Source of the DNA: Lachnospiraceae bacterium
GTDB taxonomy: Bacteria; Bacillota; Clostridia; Lachnospirales; Lachnospiraceae
DNA: 39,795 bases
Assembly: GCA_017546025.1 (NCBI GenBank)
Contig: JAFYYS010000024.1
Location: 1-39,795 of the forward strand
Direction of reading: 5' to 3'
In this document: positions 1 to 39,795 of the stretch, in pieces
Layout: each line of letters starts with the position of its first letter
Position numbering within the stretch: position 1 is the stretch's first letter
Position numbers and translations under genes: made by a program
Notes under the pieces: generated by a model
Database searches by the model: none
What the model was told of the DNA's origin: nothing
What the model saw: only the letters and a program-made list of their open reading frames with translations

Positions 1-362
1 CATTTGTCAAAAGAAAGGGCGGCTCGATCATCAACATCAGTTCGGTGGTCGGCATGATGGGCAACAACGGGCAGACCAACTACGCTGCCGCAAAGGCCGG
101 CATCATCGGTTTCACGAAATCCGTGGCGAAGGAGTACGGCCGGCGCAACATCCGCTGCAACGCAATTGCGCCCGGCTATATCGCAACGGACATGACAGCG
201 GTTCTGGGCGCCGAGGTCACGGAAGAGCTGACGAAGCAGCTGCCGCTCGGGCGGCTCGGAAAGCCGGAGGATGTCGCGGAGCTCGCGCTGTTTCTGGCGG
301 GCGACGCTTCGGCGTATATCACGGGGGAAGTCATCAAGGTAGACGGAGGAATGTATGTTTAG
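1..362 (+). CDS. fabG: 3-oxoacyl-[acyl-carrier-protein] reductase FabG, C-terminal half
   Basis: This is the NADPH-dependent reductase of the fatty-acid elongation cycle, a short-chain dehydrogenase. The window opens inside the gene; the reading frame is open from base 3 and gives the last 119 residues of a family that is usually about 245 long. Visible family marks are the catalytic serine region (NISSVVG), the catalytic Tyr-Lys pair in NYAAAKAG, the PGYIATDM loop and the C-terminal ITGEVIKVDGGMYV ending. The stop codon overlaps the start of fabF by 8 nt, indicating translational coupling in one fab/acc operon. The N-terminal cofactor motif lies outside the window. Confidence 0.96.
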   Translation, partial: FVKRKGGSIINISSVVGMMGNNGQTNYAAAKAGIIGFTKSVAKEYGRRNIRCNAIAPGYIATDMTAVLGAEVTEELTKQLPLGRLGKPEDVAELALFLAGDASAYITGEVIKVDGGMYV

Positions 363-1587
363 AGTAGCAGTGACGGGCATGGGTGTTATCACGCCCGTGG
401 GAAATGACACAGAGACTTTTTGGAATAACGCAAAAAACGCCGTATGCGGCGTCGGAAAGATTACGCGCTTCGACGCTTCGGGGCTTAAGGTTTCGCTTGA
501 CGCCGAGGTGAAGGATTTCAATCCGAAGCAGTATTACGATTCCATGCAGGAAATCCGCCGGTCGGACCTTTTCATGCAGTATGCGATGGCGGCGGCAAAG
601 CAGGCTGTTGAACAGAGCGGCATTCTGGATTCGGACATCGATAAGGAACGTCTCGGCGTTTACATCGGTTCCGGCATCGGCGGCATCGGCACAACAATCC
701 GTGAGCATGACCGCCTTAACGAGAAGGGACCTGACATGGTTTCGCCGTTCTTCGTTCCGATGATGATCGGCAACATGGCAGCAGGCTCAGTGGCCATCCG
801 CTTCGGTGCCAAGGGTCCGACGCTTCCGGTCATTACCGCCTGCGCGACAAGCACGCACACAATCGGCGAGGCATACCGGGCAATCCGCCACGGCTATGCG
901 GATGCCATCATTGCGGGCGGCAGCGAGGCTTCGATTAACGCGCTTGCGATGGCAGGTTTCGTCAGCTGCCAGGCGCTGAGCCTTGCGGAAAATCCCGAGG
1001 AGGGTAGCCTTCCGTTTGACCGCCGAAGAGGCGGCTTTGTCATGGGCGAGGGTGCCGGCATTCTTGTCCTTGAGGAGTTTGAGCACGCAAAGAAGCGCGG
1101 CGCAACGGTTTATGCCGAGGTAACCGGCTACGGAAACACGTGCGACGCTTATCATATCACGGCGCCCGACCCGTCGGGAAGCGGCGCGGTAAGAGCCATC
1201 CGGATGGCAGTTTCGGAGTCCGGAATCGGGGAAAATGACACGGTTTACGTGAACGCGCACGGAACCGGCACGCATCTCAACGATGTGATGGAGACAAAGG
1301 CACTCCGTGAGGTGTTCGGAGAGCAGGCGGAGAAGCTTTACATCAGCTCCACCAAGTCGGTGACCGGCCATATGCTCGGTGCAACCGGCGCTGTGGAAGC
1401 AATTGCTTCGGTGCTTGCGCTGAAGGAGGGCATCGTGCCTCCGACGGCCAACTACAAAGAGCCCGATCCGGAGTGTGACCTGAACTATACGCCGAACGTT
1501 GCCGTGAAGGCAGATTTGACCTGTGCCATCAGCACGTCGCTCGGGTTCGGCGGACACAATGCCTGCATTGCGTTCCGTAAGGTGTGA
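355..1587 (+). CDS. fabF: 3-oxoacyl-[acyl-carrier-protein] synthase II FabF
   Basis: This is the beta-ketoacyl-ACP synthase II (KAS II) condensing enzyme that extends acyl-ACP with malonyl-ACP. The 410 residues match the usual family length. The thiolase-fold active site is complete: nucleophile Cys163 in TACATSTHTIGEA, His302 in NAHGTGTHLND, Lys334 and His339 in SSTKSVTGHMLGATGA, plus the glycine-rich GFGGHN near the C-terminus. It overlaps the end of fabG by 8 nt, and accB follows after 26 nt. It is a cytoplasmic core enzyme of the type II pathway, with no unusual residues seen. Confidence 0.97.
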   Translation: MFRVAVTGMGVITPVGNDTETFWNNAKNAVCGVGKITRFDASGLKVSLDAEVKDFNPKQYYDSMQEIRRSDLFMQYAMAAAKQAVEQSGILDSDIDKERLGVYIGSGIGGIGTTIREHDRLNEKGPDMVSPFFVPMMIGNMAAGSVAIRFGAKGPTLPVITACATSTHTIGEAYRAIRHGYADAIIAGGSEASINALAMAGFVSCQALSLAENPEEGSLPFDRRRGGFVMGEGAGILVLEEFEHAKKRGATVYAEVTGYGNTCDAYHITAPDPSGSGAVRAIRMAVSESGIGENDTVYVNAHGTGTHLNDVMETKALREVFGEQAEKLYISSTKSVTGHMLGATGAVEAIASVLALKEGIVPPTANYKEPDPECDLNYTPNVAVKADLTCAISTSLGFGGHNACIAFRKV

Positions 1588-1613
1588 GGCATTCGGGAGG
1601 AAAGGAAGAGAGT

Positions 1614-2057
1614 ATGAATTCGCTTAAGGAATGTGCGGAGCTTTTTGAACGCCTCGGGCTGACCGAGCTGTTTGTAAAGGACGGCGAGCAGGAATTAAGA
1701 CTCACGAAGCAGTATGCGGTTTCGGCTCCGGCCGTGATGCCGGTACCTGCGTTTACGGCACCGGAGCCGGCGATTGCGGAGCCTTCGAAGGAGCCTGCCG
1801 GTGAGCCCGTGAAAGCCGCGGAGACCCCTGCGGGGGAGATGATTAAGGCACCGCTGCTTGGCATTTTCCACGGAAGGACGCAGGAGGGTGCGGTCAAGAT
1901 CGGCGACGCGGTCAAAAAGGGCGAGACGCTCTGCGCGATTGAGGCCATGAAGATGATGAACGAGGTCACGGCGCCGAGAGACGGCGTGATTGCAGACATT
2001 CTCGCGTCGGAGGGCGCGCTTGTCGAGTACGGGCAGAGCCTGTTCGTGCTGGCGTGA
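1614..2057 (+). CDS. accB: Biotin carboxyl carrier protein of acetyl-CoA carboxylase, AccB
   Basis: This carries the biotin of acetyl-CoA carboxylase between the AccC and AccDA half-reactions. The start is placed at the ATG 147 codons from the stop because GGGAGGAAAGG lies just upstream; an upstream GTG in frame has no such site. The layout is typical: an N-terminal structured part (1-35), a Pro/Ala-rich mobile linker (about 36-72) and the biotinyl domain, with the biotin-accepting Lys113 in AIEAMKMMNE. It lies between fabF and fabZ, as in other Firmicutes fab operons. Confidence 0.96.
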   Translation: MNSLKECAELFERLGLTELFVKDGEQELRLTKQYAVSAPAVMPVPAFTAPEPAIAEPSKEPAGEPVKAAETPAGEMIKAPLLGIFHGRTQEGAVKIGDAVKKGETLCAIEAMKMMNEVTAPRDGVIADILASEGALVEYGQSLFVLA

Positions 2058-2068
2058 CGGGAGGACAT

Positions 2069-2497
2069 ATGTTACGGGAAGAGATTAAGACAATACTGCC
2101 GCACAGGGAGCCGATGCTTCTTGTGGATGAGGTGGTGAAAAATGAGGACGGGACGGCAACCGGGTACTATAAGGTTCGGGGAGATGAGTTCTTTTTGAAG
2201 GGGCATTTTCCGGGGAATCCGATTGTACCGGGTGTGATACAGTGTGAGATGATGGCGCAGGCGGCGTGCATTCTTTTCGCGGATCAGATGCGTGAAGAGG
2301 GTGCGCTGCCGGTCTACGCCGGACTCGACAAGATCCGGTTCCGCAACATGGTAAAGCCGGGCGATACGGTGCGCATTGACACGAAGCTTTTACGGTCGTG
2401 CGGGCCGATGCACACGCTTCACGGGGAGCTGAGCGTGGACGGAAAAAAGTGCGCCGGCGGGGATTTTTCCTTTGTGATTGTATCCGCGGCGAAGTAG
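2069..2497 (+). CDS. fabZ: 3-hydroxyacyl-[acyl-carrier-protein] dehydratase FabZ
   Basis: This hot-dog-fold dehydratase converts 3-hydroxyacyl-ACP to trans-2-enoyl-ACP. The ATG was chosen because GGGAGG stands 5-6 nt upstream; an in-frame GTG overlapping the accB stop is less likely. It gives 142 residues, normal for FabZ. The N-terminal LPHREPMLLVDEV and the active-site stretch GHFPGNPIVPGVIQCE, with catalytic His46 and Glu60, are present. It starts 11 nt after accB and is followed by accC, so it is part of the same transcript. Confidence 0.96.
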   Translation: MLREEIKTILPHREPMLLVDEVVKNEDGTATGYYKVRGDEFFLKGHFPGNPIVPGVIQCEMMAQAACILFADQMREEGALPVYAGLDKIRFRNMVKPGDTVRIDTKLLRSCGPMHTLHGELSVDGKKCAGGDFSFVIVSAAK

Positions 2498-2516
2498 TTT
2501 GCGTGGGAGGAAGCAG

Positions 2517-3845
2517 ATGTTTTCGAAGATTCTGATCGCGAACCGGGGCGAGGTGGCGGTGCGGGTCATCCGCGCCTGCAAGGAGATGGGCATCGATACG
2601 GTGGCTGTCTGCTCGTCAGCGGACCGCGAGGCTTTGCATACGGTCATGGCGGACGAGAGCTATTGCATCGGCGGGCCGCTCGCGTCGGAAAGCTACCTGA
2701 ACATGGACGCGATTCTGACCGTCGCGAAGAAAAGCGGCGCGGACGCGATTCATCCGGGGTACGGCATGCTTGCCGAGAACCCGGAATTTGCCTGTCTTTG
2801 CGAGGCAGCCGGCATCACGCTGATCGGGCCGGGCGCTGCGGTGATGGAGCAGATGGGGCAGAAGGAAGTCGCCAGGGACATCGCGAAGAAGGCAGGCGTT
2901 CCGGTTGCGGAAGGCACGGAGCTTTTAAAAGACGCGAAGGAGGCCGAGGAGACCGCGGAAGCCATCGGGTATCCGGTTATTTTGAAGGCCCGCTCGGGCG
3001 GCGGCGGAAGAGGCATCCGCATCATCCGGAGGAAGGAAGAAACCGCGGCAGCCTTCGAGCAGGTGAAGAAGGAAGCAGCCTGCGCCTTCGGGGACGACGG
3101 CATCTTTCTTGAAAAGTACATGGAAAATGTGAAACACATCGAGGTGCAGATTCTCGGTGACCGCGACGGGCACATCCTGGTGCTCGGCGACCGCGACTGC
3201 TCGGTGCAGAGAAAGAACCAGAAGCTCATCGAAGAGTGCCCCGCACCCGTTCTGACGGACTCCCTTCGGGACCGGATCCGCGAGGCGGCAAGGAAGCTTG
3301 CGCAGGCCGTTCACTATGTGACGACGGGAACCGTGGAGTTTCTTGTTAAGGGCGATTCGTTTGTGTTTCTTGAGATGAATACGAGGCTTCAGGTCGAGCA
3401 TTCCGTGACGGAAATGGTATACGGCCTCGACATTGTCGAGTGGCAGATCCGCACGGCGGCGGGCATCCCGCTTCCCGAGACCTATATGGAACCCGAAGAG
3501 GAACGGCATGCGATTGAGTGCCGCATCTGCGCGGAGAACGGAAGCGACCACCGGCCGTCAACCGGTAAGGTGAAGATGCTTCATGTGCCGGGCGGGGTTA
3601 ATGTGCGGTTTGATTCCGCGCTTTATCAGGACTGCGAAATCACGCCGTATTACGATTCTCTTCTCGGCAAGCTGATTGTGTGCGCCGATACGAGAGACGC
3701 GGCAATCCGCAAGATGAAATGTGCGCTGTCGGAGTTTGTTCTGATCGGTGTGGAGCATAACCGCGAGATGCACATGAAGCTGATGGAGGATGAGATTTTC
3801 CTTGACGGACGGTATGATACCGGCATTGTGGGAAAGGTTTTATAG
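2517..3845 (+). CDS. accC: Biotin carboxylase subunit of acetyl-CoA carboxylase, AccC
   Basis: This ATP-grasp enzyme carboxylates the biotin on AccB using bicarbonate and ATP. The start is the ATG after GGGAGGAAGCAG, giving 442 residues, close to the usual 445-450. Seen in order are the N-terminal biotin-carboxylase domain (KILIANRGEVAVRVIRACKE), the glycine-rich ATP loop KARSGGGGRGIRI, EKYMENVKHIEVQILGD, the catalytic/metal-binding EMNTRLQVEHSVTE, and the C-terminal domain with ECRICAEN. The stop lies 1 nt before the accD start. It is a core operon gene, not a pyruvate carboxylase fragment, because carrier and transferase are separate genes. Confidence 0.97.
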   Translation: MFSKILIANRGEVAVRVIRACKEMGIDTVAVCSSADREALHTVMADESYCIGGPLASESYLNMDAILTVAKKSGADAIHPGYGMLAENPEFACLCEAAGITLIGPGAAVMEQMGQKEVARDIAKKAGVPVAEGTELLKDAKEAEETAEAIGYPVILKARSGGGGRGIRIIRRKEETAAAFEQVKKEAACAFGDDGIFLEKYMENVKHIEVQILGDRDGHILVLGDRDCSVQRKNQKLIEECPAPVLTDSLRDRIREAARKLAQAVHYVTTGTVEFLVKGDSFVFLEMNTRLQVEHSVTEMVYGLDIVEWQIRTAAGIPLPETYMEPEEERHAIECRICAENGSDHRPSTGKVKMLHVPGGVNVRFDSALYQDCEITPYYDSLLGKLIVCADTRDAAIRKMKCALSEFVLIGVEHNREMHMKLMEDEIFLDGRYDTGIVGKVL

Positions 3846-3846
3846 A

Positions 3847-4689
3847 ATGGATCTGAGATCGTTTTTTTTGAAGGCCAACAACGAGCCGGAAAACAGCGGA
3901 CGCCTGCCGCGCGGCAGGCATGTTGTATGTCCCGGGTGCAGCCGGAAGGTTGCCGTTTCAAGGGTCAGAAGAGAATTTTTTGTATGCCCTGCGTGCGGCA
4001 AATATTTCACGGTTCGGGCAAGGCGGCGCATTCTGATGCTTACCGACCGGCGGAGCTTTACCGAACACGACCGGGACATGACAAGCCGGAATGTGTTGCA
4101 TTTTCCTGAGTATGAGGCAAAGCTTGAGACGGCCCGCATGAAGAGCCGCGAGGCGGAGGGCGTCATCACTGGGGAGGCCGAAATCGACGGGCATCCTGTC
4201 TGCATCTTTTCGATGGATGCGAATTTCATGATGGGTTCGATGGGGTCGGTTGTCGGCGAGAAGATTACGAGGCTTTTCGAATATGCGACGGCAAGGCATC
4301 TGCCGGTTATTGGCGTGACGGTGTCGGGCGGCGCCCGCATGCAGGAGGGAATGCTTTCCCTGATGCAGATGTCCAAGGTAAGCGCGGCGGTCAAACGGCA
4401 CGGCAAGGCCGGAAATCTTTATATTGTGCTGCTGACGGACCCGACGACGGGCGGTGTGGATGCGAGCTTTGCGATGCAGGGAGACATCACGCTTGCGGAA
4501 CCCGGAGCGCGTGTCGGATTTGCCGGACCGCGTGTCATCGAGAAGAGCTTAAACCAGGCGCTGCCGAAGGATTTTCAGCGGGCGGAGCGGGTGCTTTCGT
4601 GCGGTTTCATTGACGCCATCGTCCAAAGAAGTGAGCAGCGGGCCGTGCTCGCGAAGCTTTTGAAGCTTCATGAGCGGACGGCGCGGTAG
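3847..4689 (+). CDS. accD: Acetyl-CoA carboxylase carboxyltransferase subunit beta, AccD
   Basis: This is the beta half of the carboxyltransferase that makes malonyl-CoA. The chosen ATG is 1 nt after the accC stop and gives 280 residues, a usual size; the in-frame upstream start would lie inside accC. The N-terminal four-cysteine zinc ribbon is clear (Cys28, Cys31, Cys47, Cys50). The crotonase-like core contains the conserved SGGARMQEGMLSLMQM and the DPTTGGVDASFA oxyanion region. The ribosome site is weak (GGAAAGG about 9 nt upstream), so translation is probably coupled to accC. Confidence 0.96.
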   Translation: MDLRSFFLKANNEPENSGRLPRGRHVVCPGCSRKVAVSRVRREFFVCPACGKYFTVRARRRILMLTDRRSFTEHDRDMTSRNVLHFPEYEAKLETARMKSREAEGVITGEAEIDGHPVCIFSMDANFMMGSMGSVVGEKITRLFEYATARHLPVIGVTVSGGARMQEGMLSLMQMSKVSAAVKRHGKAGNLYIVLLTDPTTGGVDASFAMQGDITLAEPGARVGFAGPRVIEKSLNQALPKDFQRAERVLSCGFIDAIVQRSEQRAVLAKLLKLHERTAR

Positions 4690-4698
4690 GAGGTCAGG

Positions 4699-5454
4699 AT
4701 GGAAGACTATGAGGTTGTCCTGAACGCCAGGGGCGAGGGCAGGCTTACGGCCAATGATTATATCACCCGGCTTGTGCCGGATTTCATCGAGTTTCACGGC
4801 GACCGTCTGTACGGAGATGACAGCGCGGTTGTGGCGGGAATCGGAACACTTTTAAACATGCCGGTCACGGTCATCGGCATTGAAAAAGGAAAAACGACCG
4901 AGGAGCGGATCCGGCACAATTTCGGAAGCGCGCATCCGGAGGGATACCGGAAGGCACTCCGGCTGATGAAGCAGGCGGAGAAGTTCCGTCGCCCGGTTTT
5001 GTGCCTTGTCGACACGGCAGGTGCGTTTTGCGGCATTGATGCCGAGGAACACGGGCAGGGCAGAGCCATCGCCGAGAATCTTCTGGAGATGGCCGATCTG
5101 AAGACACCGATTCTTTCCGTTGTGCTCGGCGAGGGCGGCAGCGGCGGTGCTCTGGCGCTCAGTCATTCCGACCGCATCTGGATGATGGAGGACGCTTATT
5201 TCAGCGTTGTCTCGCCGGAAAGCTGCGCCAACATTTTATGGAAGACGACCGAGAAGGCAAAGGACGCCGCGGAGGTGCTGTGCCTGACGGCGGCAAAGCT
5301 GCAGAATCTAGGGCTGATTGACCGGATCTGCCCGAAGGACGACATCAAAAAGCTCGGTACGGATATCCGCTCGGAATTCGAGCTTTTGCTTGAGATGCCG
5401 GTGAATGACCTGCTTGAGCAGCGGTACCGGAAATTCCGCCGCGTCGGATATTAA
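4699..5454 (+). CDS. accA: Acetyl-CoA carboxylase carboxyltransferase subunit alpha, AccA
   Basis: This is the alpha half of the carboxyltransferase, partner of AccD. An AGGAGG site precedes the ATG. At 251 residues it is the short form common in clostridia, lacking much of the N-terminal extension of the 319-residue E. coli protein. Typical motifs are present: FIEFHGDRLYGDD near the N-terminus, the VDTAGAFCGIDAEEHGQGRAIA stretch and the glycine-rich GEGGSGGALAL. It closes the acc part of the operon; the next gene follows after 26 nt. Confidence 0.96.
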   Translation: MEDYEVVLNARGEGRLTANDYITRLVPDFIEFHGDRLYGDDSAVVAGIGTLLNMPVTVIGIEKGKTTEERIRHNFGSAHPEGYRKALRLMKQAEKFRRPVLCLVDTAGAFCGIDAEEHGQGRAIAENLLEMADLKTPILSVVLGEGGSGGALALSHSDRIWMMEDAYFSVVSPESCANILWKTTEKAKDAAEVLCLTAAKLQNLGLIDRICPKDDIKKLGTDIRSEFELLLEMPVNDLLEQRYRKFRRVGY

Positions 5455-5480
5455 GGAATATAACGTAAAAGAGGATTTGT

Positions 5481-7139
5481 ATGAGTCAAATCTATGAAGA
5501 CTATTATCGGGAGATCACCGGCATGGACGGCAGAATCTGCGACGTAAAGACGCAGTGGGGGCCGCATTTCAATTTCGCTTACGATGTGGTCGACCGGTTT
5601 GCGAAGGAAAGCCCCGACAAGCCGGCGCTGTTACATTTGAGTGCGCTCGGTGAAGTGACAAGGTTCACATTTGCCGACATGAAGCGGCTTTCCGATAAGG
5701 CAGCCAACGCGCTTAGGGCGCTCGGCATCAAAAAGGGCATGCCCGTCTTTCTTCTTTTGAAGCGCCGTTACGAGTTCTGGATTTCCATCCTTGCGCTTCA
5801 TAAGCTCGGCGCAATCGCGGTTCCGACGTCGCACATGGTTTCCGCGGAGGACATCCGCGAGCGGACGCAGGCAAGCGGCGCGAAGGCCGTCATCTGCGTG
5901 AATTCAGAGCATATCTGCGAAAAGGTTGCCGAGGCTGTTTCGGGCACCGGCATCACCGTCCTTTCGGTCGGGGAGGAGTTTGAAGGCTTCCTGTCATTTT
6001 CCAATCTCATGGAGGCTGCATCCGACCGGTTTGAGAGAGTCGAGACGAATGTCGAAGACAGCATGTTATACTACTTCACCTCGGGCACGAACGGGGCGCC
6101 GAAGGCAGTCATCCACGACTGGGCATACCCGATTGCGCATATCTACACGGCGAAACGGTGGCATGGCATCCAGGACGGCGACCTGCACCTGACCGTCGCG
6201 GACACCGGCTGGGCGAAGACCGCCTGGGGCAAGCTGTACGGCCAGTGGTTTCTCGGCGCGGAGATCATGGTATTTGACTACGAGCGGTTCTACGCGGGCG
6301 AGTTTTTAAAGATTCTCGAGGAGCACCGCGTCAACACATTCTGCGCACCCCCGACCATCTACAAATATCTGGTTTTGGAAAATCTGACGCAGTATGACCT
6401 TTCCTCTCTTCGCAATGTCTGCACCGCCGGCGAGCCGATGCCTGCGGAGGTTGCGCGGAAGTTTCGTGAAGGAACCGGAAAGACAATCAGGGACGGCTTC
6501 GGCCAGACCGAGACGGCACTTCTTGTCTGCTTCCCGGTCGGAGAGGAGCCTGTCGGCGGAGCACTCGGAAGAGTCTCCGAGCAGTATGAAATCAGCCTGG
6601 TTGACGAGGATGGAAATCCGGTTCCCGAAGGGCAGGAGGGCGAAATCGTTGTATGCCCGAAGGACGGCAGAAGACCGGCAGGCATTCTGAGCGGCTATCT
6701 GAACGATGAGGCTCTCTATGAAGAAGTCTGGCGCGGCGGACACTACCATACCGGCGACCGTGCGCGTATGGAGAACGGGCTGTTATTCTACATCGGTAGA
6801 ACGGATGACGTGATCAAATCAAGCGGTTACCGGATCGGACCCTCCGAGGTCGAGGATCTTCTGATGAAGCATCCCGCCGTACGGGAGTGCGCCGTGACCG
6901 GATATCCTTCGAAAACAAGAGGCACGGTGGTTAAGGCAACCGTCGTCTTAAAGGACGGTTACACCGGCGATACAAAGCTGAAAACGGCACTCCAGGACCT
7001 TGTCAAGGTACACGGTGCCATCTATAAATATCCGAGAATCGTGGAATTTGCAGATGATCTTCCGAGGACGGCAAACGGTAAGATTTCCCGTGCGGCAATA
7101 CGGGAGAGAGACCGCCTGACTGCACAGAAAGGAGTTTAA
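5481..7139 (+). CDS. AMP-binding acyl-CoA/acetyl-CoA synthetase-like ligase
   Basis: This ANL-superfamily adenylating enzyme is predicted to activate a carboxylic acid to acyl-AMP and then acyl-CoA. Its 552 residues contain the phosphate loop YYFTSGTNGAPKAV (about 197-210), the GFGQTETA adenine/acid-binding motif, the hinge GDRARMENGLLFYIGRTDDVIKSSGYRIGP, and catalytic Lys534 in RTANGKISR. The overall pattern resembles medium-chain/acetyl-type acyl-CoA synthetases (AcsM-like) rather than long-chain FadD. Its place directly after accA, before the operon terminator, suggests co-expression with fatty-acid synthesis, perhaps to salvage or prime acyl groups. Substrate specificity cannot be read from the sequence. 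Confidence 0.88.
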   Translation: MSQIYEDYYREITGMDGRICDVKTQWGPHFNFAYDVVDRFAKESPDKPALLHLSALGEVTRFTFADMKRLSDKAANALRALGIKKGMPVFLLLKRRYEFWISILALHKLGAIAVPTSHMVSAEDIRERTQASGAKAVICVNSEHICEKVAEAVSGTGITVLSVGEEFEGFLSFSNLMEAASDRFERVETNVEDSMLYYFTSGTNGAPKAVIHDWAYPIAHIYTAKRWHGIQDGDLHLTVADTGWAKTAWGKLYGQWFLGAEIMVFDYERFYAGEFLKILEEHRVNTFCAPPTIYKYLVLENLTQYDLSSLRNVCTAGEPMPAEVARKFREGTGKTIRDGFGQTETALLVCFPVGEEPVGGALGRVSEQYEISLVDEDGNPVPEGQEGEIVVCPKDGRRPAGILSGYLNDEALYEEVWRGGHYHTGDRARMENGLLFYIGRTDDVIKSSGYRIGPSEVEDLLMKHPAVRECAVTGYPSKTRGTVVKATVVLKDGYTGDTKLKTALQDLVKVHGAIYKYPRIVEFADDLPRTANGKISRAAIRERDRLTAQKGV

Positions 7140-7191
7140 ACCGTCTGAGGAGTTCTGATCTTCATCCCTCCTTTCGCATTTTCGCGAAAAA

Positions 7192-7220
7192 AAGAAAGCC
7201 CGCAGCCAGCGGGCTTTCTT
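7192..7220. terminator. Strong intrinsic terminator between the convergent fab/acc and ABC operons
   Basis: A perfect 12-bp stem (7192-7203 pairing with 7209-7220) with a 5-nt loop is built on AAGAAAGCCCGC. A-rich sequence on the left and T-rich on the right allow it to work in both directions. It lies between the end of the acyl-CoA synthetase gene and the end of the minus-strand ABC gene. Confidence 0.88.
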
Positions 7221-7242
7221 TACGTCATTTATGGAGGTGTCC

Positions 7243-9024
7243 TTAGGCGATTTCTTCAAGTTGTGAGGTGTAAAGCTTGTAATAGTCTCCCATGGCAGCC
7301 ATCAGTTCATCATGGGTTCCTGCCTCCGTGATGCCGCCGTCATCGATATACATGATGAGGTCGCAGTTACGGATGGTCGAAAGCCGGTGCGCAATGATGA
7401 AGGAGGTACGTCCCTTCAGCATGGAATTCAGTCCCTGCTGCAAAGCGCGCTCGGTCTGTACGTCGATGCTCGAGGTTGCCTCGTCGAGAATCAGAATCGA
7501 AGGATCGGAGAGAACGGTTCTCGCGAAGGAAATCAGCTGCTTCTGACCCTGGCTTAAAAGCGATCCGCGTTCCTTAACCTCGGTCTCATATCCGTCCTGC
7601 ATGCCCTCGATGAATCGGTCAGCGCAGACAAGCTTGGCGGCCTTCTTGATTTCTTCGTCGGTGGCGTCCAATTTGCCATAGAGAATGTTATCCTTAATCG
7701 TGCCGGAGAAGATGAAGCTGTCCTGCATCATGATGCCCATCTGGCGGCGGAGCGACGGAAGCGTTACCTTCGAAATGTCCGTGCCGTCAATCAGAATCTG
7801 CCCGGAATCCACATTGTAGAAACGGGAGATCAGGTTGACGATCGTGCTCTTGCCGGCGCCGGTCGGTCCGACGAGCGCCACGCTCATGCCGGGCTTGATA
7901 TCGAACGACACCTTGTGGAGAACTTCTTTTCCTTTTTCATAGGAAAATGACACGTCCTTGAACTCTACCGCGCCTTTGATCGGAGGCATCTCGGTTGCGT
8001 CCGGAAGGCTGTCCACGGTTACAGGCTCGCCGAGCGTTTCGAAGATTCGCTCGAGGTAAGCCATGTTGTTTAAGAAGTTATTAAAGATGTTGCCCATGTT
8101 CATGATCGGCTGCCAGAAACGCGAAGAGTAACTGGAAATCGCGACGATGACACCGATGGACTTGTTGCCGTGGCCGAACAGAATCATGCCGGTGATGAAG
8201 ATGGCTGCACGGATGCAGACGGAAATTGCATCGATACCGGGCCATACAAGGTTGTTGCAGCGGACGGCGTGCATCCATGTCTTGCGGCAGTCATCGGAAA
8301 GGTCTGCGAAGATTTCCGCGTTCTCGTCCTCACGGGCGAAAATCTGCGTGATGCGGGCGCCGACGATGTTCTCCTGCAGGTAGGCGTTCAGGTTCGAGTT
8401 CTTGTTCGAAACACGCTGCCATGCCTTTCTCTGACGGTTCTTAATCCAGAACATGAAGGCTGCCAGAATCGGTACGCCGCACATAACAACGAGCGACAGC
8501 TGGACATCCATGATCAGCATGAAAACGACAATCAGAAGCAGGTTGATGGACTCCAGTATGATGTTGATCAGACCGTTTGAAAGCATATCCGAAACGGAGT
8601 TGACATAGTTGACAACACGAATCAGGATCTTGCCGTGCGGCCGGTCATCGAAGTACTGGAAGGGCAGCTTCTGCAGGTGCGCGAAGAGGTCCTTACGGAT
8701 ATCGTAAATGATGTTCTGGGAAACCCGGATCATCATGTGCGATCGGATCGTCGTCAGAATGACACTTACGACGAAAACGGTAATCAGCATCGCGCCGAGG
8801 AAGAAAAGGTACTTCTTGTCTTTATTCGGGATTGCCACGTCGAGTGCCTTCTGGGAAAGCACCGGAGAGAGCAAAGCGATGCCGCCGCCGAGTGCACTGA
8901 TCAACAGTGCAAGAATCATGCGGCCCAAGTATTTTTTGATGTATGCGGATGCGAGGAGGAGATGTCTTATGTTAAAAGGCTCATCCAGGCGCTCATCCTG
9001 TTTGTAGGTATTGCGTTGTGCCAT
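7243..9024 (-). CDS. ABC exporter half-transporter, canonical-Walker-B subunit
   Basis: This 593-residue half-transporter has an N-terminal six-helix exporter domain (about 1-330) fused to an ATPase domain. Walker A is GPTGAGKST (386-394), Walker B is LILDEATS with a canonical catalytic glutamate, and the signature is LLSQGQ instead of LSGGQ. A variant signature in one partner and a variant Walker B in the other is typical of heterodimeric exporters of the TM287/288 and BmrCD type. It is the second gene of a two-gene operon, 14 nt downstream of its partner and with its own AGGGGAGGTGG site. The substrate is unknown; drugs, lipids or peptides are possible. Confidence 0.93.
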   Translation of the reverse strand: MAQRNTYKQDERLDEPFNIRHLLLASAYIKKYLGRMILALLISALGGGIALLSPVLSQKALDVAIPNKDKKYLFFLGAMLITVFVVSVILTTIRSHMMIRVSQNIIYDIRKDLFAHLQKLPFQYFDDRPHGKILIRVVNYVNSVSDMLSNGLINIILESINLLLIVVFMLIMDVQLSLVVMCGVPILAAFMFWIKNRQRKAWQRVSNKNSNLNAYLQENIVGARITQIFAREDENAEIFADLSDDCRKTWMHAVRCNNLVWPGIDAISVCIRAAIFITGMILFGHGNKSIGVIVAISSYSSRFWQPIMNMGNIFNNFLNNMAYLERIFETLGEPVTVDSLPDATEMPPIKGAVEFKDVSFSYEKGKEVLHKVSFDIKPGMSVALVGPTGAGKSTIVNLISRFYNVDSGQILIDGTDISKVTLPSLRRQMGIMMQDSFIFSGTIKDNILYGKLDATDEEIKKAAKLVCADRFIEGMQDGYETEVKERGSLLSQGQKQLISFARTVLSDPSILILDEATSSIDVQTERALQQGLNSMLKGRTSFIIAHRLSTIRNCDLIMYIDDGGITEAGTHDELMAAMGDYYKLYTSQLEEIA

Positions 9025-9038
9025 GATTCCACCTCCCC

Positions 9039-10829
9039 TTATGCGCTTACGACGGATTCGCCGAGCTGAAGCTTTACAAGATCAGCGTAGTAACCGCCTG
9101 CCGAAACGAGTTCTCTGTGATTGCCGGATTCGATGATCTCGCCGTCCTTAAGGACCAGAATCTTATCCGCGAATTTTGTCGTGGAAATACGCTGCGCGAT
9201 GATGATCTTCGTGCAGGGGAAGTCGAGATTTCGAAGGCTGTGCTGAATCTGTTTCTCGGTTTCCATATCGACCGCGGAGGTCGTGTCATCGAGAATCAGA
9301 ATCGAAGGACGGATGGCGAGGGCGCGCGCAAGCGAAATACGCTGCTTCTGGCCTCCCGAAAGGCCGACACCGCGTTCTCCGACGATAGTTTCATAACCCT
9401 CCGGCATTCTTTGGATGAAATCGGATGCGGCGGAGTATTTGGCATACTTTTCAATCTGTTCCTGCGTCAGTCTGGAGTCGCCGTACGCGATGTTTCCTTC
9501 AATCGTATCGGAGTACAGCAGAACGTCCTGCGTCGCAAGACCGATGTTCTTACGAAGGTCCGTGAGCTTGTATTTCTCAACCTCGAGACCGTCAACCAGC
9601 ACGCGGCCGGAGTTGGCTTCATAAAAGCGCGGAATCATCTGGATGAGCGAGGTCTTACCGCAGCCTGTCTCACCGATGATGGCTATGGTTTCGCCGGGTT
9701 CCGCCACGAAGGAGACGTCTTTCAGAACCGGCAGCTTGCCGTCTTCATACTGAAAGCTTACGTGGTCAAACTCCACACGGCCTTCAAACCGCTCGGGATG
9801 CGAAATTGCGTCCGGACGGTCCACGATTTCGGGCTCCGAATAGTAGATTTCCATAACCTTATTCGAAGCGGCCGCGAAGCGCTGGAATTCATTCATGATA
9901 TTTCCCATCATGCGCATCGGGTTGGCAATTGCCCAGATCAAAAGGGAAAATGCCACGTAATCGCCGACGGAAATCTCACCGTTGATGATGAACATGCCGC
10001 CGACAAGCAGCAGAATGACCGGAAGGGCATTGGCGATGGAATCCACGAACGGGAAGAACTTCAGCCATACCTTCTGTGTCTTGATGTTCGTATCACGGTA
10101 TGCCTGGTTGGTCTTGTCAAAGTGTTCCTTCTCATATTCCTCTCTGGCAAATGCACGGACAACGCGGTTACCGGAGATGTTCTCCTGCGCATCCGTGTTC
10201 ATGCCTGCCAGACGCTCACGGAGGTTGGCATGCATCGGCGCTACCATTTTCCTAAAACGGAATACGATGAAGAAGATCAAAGGCGCAATCGTGACGATGC
10301 AGAGCGCCAGTTTGACATTAATCGTAAAGAAGTAAACGGCAGCAGAAAGAAACAGGGTGATGGATTCCACGATGCAGCGGATAACCCAGGCAATGTTATG
10401 TCTGACGGCATCCAAATCACCCGTAACGCGCGTCATCAGATCGCCGGTACGGTACTGGCTGTAGAATTTCATGTCCTGTCTCTGGATTTTGTTGTAAAGA
10501 TAATTACGGATCCGGTAAAGGGCACTCTGAGAAACCCGTTCATAGGCCATACAGTCGAGATATACGACGACAACCCGGAACAGGGTAAGGCCGACCATCA
10601 GGCCGATCAGCCGGTAGAAGGTTCCTTCGTTCTCGGACATCACCAGCTCGCCGCGCTGTACCTGATTGAACAGGTCGACAAGCTGCCTTGAAAAATGAGG
10701 AACAACGATTTGCAGAATGTTATAAAGTGCGGTTCCGAAAAGCGCTATGATGAAAAGCACGCGCTTTCCTTCCATGTTCTCCCAAAGCCAGCCGAAGCGG
10801 GATTTGGGGTATTTTCGATTTCTCTTCAT
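9039..10829 (-). CDS. ABC exporter half-transporter, degenerate-ATP-site subunit
   Basis: This is the partner of the downstream gene and has the same plan: six membrane helices then an ATPase domain, 596 residues from the chosen ATG. That start is preferred because GAGGGA lies 8 nt upstream; an ATG 33 nt further upstream (10862) is possible. Walker A is GETGCGKTS (386-394), the signature is a canonical LSGGQ (490-494), and Walker B is LILDDTTS, with Asp515 where the catalytic Glu should be. Together the two subunits would have one active and one degenerate ATP site. Confidence 0.92.
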   Translation of the reverse strand: MKRNRKYPKSRFGWLWENMEGKRVLFIIALFGTALYNILQIVVPHFSRQLVDLFNQVQRGELVMSENEGTFYRLIGLMVGLTLFRVVVVYLDCMAYERVSQSALYRIRNYLYNKIQRQDMKFYSQYRTGDLMTRVTGDLDAVRHNIAWVIRCIVESITLFLSAAVYFFTINVKLALCIVTIAPLIFFIVFRFRKMVAPMHANLRERLAGMNTDAQENISGNRVVRAFAREEYEKEHFDKTNQAYRDTNIKTQKVWLKFFPFVDSIANALPVILLLVGGMFIINGEISVGDYVAFSLLIWAIANPMRMMGNIMNEFQRFAAASNKVMEIYYSEPEIVDRPDAISHPERFEGRVEFDHVSFQYEDGKLPVLKDVSFVAEPGETIAIIGETGCGKTSLIQMIPRFYEANSGRVLVDGLEVEKYKLTDLRKNIGLATQDVLLYSDTIEGNIAYGDSRLTQEQIEKYAKYSAASDFIQRMPEGYETIVGERGVGLSGGQKQRISLARALAIRPSILILDDTTSAVDMETEKQIQHSLRNLDFPCTKIIIAQRISTTKFADKILVLKDGEIIESGNHRELVSAGGYYADLVKLQLGESVVSA

Positions 10830-10911
10830 ATAAGAGTTCCCTCGCTCTCTCTTTTTCTCCATGTTCTGCCCTAAAGGTATCAGAAAACCGATTCGGAAAC
10901 AATGTCCATTA

Positions 10912-10942
10912 TTGTCAAGAAAAATGGATAAAACTGTATAGT
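10912..10942 (+). promoter_or_regulatory. Possible promoter for the htrA-like gene
   Basis: TTGTCA at 10912-10917 is followed after 19 nt by TATAGT at 10937-10942 (or after 17 nt by TGTATA). It lies about 140 nt upstream of the protease start in the 250-bp gap between divergent genes. The spacing is not ideal, so this is a weak call. Confidence 0.3.
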
Positions 10943-11081
10943 TTCAAAAATTGAAGCGAACTGTGACGCAATTCAGAAAGTCATCTTTTTTTCATCACAA
11001 AAAGTACATAATTGTGGGCTAAAGTGAAACTGTCTTCAATGGGGAATAATGATTTGTGAAGATGATTTTGGAGGCTTTGTC

Positions 11082-12407
11082 ATGGACGAAGAAAGAAATA
11101 ACAATCCGATGATGGTGGATCCGTATATCTACCGGCTGATGCATGAGCAGATGCCGGAGAAGAAGCCGGAGAAGCCGTCTTTCTTTAAGAAATTCGTTCT
11201 GTTGATTCTGGTAGCCGTTTTGTTCGGCGGCATTTCCGGCGGCGTTTTCATCGGCATCAAATATGTCGAGAAGCGTCTCGAGTCCAAGAAAACGGTTGAA
11301 GAGCAGCCGGAGGACGGAAACGGGACGAGCGAGCTTGAGGAGAAGAAGCCGAAATCCGGAATCGTTCTTTCCACATCGACCGAAATCTCCGAGACAGCCG
11401 TCAGCGCGGTAGACGTTTCCGCAATCGCGGAGAGCACGATGCCGTCCGTTGTGGCAATCAATAATTACAGCAAACAATCCTACACTTATTTTTTCTATGA
11501 TTTTCCTTCCTCCGACGAGGTCCTCACGGGGTCCGGTTCCGGTATCATCATCGGGCAGAATGAGAAAGAAGTCCTGATCGTCACCAACTATCATGTTGTG
11601 GACGGTGCGGAACGTCTCTCCGTTCAGTTCGTTGACGGAACGACCGCCGACGCAGTGGTGAAGGGCTCCGCTTCCTCTTCGGACCTGGCAGTTCTGGCCG
11701 TCAAATTCGAGGATTTGACCGAGCAGACGACCGACAGCATCCGGATTGCCAGACTCGGCAACTCCGACAGCGTAAAGGTCGGCGAGATTGCCATCGCGGT
11801 AGGAAACGCATTGGGCTACGGACAGTCCGTAACGGTAGGTTATATCAGCGCGAAGGAACGTCAGATTACCATTGATAAGGTAACACACACTCTGATTCAG
11901 ACCGATGCCGCAATCAATCCCGGAAACAGCGGCGGCGCGCTCCTCAATAAAAACGGTGAGGTCATCGGCATCAACACCGCCAAGTACGAGGATTATAAAG
12001 TGGAAGGCATGGGATTTGCCATTCCGATCAGTAACATTCTGAGCCTGATCAGTGAGCTCAGCAACCGCGAAGAACTGAAAGAAGACGAGAAAGGCTATCT
12101 CGGAATCGACCGCGGTACCGACATCGACGACGGTTACTCCGAGCGGTTTAACATCCCGAAGGGACTTTATGTAAATGCCGTTGCGAAGGGCTCGGCCGCC
12201 GAGAAGGCAGGCATCCGCAGCACCGACATCATCGTCCGCGCGGACAAGGTCATCATTTACGGCATGAGCGATCTGCAGGAGTTCTTAAGCTACACGAAGG
12301 CCGGAACCGAGGTGGAGCTGGTCATCTACCGTGCCGAAAAGGGCGAATACAAGGAAATGACCGTCAGGGTAACGCTCGATAAGCGTCCGGTCAGAAATAA
12401 GTCCTGA
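11082..12407 (+). CDS. HtrA/DegP-like membrane-anchored serine protease
   Basis: This is a trypsin-like quality-control protease acting outside the cytoplasmic membrane. The ATG after TTTGGAGG gives 441 residues. The order is a short cytoplasmic N-terminus, one membrane helix (about 38-60), an acidic linker, the protease domain and one C-terminal PDZ domain (about 345-430). The catalytic triad is complete: His171 in TNYHVVDGA, Asp201 in SSDLAVL and Ser283 in NPGNSGGAL. This is the usual Firmicutes HtrA/YkdA-type layout. The gene stands alone, divergent from the ABC operon, and is closed by a terminator. Confidence 0.93.
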   Translation: MDEERNNNPMMVDPYIYRLMHEQMPEKKPEKPSFFKKFVLLILVAVLFGGISGGVFIGIKYVEKRLESKKTVEEQPEDGNGTSELEEKKPKSGIVLSTSTEISETAVSAVDVSAIAESTMPSVVAINNYSKQSYTYFFYDFPSSDEVLTGSGSGIIIGQNEKEVLIVTNYHVVDGAERLSVQFVDGTTADAVVKGSASSSDLAVLAVKFEDLTEQTTDSIRIARLGNSDSVKVGEIAIAVGNALGYGQSVTVGYISAKERQITIDKVTHTLIQTDAAINPGNSGGALLNKNGEVIGINTAKYEDYKVEGMGFAIPISNILSLISELSNREELKEDEKGYLGIDRGTDIDDGYSERFNIPKGLYVNAVAKGSAAEKAGIRSTDIIVRADKVIIYGMSDLQEFLSYTKAGTEVELVIYRAEKGEYKEMTVRVTLDKRPVRNKS

Positions 12408-12492
12408 CGGACAGGCTGCATGAATTGCCGGCGAAGGTACAGGATTCCACGAAAGATTTTTCCTGACCTATGATATACACTTCTCTTTATCC

Positions 12493-12526
12493 AATGAGCT
12501 GTCTTAACGGGCAGCTCATTATTTTT
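12493..12526 (+). terminator. Intrinsic terminator after the htrA-like gene
   Basis: An 11-bp stem (12493-12503 with 12510-12520, one G-U pair) of AATGAGCTG type is followed by ATTTTT. It lies in the 298-bp gap between the protease gene and ald. Confidence 0.7.
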
Positions 12527-12591
12527 GCGGAAAATGAGGACCGCATCCCGACGTGCCGCGCAAAATTTTACGCCTTCCGGGCAAAAACCAT

Positions 12592-12620
12592 TTGTCAGGA
12601 GGGCGTTCTTTTGGTACAAT
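12592..12620 (+). promoter_or_regulatory. Promoter of the alanine dehydrogenase gene
   Basis: TTGTCA (12592-12597) is separated by 17 nt from TACAAT (12615-12620), with a TGG just before the -10 (extended -10). The predicted transcript has a leader of about 80 nt before ald. Confidence 0.7.
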
Positions 12621-12705
12621 GAAGAGTAACCGAGGCGCCGCGTCACTATGGGAGATCATGGCGGCGACGAGGAACAAAACTATATTGGAAAGGCGGACAG
12701 CTTAG

Positions 12706-13821
12706 ATGAAAATCGGTTGCGTGAAAGAAATCAAAAACAATGAATTCCGCGTGGGGCTTACACCGGATAACGTAAAGGCTTATGTTGCAGCGGGCCACCA
12801 TGTTTACATGGAGAAGGGCGCGGGCATCGGTTCGGGCTTTACGGACAATGAATATGTGGATGCCGGGGCTTCCCTGATTGACAATGCGAAGGACGTTTGG
12901 AACCTCGTGGATATGATGGTTAAGGTTAAGGAGCCTTTGGAGGAAGAGTACCCGATGTTTCATGACGGGCTGATCCTTTATACATACCTGCATCTGGCAG
13001 CAGATCAGGGGCAGACGGATGCGCTCCTTAAGGGCAATGTAAAGGCAGTTGCTTACGAGACTCTGCAGGAGGCTGACCGTTCGCTTCCGTTACTTGCGCC
13101 GATGTCGCAGATTGCCGGCCGTCTTTCGATTCAGGAAGGCGCGAAGTACCTTGAGAAGAAGTTCGGTGGCGAAGGAATCCTTCTTGCCGGCGTACCCGGA
13201 ACCCCGAAGGCTAACGTTGTCATCCTCGGCGGCGGCACCGTCGGCATGAACGCCTGCAAGATTGCGGTCGGCATGGGAGCCAATGTTACGATTCTCGACG
13301 TTAACCTGAAGCGCCTCGAGCAGCTTGATAACATGTTCGGCGCTCATATCCAGACGCTTGTTTCGACGGACAGCAACATCGAGCGCGTTGTGAAGGACGC
13401 CGACCTGGTAATCGGTTCCGTACTGATTCCGGGCGCTTCCACTCCGAAGCTTTTCAAGAAGAAATATCTGCCTGAGATGAAGAACGGCGCCGTTTTCGTA
13501 GACGTTGCCATCGACCAGGGCGGATGCGGCGAGAGCAGCCACGTTACGACCCACGACGATCCGGTTTACATCGAAGAGGGCGTTGTGCACTACTGTGTCG
13601 GCAACATGCCCGGTGCGGTTCCGAGAACGAGTACGATTGCACTGACCAATGCGACGCTTCGTTACGGTCTTCAGATTGCAGCCGATGGTCTTGAGGCTGC
13701 CTGCCGTAAGTCACCTGCCATCGCAAGCGGCGTGAACTGCTACAACGGCAAGCTTACCAACAAGAACGTTGCGGATGCACACGGATACGAATATACCGAC
13801 CTTAAGACTTTGATCGGTTAA
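12706..13821 (+). CDS. ald: Alanine dehydrogenase
   Basis: This catalyses reversible NAD-dependent deamination of L-alanine to pyruvate and ammonia. The 371 residues match the family length. The N-terminal MKIGCVKEIKNNEFRVGLTP, pyruvate-binding Lys75 in KVKEP, catalytic His96 in YTYLHLA, the nucleotide fold VVILGGGTVG and the segment VDVAIDQGGCGESS are all characteristic. It is monocistronic, with its own promoter upstream and a terminator directly after it, and may serve alanine catabolism or cell-wall alanine supply. Confidence 0.96.
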   Translation: MKIGCVKEIKNNEFRVGLTPDNVKAYVAAGHHVYMEKGAGIGSGFTDNEYVDAGASLIDNAKDVWNLVDMMVKVKEPLEEEYPMFHDGLILYTYLHLAADQGQTDALLKGNVKAVAYETLQEADRSLPLLAPMSQIAGRLSIQEGAKYLEKKFGGEGILLAGVPGTPKANVVILGGGTVGMNACKIAVGMGANVTILDVNLKRLEQLDNMFGAHIQTLVSTDSNIERVVKDADLVIGSVLIPGASTPKLFKKKYLPEMKNGAVFVDVAIDQGGCGESSHVTTHDDPVYIEEGVVHYCVGNMPGAVPRTSTIALTNATLRYGLQIAADGLEAACRKSPAIASGVNCYNGKLTNKNVADAHGYEYTDLKTLIG

Positions 13822-13832
13822 CAGAAAACAGA

Positions 13833-13862
13833 AGAGGGGGCCGGACGGCTCCCTCTTTTTTT
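13833..13862 (+). terminator. Intrinsic terminator of ald
   Basis: A 10-bp GC-rich stem (13833-13842 with 13847-13856, one G-U pair), AGAGGG type, is followed by a run of seven T. It lies about 11 nt after the ald stop. Confidence 0.88.
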
Positions 13863-13892
13863 CGGGCTGCGTGCAGCCCTTTTCCACGGCGC

Positions 13893-13923
13893 AAAAAAAG
13901 GGACTGTCAATCGACAGTCCCTT
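13893..13923 (-). terminator. Intrinsic terminator of the small minus-strand membrane protein gene
   Basis: A perfect 11-bp stem (13898-13908 with 13913-13923) has a 4-nt loop; on the minus strand it is followed by seven U (complement of 13893-13899). It lies 13 nt beyond the stop of the gene at 13937-14161. Confidence 0.85.
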
Positions 13924-13936
13924 CTTCATGCAAAAC

Positions 13937-14161
13937 TTATTCCTCAGTGAGAGGTACCTCTACGGCCTCTTCAGCCTTCTCCTCTTCGTCATCCAGATCG
14001 TCAAGATCGAAATCATCCAAATAATCCGGAGCGCAGAAACGATATACCGTATAGGCAATTCCGATGATGCCGGCGATTACACCGAGAACGGCAAGAATCC
14101 AAAGCGCTACCTGCCAAGGGCAACCAACCTTATTCTCATCACACTTACAACAATTGTTCAT
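13937..14161 (-). CDS. Small acidic single-pass membrane protein, unknown function
   Basis: This 74-residue protein is not recognised. It has a cysteine-containing N-terminus (Cys4, Cys5, Cys7, Cys14), one hydrophobic helix (about 17-42) and a strongly acidic Asp/Glu-rich tail (about 46-74). A good AGGAGG site lies upstream of the ATG, a plausible promoter precedes it and a clear terminator follows, so it looks like a real single-gene unit. No enzymatic motif is visible; membrane scaffold or regulatory roles are possible but unsupported. Confidence 0.78.
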   Translation of the reverse strand: MNNCCKCDENKVGCPWQVALWILAVLGVIAGIIGIAYTVYRFCAPDYLDDFDLDDLDDEEEKAEEAVEVPLTEE

Positions 14162-14193
14162 AAAAACCCCTCCTTTTTCGTTTCGTTGTCAAA

Positions 14194-14222
14194 ATTATAG
14201 CATAGAATCAGGCAAATGGAAA
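14194..14222 (-). promoter_or_regulatory. Likely promoter of the small membrane protein gene
   Basis: Reading the minus strand, TTTCCA (14217-14222) is followed after 17 nt by a perfect TATAAT (14194-14199), about 33 nt upstream of the ATG. Confidence 0.55.
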
Positions 14223-14250
14223 GCGGGATTTCGTGAATAATTTGCGAATG

Positions 14251-16644
14251 TCAGATTTTCCGTAACTTCGCGAACGCGGCAAGCATCTTTTTCGTTCCGG
14301 ACGGGAATTCGACGGTCACTTCGAAGTCCCTGCCGCCCTTTACGATGTTGGTCACCGTGCCGGTGCCGAAGCGTTCGTGGCTGACCCGGTCGCCGACGGT
14401 AAAGCCGAGAGAAGACTCCGAAGCGTTTCCGAAGTTCTTCGGCGCGGGAACGGCCGCCTTCTTATACGGATTCTCATACGGCTTCGCGCTGATGGCGGGA
14501 TTCTTGTAGGGCGTGAAATCCGAGCGGTCCGAAGACGATGAAAAATCTGACAGACTTCCCCGTTTAGCAGACGAATCATATCCCGAATAGCTTCCCTTTT
14601 TGAAGCCGGATTCGAAAGGACTGTCATAGGAATTCCGGTAGGACTGTCCGCCGAACGGACTGCCGGAATCGGAGATTCTCTTCTCGGTCAGGAGATGGCG
14701 GGCGTTCTTCTTCAGTTCGCCGATGAAACGGGATTCCGCGTTGAAATTGTTTTCACCGCGAAGCATGCGCCGGCTTGCTCTTGAAAGGAACAGATGGCGG
14801 CGGGCTCTCGTGATGCCGACATAGCAGAGGCGGCGCTCCTCGGCAACGCCTCGAATCTCTTCGTCATCAATGCTCATCGAGCTCGGGAACAGGTTCTCCT
14901 CCATGCCGACCAAAAAGACCTGGTTGAACTCAAGACCTTTGGCGCTGTGCACGGTCATCAAAACGGTGTGATCCTCAGATGTTTCTTCCGTGTCGGCGTC
15001 GGTCATTAACGAGACATCCGCAAGGTAGCCGCTTAGGGTGGCGGGACCGTCGGAGTTCTCCTCATAGTATGTGATGGCGTTGATCAATTCGTTGATGTTT
15101 GCGATTCGGTCGTCCGCACTGTCCGGGTCTTCGCGGCGGAGTTCTTCCTCAAAGTCGAGATCGGAGAGAAGGTCGCGTACGAGCTTCTTTAAGCTGCAGC
15201 CGGCTTCCGCAGCGCGCATCCGGTAGCGCGTGATGAGTTCCGTGAAGGAAGCAATCTTGGCAGCGGCGCGGCTGACACCGGGAATCGACTTTGCATCGAG
15301 AAGTGCCTCAAAGAAGCCGATGCCGTTTCCGTCGGCATATTCCTGGACATGCGCGGCTGTCGTTTCACCGATGCCTCGTCTCGGGATATTCAGGATGCGG
15401 CGTGTCGCAATGCCGTCCAAACCGTTGTCAATCGTTTTCAGGTAAGCGAGAACATCCTTGACTTCTTTACGCTGATAGAAGTTGACGGCGCCGATGATGC
15501 GGCACGGAATCTTGAAATTCGCGAAAATCGCCTCGAACGGACGCGACTGGGCATTCGTACGGTATAACACCGCGAAATCGCCGTATACGGCTTTTCCGTT
15601 GTCCACCTGGTCACGGATTTCCTCGGCAACGCCGCGAGCCTCCGCAAGGTCATCCGGATACACGGTATAAGTGATGGGCGTGCCGCTTCCGAGCTTGGTC
15701 CAAAGCTTCTTCTCGCGGACATGCGGGTTGTTCTTTATGATTTCATTTGCCGCATCCAGAATGGTCTCGGTGGAGCGGTAATTCTCTTCAAGTTTGATGA
15801 CAACGGCATCGGGGTAGGTCTTCTCGAAATCGAGAATGTTTCGGATGTCGGCACCGCGGAAGCCGTAGATGGACTGGTCATCGTCGCCGACCACGCAGAG
15901 GTTGCACTCGACCTCACCGTTATCGTTTACATAATGGGCTAAAAGGCGCACGAGTTCAAACTGCGCGCGGTTGGTATCCTGGTACTCGTCCACAAGAATG
16001 TAGCGGAAACGGTTCCGGTAGTAGGTAAGCGCCTCCTCCGATTCACGGAACATGACAACCGTATTCATCAGAAGGTCGTCGAAGTCCATCGCGTTGTTCG
16101 CCTTCAGACGGTCCTGGTACTCGCGGTAGACGGACGCGATAAGCTCCGCATCGGCCGAGCGCGGATAGGAAGACTTATAGTTATCCGGACCGATCAGCTC
16201 GTTCTTGGCCATGGAAATGCGGCTCAGAAAATACTTCTCACGGTACCGCTTCGGGTCGAGATTGCGGCCCTTAATGACGGTGCGCATCAGACTCTTCTGG
16301 TCGTCGGTATCATAGATGGAGAAATTGTCCTCGTAGCCGAGCACATGACTGAAACGGCGCAGCATCTTGACGCATGCCGAATGGAAGGTGCTGACCCACA
16401 TGTTGTCCGCGCCGTAATCGACAAGCTGCGCAACACGGTCCTTCATCTCTTTGGCGGCCTTATTGGTAAATGTGATCGCAAGGATGTTGTAAGGGCTTAC
16501 ATTGTATTCCTGAATCAGATAAGCGATGCGGTGAGTGATGACTCTGGTCTTGCCCGAGCCGGCTCCTGCAAGAATCAGAAGAGGGCCGTAACGGTGCATG
16601 ACTGCTTCACGCTGTTCGGGGTTTAAAGAACGGTCGATATCCAT
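14251..16644 (-). CDS. pcrA: ATP-dependent DNA helicase PcrA/UvrD
   Basis: This superfamily 1A 3'-5' helicase acts in nucleotide-excision repair, mismatch repair and removal of recombinase filaments. The 797 residues hold the Q-motif region LNPEQREAV, Walker A AGAGSGKT (26-33), motif II VDEYQDTN, motif III VGDDDQSIYGFRGAD, motif V TVHSAKGLEFNQVFL and motif VI VGITRARRHL. A serine-rich linker (about 660-745) leads to a C-terminal Tudor-like domain (VGDRVSHERFGTGTV...), as in Firmicutes PcrA. The ribosome site is modest (GAGG, 11 nt upstream). The gene is monocistronic. Confidence 0.96.
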   Translation of the reverse strand: MDIDRSLNPEQREAVMHRYGPLLILAGAGSGKTRVITHRIAYLIQEYNVSPYNILAITFTNKAAKEMKDRVAQLVDYGADNMWVSTFHSACVKMLRRFSHVLGYEDNFSIYDTDDQKSLMRTVIKGRNLDPKRYREKYFLSRISMAKNELIGPDNYKSSYPRSADAELIASVYREYQDRLKANNAMDFDDLLMNTVVMFRESEEALTYYRNRFRYILVDEYQDTNRAQFELVRLLAHYVNDNGEVECNLCVVGDDDQSIYGFRGADIRNILDFEKTYPDAVVIKLEENYRSTETILDAANEIIKNNPHVREKKLWTKLGSGTPITYTVYPDDLAEARGVAEEIRDQVDNGKAVYGDFAVLYRTNAQSRPFEAIFANFKIPCRIIGAVNFYQRKEVKDVLAYLKTIDNGLDGIATRRILNIPRRGIGETTAAHVQEYADGNGIGFFEALLDAKSIPGVSRAAAKIASFTELITRYRMRAAEAGCSLKKLVRDLLSDLDFEEELRREDPDSADDRIANINELINAITYYEENSDGPATLSGYLADVSLMTDADTEETSEDHTVLMTVHSAKGLEFNQVFLVGMEENLFPSSMSIDDEEIRGVAEERRLCYVGITRARRHLFLSRASRRMLRGENNFNAESRFIGELKKNARHLLTEKRISDSGSPFGGQSYRNSYDSPFESGFKKGSYSGYDSSAKRGSLSDFSSSSDRSDFTPYKNPAISAKPYENPYKKAAVPAPKNFGNASESSLGFTVGDRVSHERFGTGTVTNIVKGGRDFEVTVEFPSGTKKMLAAFAKLRKI

Positions 16645-16800
16645 AAACGATGTGCCTCGTATTTTCCAAAATCGAATGTATGTTCAGTGTACCATAACTT
16701 CCGGAATTGTTCAACAGCGAACTACGGCAATCTGCGCCCGGAAACGGCCCGGAAGCTGTGAAAAATGTGACGCAAACACGCGACATGTCTTTCGTTTTTA

Positions 16801-16829
16801 TTGACACGTGGTTTTCAGTACTATATAAT
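16801..16829 (+). promoter_or_regulatory. Perfect consensus promoter for the DUF1836 gene
   Basis: TTGACA (16801-16806), a 17-nt spacer and TATAAT (16824-16829) all match the housekeeping sigma-A consensus exactly. The start codon lies about 33 nt downstream of the -10, so the leader is short. Confidence 0.9.
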
Positions 16830-16862
16830 GTAATTATTCTGTAACAGGGAAGGTGATTGGCT

Positions 16863-17543
16863 GTGGAATCGCAATGGAAATACTACCTGCGCAAGCTTGT
16901 GGAGAATCTCGAAGCAACCAATTATATCGGGCCGAATGATATCCCGAATATCGATTTGTACATGGATCAGGTGACGAAGTTTATGGACGAGCATCTGGAG
17001 CAGTCCAAGCGTTACGATGACGACAAGCTTCTGACGAAGACCATGATCAACAACTATACAAAGAGCAACCTTCTGCCGAGCCCGGTCAAGAAGAAATACA
17101 GCAAGGACCATATGTACCTGCTTGTGTTCATCTATTACCTGAAGAGCTTTTTGAGCATCAACGACGTGCAGCACATCGTCGGTCCCATGAAGGACATGTT
17201 CTTCGGGGAAGACAAGGAGATGGGTCTTGAGGAAATCTACCGTGAGATTTTCGAAATGGAAACGGTTGTCAGCAAGGATCTGTCGAAGGACGTCATGAAG
17301 AAATTCGACCGTTCAAAGAGAATCTTTGCCGACGTCGAAGGGGAGAAGGAGCAGGAATTCCTGTCCATCTTCAGCTTCATTTCCATGCTCAGCTTTGACG
17401 TTTATCTGAAGAAGCAGATGATTGAGCAGATCATCGATGATTTCTTAGACCCGGAGCAGGCTTCGAAGAAGGAAGACGAAAAGCCCGCTAAGGAAGAGAA
17501 GAAGGCCGAAAAGAAAAAAGCCGTGAAGAAAGAAAAGAAATAA
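16863..17543 (+). CDS. DUF1836 family putative regulator
   Basis: This 226-residue cytoplasmic protein belongs to the DUF1836 group, which resembles MerR-type winged-helix regulators. The family-like core runs from PNIDLYMDQVTKFMDEHL through KLLTKTMINNYTKSNLLPSP to KYSKDHMYLLVFIYYLKSFLSINDVQ (about 25-105). A GTG start is chosen because GGGAAGG lies 9 nt upstream; the TTG six nucleotides earlier would be too close. The C-terminus ends in a lysine/glutamate-rich tail of about 25 residues. The strong promoter implies steady expression; the target is unknown. Confidence 0.82.
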   Translation: MESQWKYYLRKLVENLEATNYIGPNDIPNIDLYMDQVTKFMDEHLEQSKRYDDDKLLTKTMINNYTKSNLLPSPVKKKYSKDHMYLLVFIYYLKSFLSINDVQHIVGPMKDMFFGEDKEMGLEEIYREIFEMETVVSKDLSKDVMKKFDRSKRIFADVEGEKEQEFLSIFSFISMLSFDVYLKKQMIEQIIDDFLDPEQASKKEDEKPAKEEKKAEKKKAVKKEKK

Positions 17544-17573
17544 AAAAACAAGGTTCCTACGCGGAACCTTGTT
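17542..17573 (-). terminator. Intrinsic terminator of yerC, shared with the convergent DUF1836 gene
   Basis: A perfect 11-bp stem (17547-17557 with 17563-17573) has loop TACGC. On the minus strand it is followed by seven U. It lies between two convergent stop codons; the plus-strand side has no strong T run. Confidence 0.82.
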
Positions 17574-17585
17574 CAATGTTAAGCG

Positions 17586-17879
17586 TTACTTTTTGTCTTT
17601 CATTCTGGCAAATGCTATGCTGTATCCGTCCTTTCCGTAGACAAGCGAACGGTTGACACGGCTGATGGTGGAAGTGGAAGCGCCGGTTTTCTCGGCGATG
17701 TCCAGATACGTTTTGTGCTCCGTGAGCATGTGCGCCACTTCGAGGCGCTGGGAGATGGAAAGCAGCTCGTTGATCGTGCAGACATCTTCAAAGAATGCAT
17801 AGCATTCGTCAACGGTCTTCAGTGTTAAAACCGCTTCAAAAAAACGGGTAACTTCGTCGGTATGAATGTTTTTGCCCAT
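17586..17879 (-). CDS. YerC/YecD-type TrpR-related transcriptional regulator
   Basis: This small helix-turn-helix protein is of the TrpR-like YerC/YecD group. The ATG at codon 17 of the longest frame is preferred because AAGGAGG stands 6 nt upstream, giving 97 residues, the usual length. The core DECYAFFEDVCTINELLSISQRLEVAHML and the recognition part TYLDIAEKTGASTSTISRVNRSL (about 58-80) are characteristic. A large inverted repeat covers its promoter (17891-17941), so autoregulation is likely. It is divergent from rlmD, which might share the operator. The ligand is unknown. Confidence 0.88.
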   Translation of the reverse strand: MGKNIHTDEVTRFFEAVLTLKTVDECYAFFEDVCTINELLSISQRLEVAHMLTEHKTYLDIAEKTGASTSTISRVNRSLVYGKDGYSIAFARMKDKK

Positions 17880-17890
17880 ATTACGCCTCC

Positions 17891-17941
17891 TTACTTTCGG
17901 CTCTGTATTCACATTGTAACACTTCACAGAGCGAAAGTAAA
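17891..17941 (-). promoter_or_regulatory. yerC promoter inside a 15-bp inverted repeat (candidate operator)
   Basis: Arms 17891-17906 (TTACTTTCGGCTCTGT) and 17926-17940 (ACAGAGCGAAAGTAA) are exact inverted copies apart from one extra G. On the minus strand TTTACT (17936-17941) and TACAAT (17913-17918) are 17 nt apart, so the arms cover the -35 and the transcription start. The region also lies directly upstream of rlmD on the other strand. Confidence 0.65.
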
Positions 17942-17968
17942 GTCATAAAAACAGTTTTGGAGAACGAC

Positions 17969-19336
17969 ATGAAAAAGGGGGATATCCTGCAGGGAACCGT
18001 ATACGATACGTCCTTCCCGCATAAAGGAAAGATCAAAATCGAAGATAAAACCGTCAGCGTGAAGGGCGTCATCAAAGGACAGGAAGTGCTGTTCCGCCTG
18101 AAACGAAACGGAGCGGAGAAGGCCGAGGGCGAGCTGAAGGAAGTCCTGAAACCTTCGCCGGAGGAAACCGCCGGGCCTGCGTGCCCCGCGTTCGGAGAGT
18201 GCGGCGGGTGTTTCCTTCAGACCGTTCCCTACGAAAAGCAGCTTGCGATGAAGGAATACCATATCAAAAAGCTGCTGGCGCCGGTCATCCGAAACAAGGA
18301 TGTTGAGTTTCTTCCCATCAAAGGAAGCCCGCTTCCGTACGGATACCGGAACAAAGTGGAATTTTCCTTCGGCAATTCCTATAAGGACGGTCCGATGCTT
18401 TTAGGGTTTCACAGAAAGAACAGCATGTTCGATATCGTTTCCGGTACCGACTGCGCCCTCGTGCACGAGGATGTCCGCGCAATTGCCAAAGCGGTGGAGC
18501 GCTTTGCCTTGAACTCGGGACTTGATTTCTTCCACCGCACGACGGGAACCGGATTCTTCCGCCACGTGCTCATAAGAAGAGCGCAAAAGAGCGGCGAGAT
18601 CCTGGTAAATGTGATACATACTACACAAGTAGAATACGATTTTACAAGGCTTGTTGAAGAATTGCTCGCGCTTCCTCTACAGGGAAAGATTGTCGGAATC
18701 CTGCATACGAAGAACGATACAATCGCGGACGCCATCAAGGATGACGGAACAGAGGTTTTGTACGGTAACGACCGCATCGCCGAGGAGCTTCTCGGGCTGA
18801 CATTTGAAATCAGCACATTTTCCTTCTTCCAGACCAATTCGTTGGGAGCGGAGGTGTTGTACAGCACGGTCCGCGACATGGTCGGTGAGACTAGGGACAA
18901 AGTCATCTTTGACCTCTACAGCGGAACCGGAACAATCGGCCAGATGCTGGCACCGGTTGCGAAGAAGGTAATCGGCATCGAAATCATCGCGGAGGCAGTT
19001 GAAGCGGCAAGAGACAACGCTAAGCGGAACGGCCTTTCAAACTGTGAATTCCTGGCCGGCGACGTGCTGAAGAAGCTCGATGAGATCAGCGAAAAGCCCG
19101 ATTTCATCGTGCTCGACCCGCCGCGTGAGGGTGTTGTGCCGAAGGCACTTCAGAAGATCATTGATTACGGCGTGAACGGAATGGTTTACATTTCCTGTAA
19201 GCCCACTTCCCTCGCAAACGATCTTGAAGCTCTGCAGGACGCCGGCTACCGGGTGGTCCGCGTACAGACGGTCGATCTCTTCCCGCAGACTCCGCATGTC
19301 GAGACCATTGTGGGACTACAACGCATGAATACCTGA
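17969..19336 (+). CDS. rlmD: 23S rRNA (uracil-C5-)-methyltransferase RlmD/RumA
   Basis: This SAM-dependent enzyme makes 5-methyluridine in 23S rRNA. The ATG after TTTTGGAG gives 455 residues. An N-terminal TRAM RNA-binding domain (about 1-58) is followed by cysteines of a 4Fe-4S cluster (Cys72, Cys78, Cys81, Cys162). The SAM site is FDLYSGTGTIGQ, LDPPREG follows, and the catalytic Cys410 is in VYISCKPTSLANDL. The C-terminus ends HVETIVGLQRMNT, and that coding end is duplicated 7959 bp downstream (27254-27304), marking the gene as an integration target. The paralogues RlmCD/RlmFO are hard to tell apart, so the exact uridine is not claimed. Confidence 0.93.
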   Translation: MKKGDILQGTVYDTSFPHKGKIKIEDKTVSVKGVIKGQEVLFRLKRNGAEKAEGELKEVLKPSPEETAGPACPAFGECGGCFLQTVPYEKQLAMKEYHIKKLLAPVIRNKDVEFLPIKGSPLPYGYRNKVEFSFGNSYKDGPMLLGFHRKNSMFDIVSGTDCALVHEDVRAIAKAVERFALNSGLDFFHRTTGTGFFRHVLIRRAQKSGEILVNVIHTTQVEYDFTRLVEELLALPLQGKIVGILHTKNDTIADAIKDDGTEVLYGNDRIAEELLGLTFEISTFSFFQTNSLGAEVLYSTVRDMVGETRDKVIFDLYSGTGTIGQMLAPVAKKVIGIEIIAEAVEAARDNAKRNGLSNCEFLAGDVLKKLDEISEKPDFIVLDPPREGVVPKALQKIIDYGVNGMVYISCKPTSLANDLEALQDAGYRVVRVQTVDLFPQTPHVETIVGLQRMNT

Positions 19337-19345
19337 CAATCCTTG
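19295..19345 (+). repeat. Left copy of the rumA 3'-end direct repeat (attL-like)
   Basis: This stretch covers the last codons and stop of rlmD. Bases 19315-19345 (31 bp, ACTACAACGCATG... to ATCCTTG) are identical to 27274-27304. The preceding 20 bp differ at three positions, two of them silent, and weaker similarity continues to about 19382. Confidence 0.88.
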
Positions 19346-19440
19346 TATTTACGCACTTTGTGGAGTTTTTCACATTCAATAATGTCGGGGAAAACCACAA
19401 GGAATCACTCAGATAGAGCCGGTTAAGGGAATTGAATGCT

Positions 19441-19533
19441 ATGGGAGACTCGATTGAGTTTCCCATTCAGTAAGACAAAAAAGGTTTATAAAAACTTCCA
19501 ATCCACATCAAATTATGAGGGTTGAAAGTTTTT
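19441..19533. repeat. Two adjacent imperfect hairpins in the rlmD-transposase gap
   Basis: The 316-bp gap 19337-19652 holds two inverted repeats. The first pairs 19441-19452 with 19455-19466 (two G-U type mismatches). The second pairs 19490-19504 with 19519-19533 (two mismatches) and ends in TTTTT, so it could act as a weak terminator. A TATAAT at 19616-19621 with no clear -35 may be the transposase -10. Nothing else was recognised in the gap. Confidence 0.5.
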
Positions 19534-19652
19534 CTGAAATATAATTCTGGAAAAATTTAATTGTTTTTCGAATTTCTGGTTTTTATGTTCAATCCATAAG
19601 TTAGTCATGCAGTGGTATAATGGGCATGTATCCTCCTGAGAATGGAGAGAGT

Positions 19653-20909
19653 ATGACTGATGAAGGACGTAGGAAAGGACAACATCTAACCCGGGAAGAC
19701 CGTTATGAGATTCAGAAGGGACTGCGGGAACACAGAACTTTTCAGGAGATCTCCGAAATCATTGGATGCTCCCCGGATACCATTTCGAAAGAAATCCGAA
19801 AGCACCGCTATCACAAGGTCAGGGAAAAGAACCCATATCAGTATGTAAAGCCCAACCGCTGCAAACACAGGGATACCTGCCGGAGGCGGGACGTGTGCAA
19901 TAAGAAGAAAGGTCATAAATGCCGGATTCCCTGCCGGGAGTGCCTACGGTGTAACGAACTGTGTCCGGATTTCGTGGATGCCCCCTGCCCGATTGAGAAG
20001 AAGGCTCCGTATGTGTGCAACAACTGTCCGAAATCAATAAAGTGCCTGTTTGATAAGTATCTGTACAATGCGGATTGCGCGCACAGAGAGTATCTGGAAG
20101 CTCTGCACGAATCACGGCGGGGAGTGGATATGACGCGGGATGAACTGGCATCGCTGGACAGCCTGGTAAGTCCGCTGATCCAGAAGGGACAGCCGATCGC
20201 ACACATCATGGCCAACCACAAAGAGGACATTCCCTGCAGCGAACGGACACTGTACCGGTACATCGACATGGGAATCCTGACCGCAAGGAACCTGGACATG
20301 CACCGCACGGTGCGGTATCGGAAGCGTAGGCACTACACAAAACAACCGAAGGTATCCTATCGCAAGAAGGAAGGACACCATTATTCCGACTACCTGGAGT
20401 ATCTGGAGAAGAACCCGGGGATCCGGGTGGTCCAGATGGACACGGTGGAAGGTGTGAAGGGCGGGAAACTGCTGCAGACGCTTCTCTGGCCGGAAAACAA
20501 CCTGATGCTCGCATTTCTGATTGACGGCAAAGAAATGGCGAACACGGTAAGCACCTTCGATTGGCTGGAAGAACAACTCGGGACAGAGATGTTTCGCGAA
20601 TGGTTCCCCGTTGTGCTGACGGATAACGGGTGCGAATTTGCAGATCCGGAGCTGTTTGAAAAAGGGCCGGATGGAAATCCGAGGATGAAGCTGTTCTATT
20701 GCGAGCCGAGACATTCGGAGCAAAAGGGCGAGCTTGAGAAGAATCACGAATACATACGATATGTACTGCCGAAAGGAACGGCATTTGACGAGCTGACGCA
20801 GGAGCAGGTATTGTTGATGGTCAATCACATCAATAATACAACAAGGCCTATGCTTCATGGTGCGACTCCCATGAAGAAGGCCTTGCAGTCGTTCGGGACT
20901 AATAGGTAG
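19653..20909 (+). CDS. IS30 family transposase
   Basis: This DDE transposase (418 residues from the ATG preceded by GGAGAGA) has an N-terminal helix-turn-helix region, HLTREDRYEIQKGLREHRTFQEISEIIGCSPDTISKEI. A cysteine-rich stretch (about 65-140) follows, and then the DDE core with Asp in VVQMDTVEG, Asp in LTDNGCEF and Glu in ELEKNHEYIR. It appears full length. The 26 bp before the next gene leave little room for a right terminal inverted repeat, and no matching IS ends were found by eye. It may be an immobilised copy near the left island end. Confidence 0.88.
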   Translation: MTDEGRRKGQHLTREDRYEIQKGLREHRTFQEISEIIGCSPDTISKEIRKHRYHKVREKNPYQYVKPNRCKHRDTCRRRDVCNKKKGHKCRIPCRECLRCNELCPDFVDAPCPIEKKAPYVCNNCPKSIKCLFDKYLYNADCAHREYLEALHESRRGVDMTRDELASLDSLVSPLIQKGQPIAHIMANHKEDIPCSERTLYRYIDMGILTARNLDMHRTVRYRKRRHYTKQPKVSYRKKEGHHYSDYLEYLEKNPGIRVVQMDTVEGVKGGKLLQTLLWPENNLMLAFLIDGKEMANTVSTFDWLEEQLGTEMFREWFPVVLTDNGCEFADPELFEKGPDGNPRMKLFYCEPRHSEQKGELEKNHEYIRYVLPKGTAFDELTQEQVLLMVNHINNTTRPMLHGATPMKKALQSFGTNR

Positions 20910-20933
20910 AAGGGCAGATCGGAGGTGAGCCAA

Positions 20934-21494
20934 ATGGATGATAACGGTGCAAGTAGCTACCGCCGTTTTCTGAAAGGCGACTGGGACGGTATGACGGAAA
21001 TCGTCGAAACGTACTATGACGGGCTCATCCTCTTCCTGAAACGATACCTTGGAAATGAGACCGATGCGGAAGATATGGCGGAGGAAACGCTTCTTGTTTT
21101 AGTGAATAAGAAGCCCGCGTTTCATGAGAGGTCACTGTTCAAAACATGGCTTTATAATATTGCGAAAAATACTGCGATTAAGTACATGTACAAGAACAGC
21201 CGGACTATCCCTGTTTCTCCGGAGGATTTGACGGGAATTAGGATCGAGGATGAGGTTGTTCTTTCACAGTGCGTACGGAAGGAAGAAACTGAGGCTCTGA
21301 ATACGGCAATGGATCATTTACCGGAGGAATATCAGCTGGTTTTGCAGTTGAAGTATGTCGAGGAGATGCCGGTGAAGGAGATTGCCGAGGCAACAGGACG
21401 TACCGTTCACAGTATCAACAGTCTCTTAAAGAGAGCACGATCGGCTCTTAGGAATGAGCTTTTGAAGGAGGGCTTTCGTTATGAGAAGTCATGA
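20934..21494 (+). CDS. ECF-type RNA polymerase sigma factor
   Basis: This sigma-70 family, extracytoplasmic-function-type factor directs RNA polymerase to a small regulon. The ATG follows GGAGGTGAGCCAA and gives 186 residues, normal for ECF factors. Region 2 is seen in NETDAEDMAEETLLVLVNKKPAFHERSLFKTWLYNIAKNTAIKYM (about 42-90). Region 4 is seen in LPEEYQLVLQLKYVEEMPVKEIAEATGRTVHSINSLLKRARSALRNEL (about 126-178). Its last 14 nt overlap the start of a one-TM protein, the usual sigma/anti-sigma arrangement. It may control the bacteriocin-like genes of the same island, but that is inference. Confidence 0.9.
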   Translation: MDDNGASSYRRFLKGDWDGMTEIVETYYDGLILFLKRYLGNETDAEDMAEETLLVLVNKKPAFHERSLFKTWLYNIAKNTAIKYMYKNSRTIPVSPEDLTGIRIEDEVVLSQCVRKEETEALNTAMDHLPEEYQLVLQLKYVEEMPVKEIAEATGRTVHSINSLLKRARSALRNELLKEGFRYEKS

Positions 21495-23028
21495 AGAAGT
21501 GGTGGAACGCCTTAAGGCGAAGAATAAAGAATACATAGCAAACCGAAGGAAGAAAATCGCAGGAATTGCCGGTATCGTTTCGGTGGTGGTTCTCGTTGGC
21601 ATTCTAATTCCGATTTATCAGCAGTTTGGGAAGAATACAAACATGCAAAAGAAAGCGGAAACAGTTCCGACGGAAGGCGTCAGTGTTACCCCGACCGGAG
21701 ACGTCAAACCTGTTGAGAAAGATCCCCCGACCGTTACGGTTACTCCGACAGTATCCCTGGAAGGGAGAAGTAAGGCAAATGTGGAATTGACCGGCGAGCA
21801 GGTTGGATTTGTGAACCAGTCAATACCTCAATCAGGGACTGTTTATGCCAGCAGAACTCTTAATCAAATGATTCAGGAGAATTCCGGACGAGATGATATT
21901 CTGTATTCGGTTGTCTTGACAATTCAATTGGATTGGAAGGACCCAGAGGTAACTGCATTCGAAAATGATTTCAGGATAAATTATGAAAATAATCCTCTTT
22001 ACGAACAATACAAGACAGAATACGAAACCTGGCTCTATAGTGAATATATGCCATATCTCAGCGAAAGAGTGGACAATCAACAGGAGAAAAAAGAAGACTG
22101 GGAAGTTCTGATGGGAAAGGCACCGGAAGTTTTTCCCTCGGTTTGGCAGGAAAGACATCCGGAAGAATGGGAGGAACTTCAGGTTATTCTTGATCATGTG
22201 AATACATATGATAATGACATCAAGGAAATCAGGAACAGGCTTATTCAGGAAGAACTCTCGCTGATTCAGAAATCCGGAATGCTGACTTATTGCTATCCTG
22301 CGGAAGTTTATGCTTATGGGGCATCTCTTGGTGCACTGATTACAGCCGCGCAGTTTGAGAACCTTTTGATATCGGATCGGTTCAGCTACCATTTTAAATG
22401 GTCAGAATCAAAGGACTTGAGTGACCTGGAAAAAGATATTCCCGGTTTCACAAAAGCGGTACCGACAGAACCGGTAAGACCGGAGCATGTTATCGTGATA
22501 GACAGTACGGATCCCAGAATCGATAAAAGACTTCAGGGTGAACAGGACGCAGATGAAGTAGTGACAATTACGCTTCTGTTTGGAGACACATGGGGAGAGG
22601 GGCAGAGAATCCTCCGTGAGCAGTATCCGAAGGAATACGCAGCCTATATGGAGATGAAGGAATCTAGTGAATTATGGGATAATGATGATCCGCGTCTCGA
22701 GTTGGCACTTCGCGGACACGAACTCCACAATTCACTTCCCGGTGACTGGGAAGAGGAACAGGAAGCGAAGTTTTTTGAACGACATCCGGAATTTCTTTCA
22801 TACAGGGAAACGTACGGTGTGATGTGTTTGTATATGCGAGTGCCGTTTTCTCTCATCCCCGAAATTGCTAAGGATGATATGATTACAGAAATTAGAAGAG
22901 CACCGGAGGATAAACGTAAACCGGAGATTATCGGAGAATATCAAGGCATCATCGTGTATGATTTGCAAGGAATTGATGAGAATGCTGATTGGTTGGGAGA
23001 AGACGTAGGCGAAGCCGCAAATCAATGA
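21481..23028 (+). CDS. Membrane-anchored protein, probable anti-sigma factor with large outer domain
   Basis: This 515-residue protein begins inside the sigma gene with GGAGGGCTTTCGTTATG. It has a short charged cytoplasmic N-terminus (1-25), one membrane helix (about 26-47), a Thr/Pro-rich linker (about 57-92) and an outer domain of over 400 residues rich in charged and aromatic residues. I do not recognise the outer domain; no catalytic motif was seen. Position and topology fit a sensor that holds the ECF sigma factor at the membrane, though the cytoplasmic part is short for a classic anti-sigma domain. A terminator follows directly. Confidence 0.72.
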   Translation: MRSHEEVVERLKAKNKEYIANRRKKIAGIAGIVSVVVLVGILIPIYQQFGKNTNMQKKAETVPTEGVSVTPTGDVKPVEKDPPTVTVTPTVSLEGRSKANVELTGEQVGFVNQSIPQSGTVYASRTLNQMIQENSGRDDILYSVVLTIQLDWKDPEVTAFENDFRINYENNPLYEQYKTEYETWLYSEYMPYLSERVDNQQEKKEDWEVLMGKAPEVFPSVWQERHPEEWEELQVILDHVNTYDNDIKEIRNRLIQEELSLIQKSGMLTYCYPAEVYAYGASLGALITAAQFENLLISDRFSYHFKWSESKDLSDLEKDIPGFTKAVPTEPVRPEHVIVIDSTDPRIDKRLQGEQDADEVVTITLLFGDTWGEGQRILREQYPKEYAAYMEMKESSELWDNDDPRLELALRGHELHNSLPGDWEEEQEAKFFERHPEFLSYRETYGVMCLYMRVPFSLIPEIAKDDMITEIRRAPEDKRKPEIIGEYQGIIVYDLQGIDENADWLGEDVGEAANQ

Positions 23029-23040
23029 ATTTGAATTGTA

Positions 23041-23075
23041 ACAAAATGCAACGATTTATTGTCGTTGCATTTTGT
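23041..23075 (+). terminator. Hairpin terminator after the sigma/anti-sigma operon
   Basis: A perfect 14-bp stem (23041-23054 with 23062-23075), type ACAAAATGCAACGA, has a 7-nt loop. It starts 12 nt after the anti-sigma stop. The trailing sequence is only moderately T-rich because the stem itself ends in T residues. Confidence 0.7.
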
Positions 23076-23121
23076 GTTATTCATCCTGGTAAGATTGCCA
23101 AATGGGTGTTCTGAAGAAATA

Positions 23122-23150
23122 AAGCTGAGGTCTAATCCTCAGCTTTTTCT
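23122..23150 (+). terminator. Second intrinsic terminator downstream of the sigma/anti-sigma operon
   Basis: A perfect 9-bp stem AAGCTGAGG (23122-23130) pairs with 23137-23145 around loop TCTAAT and is followed by TTTCT. Together with the hairpin at 23041-23075 it insulates the sigma operon from the next genes. Confidence 0.75.
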
Positions 23151-23284
23151 ATGATCATATCCATGAGTGCGTGGGAAAGCAGTTCTTTGGGATCGGAGGA
23201 AGGGTTGATCCAAACCGACCGTTTCCACTCGATTTTCGAGTGACAAGGAGCTCCTCCGTGTGGTATAATCTCACAAATGGCTTG
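23132..23284 (-). pseudogene. Decayed gene end on the minus strand, unidentified
   Basis: On the minus strand a frame of about 50 codons without a start codon runs to a stop at 23132-23134. It includes CEIIPHGGAPCHSK and, further on, WINPSSDPKELLSHALMDMI. The residue mix looks like a real protein C-terminus rather than noise, and the frame is closed upstream by a stop at 23285-23287. I do not recognise the family. It overlaps, in antisense, the plus-strand promoter at 23240-23269, so the original gene is clearly no longer intact. Confidence 0.4.
23240..23269 (+). promoter_or_regulatory. Candidate promoter before the 27-codon ORF
   Basis: GTGACA (23240-23245), an 18-nt spacer and TATAAT (23264-23269) with TGG immediately before it (extended -10). 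A perfect 10-bp inverted repeat begins 13 nt downstream, where transcription would start. Confidence 0.5.
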
Positions 23285-23313
23285 TTACACAGAGTAAAAG
23301 ATTTGTGTAACAA
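23282..23313. repeat. Perfect 10-bp inverted repeat, candidate operator or leader hairpin
   Basis: TTGTTACACA (23282-23291) and TGTGTAACAA (23304-23313) are exact inverted copies separated by 12 nt. The repeat sits just downstream of the predicted -10 at 23264-23269, a common place for a repressor site. No T run follows, so it is not a terminator. Confidence 0.6.
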
Positions 23314-23337
23314 CGATAAGGGAGAAGTATCGTAGAT

Positions 23338-23421
23338 ATGTCTTTTATAATAGAACGAGCCGAAGATGAAAACGGAGCAATCGGTGACCTTGTAGGCGAA
23401 GAATTCACTAAATATACCTAG
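23338..23421 (+). CDS. Small ORF of 27 codons, unknown
   Basis: ATG to TAG encodes 27 mostly acidic residues beginning MSFIIERAEDENGAIGD. AGGGAGAAG lies about 12 nt upstream, a little far for an ideal ribosome site, and a promoter with a downstream inverted repeat precedes it. It could be a leader peptide, a small regulatory peptide or chance. No family was recognised. The ORF lies within the 504-bp gap between the anti-sigma gene and the bacteriocin-like gene, which otherwise holds the terminators, promoters and gene remnant listed separately. Confidence 0.3.
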   Translation: MSFIIERAEDENGAIGDLVGEEFTKYT

Positions 23422-23426
23422 AAAAA

Positions 23427-23499
23427 GGTATAGATGGAGAAAGAGCAACTATACCATATTGACAATGAATAATTAATCCGATATATTTGATATTGTCAA
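23427..23499 (+). promoter_or_regulatory. Promoter of the bacteriocin-like gene with two inverted repeats
   Basis: TTGACA (23459-23464), a 17-nt spacer and TATATT (23482-23487) form a near-consensus promoter. Its -35 lies in the left arm of a perfect inverted repeat, TTGACAAT (23459-23466) with ATTGTCAA (23492-23499), which spans from the -35 to the expected transcription start. A second repeat, GGTATAG (23427-23433) with CTATACC (23449-23455), sits directly upstream of the -35. The first fits a repressor site and the second an activator or second regulator site; both roles are inferred. Confidence 0.65.
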
Positions 23500-23532
23500 A
23501 TGACAGAATTCTATCATCAAAGGAGGCAGGAC

Positions 23533-23979
23533 ATGAATATCTATATCAAGAACGTATTCTATAGGAAGATGGTTCGGGTAATAGCGGTTTCTATTCTTCT
23601 TCTTTCTCTTTCAGTTGGCATGGCATACGCCGGAGAAATAGATACCTCTGCAGAAACTACCAGTAGTGGACAGTTTGATAATCATTCTTGCTCCACTTCG
23701 CCGGCGGCTGGAGTCACGCTTTATGGCTATGTTTCTGTTGATTCGTCTAAAGTCGGAGCATTAAGTCATACGTATGTTATGTGGAAGGCAAGACAATATG
23801 GTGAAAATTGCGGAGCATATCAAAATGCGAGTTATTCGTTTGGAACCGGCTCTTCCTATGATGATATTGTTTCGGAAACAGATATGAACCCGTTGAGTGC
23901 CCCATCGGTAACATATTCGGAGGATAAATCGTATTGGTTTACTTCTTCCAAAAAGGCAAATGTGAAAATAAACTACTGA
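23533..23979 (+). CDS. Secreted bacteriocin-like precursor with two cysteines in the mature part
   Basis: The start is the ATG after AAAGGAGGCAGGAC, not an in-frame ATG 33 nt upstream, which has no ribosome site. The 148 residues begin with a classic Sec signal: basic start (Lys6, Arg11, Lys12, Arg15), hydrophobic VIAVSILLLSLSVGM, and AYA cleavage before Gly34. The mature part of about 115 residues is Ser/Tyr/Gly-rich, with two cysteines (Cys53, Cys93) that could form a disulfide, and ends KANVKINY. The following permease and ATPase are of the lactococcin-972-associated type, so an exported antimicrobial protein is the best guess. Clear similarity to lactococcin 972 (short, Trp/His-rich) is not seen. 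A toxin, adhesin or signal protein remains possible. Confidence 0.6.
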   Translation: MNIYIKNVFYRKMVRVIAVSILLLSLSVGMAYAGEIDTSAETTSSGQFDNHSCSTSPAAGVTLYGYVSVDSSKVGALSHTYVMWKARQYGENCGAYQNASYSFGTGSSYDDIVSETDMNPLSAPSVTYSEDKSYWFTSSKKANVKINY

Positions 23980-23984
23980 TTATC

Positions 23985-24017
23985 AAAGTGGGGAGTTTTT
24001 TGGAATCCCCACTTTTT
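23985..24017 (+). terminator. Terminator/attenuator between precursor and permease genes
   Basis: A 10-bp stem AAAGTGGGGA (23985-23994) pairs with 24006-24015 around an 11-nt loop and runs into TTT. Partial read-through would give much more precursor mRNA than transporter mRNA, as in many bacteriocin operons. Confidence 0.75.
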
Positions 24018-24058
24018 CTTTGATGTCTTACTTTGAAACTGTGAGGTGCGAATTATTG

Positions 24059-26455
24059 ATGCATTTTGATGTGGTAATTTCAATTGCGCTCAAGAGGCTT
24101 TGGCAAAGAAAACGGATAGTTGTATTATGTGTCATTATGATGGCGGGGGCGTTTGGATTAACAGCTACAGTTGTTTCCTTGCGAAAACTAGCGAACAAAG
24201 CTAGAAGCACGATTTCTGATTCGCTATCTGGAGCCTTATCCTGTTATGGTGAGATAAATATAGAAATGCAGGGCCTTTCAAGTGATGAAAAGGGTGAAAT
24301 CTTTGAAAGCATTATTAATCTCCCTTCTATTAAAAGCATTGGAAGTATTTCAGAGCTTTTTGTGTTTAATCTGCGTGATGAGAATGGAAAATCCGATACT
24401 TGGAAATGTATACGTAAAGAACAGATTAATCATCCCTTAGTTTTCTCAGAGACCAAATTAGATTTACCTGAAGGTATTGCTTCTTCAGAAATAGTACAGA
24501 GTGTCGTCATTCCAGTGTCTTTATGGCCGGCATTTGATTTTGCATTATCTGAAGGCGAAGGATATGAGGCAATCGGAGGTGCGGAGAACCTTATATATTT
24601 GGGGTATAATTTCAGTAATTGTGCTTCGGTCGGAGATGTCTTGAGTGATGGGCAGAACCAGTATCGTGTTGCAGGAATACTGAAAAAAGGATCACATATT
24701 CCTAAGAGTTCATTTTTGTTCTGGAATAATTCTATGAGTTCACTAGGAGGGATGTCTTCTATTGTTTTGGATTCAACAACGCCCTTGGACAACCTCATTC
24801 TTTTTGTGACGCCTAGAATGTCTCTAAATCAGCTTCAGTTGATTTCATGGTCGGAGGACTGGAGTATAGAGGAAATTGAGAGGCAGATACAAAATATTAC
24901 GGGAATTTACAATCTTAAAACATATATATGTCCGCTAGATAAAAAGTTAGATGATGATTTACAAATAAATGAGGTACTTTCATCCGTTCTTCGCCCAGTC
25001 TCCTTAGTTATGGGTATATGTTCTGTAATTCTAATAATTTGCTCGCAATTGCTATCTATATTGAAAAAGAAGAATGATTTGGGGATACTCCTTACACAAG
25101 GCTTTTCGCGGGGACAGGTATATAGAATACTTCTTTTGGAAAACTTTGTTCAATTACTTCTTGCATCAATCTTTGCTCCGATAGTGGTTCGATGGATTAT
25201 GATTGAGTCGAATATGAGCGAGGCAGTACGAGAGGTCTTTTGGAAAAACATTTTGGGACCGGTAGGTGTTTCATTATCAATTCTGGTACTAGGCGCAACC
25301 GCGATTTCCTCTGCAATTGTTCTATTTATGATGCGATTAACCTCGTCTGCTGCGTGGGTAAAAGGTGAGTTAAAGAATTCTTCTTTGATTTATTCAGGGT
25401 TGTATATTGTATCTTTCACAGTTTGTTTAGGGCTGGTTTGGTATGGATTAACCTTGAAAACGCATTCGGAATGCGTCGAGCAAGTACGATTGTCTACAAA
25501 TTACCATTATTTAGAGTTGCAATTTGATCATGCTACAGCATCTCGAGATGATTTCATCCATTATGCGAGTCGGTTTTCTGGCAATGGACACTTGGCTTTT
25601 GTGTGTTCGCTGTCGGTGAATAAAGCAGCATATGGAAATACGGCTTTCGTTTTTTGGGGAAAGACAGACGAATTAGACTATCCGTTGCTTTTGGGAGAAT
25701 ATCCCGCAGTTCAGAGAAAAACAGAAGCCCCAGCTTGTGTTGTCGGAGAGGGACTTTTAAAGAGTTGTTATGTTGTAGGGGGAATCCGATATATCCGACT
25801 TGATGACAAAGAATATGAGGTTACTGGTATACTGGAAAGTAATCACTTTTCTGGCTTTGATTATAGAATATGGGTATTTGCGGATACGGTTCCAGAGGAA
25901 ATGCTTGACGAATATTATAATACACCGTCCCTACACGTCTTATATTATAAGAATGGCGAAATCACAGCCTCAGAAGCTGATGCATTTGTTTCTGAGGTCA
26001 AGAGTGTTCTTGGGGAGGATTTTAAGGCAATGAGAGTTCGAGCAGAATATGATGATGGAAGTTCTGAAAGTATTGCCTCGCTATATTCAGTTGTGTGCAA
26101 GGTTTTGCTACTAATATCAATGTTCAGTCTGGTTACTTTTTCATTTCTTTGGTCAACTCGACAACGATTGGCTCATATGATAATGAGGGTCAATGGTTAT
26201 TCACGTTTTCATATTATTTTACATGATGCATTCGTGATTCTGAAATACGAGTTTGCGGCGATTCTGATTGTTATGGGGGTGACATTTCTGATTGCCGTAT
26301 TTACTAGAGCGATTGAAAAATATGCGCAATCTATATATAGCGGAGCAGTTGATGGTTTGTTACTTTTTACACTCCTGGGAGTGGCATCTACTGTCGTAGT
26401 TTCTTCAAAAATGTTGCGTGATAATCCGGCAATTGTTCTAAAGCATACGGAGTGA
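24059..26455 (+). CDS. Bacteriocin-associated FtsX-like permease, lactococcin 972 type
   Basis: This large integral membrane protein is the likely partner of the next gene's ATPase, for export of or immunity to the bacteriocin-like product. The ATG preceded by GAGGTG gives 798 residues; an ATG 36 nt upstream is possible. Helices are seen near residues 20-42, then a long outer domain, helices around 305-425 (three) and 435-460, a second outer domain, and three at about 675-795. That is 8 helices in the pattern of TIGR01654-type bacteriocin-associated membrane proteins and FtsX/MacB permeases. The gene is markedly AT-richer than the housekeeping genes, indicating acquisition. Confidence 0.72.
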   Translation: MHFDVVISIALKRLWQRKRIVVLCVIMMAGAFGLTATVVSLRKLANKARSTISDSLSGALSCYGEINIEMQGLSSDEKGEIFESIINLPSIKSIGSISELFVFNLRDENGKSDTWKCIRKEQINHPLVFSETKLDLPEGIASSEIVQSVVIPVSLWPAFDFALSEGEGYEAIGGAENLIYLGYNFSNCASVGDVLSDGQNQYRVAGILKKGSHIPKSSFLFWNNSMSSLGGMSSIVLDSTTPLDNLILFVTPRMSLNQLQLISWSEDWSIEEIERQIQNITGIYNLKTYICPLDKKLDDDLQINEVLSSVLRPVSLVMGICSVILIICSQLLSILKKKNDLGILLTQGFSRGQVYRILLLENFVQLLLASIFAPIVVRWIMIESNMSEAVREVFWKNILGPVGVSLSILVLGATAISSAIVLFMMRLTSSAAWVKGELKNSSLIYSGLYIVSFTVCLGLVWYGLTLKTHSECVEQVRLSTNYHYLELQFDHATASRDDFIHYASRFSGNGHLAFVCSLSVNKAAYGNTAFVFWGKTDELDYPLLLGEYPAVQRKTEAPACVVGEGLLKSCYVVGGIRYIRLDDKEYEVTGILESNHFSGFDYRIWVFADTVPEEMLDEYYNTPSLHVLYYKNGEITASEADAFVSEVKSVLGEDFKAMRVRAEYDDGSSESIASLYSVVCKVLLLISMFSLVTFSFLWSTRQRLAHMIMRVNGYSRFHIILHDAFVILKYEFAAILIVMGVTFLIAVFTRAIEKYAQSIYSGAVDGLLLFTLLGVASTVVVSSKMLRDNPAIVLKHTE

Positions 26456-26516
26456 AATCTGATAAATCCATAATGATATTTTATATACTTAGAATTGTTT
26501 ATGAAAGGGATATAAA

Positions 26517-27182
26517 ATGATTGAATTGAAGAACATCAAGAAGAGCTTTGCATGTGGAACAGGAAAGGTAACTGTGTTAGATAATATTTCTTTAGAAATA
26601 CATTCGGGAGAGATGGTGGCAATAATGGGAGCATCTGGAAGCGGTAAGACCACATTACTTAATATTTTGGGATGTTTGGATTACGCTGACGAGGGAGATT
26701 ATTTGTATGAAGATCAAAACATTTCTGACATGAGGGTCGGCGCGCGAGAACGATTTAGAAAGGACACTATTGGTTTTGTGTTCCAACAGTTTGCATTAAT
26801 TGAGGATGAAACGGTTTTAGAAAATATAGAATTGCCGTTAAAAGCACGTTTTGTCCCCAAAAAGAAAAGAAGACAGATAACCATGAGTGTAGCAATGAAA
26901 CTTGGAATTGAAAACCATTTGAAAAAAAAGCCATCGCAGATCTCTGGAGGACAGCAACAGCGGTGTGCTATCGCCCGAGCACTGGTTACAGATAATCCGC
27001 TTATTCTTGCTGATGAACCGACTGGAGCTTTAGACAAAAAAACAGGCGAAATGATTATGAATGTTTTAAAAAACCTAAGCAGTGAGGGGAAAACTGTAGT
27101 TGTGGTTACACATGACGAGAGTGTGGCAGGTGTGGCTGATCGAATTATCAGAATTGAAGATGGCCGACTCTTGCCTGCTTAA
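26517..27182 (+). CDS. ABC transporter ATP-binding protein, lactococcin 972 export type
   Basis: This is the 221-residue ATPase of the MacB/LolD class that partners FtsX-like permeases. Walker A is GASGSGKTT (about 38-46), the Q-loop is VFQQFALIEDETVLENIELPL, the signature is ISGGQQQR, and Walker B is LILADEPTGALD. The segment around ILGCLDYADEGDYLYEDQNISD is like the group of ATPases found beside lactococcin 972-type bacteriocins. It lies 61 nt after the permease with GAAAGGG upstream of the ATG, and its stop is about 70 nt before the right island repeat, so it ends the cluster. Confidence 0.88.
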   Translation: MIELKNIKKSFACGTGKVTVLDNISLEIHSGEMVAIMGASGSGKTTLLNILGCLDYADEGDYLYEDQNISDMRVGARERFRKDTIGFVFQQFALIEDETVLENIELPLKARFVPKKKRRQITMSVAMKLGIENHLKKKPSQISGGQQQRCAIARALVTDNPLILADEPTGALDKKTGEMIMNVLKNLSSEGKTVVVVTHDESVAGVADRIIRIEDGRLLPA

Positions 27183-27253
27183 CTGTAAGAGTCGAGTGGA
27201 ATAATACAGAAATGGGAAAATGTGAAAAAGAGTATGGAGATAACACAACACTA

Positions 27254-27304
27254 CATGTGGAAACCATTGTGGAACTACAACGCATGAATACCTGACAATC
27301 CTTG
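27254..27304 (+). repeat. Right copy of the rumA 3'-end direct repeat (attR-like)
   Basis: It encodes HVETIVELQRMNT and a stop in the same sense as the end of rlmD but has no gene in front of it. Bases 27274-27304 equal 19315-19345 exactly. Silent changes in the flanking codons show that the two copies have diverged or come from different hosts. Similarity continues to about 27340. Confidence 0.88.
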
Positions 27305-27371
27305 CGGTTACGTACTTTGTGGGATTGTCTCCTTCAATAAGCAGTTATGAAAGAACAGGGAAAGACCGGTC

Positions 27372-27977
27372 ATGATTACCGTAAACATGAAAATCGAAGA
27401 TACGGCTGTATTACAACGGAGCAATCTTCCGGAAAATGCGACGAAGCTTGATACACCAAAAACCTTGGACGAGCTGATGAAGAAAGCCTTGCCTATCGCA
27501 GGTGCTTTATGTGCGGTCATGTTTGCCGCCATGTTTCTCAAGTCTTTTCTTTGCAGAACTATGGTGATTCATCCCATAGGAATTGTTCTTGGCTTTCTGA
27601 TTGGATTATTGCTGCTGCCGGTTCATGAGTGGCTGCATGCAATTGTTTATCCGAAAGAAGCTGCTGTTACGATTGGAAAAGTAAAAGGAAAGCTTCAGTT
27701 CGTTGCGCTGGCGTCCTATCCGATGATCCGGGCAAGGTTCATTCTGATGTGCCTTCTGCCGTTTGTGCTCGGGATTGTTCCGCTGGTTATCTTTCTTGTA
27801 TCGCCGGCGGAAGCGCGGTTCTTAAACGGAGTGATGTTCGGGATAGCGGGAATCGGAATGGTTTCGCCGTTTCCGGATGTTTACAACACGTTTGTTGTTC
27901 TGAAACAGTCGGGCAAGACAGACCGGATTATGTTTTACGAAGATGATATCTACCGTATCGGAGCAAGTGAAAATTAA
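27372..27977 (+). CDS. DUF3267 family membrane protein, putative zinc metallopeptidase
   Basis: This 201-residue membrane protein has about four helices (around 42-60, 66-84, 112-140 and 150-172). It carries HEWLH (His85, Glu86, His89), the HExxH signature of zincin-type peptidases in the DUF3267 family, at the end of a membrane helix. GGGAAAG lies about 8 nt before the ATG. It begins 67 nt after the right rumA repeat, so it is the first gene outside the island. The substrate is unknown; the HExxH placement resembles intramembrane or membrane-associated proteases. Confidence 0.8.
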   Translation: MITVNMKIEDTAVLQRSNLPENATKLDTPKTLDELMKKALPIAGALCAVMFAAMFLKSFLCRTMVIHPIGIVLGFLIGLLLLPVHEWLHAIVYPKEAAVTIGKVKGKLQFVALASYPMIRARFILMCLLPFVLGIVPLVIFLVSPAEARFLNGVMFGIAGIGMVSPFPDVYNTFVVLKQSGKTDRIMFYEDDIYRIGASEN

Positions 27978-27996
27978 AGCAAACCGGGAGGCATGT

Positions 27997-28353
27997 ATGC
28001 CGTTAGTCAGAATTGAAATCATCAAAGGGAAGAGTGCATCATACAAGAAGGAACTGTTAGAGTGCGTTCATGCAGGGCTTGTGGAAGCACTTTCGATTGC
28101 AGACTGGGACCGGTTTCAGCGGATTGTTGAGATTGACCGGGAATGTTTAGAAACATCTCCTGACAAATCTGACAGTTTCACCATCATCGAGCTGACACTG
28201 TTCCCGGGGAGAACCAAAGAACAGAAGAGGGCGGTTATTGAATGCATCACCGACCGGCTTCATAAAAATCTGGATATTCCCAAAGAAGATGTCTTCATCA
28301 TAATCCATGAGCCGCCATTGGAAAACTGGGGGCTCGGCGGGAAACAGAAATAG
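27997..28353 (+). CDS. Tautomerase superfamily protein
   Basis: The ATG after GGGAGG is followed by a proline, so removal of Met exposes the catalytic Pro1 of the 4-oxalocrotonate tautomerase superfamily. The 118 residues start MPLVRIEIIKGKS and contain FTIIELTLFPGRTKEQKRAVIECITDRLHKNLDIPKEDVFIIIHEPPLENWG, in the pattern of the double-length Tautomerase_2 group. It follows the DUF3267 gene after 19 nt and is closed by a terminator. Physiological substrates are usually unknown in this group. Confidence 0.87.
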   Translation: MPLVRIEIIKGKSASYKKELLECVHAGLVEALSIADWDRFQRIVEIDRECLETSPDKSDSFTIIELTLFPGRTKEQKRAVIECITDRLHKNLDIPKEDVFIIIHEPPLENWGLGGKQK

Positions 28354-28364
28354 AGAACGGACAT

Positions 28365-28395
28365 AAGGAGCGAATCTGCGGATTGGCTCCTTTTT
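28365..28395 (+). terminator. Intrinsic terminator after the tautomerase gene
   Basis: AAGGAGC (28365-28371) pairs with GCTCCTT (28386-28392), with further inner pairing AATC/GATT, and is followed by TTT. Confidence 0.72.
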
Positions 28396-28514
28396 CATGC
28401 CCTAATCGTGCAGCGCTATTCGACTCCGGCGCAGATCCTGAAGGCGAGCGAAGAGCAGTTGCCGATCGAGGATATTGATTATGTCCGCTGTCCCGGCCTT
28501 CCTTCCGGAAGCCT

Positions 28515-28580
28515 ATGCATGTCGAAACCGTGGCGCTTCTGAAAAAAACGAATAACAACCGCGCTTTTACGGCGAAATGA
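28515..28580 (+). pseudogene. Scrap of a RumA-like methyltransferase C-terminus
   Basis: A short in-frame stretch reads MHVETVALLKKTNNN and then reaches a stop. HVETVALL is the standard C-terminal signature of RumA/TrmA-type uracil methyltransferases, but nothing of the enzyme lies in frame upstream. The 351-bp gap 28354-28704 otherwise holds two terminators, a promoter, and a frame at 28381-28542 (about 50 codons, no start, containing STPAQILKASEEQL) that I could not identify. Confidence 0.4.
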
Positions 28581-28582
28581 AA

Positions 28583-28615
28583 AGGGATGCGTCCCACAGA
28601 GGCGCCCCCTTTTTT
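28583..28615 (+). terminator. Terminator-like hairpin with T6 tail after the RumA-like scrap
   Basis: An imperfect GC-rich stem (AGGGATGCGTCC, 28583-28594, with GGCGCCCCCT, 28601-28610) leads into six T. It may be the old terminator of the gene whose C-terminal scrap precedes it. Confidence 0.5.
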
Positions 28616-28617
28616 GA

Positions 28618-28646
28618 TTGTGAAAATGCTTTCAATATGGTACAAT
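28618..28646 (+). promoter_or_regulatory. Promoter of the TfoX-N gene
   Basis: TTGTGA (28618-28623), a 17-nt spacer and TACAAT (28641-28646) preceded by TGG (extended -10). Confidence 0.65.
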
Positions 28647-28704
28647 AAACAAAAGTTTGCGTTGAAAACTTTTGGCAAATGCAACGAAGAAAGGACTTGT
28701 AGAA

Positions 28705-29019
28705 ATGGCTTCAAGTGCAGAGTATCTGGATTACGTTTTGGACCAGCTTTCGGGACTCGAGGATATCACCTATAAGGCTATGATGGGCGAGTATATTCTC
28801 TATTACCGGGGGAGAATCTTCGGCGGGGTTTACGACGACCGCTTTTTAGTGAAGAATGTGAAAGCGGCGGCCGAGGCAATGCCGGAGGCGCAGCTTGAAC
28901 TGCCTTACGAGGGAGCAAAGGAAATGCTTCTTGTGGACAATGTGGATGACAGGGAATTCCTGACCGGCCTGGTGGAGGACATGTATCCCGAGCTGCCGGC
29001 CCCGAAGAAGAAAAAGTAA
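28705..29019 (+). CDS. TfoX N-terminal domain protein
   Basis: This 104-residue protein from the ATG preceded by AAAGGA consists of a single TfoX N-terminal domain: YVLDQLSGLEDITYKAMMGEYILYYRGRIFGGVYDDRFLVKNV followed by an LVDNVDDREFL segment and a lysine-rich end. The domain is named after the Haemophilus competence regulator, but stand-alone copies in Firmicutes have no established function and should not be read as evidence of competence. It has its own promoter. Confidence 0.87.
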   Translation: MASSAEYLDYVLDQLSGLEDITYKAMMGEYILYYRGRIFGGVYDDRFLVKNVKAAAEAMPEAQLELPYEGAKEMLLVDNVDDREFLTGLVEDMYPELPAPKKKK

Positions 29020-29054
29020 CTCTGAAAACGCAAAAACAGGAGAGGGGAATTGTT

Positions 29055-29915
29055 ATGAACGGAACGAATTCAACAGTCAGAACTTCAAATGAGGCTATCA
29101 CCAAGCTGCAGCAGAAGCGCAATGCAGTCGGAAGGTCGACGCTGTTATTGGTGCTCGGCGCATTCCTGCTGATTATCCCGCCGATCGGCGTCGGAGTCAT
29201 CCTTTTCATCTGTTGGAGAGTGCAGAAGCTTCGGGCGGAGATGAAGGACCTTTACAAGGATGCATTTGTCCGCGAGCCGCTCGCCAATAACTTTGACAAT
29301 GTTGTCTACGAGCCTAAAGAGGGCTTCACAAAAGAGAACATCGAGGCCTTCCGGCTTTGTGAGATGGGCAACCGGTGGTGGTCCGAGGATTACATCCGTG
29401 CCACCTATAAGGGTGTTGATTTCGAGATCGCCGAGGTAAATGTGCGCGAGGTCTACGAGCACTCGGACGAAAGAACCACCTCGGAAAACTATTTCCAGGG
29501 CAGAATGATGGTGTTCAACTTCCCGAACAAGCTGGTGAATACCGTGGCGGTTTACAGCCGGAAGTTCAAACACAGAGCGCTTAACCAAAAGGTCGCGAAG
29601 GATTATAAGGTTGAACTGGAATCGATGCAGTTCAACAAGGAATTCGACGTTTATTCAGCAGATCAGCAGGACGCTTTCTACCTGATCACGCCGCATTTCA
29701 TGGAGCGCCTTTTGCTTCTTTCCGGAAAATACGAAAGCATCGCCATGAATGTAGTCGGAAACCGTGTCTTCCTCGGCTTCAACGAGCCTGACGGGAATGT
29801 GTTTGACGCAAACATAGAAGTCGGCAAGCTGGATATCGACAAGGAGATGGCTAAGGTACAGGGTGAAATCGACGACATCAAGGTGCTCATCGCCGTCGTA
29901 TTGAACCTGAAATAG
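29055..29915 (+). CDS. DUF3137 family membrane protein
   Basis: The 286 residues have a short cytoplasmic N-terminus, one or two hydrophobic helices (about 28-52) and a soluble domain with the DUF3137 pattern (YKGVDFEIAEVNVREVY, NYFQGRMMVFNFPNKL, then DVYSADQQDAFYLITPHFMERLL). AGGAGAGGGG lies upstream of the ATG. Function is unknown. The next gene, 30 nt away, is another small membrane protein and probably co-transcribed. Confidence 0.83.
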   Translation: MNGTNSTVRTSNEAITKLQQKRNAVGRSTLLLVLGAFLLIIPPIGVGVILFICWRVQKLRAEMKDLYKDAFVREPLANNFDNVVYEPKEGFTKENIEAFRLCEMGNRWWSEDYIRATYKGVDFEIAEVNVREVYEHSDERTTSENYFQGRMMVFNFPNKLVNTVAVYSRKFKHRALNQKVAKDYKVELESMQFNKEFDVYSADQQDAFYLITPHFMERLLLLSGKYESIAMNVVGNRVFLGFNEPDGNVFDANIEVGKLDIDKEMAKVQGEIDDIKVLIAVVLNLK

Positions 29916-29945
29916 TTTTAAGAGCAGAATGGAGGGGGAAAAGTA

Positions 29946-30296
29946 TTGGACTTTAAAATCGTTCTGATCATTATAGTAGTCGTGGTGGCATTTGCCATCT
30001 ATTATAAGCCGCTCGGGAGTCTTTGGTTTGTTAAGAAAGGTTGCTCGGCTACGGCGCCCGGGACCTTTGTTTATTGGGAGGGCGCTTACAGAGCCAACCA
30101 GCCCGGAACCGGGGTAATCACGATGATTCCCGTCTACGAATACAAAGTGGACGACAAGGTTTATCTCGCCATGGTAGAGGGGATGGAGCAGGCGTACGAA
30201 GTGTTTCCGCTTAACGTTGACGTGAAGTACAACCCGGCAAATCCGGAGGTGTGTTTCATCCACGGCAAGCGCGGCACGATTTTGAAAGGCAAATAG
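29946..30296 (+). CDS. Small membrane protein, DUF3592-like
   Basis: A TTG start is used because GGAGGGGG is positioned 7 nt upstream and no ATG is available. The 116 residues have one N-terminal hydrophobic helix (about 5-19) and a beta-rich domain with VYEYKVDDKVYLAMVEG and VKYNPANPEVCFI, similar to the small DUF3592 group of Gram-positive membrane proteins. It likely forms a unit with the DUF3137 gene. Function is unknown. Confidence 0.75.
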   Translation: MDFKIVLIIIVVVVAFAIYYKPLGSLWFVKKGCSATAPGTFVYWEGAYRANQPGTGVITMIPVYEYKVDDKVYLAMVEGMEQAYEVFPLNVDVKYNPANPEVCFIHGKRGTILKGK

Positions 30297-30330
30297 CATT
30301 ATTGGACTGTTGGATTAATCTGGAGTTGAG

Positions 30331-31038
30331 ATGGATAAGGAAAAAGTTTTTTCAGAGATTAATAGCAAGTTTGAGGAATTGAAAAAGGCACTTGATGGAG
30401 ATGATATCGTTGCTATCCGCGAATTGGCGCTTGAGCTTCATGCCCTGGTGCACCCCGCGGAGGTTTCGGGAAGAGCAGAGAAGACCGTCGCGGATTTTGT
30501 GCTCGACTATATGATGGCGGGGCATCAGAACGAGATTGTGCAAAGAGAGACGTGGGATACGGATCTGCATTATGCAGGCAGCAAAACCGTTCCGATCTGC
30601 TGGCAGTTCTGGCATATCTACCGGATTGAGGACCTTGTCAGCAACATTCTGATGGACAACGGACAGCAGATTTTCAATGCGGAGTGGCAGCGGAAGATCG
30701 GTTCCTCCATTACGGATACCGGCAACGCTTTAGAGCCGGACGAGCTGACTGCCTGGGCCGGAAACATCAACACAGAAGAACTTCGCAAGTATATCATTAC
30801 CGTCGGGCAGAATACACGCCGCATCCTGTCGCAGCTTAGCCTGGAGAAGGTGAAATCCATGGTACCGGAGGAGTGGGTCATGCGGATTCTCGAGGAGGGC
30901 GGCGTGACAACGGATTTCCGCTCCGTATGGCTGCTTGTCTTCTGGGGAAGACTGACCGTCGGCGGGATGATTCTGACACCGATGACTTCCCATCATATGA
31001 TGCATCTGCCGACGAGCGTGGATCATATCATGAGCTGA
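30331..31038 (+). CDS. DinB-like putative metal-dependent protein
   Basis: This 235-residue cytoplasmic protein looks like a DinB/YfiT four-helix-bundle protein. Histidines sit in HALVHP, in WQFWHIYRIEDLVSNIL and in the C-terminal TSHHMMHLP, positions that in this family bind a metal. DinB-family members include bacillithiol-type transferases and many proteins of unknown role. It stands 34 nt after the previous gene. The call rests on pattern only and the match is not strong. Confidence 0.6.
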   Translation: MDKEKVFSEINSKFEELKKALDGDDIVAIRELALELHALVHPAEVSGRAEKTVADFVLDYMMAGHQNEIVQRETWDTDLHYAGSKTVPICWQFWHIYRIEDLVSNILMDNGQQIFNAEWQRKIGSSITDTGNALEPDELTAWAGNINTEELRKYIITVGQNTRRILSQLSLEKVKSMVPEEWVMRILEEGGVTTDFRSVWLLVFWGRLTVGGMILTPMTSHHMMHLPTSVDHIMS

Positions 31039-31110
31039 GAGCAGTTGCAGAGGATGAGATCGGTTGAAAGAGTAACTGTTACGGGGTGATTCTGAAAGAG
31101 AGCTTAGTCA

Positions 31111-32466
31111 ATGGAACAGGATGAAAAGAAAGCCTTATTCGACAAACTGAAAGTTCTTGCAATACCGCTTGCGCTGCAAAGCCTGTTGAATTCCCTGGTC
31201 GGGGCATCGGACGCTTTAATGCTCGGAAGGCTGAATCAGGATTCGATTTCGGCGGTTGCACTGGCGAACCAGCTGTTTTTCGTGATGACGCTGTTTACCG
31301 GGTCCATCAAGAGCGCCGCGGGCATTCTTGTCGCGCAGTATTGGGGCAAGAAGGATTACAAAAATGCCGGACGCTTTTTGGCTATGGCGATAAGGACTTC
31401 GATCCTGATCAGTTTCACATTTTTCATTGCCGCCTCGGTATTTCCGGAGCAGGTGATGCGGATTTATACGACGGACAGCAACCTGATCACAATCGGCGCG
31501 GGCTACCTGCGGATTGTCGGTTTTTCGTACATCTTCTCGGCAGTAGCACAGTGCTTTTTGATGAACATGAAGATTGCCGGAGACGCGAAACTCAGCGTCA
31601 TGATATCCGCGATTGTGGTTGTCGTAGACATGACCGCCGACTATTTCCTGATTTACGGAAAATGTGGTGTTCCCGCCTTGGGAGCCAACGGTTCCGCATA
31701 TTCTACAGTTGTAGTAGAAGCGATGTCCCTGGCAATTGTCCTGATATGGGCTAAGAAAAAGGAGACGCTCTGTCTGCCGGCGAAGAACTTCGTTTACTTC
31801 TCCCGGGATTTTGAGAAGGACTTTTGGAGAGTGTTCGCTCCGATTGTTGCCAGCGGTCTTTCCTGGGGCATCAGCATTACGGTTCACAACATCATCATGG
31901 GTCGTTTGGGCTCGGATGCAACGGCTGCCGCTTCCGTGACGAGTGTCGCGCAGCAGCTGATTGCCTTCATTACCTGGGGTCTGGCAGGCGGCTCCGGCAT
32001 CATGATCGGAGAACTGCTCGGAGCGGGCAGGCTTGAAGAGGCGAGAAGGTACGGAGACCGGTTCTTTAGGATTGCGTTCTGGAACGGTCTTAGTAACGCG
32101 CTGCTGATTGCGCTGGTCGGCCCGCCGATATATTTCTTCTACGAACTGACCGACACGGCGAAGGGTTATCTGCTAGGAATGCTGGTGTTCAGCTGCCTAT
32201 ACATGTTCGCATTTTCCTTTAACACCATCTTCACCTGCGGCGTATTTCCTGCCGGCGGAGATGCCAAATACGATGCGGTAAGCGTGTTCTTCGCGACCTG
32301 GTGTTTTGCGATTCCTGCTTCGTTAGTTGCCTGCTTTGTGCTGAAGTGGCCGGTGCTTATCGTGTACGTAATCATGTGCCTGGATGAAATCGTGAAGGTG
32401 CCGTTTTTGAAATGGCATCACAACAAATATATCTGGGTGAAAAATCTGACGAGAGAAGCGGAATAA
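31111..32466 (+). CDS. MATE family efflux transporter
   Basis: This 451-residue membrane protein has 12 predicted helices in the two-fold repeated MATE layout. Characteristic stretches are LAIPLALQSLLNSLVGASDALMLGRL near the N-terminus, GILVAQYWGKKDYKNAGRFL, and in the second half NIIMGRLGSDATAAASVTSVAQQL and IMIGELLGAGRLEEARRYGDRF. It would export drugs or metabolites using Na+ or H+ gradients; the substrate is unknown. The ribosome site is modest (GAGAG). Confidence 0.93.
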   Translation: MEQDEKKALFDKLKVLAIPLALQSLLNSLVGASDALMLGRLNQDSISAVALANQLFFVMTLFTGSIKSAAGILVAQYWGKKDYKNAGRFLAMAIRTSILISFTFFIAASVFPEQVMRIYTTDSNLITIGAGYLRIVGFSYIFSAVAQCFLMNMKIAGDAKLSVMISAIVVVVDMTADYFLIYGKCGVPALGANGSAYSTVVVEAMSLAIVLIWAKKKETLCLPAKNFVYFSRDFEKDFWRVFAPIVASGLSWGISITVHNIIMGRLGSDATAAASVTSVAQQLIAFITWGLAGGSGIMIGELLGAGRLEEARRYGDRFFRIAFWNGLSNALLIALVGPPIYFFYELTDTAKGYLLGMLVFSCLYMFAFSFNTIFTCGVFPAGGDAKYDAVSVFFATWCFAIPASLVACFVLKWPVLIVYVIMCLDEIVKVPFLKWHHNKYIWVKNLTREAE

Positions 32467-32476
32467 TTGGGGAGAA

Positions 32477-32530
32477 ATGGACATTCGGGTTATTGAAGAT
32501 AAAGAGAAAAGCGGCAGATCACACGCCTGA
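32477..32530 (+). pseudogene. Truncated GNAT acetyltransferase N-terminus
   Basis: A 17-codon frame, MDIRVIEDKEKSGRSHA and stop, starts 7 nt after a GGGGAG site just after the MATE gene. The first ten residues are the typical opening of a GNAT-family acetyltransferase, but the rest of the domain is missing. The remainder of the 206-bp gap up to 32672 shows no recognisable continuation. Confidence 0.45.
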
Positions 32531-32672
32531 TACCGGAGGCTTTTCCGGGCTTGTTACGGAAAGTAACAGCCTTGCTACGGTTCGTTTCTTGATTGTTACC
32601 GGGGAGTGGTCATACGATGGACTCACAAACAAAACAGCCGGGACGAACCGGTAGAAAACGGAGGAAATCAAT

Positions 32673-33305
32673 ATGACATTCGGAGAAAAACTAAAGGAAG
32701 CAAGAAAGAACATCGGTCTTTCGCAGGAAGAGCTTTCGGAACTCATCGGGGTATCCAGAGCTGCAGTTGCAAAATGGGAGTCAGACAAAGGACTGCCGGA
32801 TATTGAGAACCTGAAGACAGTGGCAAAGCTTCTTGATGTGAGCACGGACTATCTTCTGGACGACGGCGCAACGTTAGACCTGTCGGTGACGAAGAAAGCA
32901 ATTGATCTGGAGAAGTACGCCGAGGGCAAGAAACTCTCCAGAATTAAAAAGGTGAAGATTAAGGAACGCATCGTCAGAGAAACGTATCCGGAGGACGAAA
33001 TCGTGCGGCTGACGCTGACCGGCATCCGGGATACAAAACGGGAGAAGATTGTCGATGAGGCAATCGGCTGGTTCGTGTTAATCCTCGGTGATATTCCGTT
33101 GTTCGGGACGCAGGAGATGGGCAAGCTGGTGAACAGTCTGGATCATCAGTATTACCTCGTAAACAAAGAAAAAGACCAGTACTTTGTACTTCTGACCGAT
33201 GAGCATATCATTGCCCGTAAGCTCCCTTCTAAGATTACGGGTAAGAAATTCGAAATCGGTGACATGAAGTTCCGAACCATGGGAATTGTGAAAGAAACAG
33301 TATAG
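32673..33305 (+). CDS. XRE family transcriptional regulator with C-terminal domain
   Basis: The 210 residues have an N-terminal Cro/C1-type helix-turn-helix (about 4-60: KLKEARKNIGLSQEELSELIGVSRAAVAKWESDKGLPDIENLKTVAKLLDVSTDYLL). The C-terminal half is not recognised and may sense a signal or shield the DNA-binding part. GGAGGAAATCAAT precedes the ATG. The gene that follows, 22 nt later, starts with TTG and is probably co-transcribed and functionally linked. Confidence 0.87.
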   Translation: MTFGEKLKEARKNIGLSQEELSELIGVSRAAVAKWESDKGLPDIENLKTVAKLLDVSTDYLLDDGATLDLSVTKKAIDLEKYAEGKKLSRIKKVKIKERIVRETYPEDEIVRLTLTGIRDTKREKIVDEAIGWFVLILGDIPLFGTQEMGKLVNSLDHQYYLVNKEKDQYFVLLTDEHIIARKLPSKITGKKFEIGDMKFRTMGIVKETV

Positions 33306-33327
33306 TATCACGCACAGGAGAAATACA

Positions 33328-33747
33328 TTGAAACACTGCGGAACAAAAAAAGATACCGTAATCCTCGCCGAGTCAAGTCATTTTGCTATCCTGAAGGAGT
33401 ATGAGCGTGCTTCGCTTTGCACCAAGCAGGATTTCAAGCCTGTTGCGTGTGTGGGCGATTTCTACGGAGACCCGCAGGATGCCTATATTGACCCGAAAGA
33501 GAAGTTTTGTATAACTGTCGGATGCGGAATCATCCTGTATTATCTTCGGGAGCCGTTTGAGAGTTATGCATACGACAAAACCTCGTTGCAGTGGATTGAG
33601 ACCGGACGTGAAGGCGATGCTTTATGGTGCGACCGAATTGAGACGGTAACCGACACATTTTTCATTATAACGTTGGAAAATGGGACGAAACGTAAGGTTG
33701 ACCTAAGCACATTAGCAATTGAAGAATGGCAGGAAGAAAATGAGTGA
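33328..33747 (+). CDS. Hypothetical protein, 139 residues
   Basis: It is not recognised. A TTG start is used because AGGAGAAATACA lies directly upstream. The product is soluble, with aromatic- and charge-rich segments such as ACVGDFYGDPQDAYIDPKEKF and IILYYLREPFESYAYD, which suggest a compact beta-rich fold; no signal peptide or membrane helix is seen. It lies between the XRE regulator and a truncated acetyltransferase start that overlaps its last 8 nt. Confidence 0.68.
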   Translation: MKHCGTKKDTVILAESSHFAILKEYERASLCTKQDFKPVACVGDFYGDPQDAYIDPKEKFCITVGCGIILYYLREPFESYAYDKTSLQWIETGREGDALWCDRIETVTDTFFIITLENGTKRKVDLSTLAIEEWQEENE

Positions 33748-33820
33748 TAATGTAGTTGTCAGAAAAGCGACGTTTGCGGATGCGGACGACGTTATTGAGA
33801 AGCTGCTTAACACCTTATAA
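33740..33820 (+). pseudogene. Second truncated GNAT acetyltransferase N-terminus
   Basis: An ATG overlapping the preceding stop (ATGAGTGA) opens a 26-codon frame, MSDNVVVRKATFADADDVIE and six more residues, then TAA. This is a clear N-terminal GNAT signature (VRKATFADADDV) with the catalytic domain missing, so it is a deletion remnant; the overlap shows the lost gene was translationally coupled to the upstream one. Confidence 0.55.
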
Positions 33821-33874
33821 AACGATAGAAAGAAGGCAATCACGGCATCCCCTGCCGTATTGCGGAGAAAGAAG

Positions 33875-34327
33875 ATGACGGAAAAACAGATTAAAGCAAC
33901 AGAGTGTTTCAACCAAAAAATGCACTGCTCACAGTCCGTCCTGTTCGCATTTGCCAAAGAATGCGGAATTACGGAGGAAACGGCGTTTCGGCTGGGATCG
34001 TGCTTCGGGAGCGGGATGCGAAAGGGCAACGTGTGCGGAGCCTGCACCGGAGCGCTAATGGTCCTGGGGCTGATGTTCGGTGAAAGCCACATGGGCGACG
34101 GCGACGAGCGCCGGCGGTCGAACCGGCTTAATGATGAGTTCCTGGACCGCTTTGCGATGGCAAATGGGACGTTCATCTGCAATGACCTGCTCGGGTGTGA
34201 CGTTTCCACGCCGGAAGGCGCTCAGTATGCAAGGTCCAACGGTCTGTTCAAGGATTTCTGCCCGAAGATGGTCGCGAGTGCGGTCGAAATACTCGAGGAC
34301 ATGATAGCGGAGCAGCAAACAGAGTGA
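33875..34327 (+). CDS. C_GCAxxG_C_C family putative redox protein
   Basis: The ATG after GCGGAGAAAGAAG gives 150 residues. The family is named for its cysteine pattern, seen here as GNVCGACTGALMVLGL (Cys54, Cys57) with further cysteines near Cys11, Cys18, Cys30 and Cys43 and in the C-terminal half (ICNDLLGCD, FCPKM). Members are thought to be redox-active or metal-binding proteins in anaerobes, often near oxidoreductases; the precise role is not established. It is closed by a strong terminator. Confidence 0.88.
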   Translation: MTEKQIKATECFNQKMHCSQSVLFAFAKECGITEETAFRLGSCFGSGMRKGNVCGACTGALMVLGLMFGESHMGDGDERRRSNRLNDEFLDRFAMANGTFICNDLLGCDVSTPEGAQYARSNGLFKDFCPKMVASAVEILEDMIAEQQTE

Positions 34328-34331
34328 AACG

Positions 34332-34360
34332 AAGGAGGGTGAAAAGGCCCTCCTTTTTTT
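34332..34360 (+). terminator. Intrinsic terminator after the C_GCAxxG_C_C gene
   Basis: A perfect 8-bp stem AAGGAGGG (34332-34339) pairs with 34348-34355 and is followed by a run of T to 34360. Confidence 0.87.
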
Positions 34361-34361
34361 A

Positions 34362-34390
34362 TAGACGGAAGTCCCCGAATATGGTACAAT
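34362..34390 (+). promoter_or_regulatory. Promoter of the beta-lactamase-like gene
   Basis: TAGACG (34362-34367), a 17-nt spacer and TACAAT (34385-34390) preceded by TGG (extended -10). The leader is about 75 nt long. Confidence 0.55.
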
Positions 34391-34469
34391 AATAAGAACA
34401 TATCGCGATTGAAGGAGAAGTATTTGTACGACTCCCTGTAGAGCGATTGCGAGTATTAAAGGGGCTTCA

Positions 34470-36320
34470 ATGGAAAAGCTATACATCACACATTACTACT
34501 ATCCCGGAACGGATCCCTGGCAGAATATCATGCATCTTCCCGAGCAGGAGGCGTTCAGGGTAGCCGGGGAGCTTGCGGCTGCGCATCCGGAGACGACCAG
34601 TTTCGGCCGCTTTGCGGATTTTGTGAACTATTATCCGCGACGTAAGGCTGCAGACGAATATGTGCGAAACGCTTTCATCCGCATGGGCGGAAAGCCGAAA
34701 CTGTCAAATCCGTTCGCATTTGTCCTCGGCGATTGCGAGTATCTCAGGAATTGGTTTGACAGCAGCGATAAGGTTGTGCTGGATCTCACAGACATTCCGG
34801 ATGAGCAGGTCAGTTTCACGCTTGGTGACAGCTGCGCCATTATTACGCAGGGGCATGAGCCGAAGGTGCTTACCAAAAAGATGCTTTCAGAGGGCATCGA
34901 AGAGTGCGGCTCGCTTGAGGCATTCTGCAAAAAGTCATTAGGGAAATACGCATACGTTGAAGTTCAGTTGTGGGAGCGCCCGGAGAATAAACGGATAAGT
35001 ACAGGCGGGAGGAACGCAATGCAGTTTAAAGAAGGGCTCGGCTGGAAGGCGTGCCATGACGAAGAGAGAAACATCTACACGGCGCAGAGAAGCCGGAGGG
35101 GCTTTTATCAGCTTTGTGAGATTGATGCCGAGACATATAACAAACTCAGCGATGACGGAAACGCTGACAAACTGATCGGCAGCGGCAAAGTTCTGTTCGA
35201 ATCGGATGATGATTATTATACCCAGCGTTATTACAGGATTGTCGACGAGAACTACGACGAACTCGCGCCTTGGGCGAGTGCAAAATGGATCGCCGGCAAA
35301 TCGGACGTACTGGACAGGAGATATGAGGTTGTCAATCGATTTCCGGGTGTGGGATTTGCCTACGGAAGCGAGGTCTATGATAGCGCGCAGTATTTTGGGG
35401 TTGCTGACGAGGAAAGCGGTGCTTCCGTGGATGAGGAAACAATCTTTCCGGCTTGTTCCATATCGAAGTTTGTTACTGCGGTATGCGTGATGAAGTTGCA
35501 GGAATTAAACCTGGTTGATATTGATGAGAGAGTCAATAAATACCTGAAGCAGTGGAAGCTTCTTTCCGCTGAAGGAGCGGAAAGCGACGCAACAATCCGA
35601 AATGTTCTGAGTCATACCGCAGGAATTATTGACGGTGAGGATGGGTTTTACGGATTACGAATCGGAGGCCCCGAAGTCAGCCTTCCTGATATTCTAAACG
35701 GGTGCACGAAATATAACAACCGGCCTGTGAGAACGGAGCATAAGCCCGGGACGGCTTTTGAATATTCCGATGCGGGTTACTGCGTTCTGCAGCAGATGAT
35801 GGAAGATGTAACCGGTAAGGAATTTGCGAATCTGGTGAATGAACTGGTGTTTGAAGCACTGGGGCTGACGCACACATTTTTCGCTTCGCCGGCCGAACGG
35901 GAAAAGCATAAAGCGAACATGGCAACCGGCTATGATGATGCCGGTGACCCGATTCCGGGGAAGTATCCCGTAACGCCCGATCTTGCCGCGTCAGGATTGT
36001 GGAGTACTCCGAAAGAGCTTTGGAAACTTTCCCGGGAGTTCTTCCGTGCCCTTAATGGGAAGAGCTCGTTTTTACAGGCAGACAGCGCACGGGAAATCAT
36101 AAAACCCGCGGGGGATTTTTCTTGGACAGGACTCGGTGTATTCCTCGAAGGCGAGAAAACTCTTGTCTCAAGAGGTTGGGGAGAAAACGGACAGTGCATG
36201 TTGAAGTTACATCTTGAATCCGGTGAGGCATCGGTCGTTATGACCAATAATAATCCGGGGAAGGATCAGGCGGAATCGGGCGTTGAATGGTTGACGGACA
36301 GTTATGTCTGGTTCATGTAA
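34470..36320 (+). CDS. Three-part protein ending in a class C beta-lactamase-like serine hydrolase domain
   Basis: The C-terminal part (about 285-616) is a serine beta-lactamase/penicillin-binding-like hydrolase: SxxK at Ser330-Lys333 in PACSISKF, the second-motif tyrosine in EYSDAGY (Tyr432, Ser433, Asp434) and a C-terminal RGWGENG in place of HTG/KTG. It is preceded by an N-terminal module (1-165: ITHYYYPGTDPWQNIMHLPEQEAF, then FADFVNYYPRRKAADEYV) and a middle module (about 183-270) that I do not recognise; both look like independently folding units. No signal peptide or membrane helix is seen, so it is likely cytoplasmic, which argues for an esterase or peptidase rather than antibiotic resistance. 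Confidence 0.82.
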   Translation: MEKLYITHYYYPGTDPWQNIMHLPEQEAFRVAGELAAAHPETTSFGRFADFVNYYPRRKAADEYVRNAFIRMGGKPKLSNPFAFVLGDCEYLRNWFDSSDKVVLDLTDIPDEQVSFTLGDSCAIITQGHEPKVLTKKMLSEGIEECGSLEAFCKKSLGKYAYVEVQLWERPENKRISTGGRNAMQFKEGLGWKACHDEERNIYTAQRSRRGFYQLCEIDAETYNKLSDDGNADKLIGSGKVLFESDDDYYTQRYYRIVDENYDELAPWASAKWIAGKSDVLDRRYEVVNRFPGVGFAYGSEVYDSAQYFGVADEESGASVDEETIFPACSISKFVTAVCVMKLQELNLVDIDERVNKYLKQWKLLSAEGAESDATIRNVLSHTAGIIDGEDGFYGLRIGGPEVSLPDILNGCTKYNNRPVRTEHKPGTAFEYSDAGYCVLQQMMEDVTGKEFANLVNELVFEALGLTHTFFASPAEREKHKANMATGYDDAGDPIPGKYPVTPDLAASGLWSTPKELWKLSREFFRALNGKSSFLQADSAREIIKPAGDFSWTGLGVFLEGEKTLVSRGWGENGQCMLKLHLESGEASVVMTNNNPGKDQAESGVEWLTDSYVWFM

Positions 36321-36383
36321 GATTTCCGCAGGGATCGGAAGCTCTGCACACCGGTTTCAAACGTCAGAATCCGCAGGAGAAAG

Positions 36384-36431
36384 ATGAACAAGACGAAACG
36401 GTTTTTTTGTATTACGGTTTTGAATGATTAA
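36384..36431 (+). other. 15-codon ORF with a good ribosome site, uncertain
   Basis: CAGGAGAAAG precedes an ATG that opens MNKTKRFFCITVLND and stop. It may be a gene remnant or leader; no family recognised. It lies in the 135-bp gap between the beta-lactamase-like gene and the GNAT gene. Confidence 0.2.
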
Positions 36432-36455
36432 CGACTCTGTTGTGAGGACAAATGA

Positions 36456-37046
36456 TTGAAAGCGATTACTATTAAGAGATTGACACCTGAATTGAACGAG
36501 GATTATCTGGACTTTTTCGATAACCGTGCGTTTACGGATGATAATCCAAATGGGCCATGCTATTGCACGTCTCCTAATCAGGACGCGGAAACCATCAAGC
36601 GGATGGTGGGAGAGTTCCCGATATTCGGCGTTAAAGAAACGTTGCGTAAGTATGCTGTGGAAATGCTTGAGAAGAACATGATTCAAGGATACCTGGCGTA
36701 TGACGGAAACATGGCCGTGGGGTGGTGCAATGCGGCGGATATAGAGAGTTATACAGGATTTGTCCCGGATTTTGCCAGGAATAATACTTGCGGGAAAACC
36801 ATATCAATCGTATGCTTTGAAATAGCGCCTGAATATCGGGGAATGGGAATCGCATCAGAATTCATAGAACGGGTATGTCAAGACGCAAAAAAGAACGGCT
36901 ATGCGGCTATTGAAGGATATGCCGCGTTTTCCGAAACACGAAATGAGTTTGACTATCAAGGTCCGATGGGACTGTACAAAAAGGCCGGATTTATTGAAGT
37001 GATGAAAGAAAAAAATCAGGTTGTTATGCGTAAAGTACTTGAATAA
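36456..37046 (+). CDS. GNAT family N-acetyltransferase
   Basis: A TTG start with GAGGACAA upstream gives 196 residues. The acetyl-CoA-binding motif A is present (SIVCFEIAPEYRGMGIASEFIERVCQDA, about 112-140), followed by the C-terminal YKKAGF typical of GNAT enzymes. The N-terminal part, DYLDFFDNRAFTDDNPNGPCYC, resembles a subgroup of clostridial acetyltransferases with a cysteine pair near residue 35. The acceptor substrate is unknown. Confidence 0.87.
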   Translation: MKAITIKRLTPELNEDYLDFFDNRAFTDDNPNGPCYCTSPNQDAETIKRMVGEFPIFGVKETLRKYAVEMLEKNMIQGYLAYDGNMAVGWCNAADIESYTGFVPDFARNNTCGKTISIVCFEIAPEYRGMGIASEFIERVCQDAKKNGYAAIEGYAAFSETRNEFDYQGPMGLYKKAGFIEVMKEKNQVVMRKVLE

Positions 37047-37111
37047 CTTTTGGTTTTTCGAGCAATTGAAAGTTATAGAAAACAAATCACATTTGATGGG
37101 GCTTATGGAGA

Positions 37112-38200
37112 ATGGGAGAATTGGATGAGAAGGAATTGATTTATCGCGAAAAGACAGCGCAGATGAAAGAAACTGCCCTTCTTCGCGAGGAGATAAGGAA
37201 GAATCACAAGCTGCGCTTTCTGTTCTTTGAGCTGACGCTTCGGTGCAATGAAAACTGTATTCATTGCGGCAGCCGTTGCGGGGAAGCGCTCGGTGAGGAG
37301 CTTCCGACGGAGGTGTTTATCGGAATCCTTGATAAAGTCGCGAAGGATTTTGCGGGAAGTCTTCCGATGCTCAACATTACCGGAGGGGAACCGCTTCTTC
37401 GCAAGGACTTCTTTGAAATCGTGAATCACGCGAAACAGCTTGGTTTTTCCTGGGGAATGACGAGCAACGGCACTTTGATTTCAAAAGATGTGGCACGAAA
37501 ACTGAAGGAAGCCGGGATGGCGACCATTTCGGTAAGCCTGGACGGAACGAAAGAGTATCATGACTGGTTCCGAAGGACCGGAGGCGCATTCGAGAAAGCC
37601 GTGGAAGCGCTTCGCAATCTGATGGAACAGGGCTTTCTGGAGGTTCAGGCGACGACTGTTGTGACGCCTAAGAATATAACACAGCTCGATGAAGTGTTTC
37701 AGTTGTTATGTGAGATTGATGTTGATTCCTGGCGGGTGGTCGGAATGGAGCCAATCGGAAGGGCACTGGACCATCCGGAACTGTTATTGAGCAAAAAGGA
37801 GCAGTTGAGACTTCTTCAGTATATTCGTGACAAGCGGGAAGAAGGCTATCCGGTAACTTATGCGTGCGGCCACTGGTTGGGTTACGACTACGAGCGCGAA
37901 GTCAGGGATTGGTATTTCCTGTGCGATACCGGAATGAGGACGGCGAGCATTATGTCCAACGGCGATATCGGTGCTTGCCTGGATATTGAACGCAGACCGG
38001 AAACGATTCAGGGAAATGTGCTGAAGGATGACTTTACGGAAGTATGGAAAAATCGGTTTCAGATTTTCCGCACGCCTCTTTCAACACGTTGTGAAGAGTG
38101 TACCAATTGCCCGGATGAACCATTTTGCAAGGGCGGTTCGGCGCATACCTGGGATTACTCGCTTGACAGGCAGCGTGTCTGCTTTCGCAGAGACTGGTAG
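37112..38200 (+). CDS. Radical SAM enzyme with SPASM-like C-terminal cysteine cluster
   Basis: This 362-residue radical SAM enzyme carries the CxxxCxxC cluster motif as Cys45, Cys49, Cys52 in LTLRCNENCIHCGSRC and the GGEP motif in LNITGGEPLLRKDFF. The C-terminus has a SPASM/twitch-like cysteine set (CDTGM, then GDIGACLDI, RCEECTNCPDEPFCKGG and a final CFRRDW) that would hold auxiliary Fe-S clusters. This architecture is typical of enzymes that modify ribosomal peptides or mature other enzymes. No precursor peptide is visible in the 65 bp upstream; a lipoprotein gene lies 27 nt downstream. The substrate is unknown. Confidence 0.88.
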   Translation: MGELDEKELIYREKTAQMKETALLREEIRKNHKLRFLFFELTLRCNENCIHCGSRCGEALGEELPTEVFIGILDKVAKDFAGSLPMLNITGGEPLLRKDFFEIVNHAKQLGFSWGMTSNGTLISKDVARKLKEAGMATISVSLDGTKEYHDWFRRTGGAFEKAVEALRNLMEQGFLEVQATTVVTPKNITQLDEVFQLLCEIDVDSWRVVGMEPIGRALDHPELLLSKKEQLRLLQYIRDKREEGYPVTYACGHWLGYDYEREVRDWYFLCDTGMRTASIMSNGDIGACLDIERRPETIQGNVLKDDFTEVWKNRFQIFRTPLSTRCEECTNCPDEPFCKGGSAHTWDYSLDRQRVCFRRDW

Positions 38201-38227
38201 AGAAACTATGAATGGGAGGAATGCTTC

Positions 38228-38842
38228 ATGAAAAAAGGAATGAAAAGGACGTTTATTCTCGGTGCGTCATTTGTCGCGTCAGTCAGTTTCAGCGCGTGCG
38301 GAAAACATTACGGCTCTCCGCCCGATCGTTACGACGATCTCACGCCGACAGTAGCGGAAAGTACGGAGTCTGTTAAGAAGGGACCGGTGCTTGAAACCGT
38401 AGGCTTGGAGTTTGAGATTGCGCAGAAGGTTGAAGAATCCGACTTCGAGGGTCATGACGAAATCTACGGATGGTTCGGTGCGAGAGAATTTCTCGGGAAA
38501 GAATACAAAGCGGTTTCTGCTTCGGAAGAGGGCGGAATGGCAACCCAGCCCGAGGTGTATGTTTCATACATTGTCACCGCATATCCGGATTATTCCAGCG
38601 AAGAGCAGGCAGTGACCGAGATTCGGATAATGGACCCGAAGGTGTCGGTGTTCGGTCATAATATCGATACGCCGGTGGAAGAGTTTGATAATACTTTGCG
38701 GGAAAAAGGGTTCACGATTGAACAAATCGGTGAAGGAACGCGCCGTAAAGCAACAAAGGGAGATATTACCATCTCTTACGGTGGTGGCCAGCATATACAG
38801 ATTGATGCGGAAGTCACCAATGCGGAAGGAATTGTTTTCTGA
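38228..38842 (+). CDS. Putative lipoprotein
   Basis: The 204 residues begin with a type II signal (MKKGMKRTFILGASFVASVSFSAC), the lipobox-like SFSAC placing the lipidated cysteine at position 24. A Thr/Ser/Pro-rich spacer follows and then an unrecognised domain. The domain contains TLREKGFTIEQIGEGTRRKATKGDITISYGGG, somewhat like secreted substrate-binding or PepSY-type folds, but no family is claimed. GGGAGG lies 8 nt before the ATG. It may be co-transcribed with the radical SAM gene. Confidence 0.77.
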   Translation: MKKGMKRTFILGASFVASVSFSACGKHYGSPPDRYDDLTPTVAESTESVKKGPVLETVGLEFEIAQKVEESDFEGHDEIYGWFGAREFLGKEYKAVSASEEGGMATQPEVYVSYIVTAYPDYSSEEQAVTEIRIMDPKVSVFGHNIDTPVEEFDNTLREKGFTIEQIGEGTRRKATKGDITISYGGGQHIQIDAEVTNAEGIVF

Positions 38843-38928
38843 GGAAAGAAGACTATGAGGCAATATTTTGGCTTTCCGTACTAACGAAAGTGAATTATGT
38901 TTTAAAATATCGTACTATGGGAGATGCC

Positions 38929-39408
38929 ATGAACGTAAGAAAATACACTGATCAGGATTTGATGGAGATTATCCGTATATGGAATGAGGTTGTTGAAGAA
39001 GGTGTTGCTTTTCCGCAGGAAGAAACACTAGACATGAAAAGTGGAGCAGAGTTCTTTGCTTCTCAAAGCTATACCGGGGTTGCTGAGGGGGACGGTAAAG
39101 TCTACGGTCTGTACATCCTTCATCCAAACAATGTCGGCAGATGCGGACATATCTGCAATGCCAGTTATGCTGTATCCTCGGATGCACGGGGGAAGCATAT
39201 TGGAGAACAACTTGTTAAGGATTGCCTGCAGAAAGGTAAAGAACTTGGCTTCAGAGTTCTTCAGTTCAATGCGGTTGTGGAAAGTAATGTTCATGCAAGA
39301 CACTTGTATGAACGCTTGGGCTTTAAACAACTAGGAACTATCCCAGGAGGATTCCGAATGAAAGATGGGCATTATGAAAACATATGTCCATATTATAGGG
39401 AATTGTAA
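38929..39408 (+). CDS. GNAT family N-acetyltransferase
   Basis: The ATG after ATGGGAGATGCC gives 159 residues; an upstream in-frame GTG has no better site. It is a complete GNAT domain: VRKYTDQDLMEIIRIWNEV at the start, motif A ASYAVSSDARGKHIGEQLVKDCLQKG (about 84-110), and NAVVESNVHARHLYERLGF with the conserved C-terminal aromatic segment. It most resembles N-acetyltransferases acting on small amines or on protein N-termini; the acceptor is unknown. Confidence 0.88.
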   Translation: MNVRKYTDQDLMEIIRIWNEVVEEGVAFPQEETLDMKSGAEFFASQSYTGVAEGDGKVYGLYILHPNNVGRCGHICNASYAVSSDARGKHIGEQLVKDCLQKGKELGFRVLQFNAVVESNVHARHLYERLGFKQLGTIPGGFRMKDGHYENICPYYREL

Positions 39409-39451
39409 GTTTTTATCTTTCAGGATAATTGACAAATGGAGATAAGGAAAT

Positions 39452-39795
39452 ATGAAAAAGTGGTATGACGAAGAATATGAATTTACCGTAGAAGTAACGG
39501 GCTTTTTGCATGGAGATCATACAGAAAGGTATTGTCGTAATGGTGAAGAAATCGGTGATGTATATAAATGTACCTACGGATGTCCGGTTAATAAGGACGG
39601 TTATGGGATCTGTTCAAAGACAATGATGATGTTGTATCCTTTGATGGAAGCTGTAAGAAGCGGCGGTAATCTTAGAAAAGTAGGTGGCGATGGGGAATAC
39701 TCTAAAACGGTTGTGTGCCCGGATGGATGTGTGATCTTCAAACTGACTGCAAAACCTTTGGGTAATGAAAACTTCCATACAGGCGGTTTCTGGGA
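39452..39795 (+). CDS. TIGR04076-like protein, cut by the window end
   Basis: The ATG after GATAAGGAAAT opens a frame that stays open to the last base (114 codons). The cysteine-rich pattern YCRNGEEIGDVYKCTYGCP, then GYGICSKTMMMLYPLMEAVRSGGNL and VVCPDGCVIFKL matches the TIGR04076 group of small proteins of unknown function. The C-terminus lies outside the window. Confidence 0.8.
   Translation, partial: MKKWYDEEYEFTVEVTGFLHGDHTERYCRNGEEIGDVYKCTYGCPVNKDGYGICSKTMMMLYPLMEAVRSGGNLRKVGGDGEYSKTVVCPDGCVIFKLTAKPLGNENFHTGGFW

Follow-up and report, generated by a model that had tools for sequence, protein, structure and literature searches.

The loci of lactococcin 972, streptococcin B and mediterrocin share one layout, in which the gene for a small protein secreted by Sec comes first and is succeeded by genes for a large FtsX-like permease and for a small ABC ATPase from the neighbourhood of TIGR03608. 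In two reports on such loci (PMC11796350, PMC12345188), secretion is treated as Sec-dependent and the permease and ATPase genes are predicted to serve immunity and transport. Streptococcin B, from a comparable family, is described in the former as secreted without the ComAB or BlpAB transporters, and mediterrocin appears in the latter as a family member with 18% identity to lactococcin 972. The MacB-type (type VII) transporters are a second point of comparison. BceAB/PsdAB-type transporters, which have a role in peptide resistance, are a third.

We analysed a 39,795-nt stretch of DNA from a gut Lachnospiraceae bacterium (the window), in which a small Sec-secreted protein (the cargo) likewise precedes an FtsX-like permease and an ABC ATPase of the TIGR03608 neighbourhood (Table 1). 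Similar cassettes with very different secreted proteins occur in relatives, which suggests a weapon-and-self-protection system between bacteria.

Table 1. Features of the cassette and of the region upstream of it, in window coordinates
Feature	Position	Strand	Basis and remarks
ECF sigma factor, probable regulator of the locus or its neighbour	20925..21494	+	Sigma70_r2 and r4_2 over cut-off
Putative anti-sigma factor, 515 aa, large extracellular part	21481..23028	+	overlaps the sigma gene
Terminator-like hairpin closing the sigma/anti-sigma unit	23041..23075	+	15-bp stem, fold z-score -5.4
Sigma-A-like promoter ahead of the cargo	23459..23487	+	TTGACA-17-TATATT, motif scan
Cargo, secreted protein, 148 aa	23533..23979	+	ATG 23533, strong SD AGGAGG
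Hairpin plus T-run between cargo and permease, possible attenuator	23987..24021	+	8-bp stem, z-score -2.5
FtsX/MacB-type permease, 798 aa, 8 TM	24059..26455	+	family models and hydropathy count; alternative start TTG 24020
ABC ATPase, 221 aa	26517..27182	+	motif FVFQQFALI; TIGR03608 241.8 bits; MacB 5lj9

Gene anatomy of the window cassette

The initial annotation described a bacteriocin-like system beginning at position 23427, which is not the start of any gene. Its account of the cargo as a Sec-signal precursor with a 115-residue mature part and two cysteines was borne out: the N-terminal signal peptide comprises residues 1-33 (23533-23631), and the cleavage site, read by eye, lies between AYA and GE. 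The mature cysteines are C53 and C93. Since cysteine positions are not conserved, neither the pair as a characteristic nor a disulfide as a class feature was upheld. No family was found for the cargo at E <= 1 in Pfam and NCBIfam, PADLOC also gave no match, and its profile found nothing better than E 0.2 among solved structures. Structure models reached mean pLDDT values of 44 and 35 (single-sequence model, 4-row model), with the mature part below 50 in both, values too low to reveal a lactococcin 972-like fold (PDB 2LGN). The hairpin between cargo and permease was not picked up by a stricter scan; a terminator at this place is not a clear class feature (8/34 loci versus 33/256 control genes, p 0.11), and shuffled cargo-permease stretches gave one in only 5 of 1700 cases.

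The 8-TM FtsX-like permease was confirmed by the hydropathy count and by MacB_PCD (32.0 bits, cut-off 27), with FtsX just below its threshold (25.2 versus 25.5). Its ATG is more likely to be the start than the alternative TTG. The protein joins half-permease B (N-terminal) to half-permease A (C-terminal), which relatives usually encode separately, and at E <= 1e-12 it matched only its own genome (1/391 class genomes). The annotated MacB-like nature of the ATPase was also confirmed, as its best match among solved structures was MacB 5lj9 (205.6 bits). The resemblance to MacB-type transporters lies in this match and in MacB_PCD; unlike them, the window locus has a separate ATPase gene, both permease halves in one chain, and no MacA-like membrane-fusion partner among the eight window proteins scanned (19620-28350). 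BceAB/PsdAB-type systems likewise pair a permease with an ATPase and, like the window locus, are presumed to protect the cell from an extracellular peptide. The solved relatives of the ATPase include BceA and PsdA, with BceA scoring lower than MacB (161.5 bits). The domain layout of Bce transporters also differs from that of the window transporter.

Upstream of the cassette, the proposed ECF sigma pair held for the sigma factor; its partner has no family match over cut-off, and a role as anti-sigma factor is plausible from its position and a single TM near the N-terminus. Hairpins like the one closing this unit are about as frequent as expected in the region (6 observed versus 5.0), and since shuffles yield sigma-A-like sites equally often (17 observed versus 16.8 expected), the promoter ahead of the cargo is only suggestive. 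The lower G+C content noted for the cluster was confirmed (38-40% versus 43-61% in the rest of the window). The proposed rlmD-targeted island was upheld only in part: a transposase with an HTH_38 match, which we take to be IS30-like, follows rlmD, and none of the 14 window genes tested (transposase to 33305) turned up in the rlmD regions of congeners (13 stretches, a few of limited length), but no integrase or attachment site came to light.

Recurrence and divergence of related cassettes

The best 80 of at least 294 related transporter loci, near-copies included, were surveyed. Both ATPase and permease were obtained at 65 loci, 62 of which were not at a contig edge; eight were dropped without an ATPase ORF and seven without a permease, although permease halves were later found in three of the seven (L109, L121, L126), which the walking rule had therefore missed. 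A small signal-peptide ORF (hydropathy rule, not SignalP) lay directly 5' of the permease at 31 of the 62 evaluable loci versus 13/241 control genes (Fisher p 2e-15), with minimum ORF lengths of 55 aa for the loci and 80 aa for the control genes. Without three doubtful ORFs the count was 28/62 (Fisher p 4e-13); the 31 had included a fragment of a permease (L107), a truncated ORF of 75 aa (L098) and a lipoprotein lying behind the probable cargo (L115). At half of the evaluable loci, no upstream cargo was detected. The 56 cargo entries collected, which include two wrong-frame ORFs, the L107 fragment, 13 downstream proteins (12 from one lipoprotein family) and ten entries added by hand from other loci, fell into 9 groups and 21 singletons; the cassettes carry about two dozen secreted-protein sequence types unlinked by BLASTP.

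At an allelic pair (L079/L082), flanking DNA is 89% identical, the leader 93-95% and the ATPase 219/220 residues, while the permease is 39% identical and the cargo 23%, where shuffled sequences give 20%. Across 33 loci, cargo divergence tracked ATPase divergence (0/2000 permutations as high), but did not track that of the permease beyond it (113/2000). In one subfamily (L099, L103, L134, G341), conservation is higher for the cargo than for the permease in 5/6 pairs (39-70% versus 26-51%). Multiple cassettes also occur within genomes: the window's own genome has two, the second with an unrelated cargo, at another locus (L083) a further cargo with permease halves stands in tandem, and 5 of 16 motif-positive genomes (299 scanned) have two ATPase-motif sites apiece.

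Homologues of the window cargo were found at two loci in one genome (G099) and at one in another (G855; E 2.2e-9 in a profile search with the cargo), and a profile excluding the window protein recovered it at E 5.6e-7, the best of 2000 shuffled cargos reaching 0.008. Both G099 homologues precede permease halves like the window's, in loci that stop at contig ends ahead of any ATPase; the G855 locus reads cargo-B-A-ATPase. All three cargos stand before permease halves, so the pattern that the initial annotation had named as refuting, homologues mainly without transporter genes, was not seen. These findings support the annotated idea of a new cargo class, with a transporter that is, in a broad sense, of the MacB/lactococcin-972-ATPase kind. 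The cargo is patchy, present in 3/397 genomes, the window's included, and in 1/101 genomes of the G855 genus. No homologue was found at E <= 0.01 in 21 congeners, six congener rows at E 0.02-0.08 being left out of the count. One weak match (G064, E 0.007), the only one besides the query itself in 195 relatives, was rejected, as its 3.1-kb locus has, by reading, no ABC permease or ATPase. Viral contigs, plasmids, phages and genome contigs gave no close precursor homologue; the contig scans depend on exact matches to short peptides, which limits them to close relatives. The cargo profile had no match in viral contigs, a search there for related ATPases gave 77 pattern matches, none of them a relative, and plasmids gave no match for the G855 cargo or the window permease.

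Readings of the cassette

We favour, with a probability of roughly 0.5, a cassette that pairs a bacteriocin-like secreted protein, subject to rapid replacement, with an ABC pump for immunity. In its favour are the recurring architecture, the cargo diversity, the divergence of both cargo and permease between alleles, the patchy distribution of the cargo and the second cassette in the window's genome; counting against it are the lack of tracking between cargo and permease beyond the ATPase over the 33 loci, the subfamily with the better conserved cargo and the half of the evaluable loci with no cargo detected upstream. From the sequences, the precursor would be exported by Sec and cut after residue 33, and the 115-aa protein would act on competing relatives outside the cell. 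The fused B-A permease and the ATPase would form a complete MacB-like ABC pump, which may protect the producer by pulling away either the cargo or an envelope component that the cargo occupies, and relatives would swap cargo and permease quickly and retain the ATPase. That the neighbours are unrelated and adjoin by chance is strongly disfavoured and hardly credible: the cargo has few relatives, none among the congeners at the threshold above, but upstream signal-peptide ORFs are enriched over controls and the G855 cargo also adjoins a transporter. Export of the cargo by the permease and ATPase, as the initial annotation held, is quite unlikely. The order of the genes speaks for it, as does the name that NCBI gives TIGR03608 ('putative bacteriocin export ABC transporter'); against it, the cargo carries an ordinary Sec signal without a double-glycine leader, as read from the sequence, no peptidase domain is among the Pfam matches shown for either transporter protein, and both the Sec-dependent secretion of lactococcin 972-like proteins and the ComAB/BlpAB-independent secretion of streptococcin B, in the reports cited above, point the same way. 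An immunity role is the likelier one.

Descent from the lactococcin 972 family with strong divergence is very unlikely, even though the functions stand in the same order, TIGR03608 is the best NCBIfam match of the ATPase, and mediterrocin shows how low identity within that family can be. By the family's own models the window cassette is not a lactococcin 972 system: the precursor has no TIGR01653 or PF09683 match, the permease none to TIGR01654, to DUF1430 or to any other NCBIfam model, and the ATPase stays under the TIGR03608 cut-off of 254.85 bits. Of the annotated lactococcin-972-type transporter, the broad ATPase kind was supported and the TIGR01654 type was not. In contrast, a true lactococcin 972 locus from the same bacterial family (L168) passes with all three components (precursor by TIGR01653 and PF09683; permease by TIGR01654, 192.7 bits over 189.35, and DUF1430, 34 over 28.2; ATPase by TIGR03608, 260.5 bits). 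A comparison of a 4-row with a 2-row profile, both shallow, gave nothing (0.6% probability). The fusion of FtsX halves, split in many relatives, and the highly variable cargo set the window cassette apart as well. Precursor size, also put forward as a distinguishing trait, does not: one report (PMC4289311) lists precursors annotated as lactococcin 972-like with 126, 135 and 148 aa, and that of L168 has 142 aa. The likeliest of the alternatives, though well below the favoured reading, is that the cargo is not toxic and serves outside the cell as partner or ligand of an ABC transporter for envelope stress or signalling, controlled by the ECF sigma factor. ECF sigma genes adjoin the window cassette and lie downstream, with anti-sigma genes, of two loci that a quick ATPase tree places near it (L094, and L093, whose short sigma fragment was spotted by reading alone, not by phmmer); loci such as L130, L136, L137 and L141 have an ECF gene and, downstream, a lipoprotein from a single family, with no detected cargo, and the subfamily with a better conserved cargo would fit. 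Sigma-factor control of the window cassette, also part of the favoured reading, may exist, but as a class feature it is seen by phmmer at only 8/80 loci, seven of one type. A housekeeping partner would not be expected to show near-random cargo divergence between alleles with almost identical ATPases, nor dissimilar cargos in the tandem or multiple cassettes of a single genome.

Going further, we propose, tentatively and at somewhat less than even odds, that the cassettes form a class of their own, not yet named, that serves antagonism between bacteria in Lachnospiraceae and other Clostridia. Each would encode a hypervariable Sec-secreted protein of ~120-170 aa, an FtsX permease in split or fused form and an ATPase that is better conserved; with exchange through alleles and tandem copies, the class would resemble polymorphic toxin/immunity loci in a Gram-positive version. 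The common transporter is a simple handle for collecting cargos, and allelic loci with nearly identical ATPases make pump recognition a directly testable question. If the cargos are antagonistic, narrow-spectrum protein antibiotics could be drawn from a rapidly evolving pool, which would also drive strain-to-strain competition in gut Clostridia and which the Pfam, NCBIfam and PADLOC models used here do not name.

Anatomy of the window cassette and its relation to lactococcin 972

The window cargo, the small secreted protein encoded upstream of an FtsX/MacB-type permease and an ABC ATPase, has a precursor of 148 residues with cysteines at positions 53 and 93 and a Sec signal peptide that we read from the sequence as cleaved between A33 and G34. 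A hairpin followed by a T-run lies 3' of the cargo stop codon, and the ATG start of the permease is downstream of this hairpin. The G+C content of the cluster is 38-40% compared to 43-61% in the rest of the window, in agreement with the initial annotation of an AT-rich cluster. Since a terminator-like hairpin closes the ECF sigma unit upstream, the cargo gene probably has a promoter of its own; sites resembling TTGACA-17-TATATT showed no excess over shuffled sequence in the window region.

Coordinates and features of the window cassette, its surroundings, and the second cassette of the same genome
Feature	Position	Remark
Transposase	19620-20909	HTH_38 match; directly after rlmD
ECF sigma gene	20925-21494	overlapped by gene for 515-aa one-TM protein
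Terminator-like hairpin, 15-bp		end of ECF sigma/one-TM gene unit
Candidate promoter TTGACA-17-TATATT	23459-23487	such sites equally common in shuffles
Cargo precursor gene	ATG 23533	strong Shine-Dalgarno upstream of start
Permease	frame opening TTG 24020; better start ATG 24059	ATG preceded by GAGGTG
ABC ATPase	26517-27182	
Second cassette (contig C13)	G000:C13:40866-44873 (= L217:4367-8374)	166-aa signal-peptide protein, 173-aa one-TM protein, split A + B permeases, ATPase

Alignment with the window permease showed that many relatives carry two half-permeases, A (~370 aa) and B (~420 aa), and that the window permease is a single chain of B then A. Fused permeases were also found at loci L033, L079, L094, and L125, with the order B-A in every one. 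Another motif-bearing ATPase (FVFQNFALI) is encoded on contig C13 of the window's genome, downstream of the other genes listed for that cassette, and the similarity of the cargo of this second cassette to the window cargo was not significant (E 2).

The transporter had been assigned to the lactococcin 972 (TIGR01654) type, an assignment that was not upheld: the permease matched MacB_PCD and neither TIGR01654 nor DUF1430, and the ATPase scored 241.8 bits with TIGR03608, under the cut-off of 254.85. As a control, the precursor family PF09683 was searched over 200 genomes of the bacterial family and was present in two, the window's own genome being negative. One of its loci, L168, was above cut-off for all of TIGR01653, TIGR01654, and TIGR03608; in the other, L167, where ORFs were only read, no ATPase was detected within the stretch. 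The precursor had zero matches in Pfam, NCBIfam, and PADLOC, and a profile-profile comparison of window-type with lactococcin 972-type precursors, both profiles being shallow, found nothing. Judged by that family's curated models, the window cassette is not lactococcin 972; it lies outside these models, yet is of the same general kind. The literature consulted covers mediterrocin (PMC12345188) and streptococcin B (PMC11796350), together with PMC4289311. Among the matches listed in searches of open-access journal articles, no title or abstract described the cassette class.

Cargo homologues and the transporter-locus class

Two loci of genome G099 carry a cargo upstream of B and A halves; their ATPases were not seen because each stretch stops at a contig end. 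One G099 cargo copy (L028:7064-7444) carries an in-frame stop codon, and the other (L029) is open. A profile of the window and G099 cargos, run over 397 genomes, recovered one new genome, G855 (E 2.2e-9), whose neighborhood, inspected after the match, reads cargo-B-A-ATPase. The window cargo was recovered at E 5.6e-7 by a profile built without it; among 2000 shuffled cargos, the lowest E was 0.008. The proposed link to a transporter thus holds among the homologues, with B and A halves in G099 and B-A-ATPase in G855, and the cargo is read as belonging to the transporter. Positions common to the homologues include W84, A86, SFG 102-104, and A142; the cysteines are not shared, so that two cysteines are not supported as a characteristic feature. 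The cargo was found in 3 of 397 family genomes, the window's own included, and in 1 of 101 genomes of G855's genus (G855 itself), and was absent at E <= 0.01 from 21 congeners of the window genome. The window cargo is patchily distributed.

The ATPase signature FVFQxFALM occurred at 21 sites in 16 of 299 family genomes, with two sites each in five genomes; the window ATPase reads FALI and was therefore left out of this count. Scanning genome contigs with an ATPase segment gave at least 294 confirmed stretches, and the best 80 of 294 were analysed. By script, an ATPase with an upstream permease was found in 65 of the 80 loci, 62 of them not cut by a contig edge. A small signal-peptide ORF stood immediately 5' of the permease in 31 of these 62, compared to 13 of 241 control genes (the remaining genes of 250 aa or longer at these loci; p 2e-15, or 4e-13 without three doubtful ORFs), and the upstream cargo was undetected in half of the evaluable loci. 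BLASTP comparison sorted 56 entries into 9 groups, with 21 singletons left over; the 12 entries of the largest group make up a downstream lipoprotein family and are not cargo. For 21 cargos of related loci and another three small secreted proteins, each scanned against Pfam, NCBIfam, or both, no score reached a cut-off. Overall, the cassette is real and recurrent, and its secreted protein is unusually variable.

Sigma-factor genes and the rlmD setting

The initial annotation of an rlmD island with an ECF sigma pair was borne out in part. None of the 13 congener stretches at rlmD (several of them short past rlmD) held any of 14 window genes spanning the transposase (19620) to an HTH gene (33305), and in congener G018 a homologue of window gene 34470 directly follows rlmD; from these two observations, up to about 15 kb may have been inserted at rlmD in the window. 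The transposase is presumably IS30-like. The ECF sigma gene is present, and the overlapping one-TM gene, its supposed partner, was named by no family model scanned. By our own reading, rlmD neighbors are common to congeners G014 and G020, and to G004 and G006; several congeners have rlmD close to the end of a contig.

The cassettes of loci L093 and L094 are followed downstream by ECF sigma genes, fragmentary in L093, along with one-TM genes that bear DUF4367, and a quick ATPase tree placed both loci near the window in a 6-row group (SH-aLRT 99) that is unsure because of two long-branch rows inside it. By reading, no ECF sigma or DUF4367-type gene was found in 9.1 kb of G855, and ECF genes were uncommon (8 of 80 loci). 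Downstream of the ECF sigma pair, L094:11325-12396 encodes two more small proteins that look like signal-peptide proteins and match no Pfam family. Clusters of about 4.2-8.9 kb at L130, L136, L137, and L141, from Dielma, Pseudoflavonifractor, Anaerotignum, and Drancourtella records, encode in order an ECF sigma factor, an anti-sigma-like protein, a shortened permease, a permease, an ATPase, and a lipoprotein. Their ATPases are 99-100% identical among L136, L137, and L141 and 90% to L130; either recent transfer or an isolate mix-up within one project may account for this.

Replacement at allelic loci and reading of the cassette

Loci L079 and L082 come from two Lachnospiraceae assemblies. Their flanks match at 89% over 4.3 kb, and their leaders match at 93-95% up to a point inside the signal-peptide codons. 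Their ATPases are identical at 219 of 220 residues, compared to 39% identity for the permeases and 23% for the cargos, where shuffled cargos average 20%. Among L079, L081, L082, and L083, the ATPases differ by 1-6 residues and permease identity is 39-53%, with divergence greatest in the N-terminal half and smallest at the C-terminal end. Locus L083 has a second tandem cargo with B and A halves, reaching the contig end; compared with the cargo of L082, this second one is the same over 80% of the signal peptide and 37% of the mature part.

Across 33 cargo-bearing loci, cargo identity tracked ATPase identity, an association that 0 of 2000 permutations equalled; with the ATPase accounted for, it did not clearly track permease identity (113 of 2000 as high). 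For L099, L103, L134, and G341, whose cargos form one family (cargo identity 39-70%), the cargo was more conserved than the permease in five of six pairs. Because of this non-tracking, the better-kept cargo in one subfamily, and the half of loci without a cargo, specific cargo-permease recognition, strongest at the allelic loci, is something that we only infer. Cargos of L099, L103, L134, and L078 form a subfamily with an RHSIDN motif, with a downstream lipoprotein in the first three, and this better-kept subfamily may have a different role. For the cassette as a whole, a bacteriocin with its immunity pump is the best reading, to which we give about even odds.
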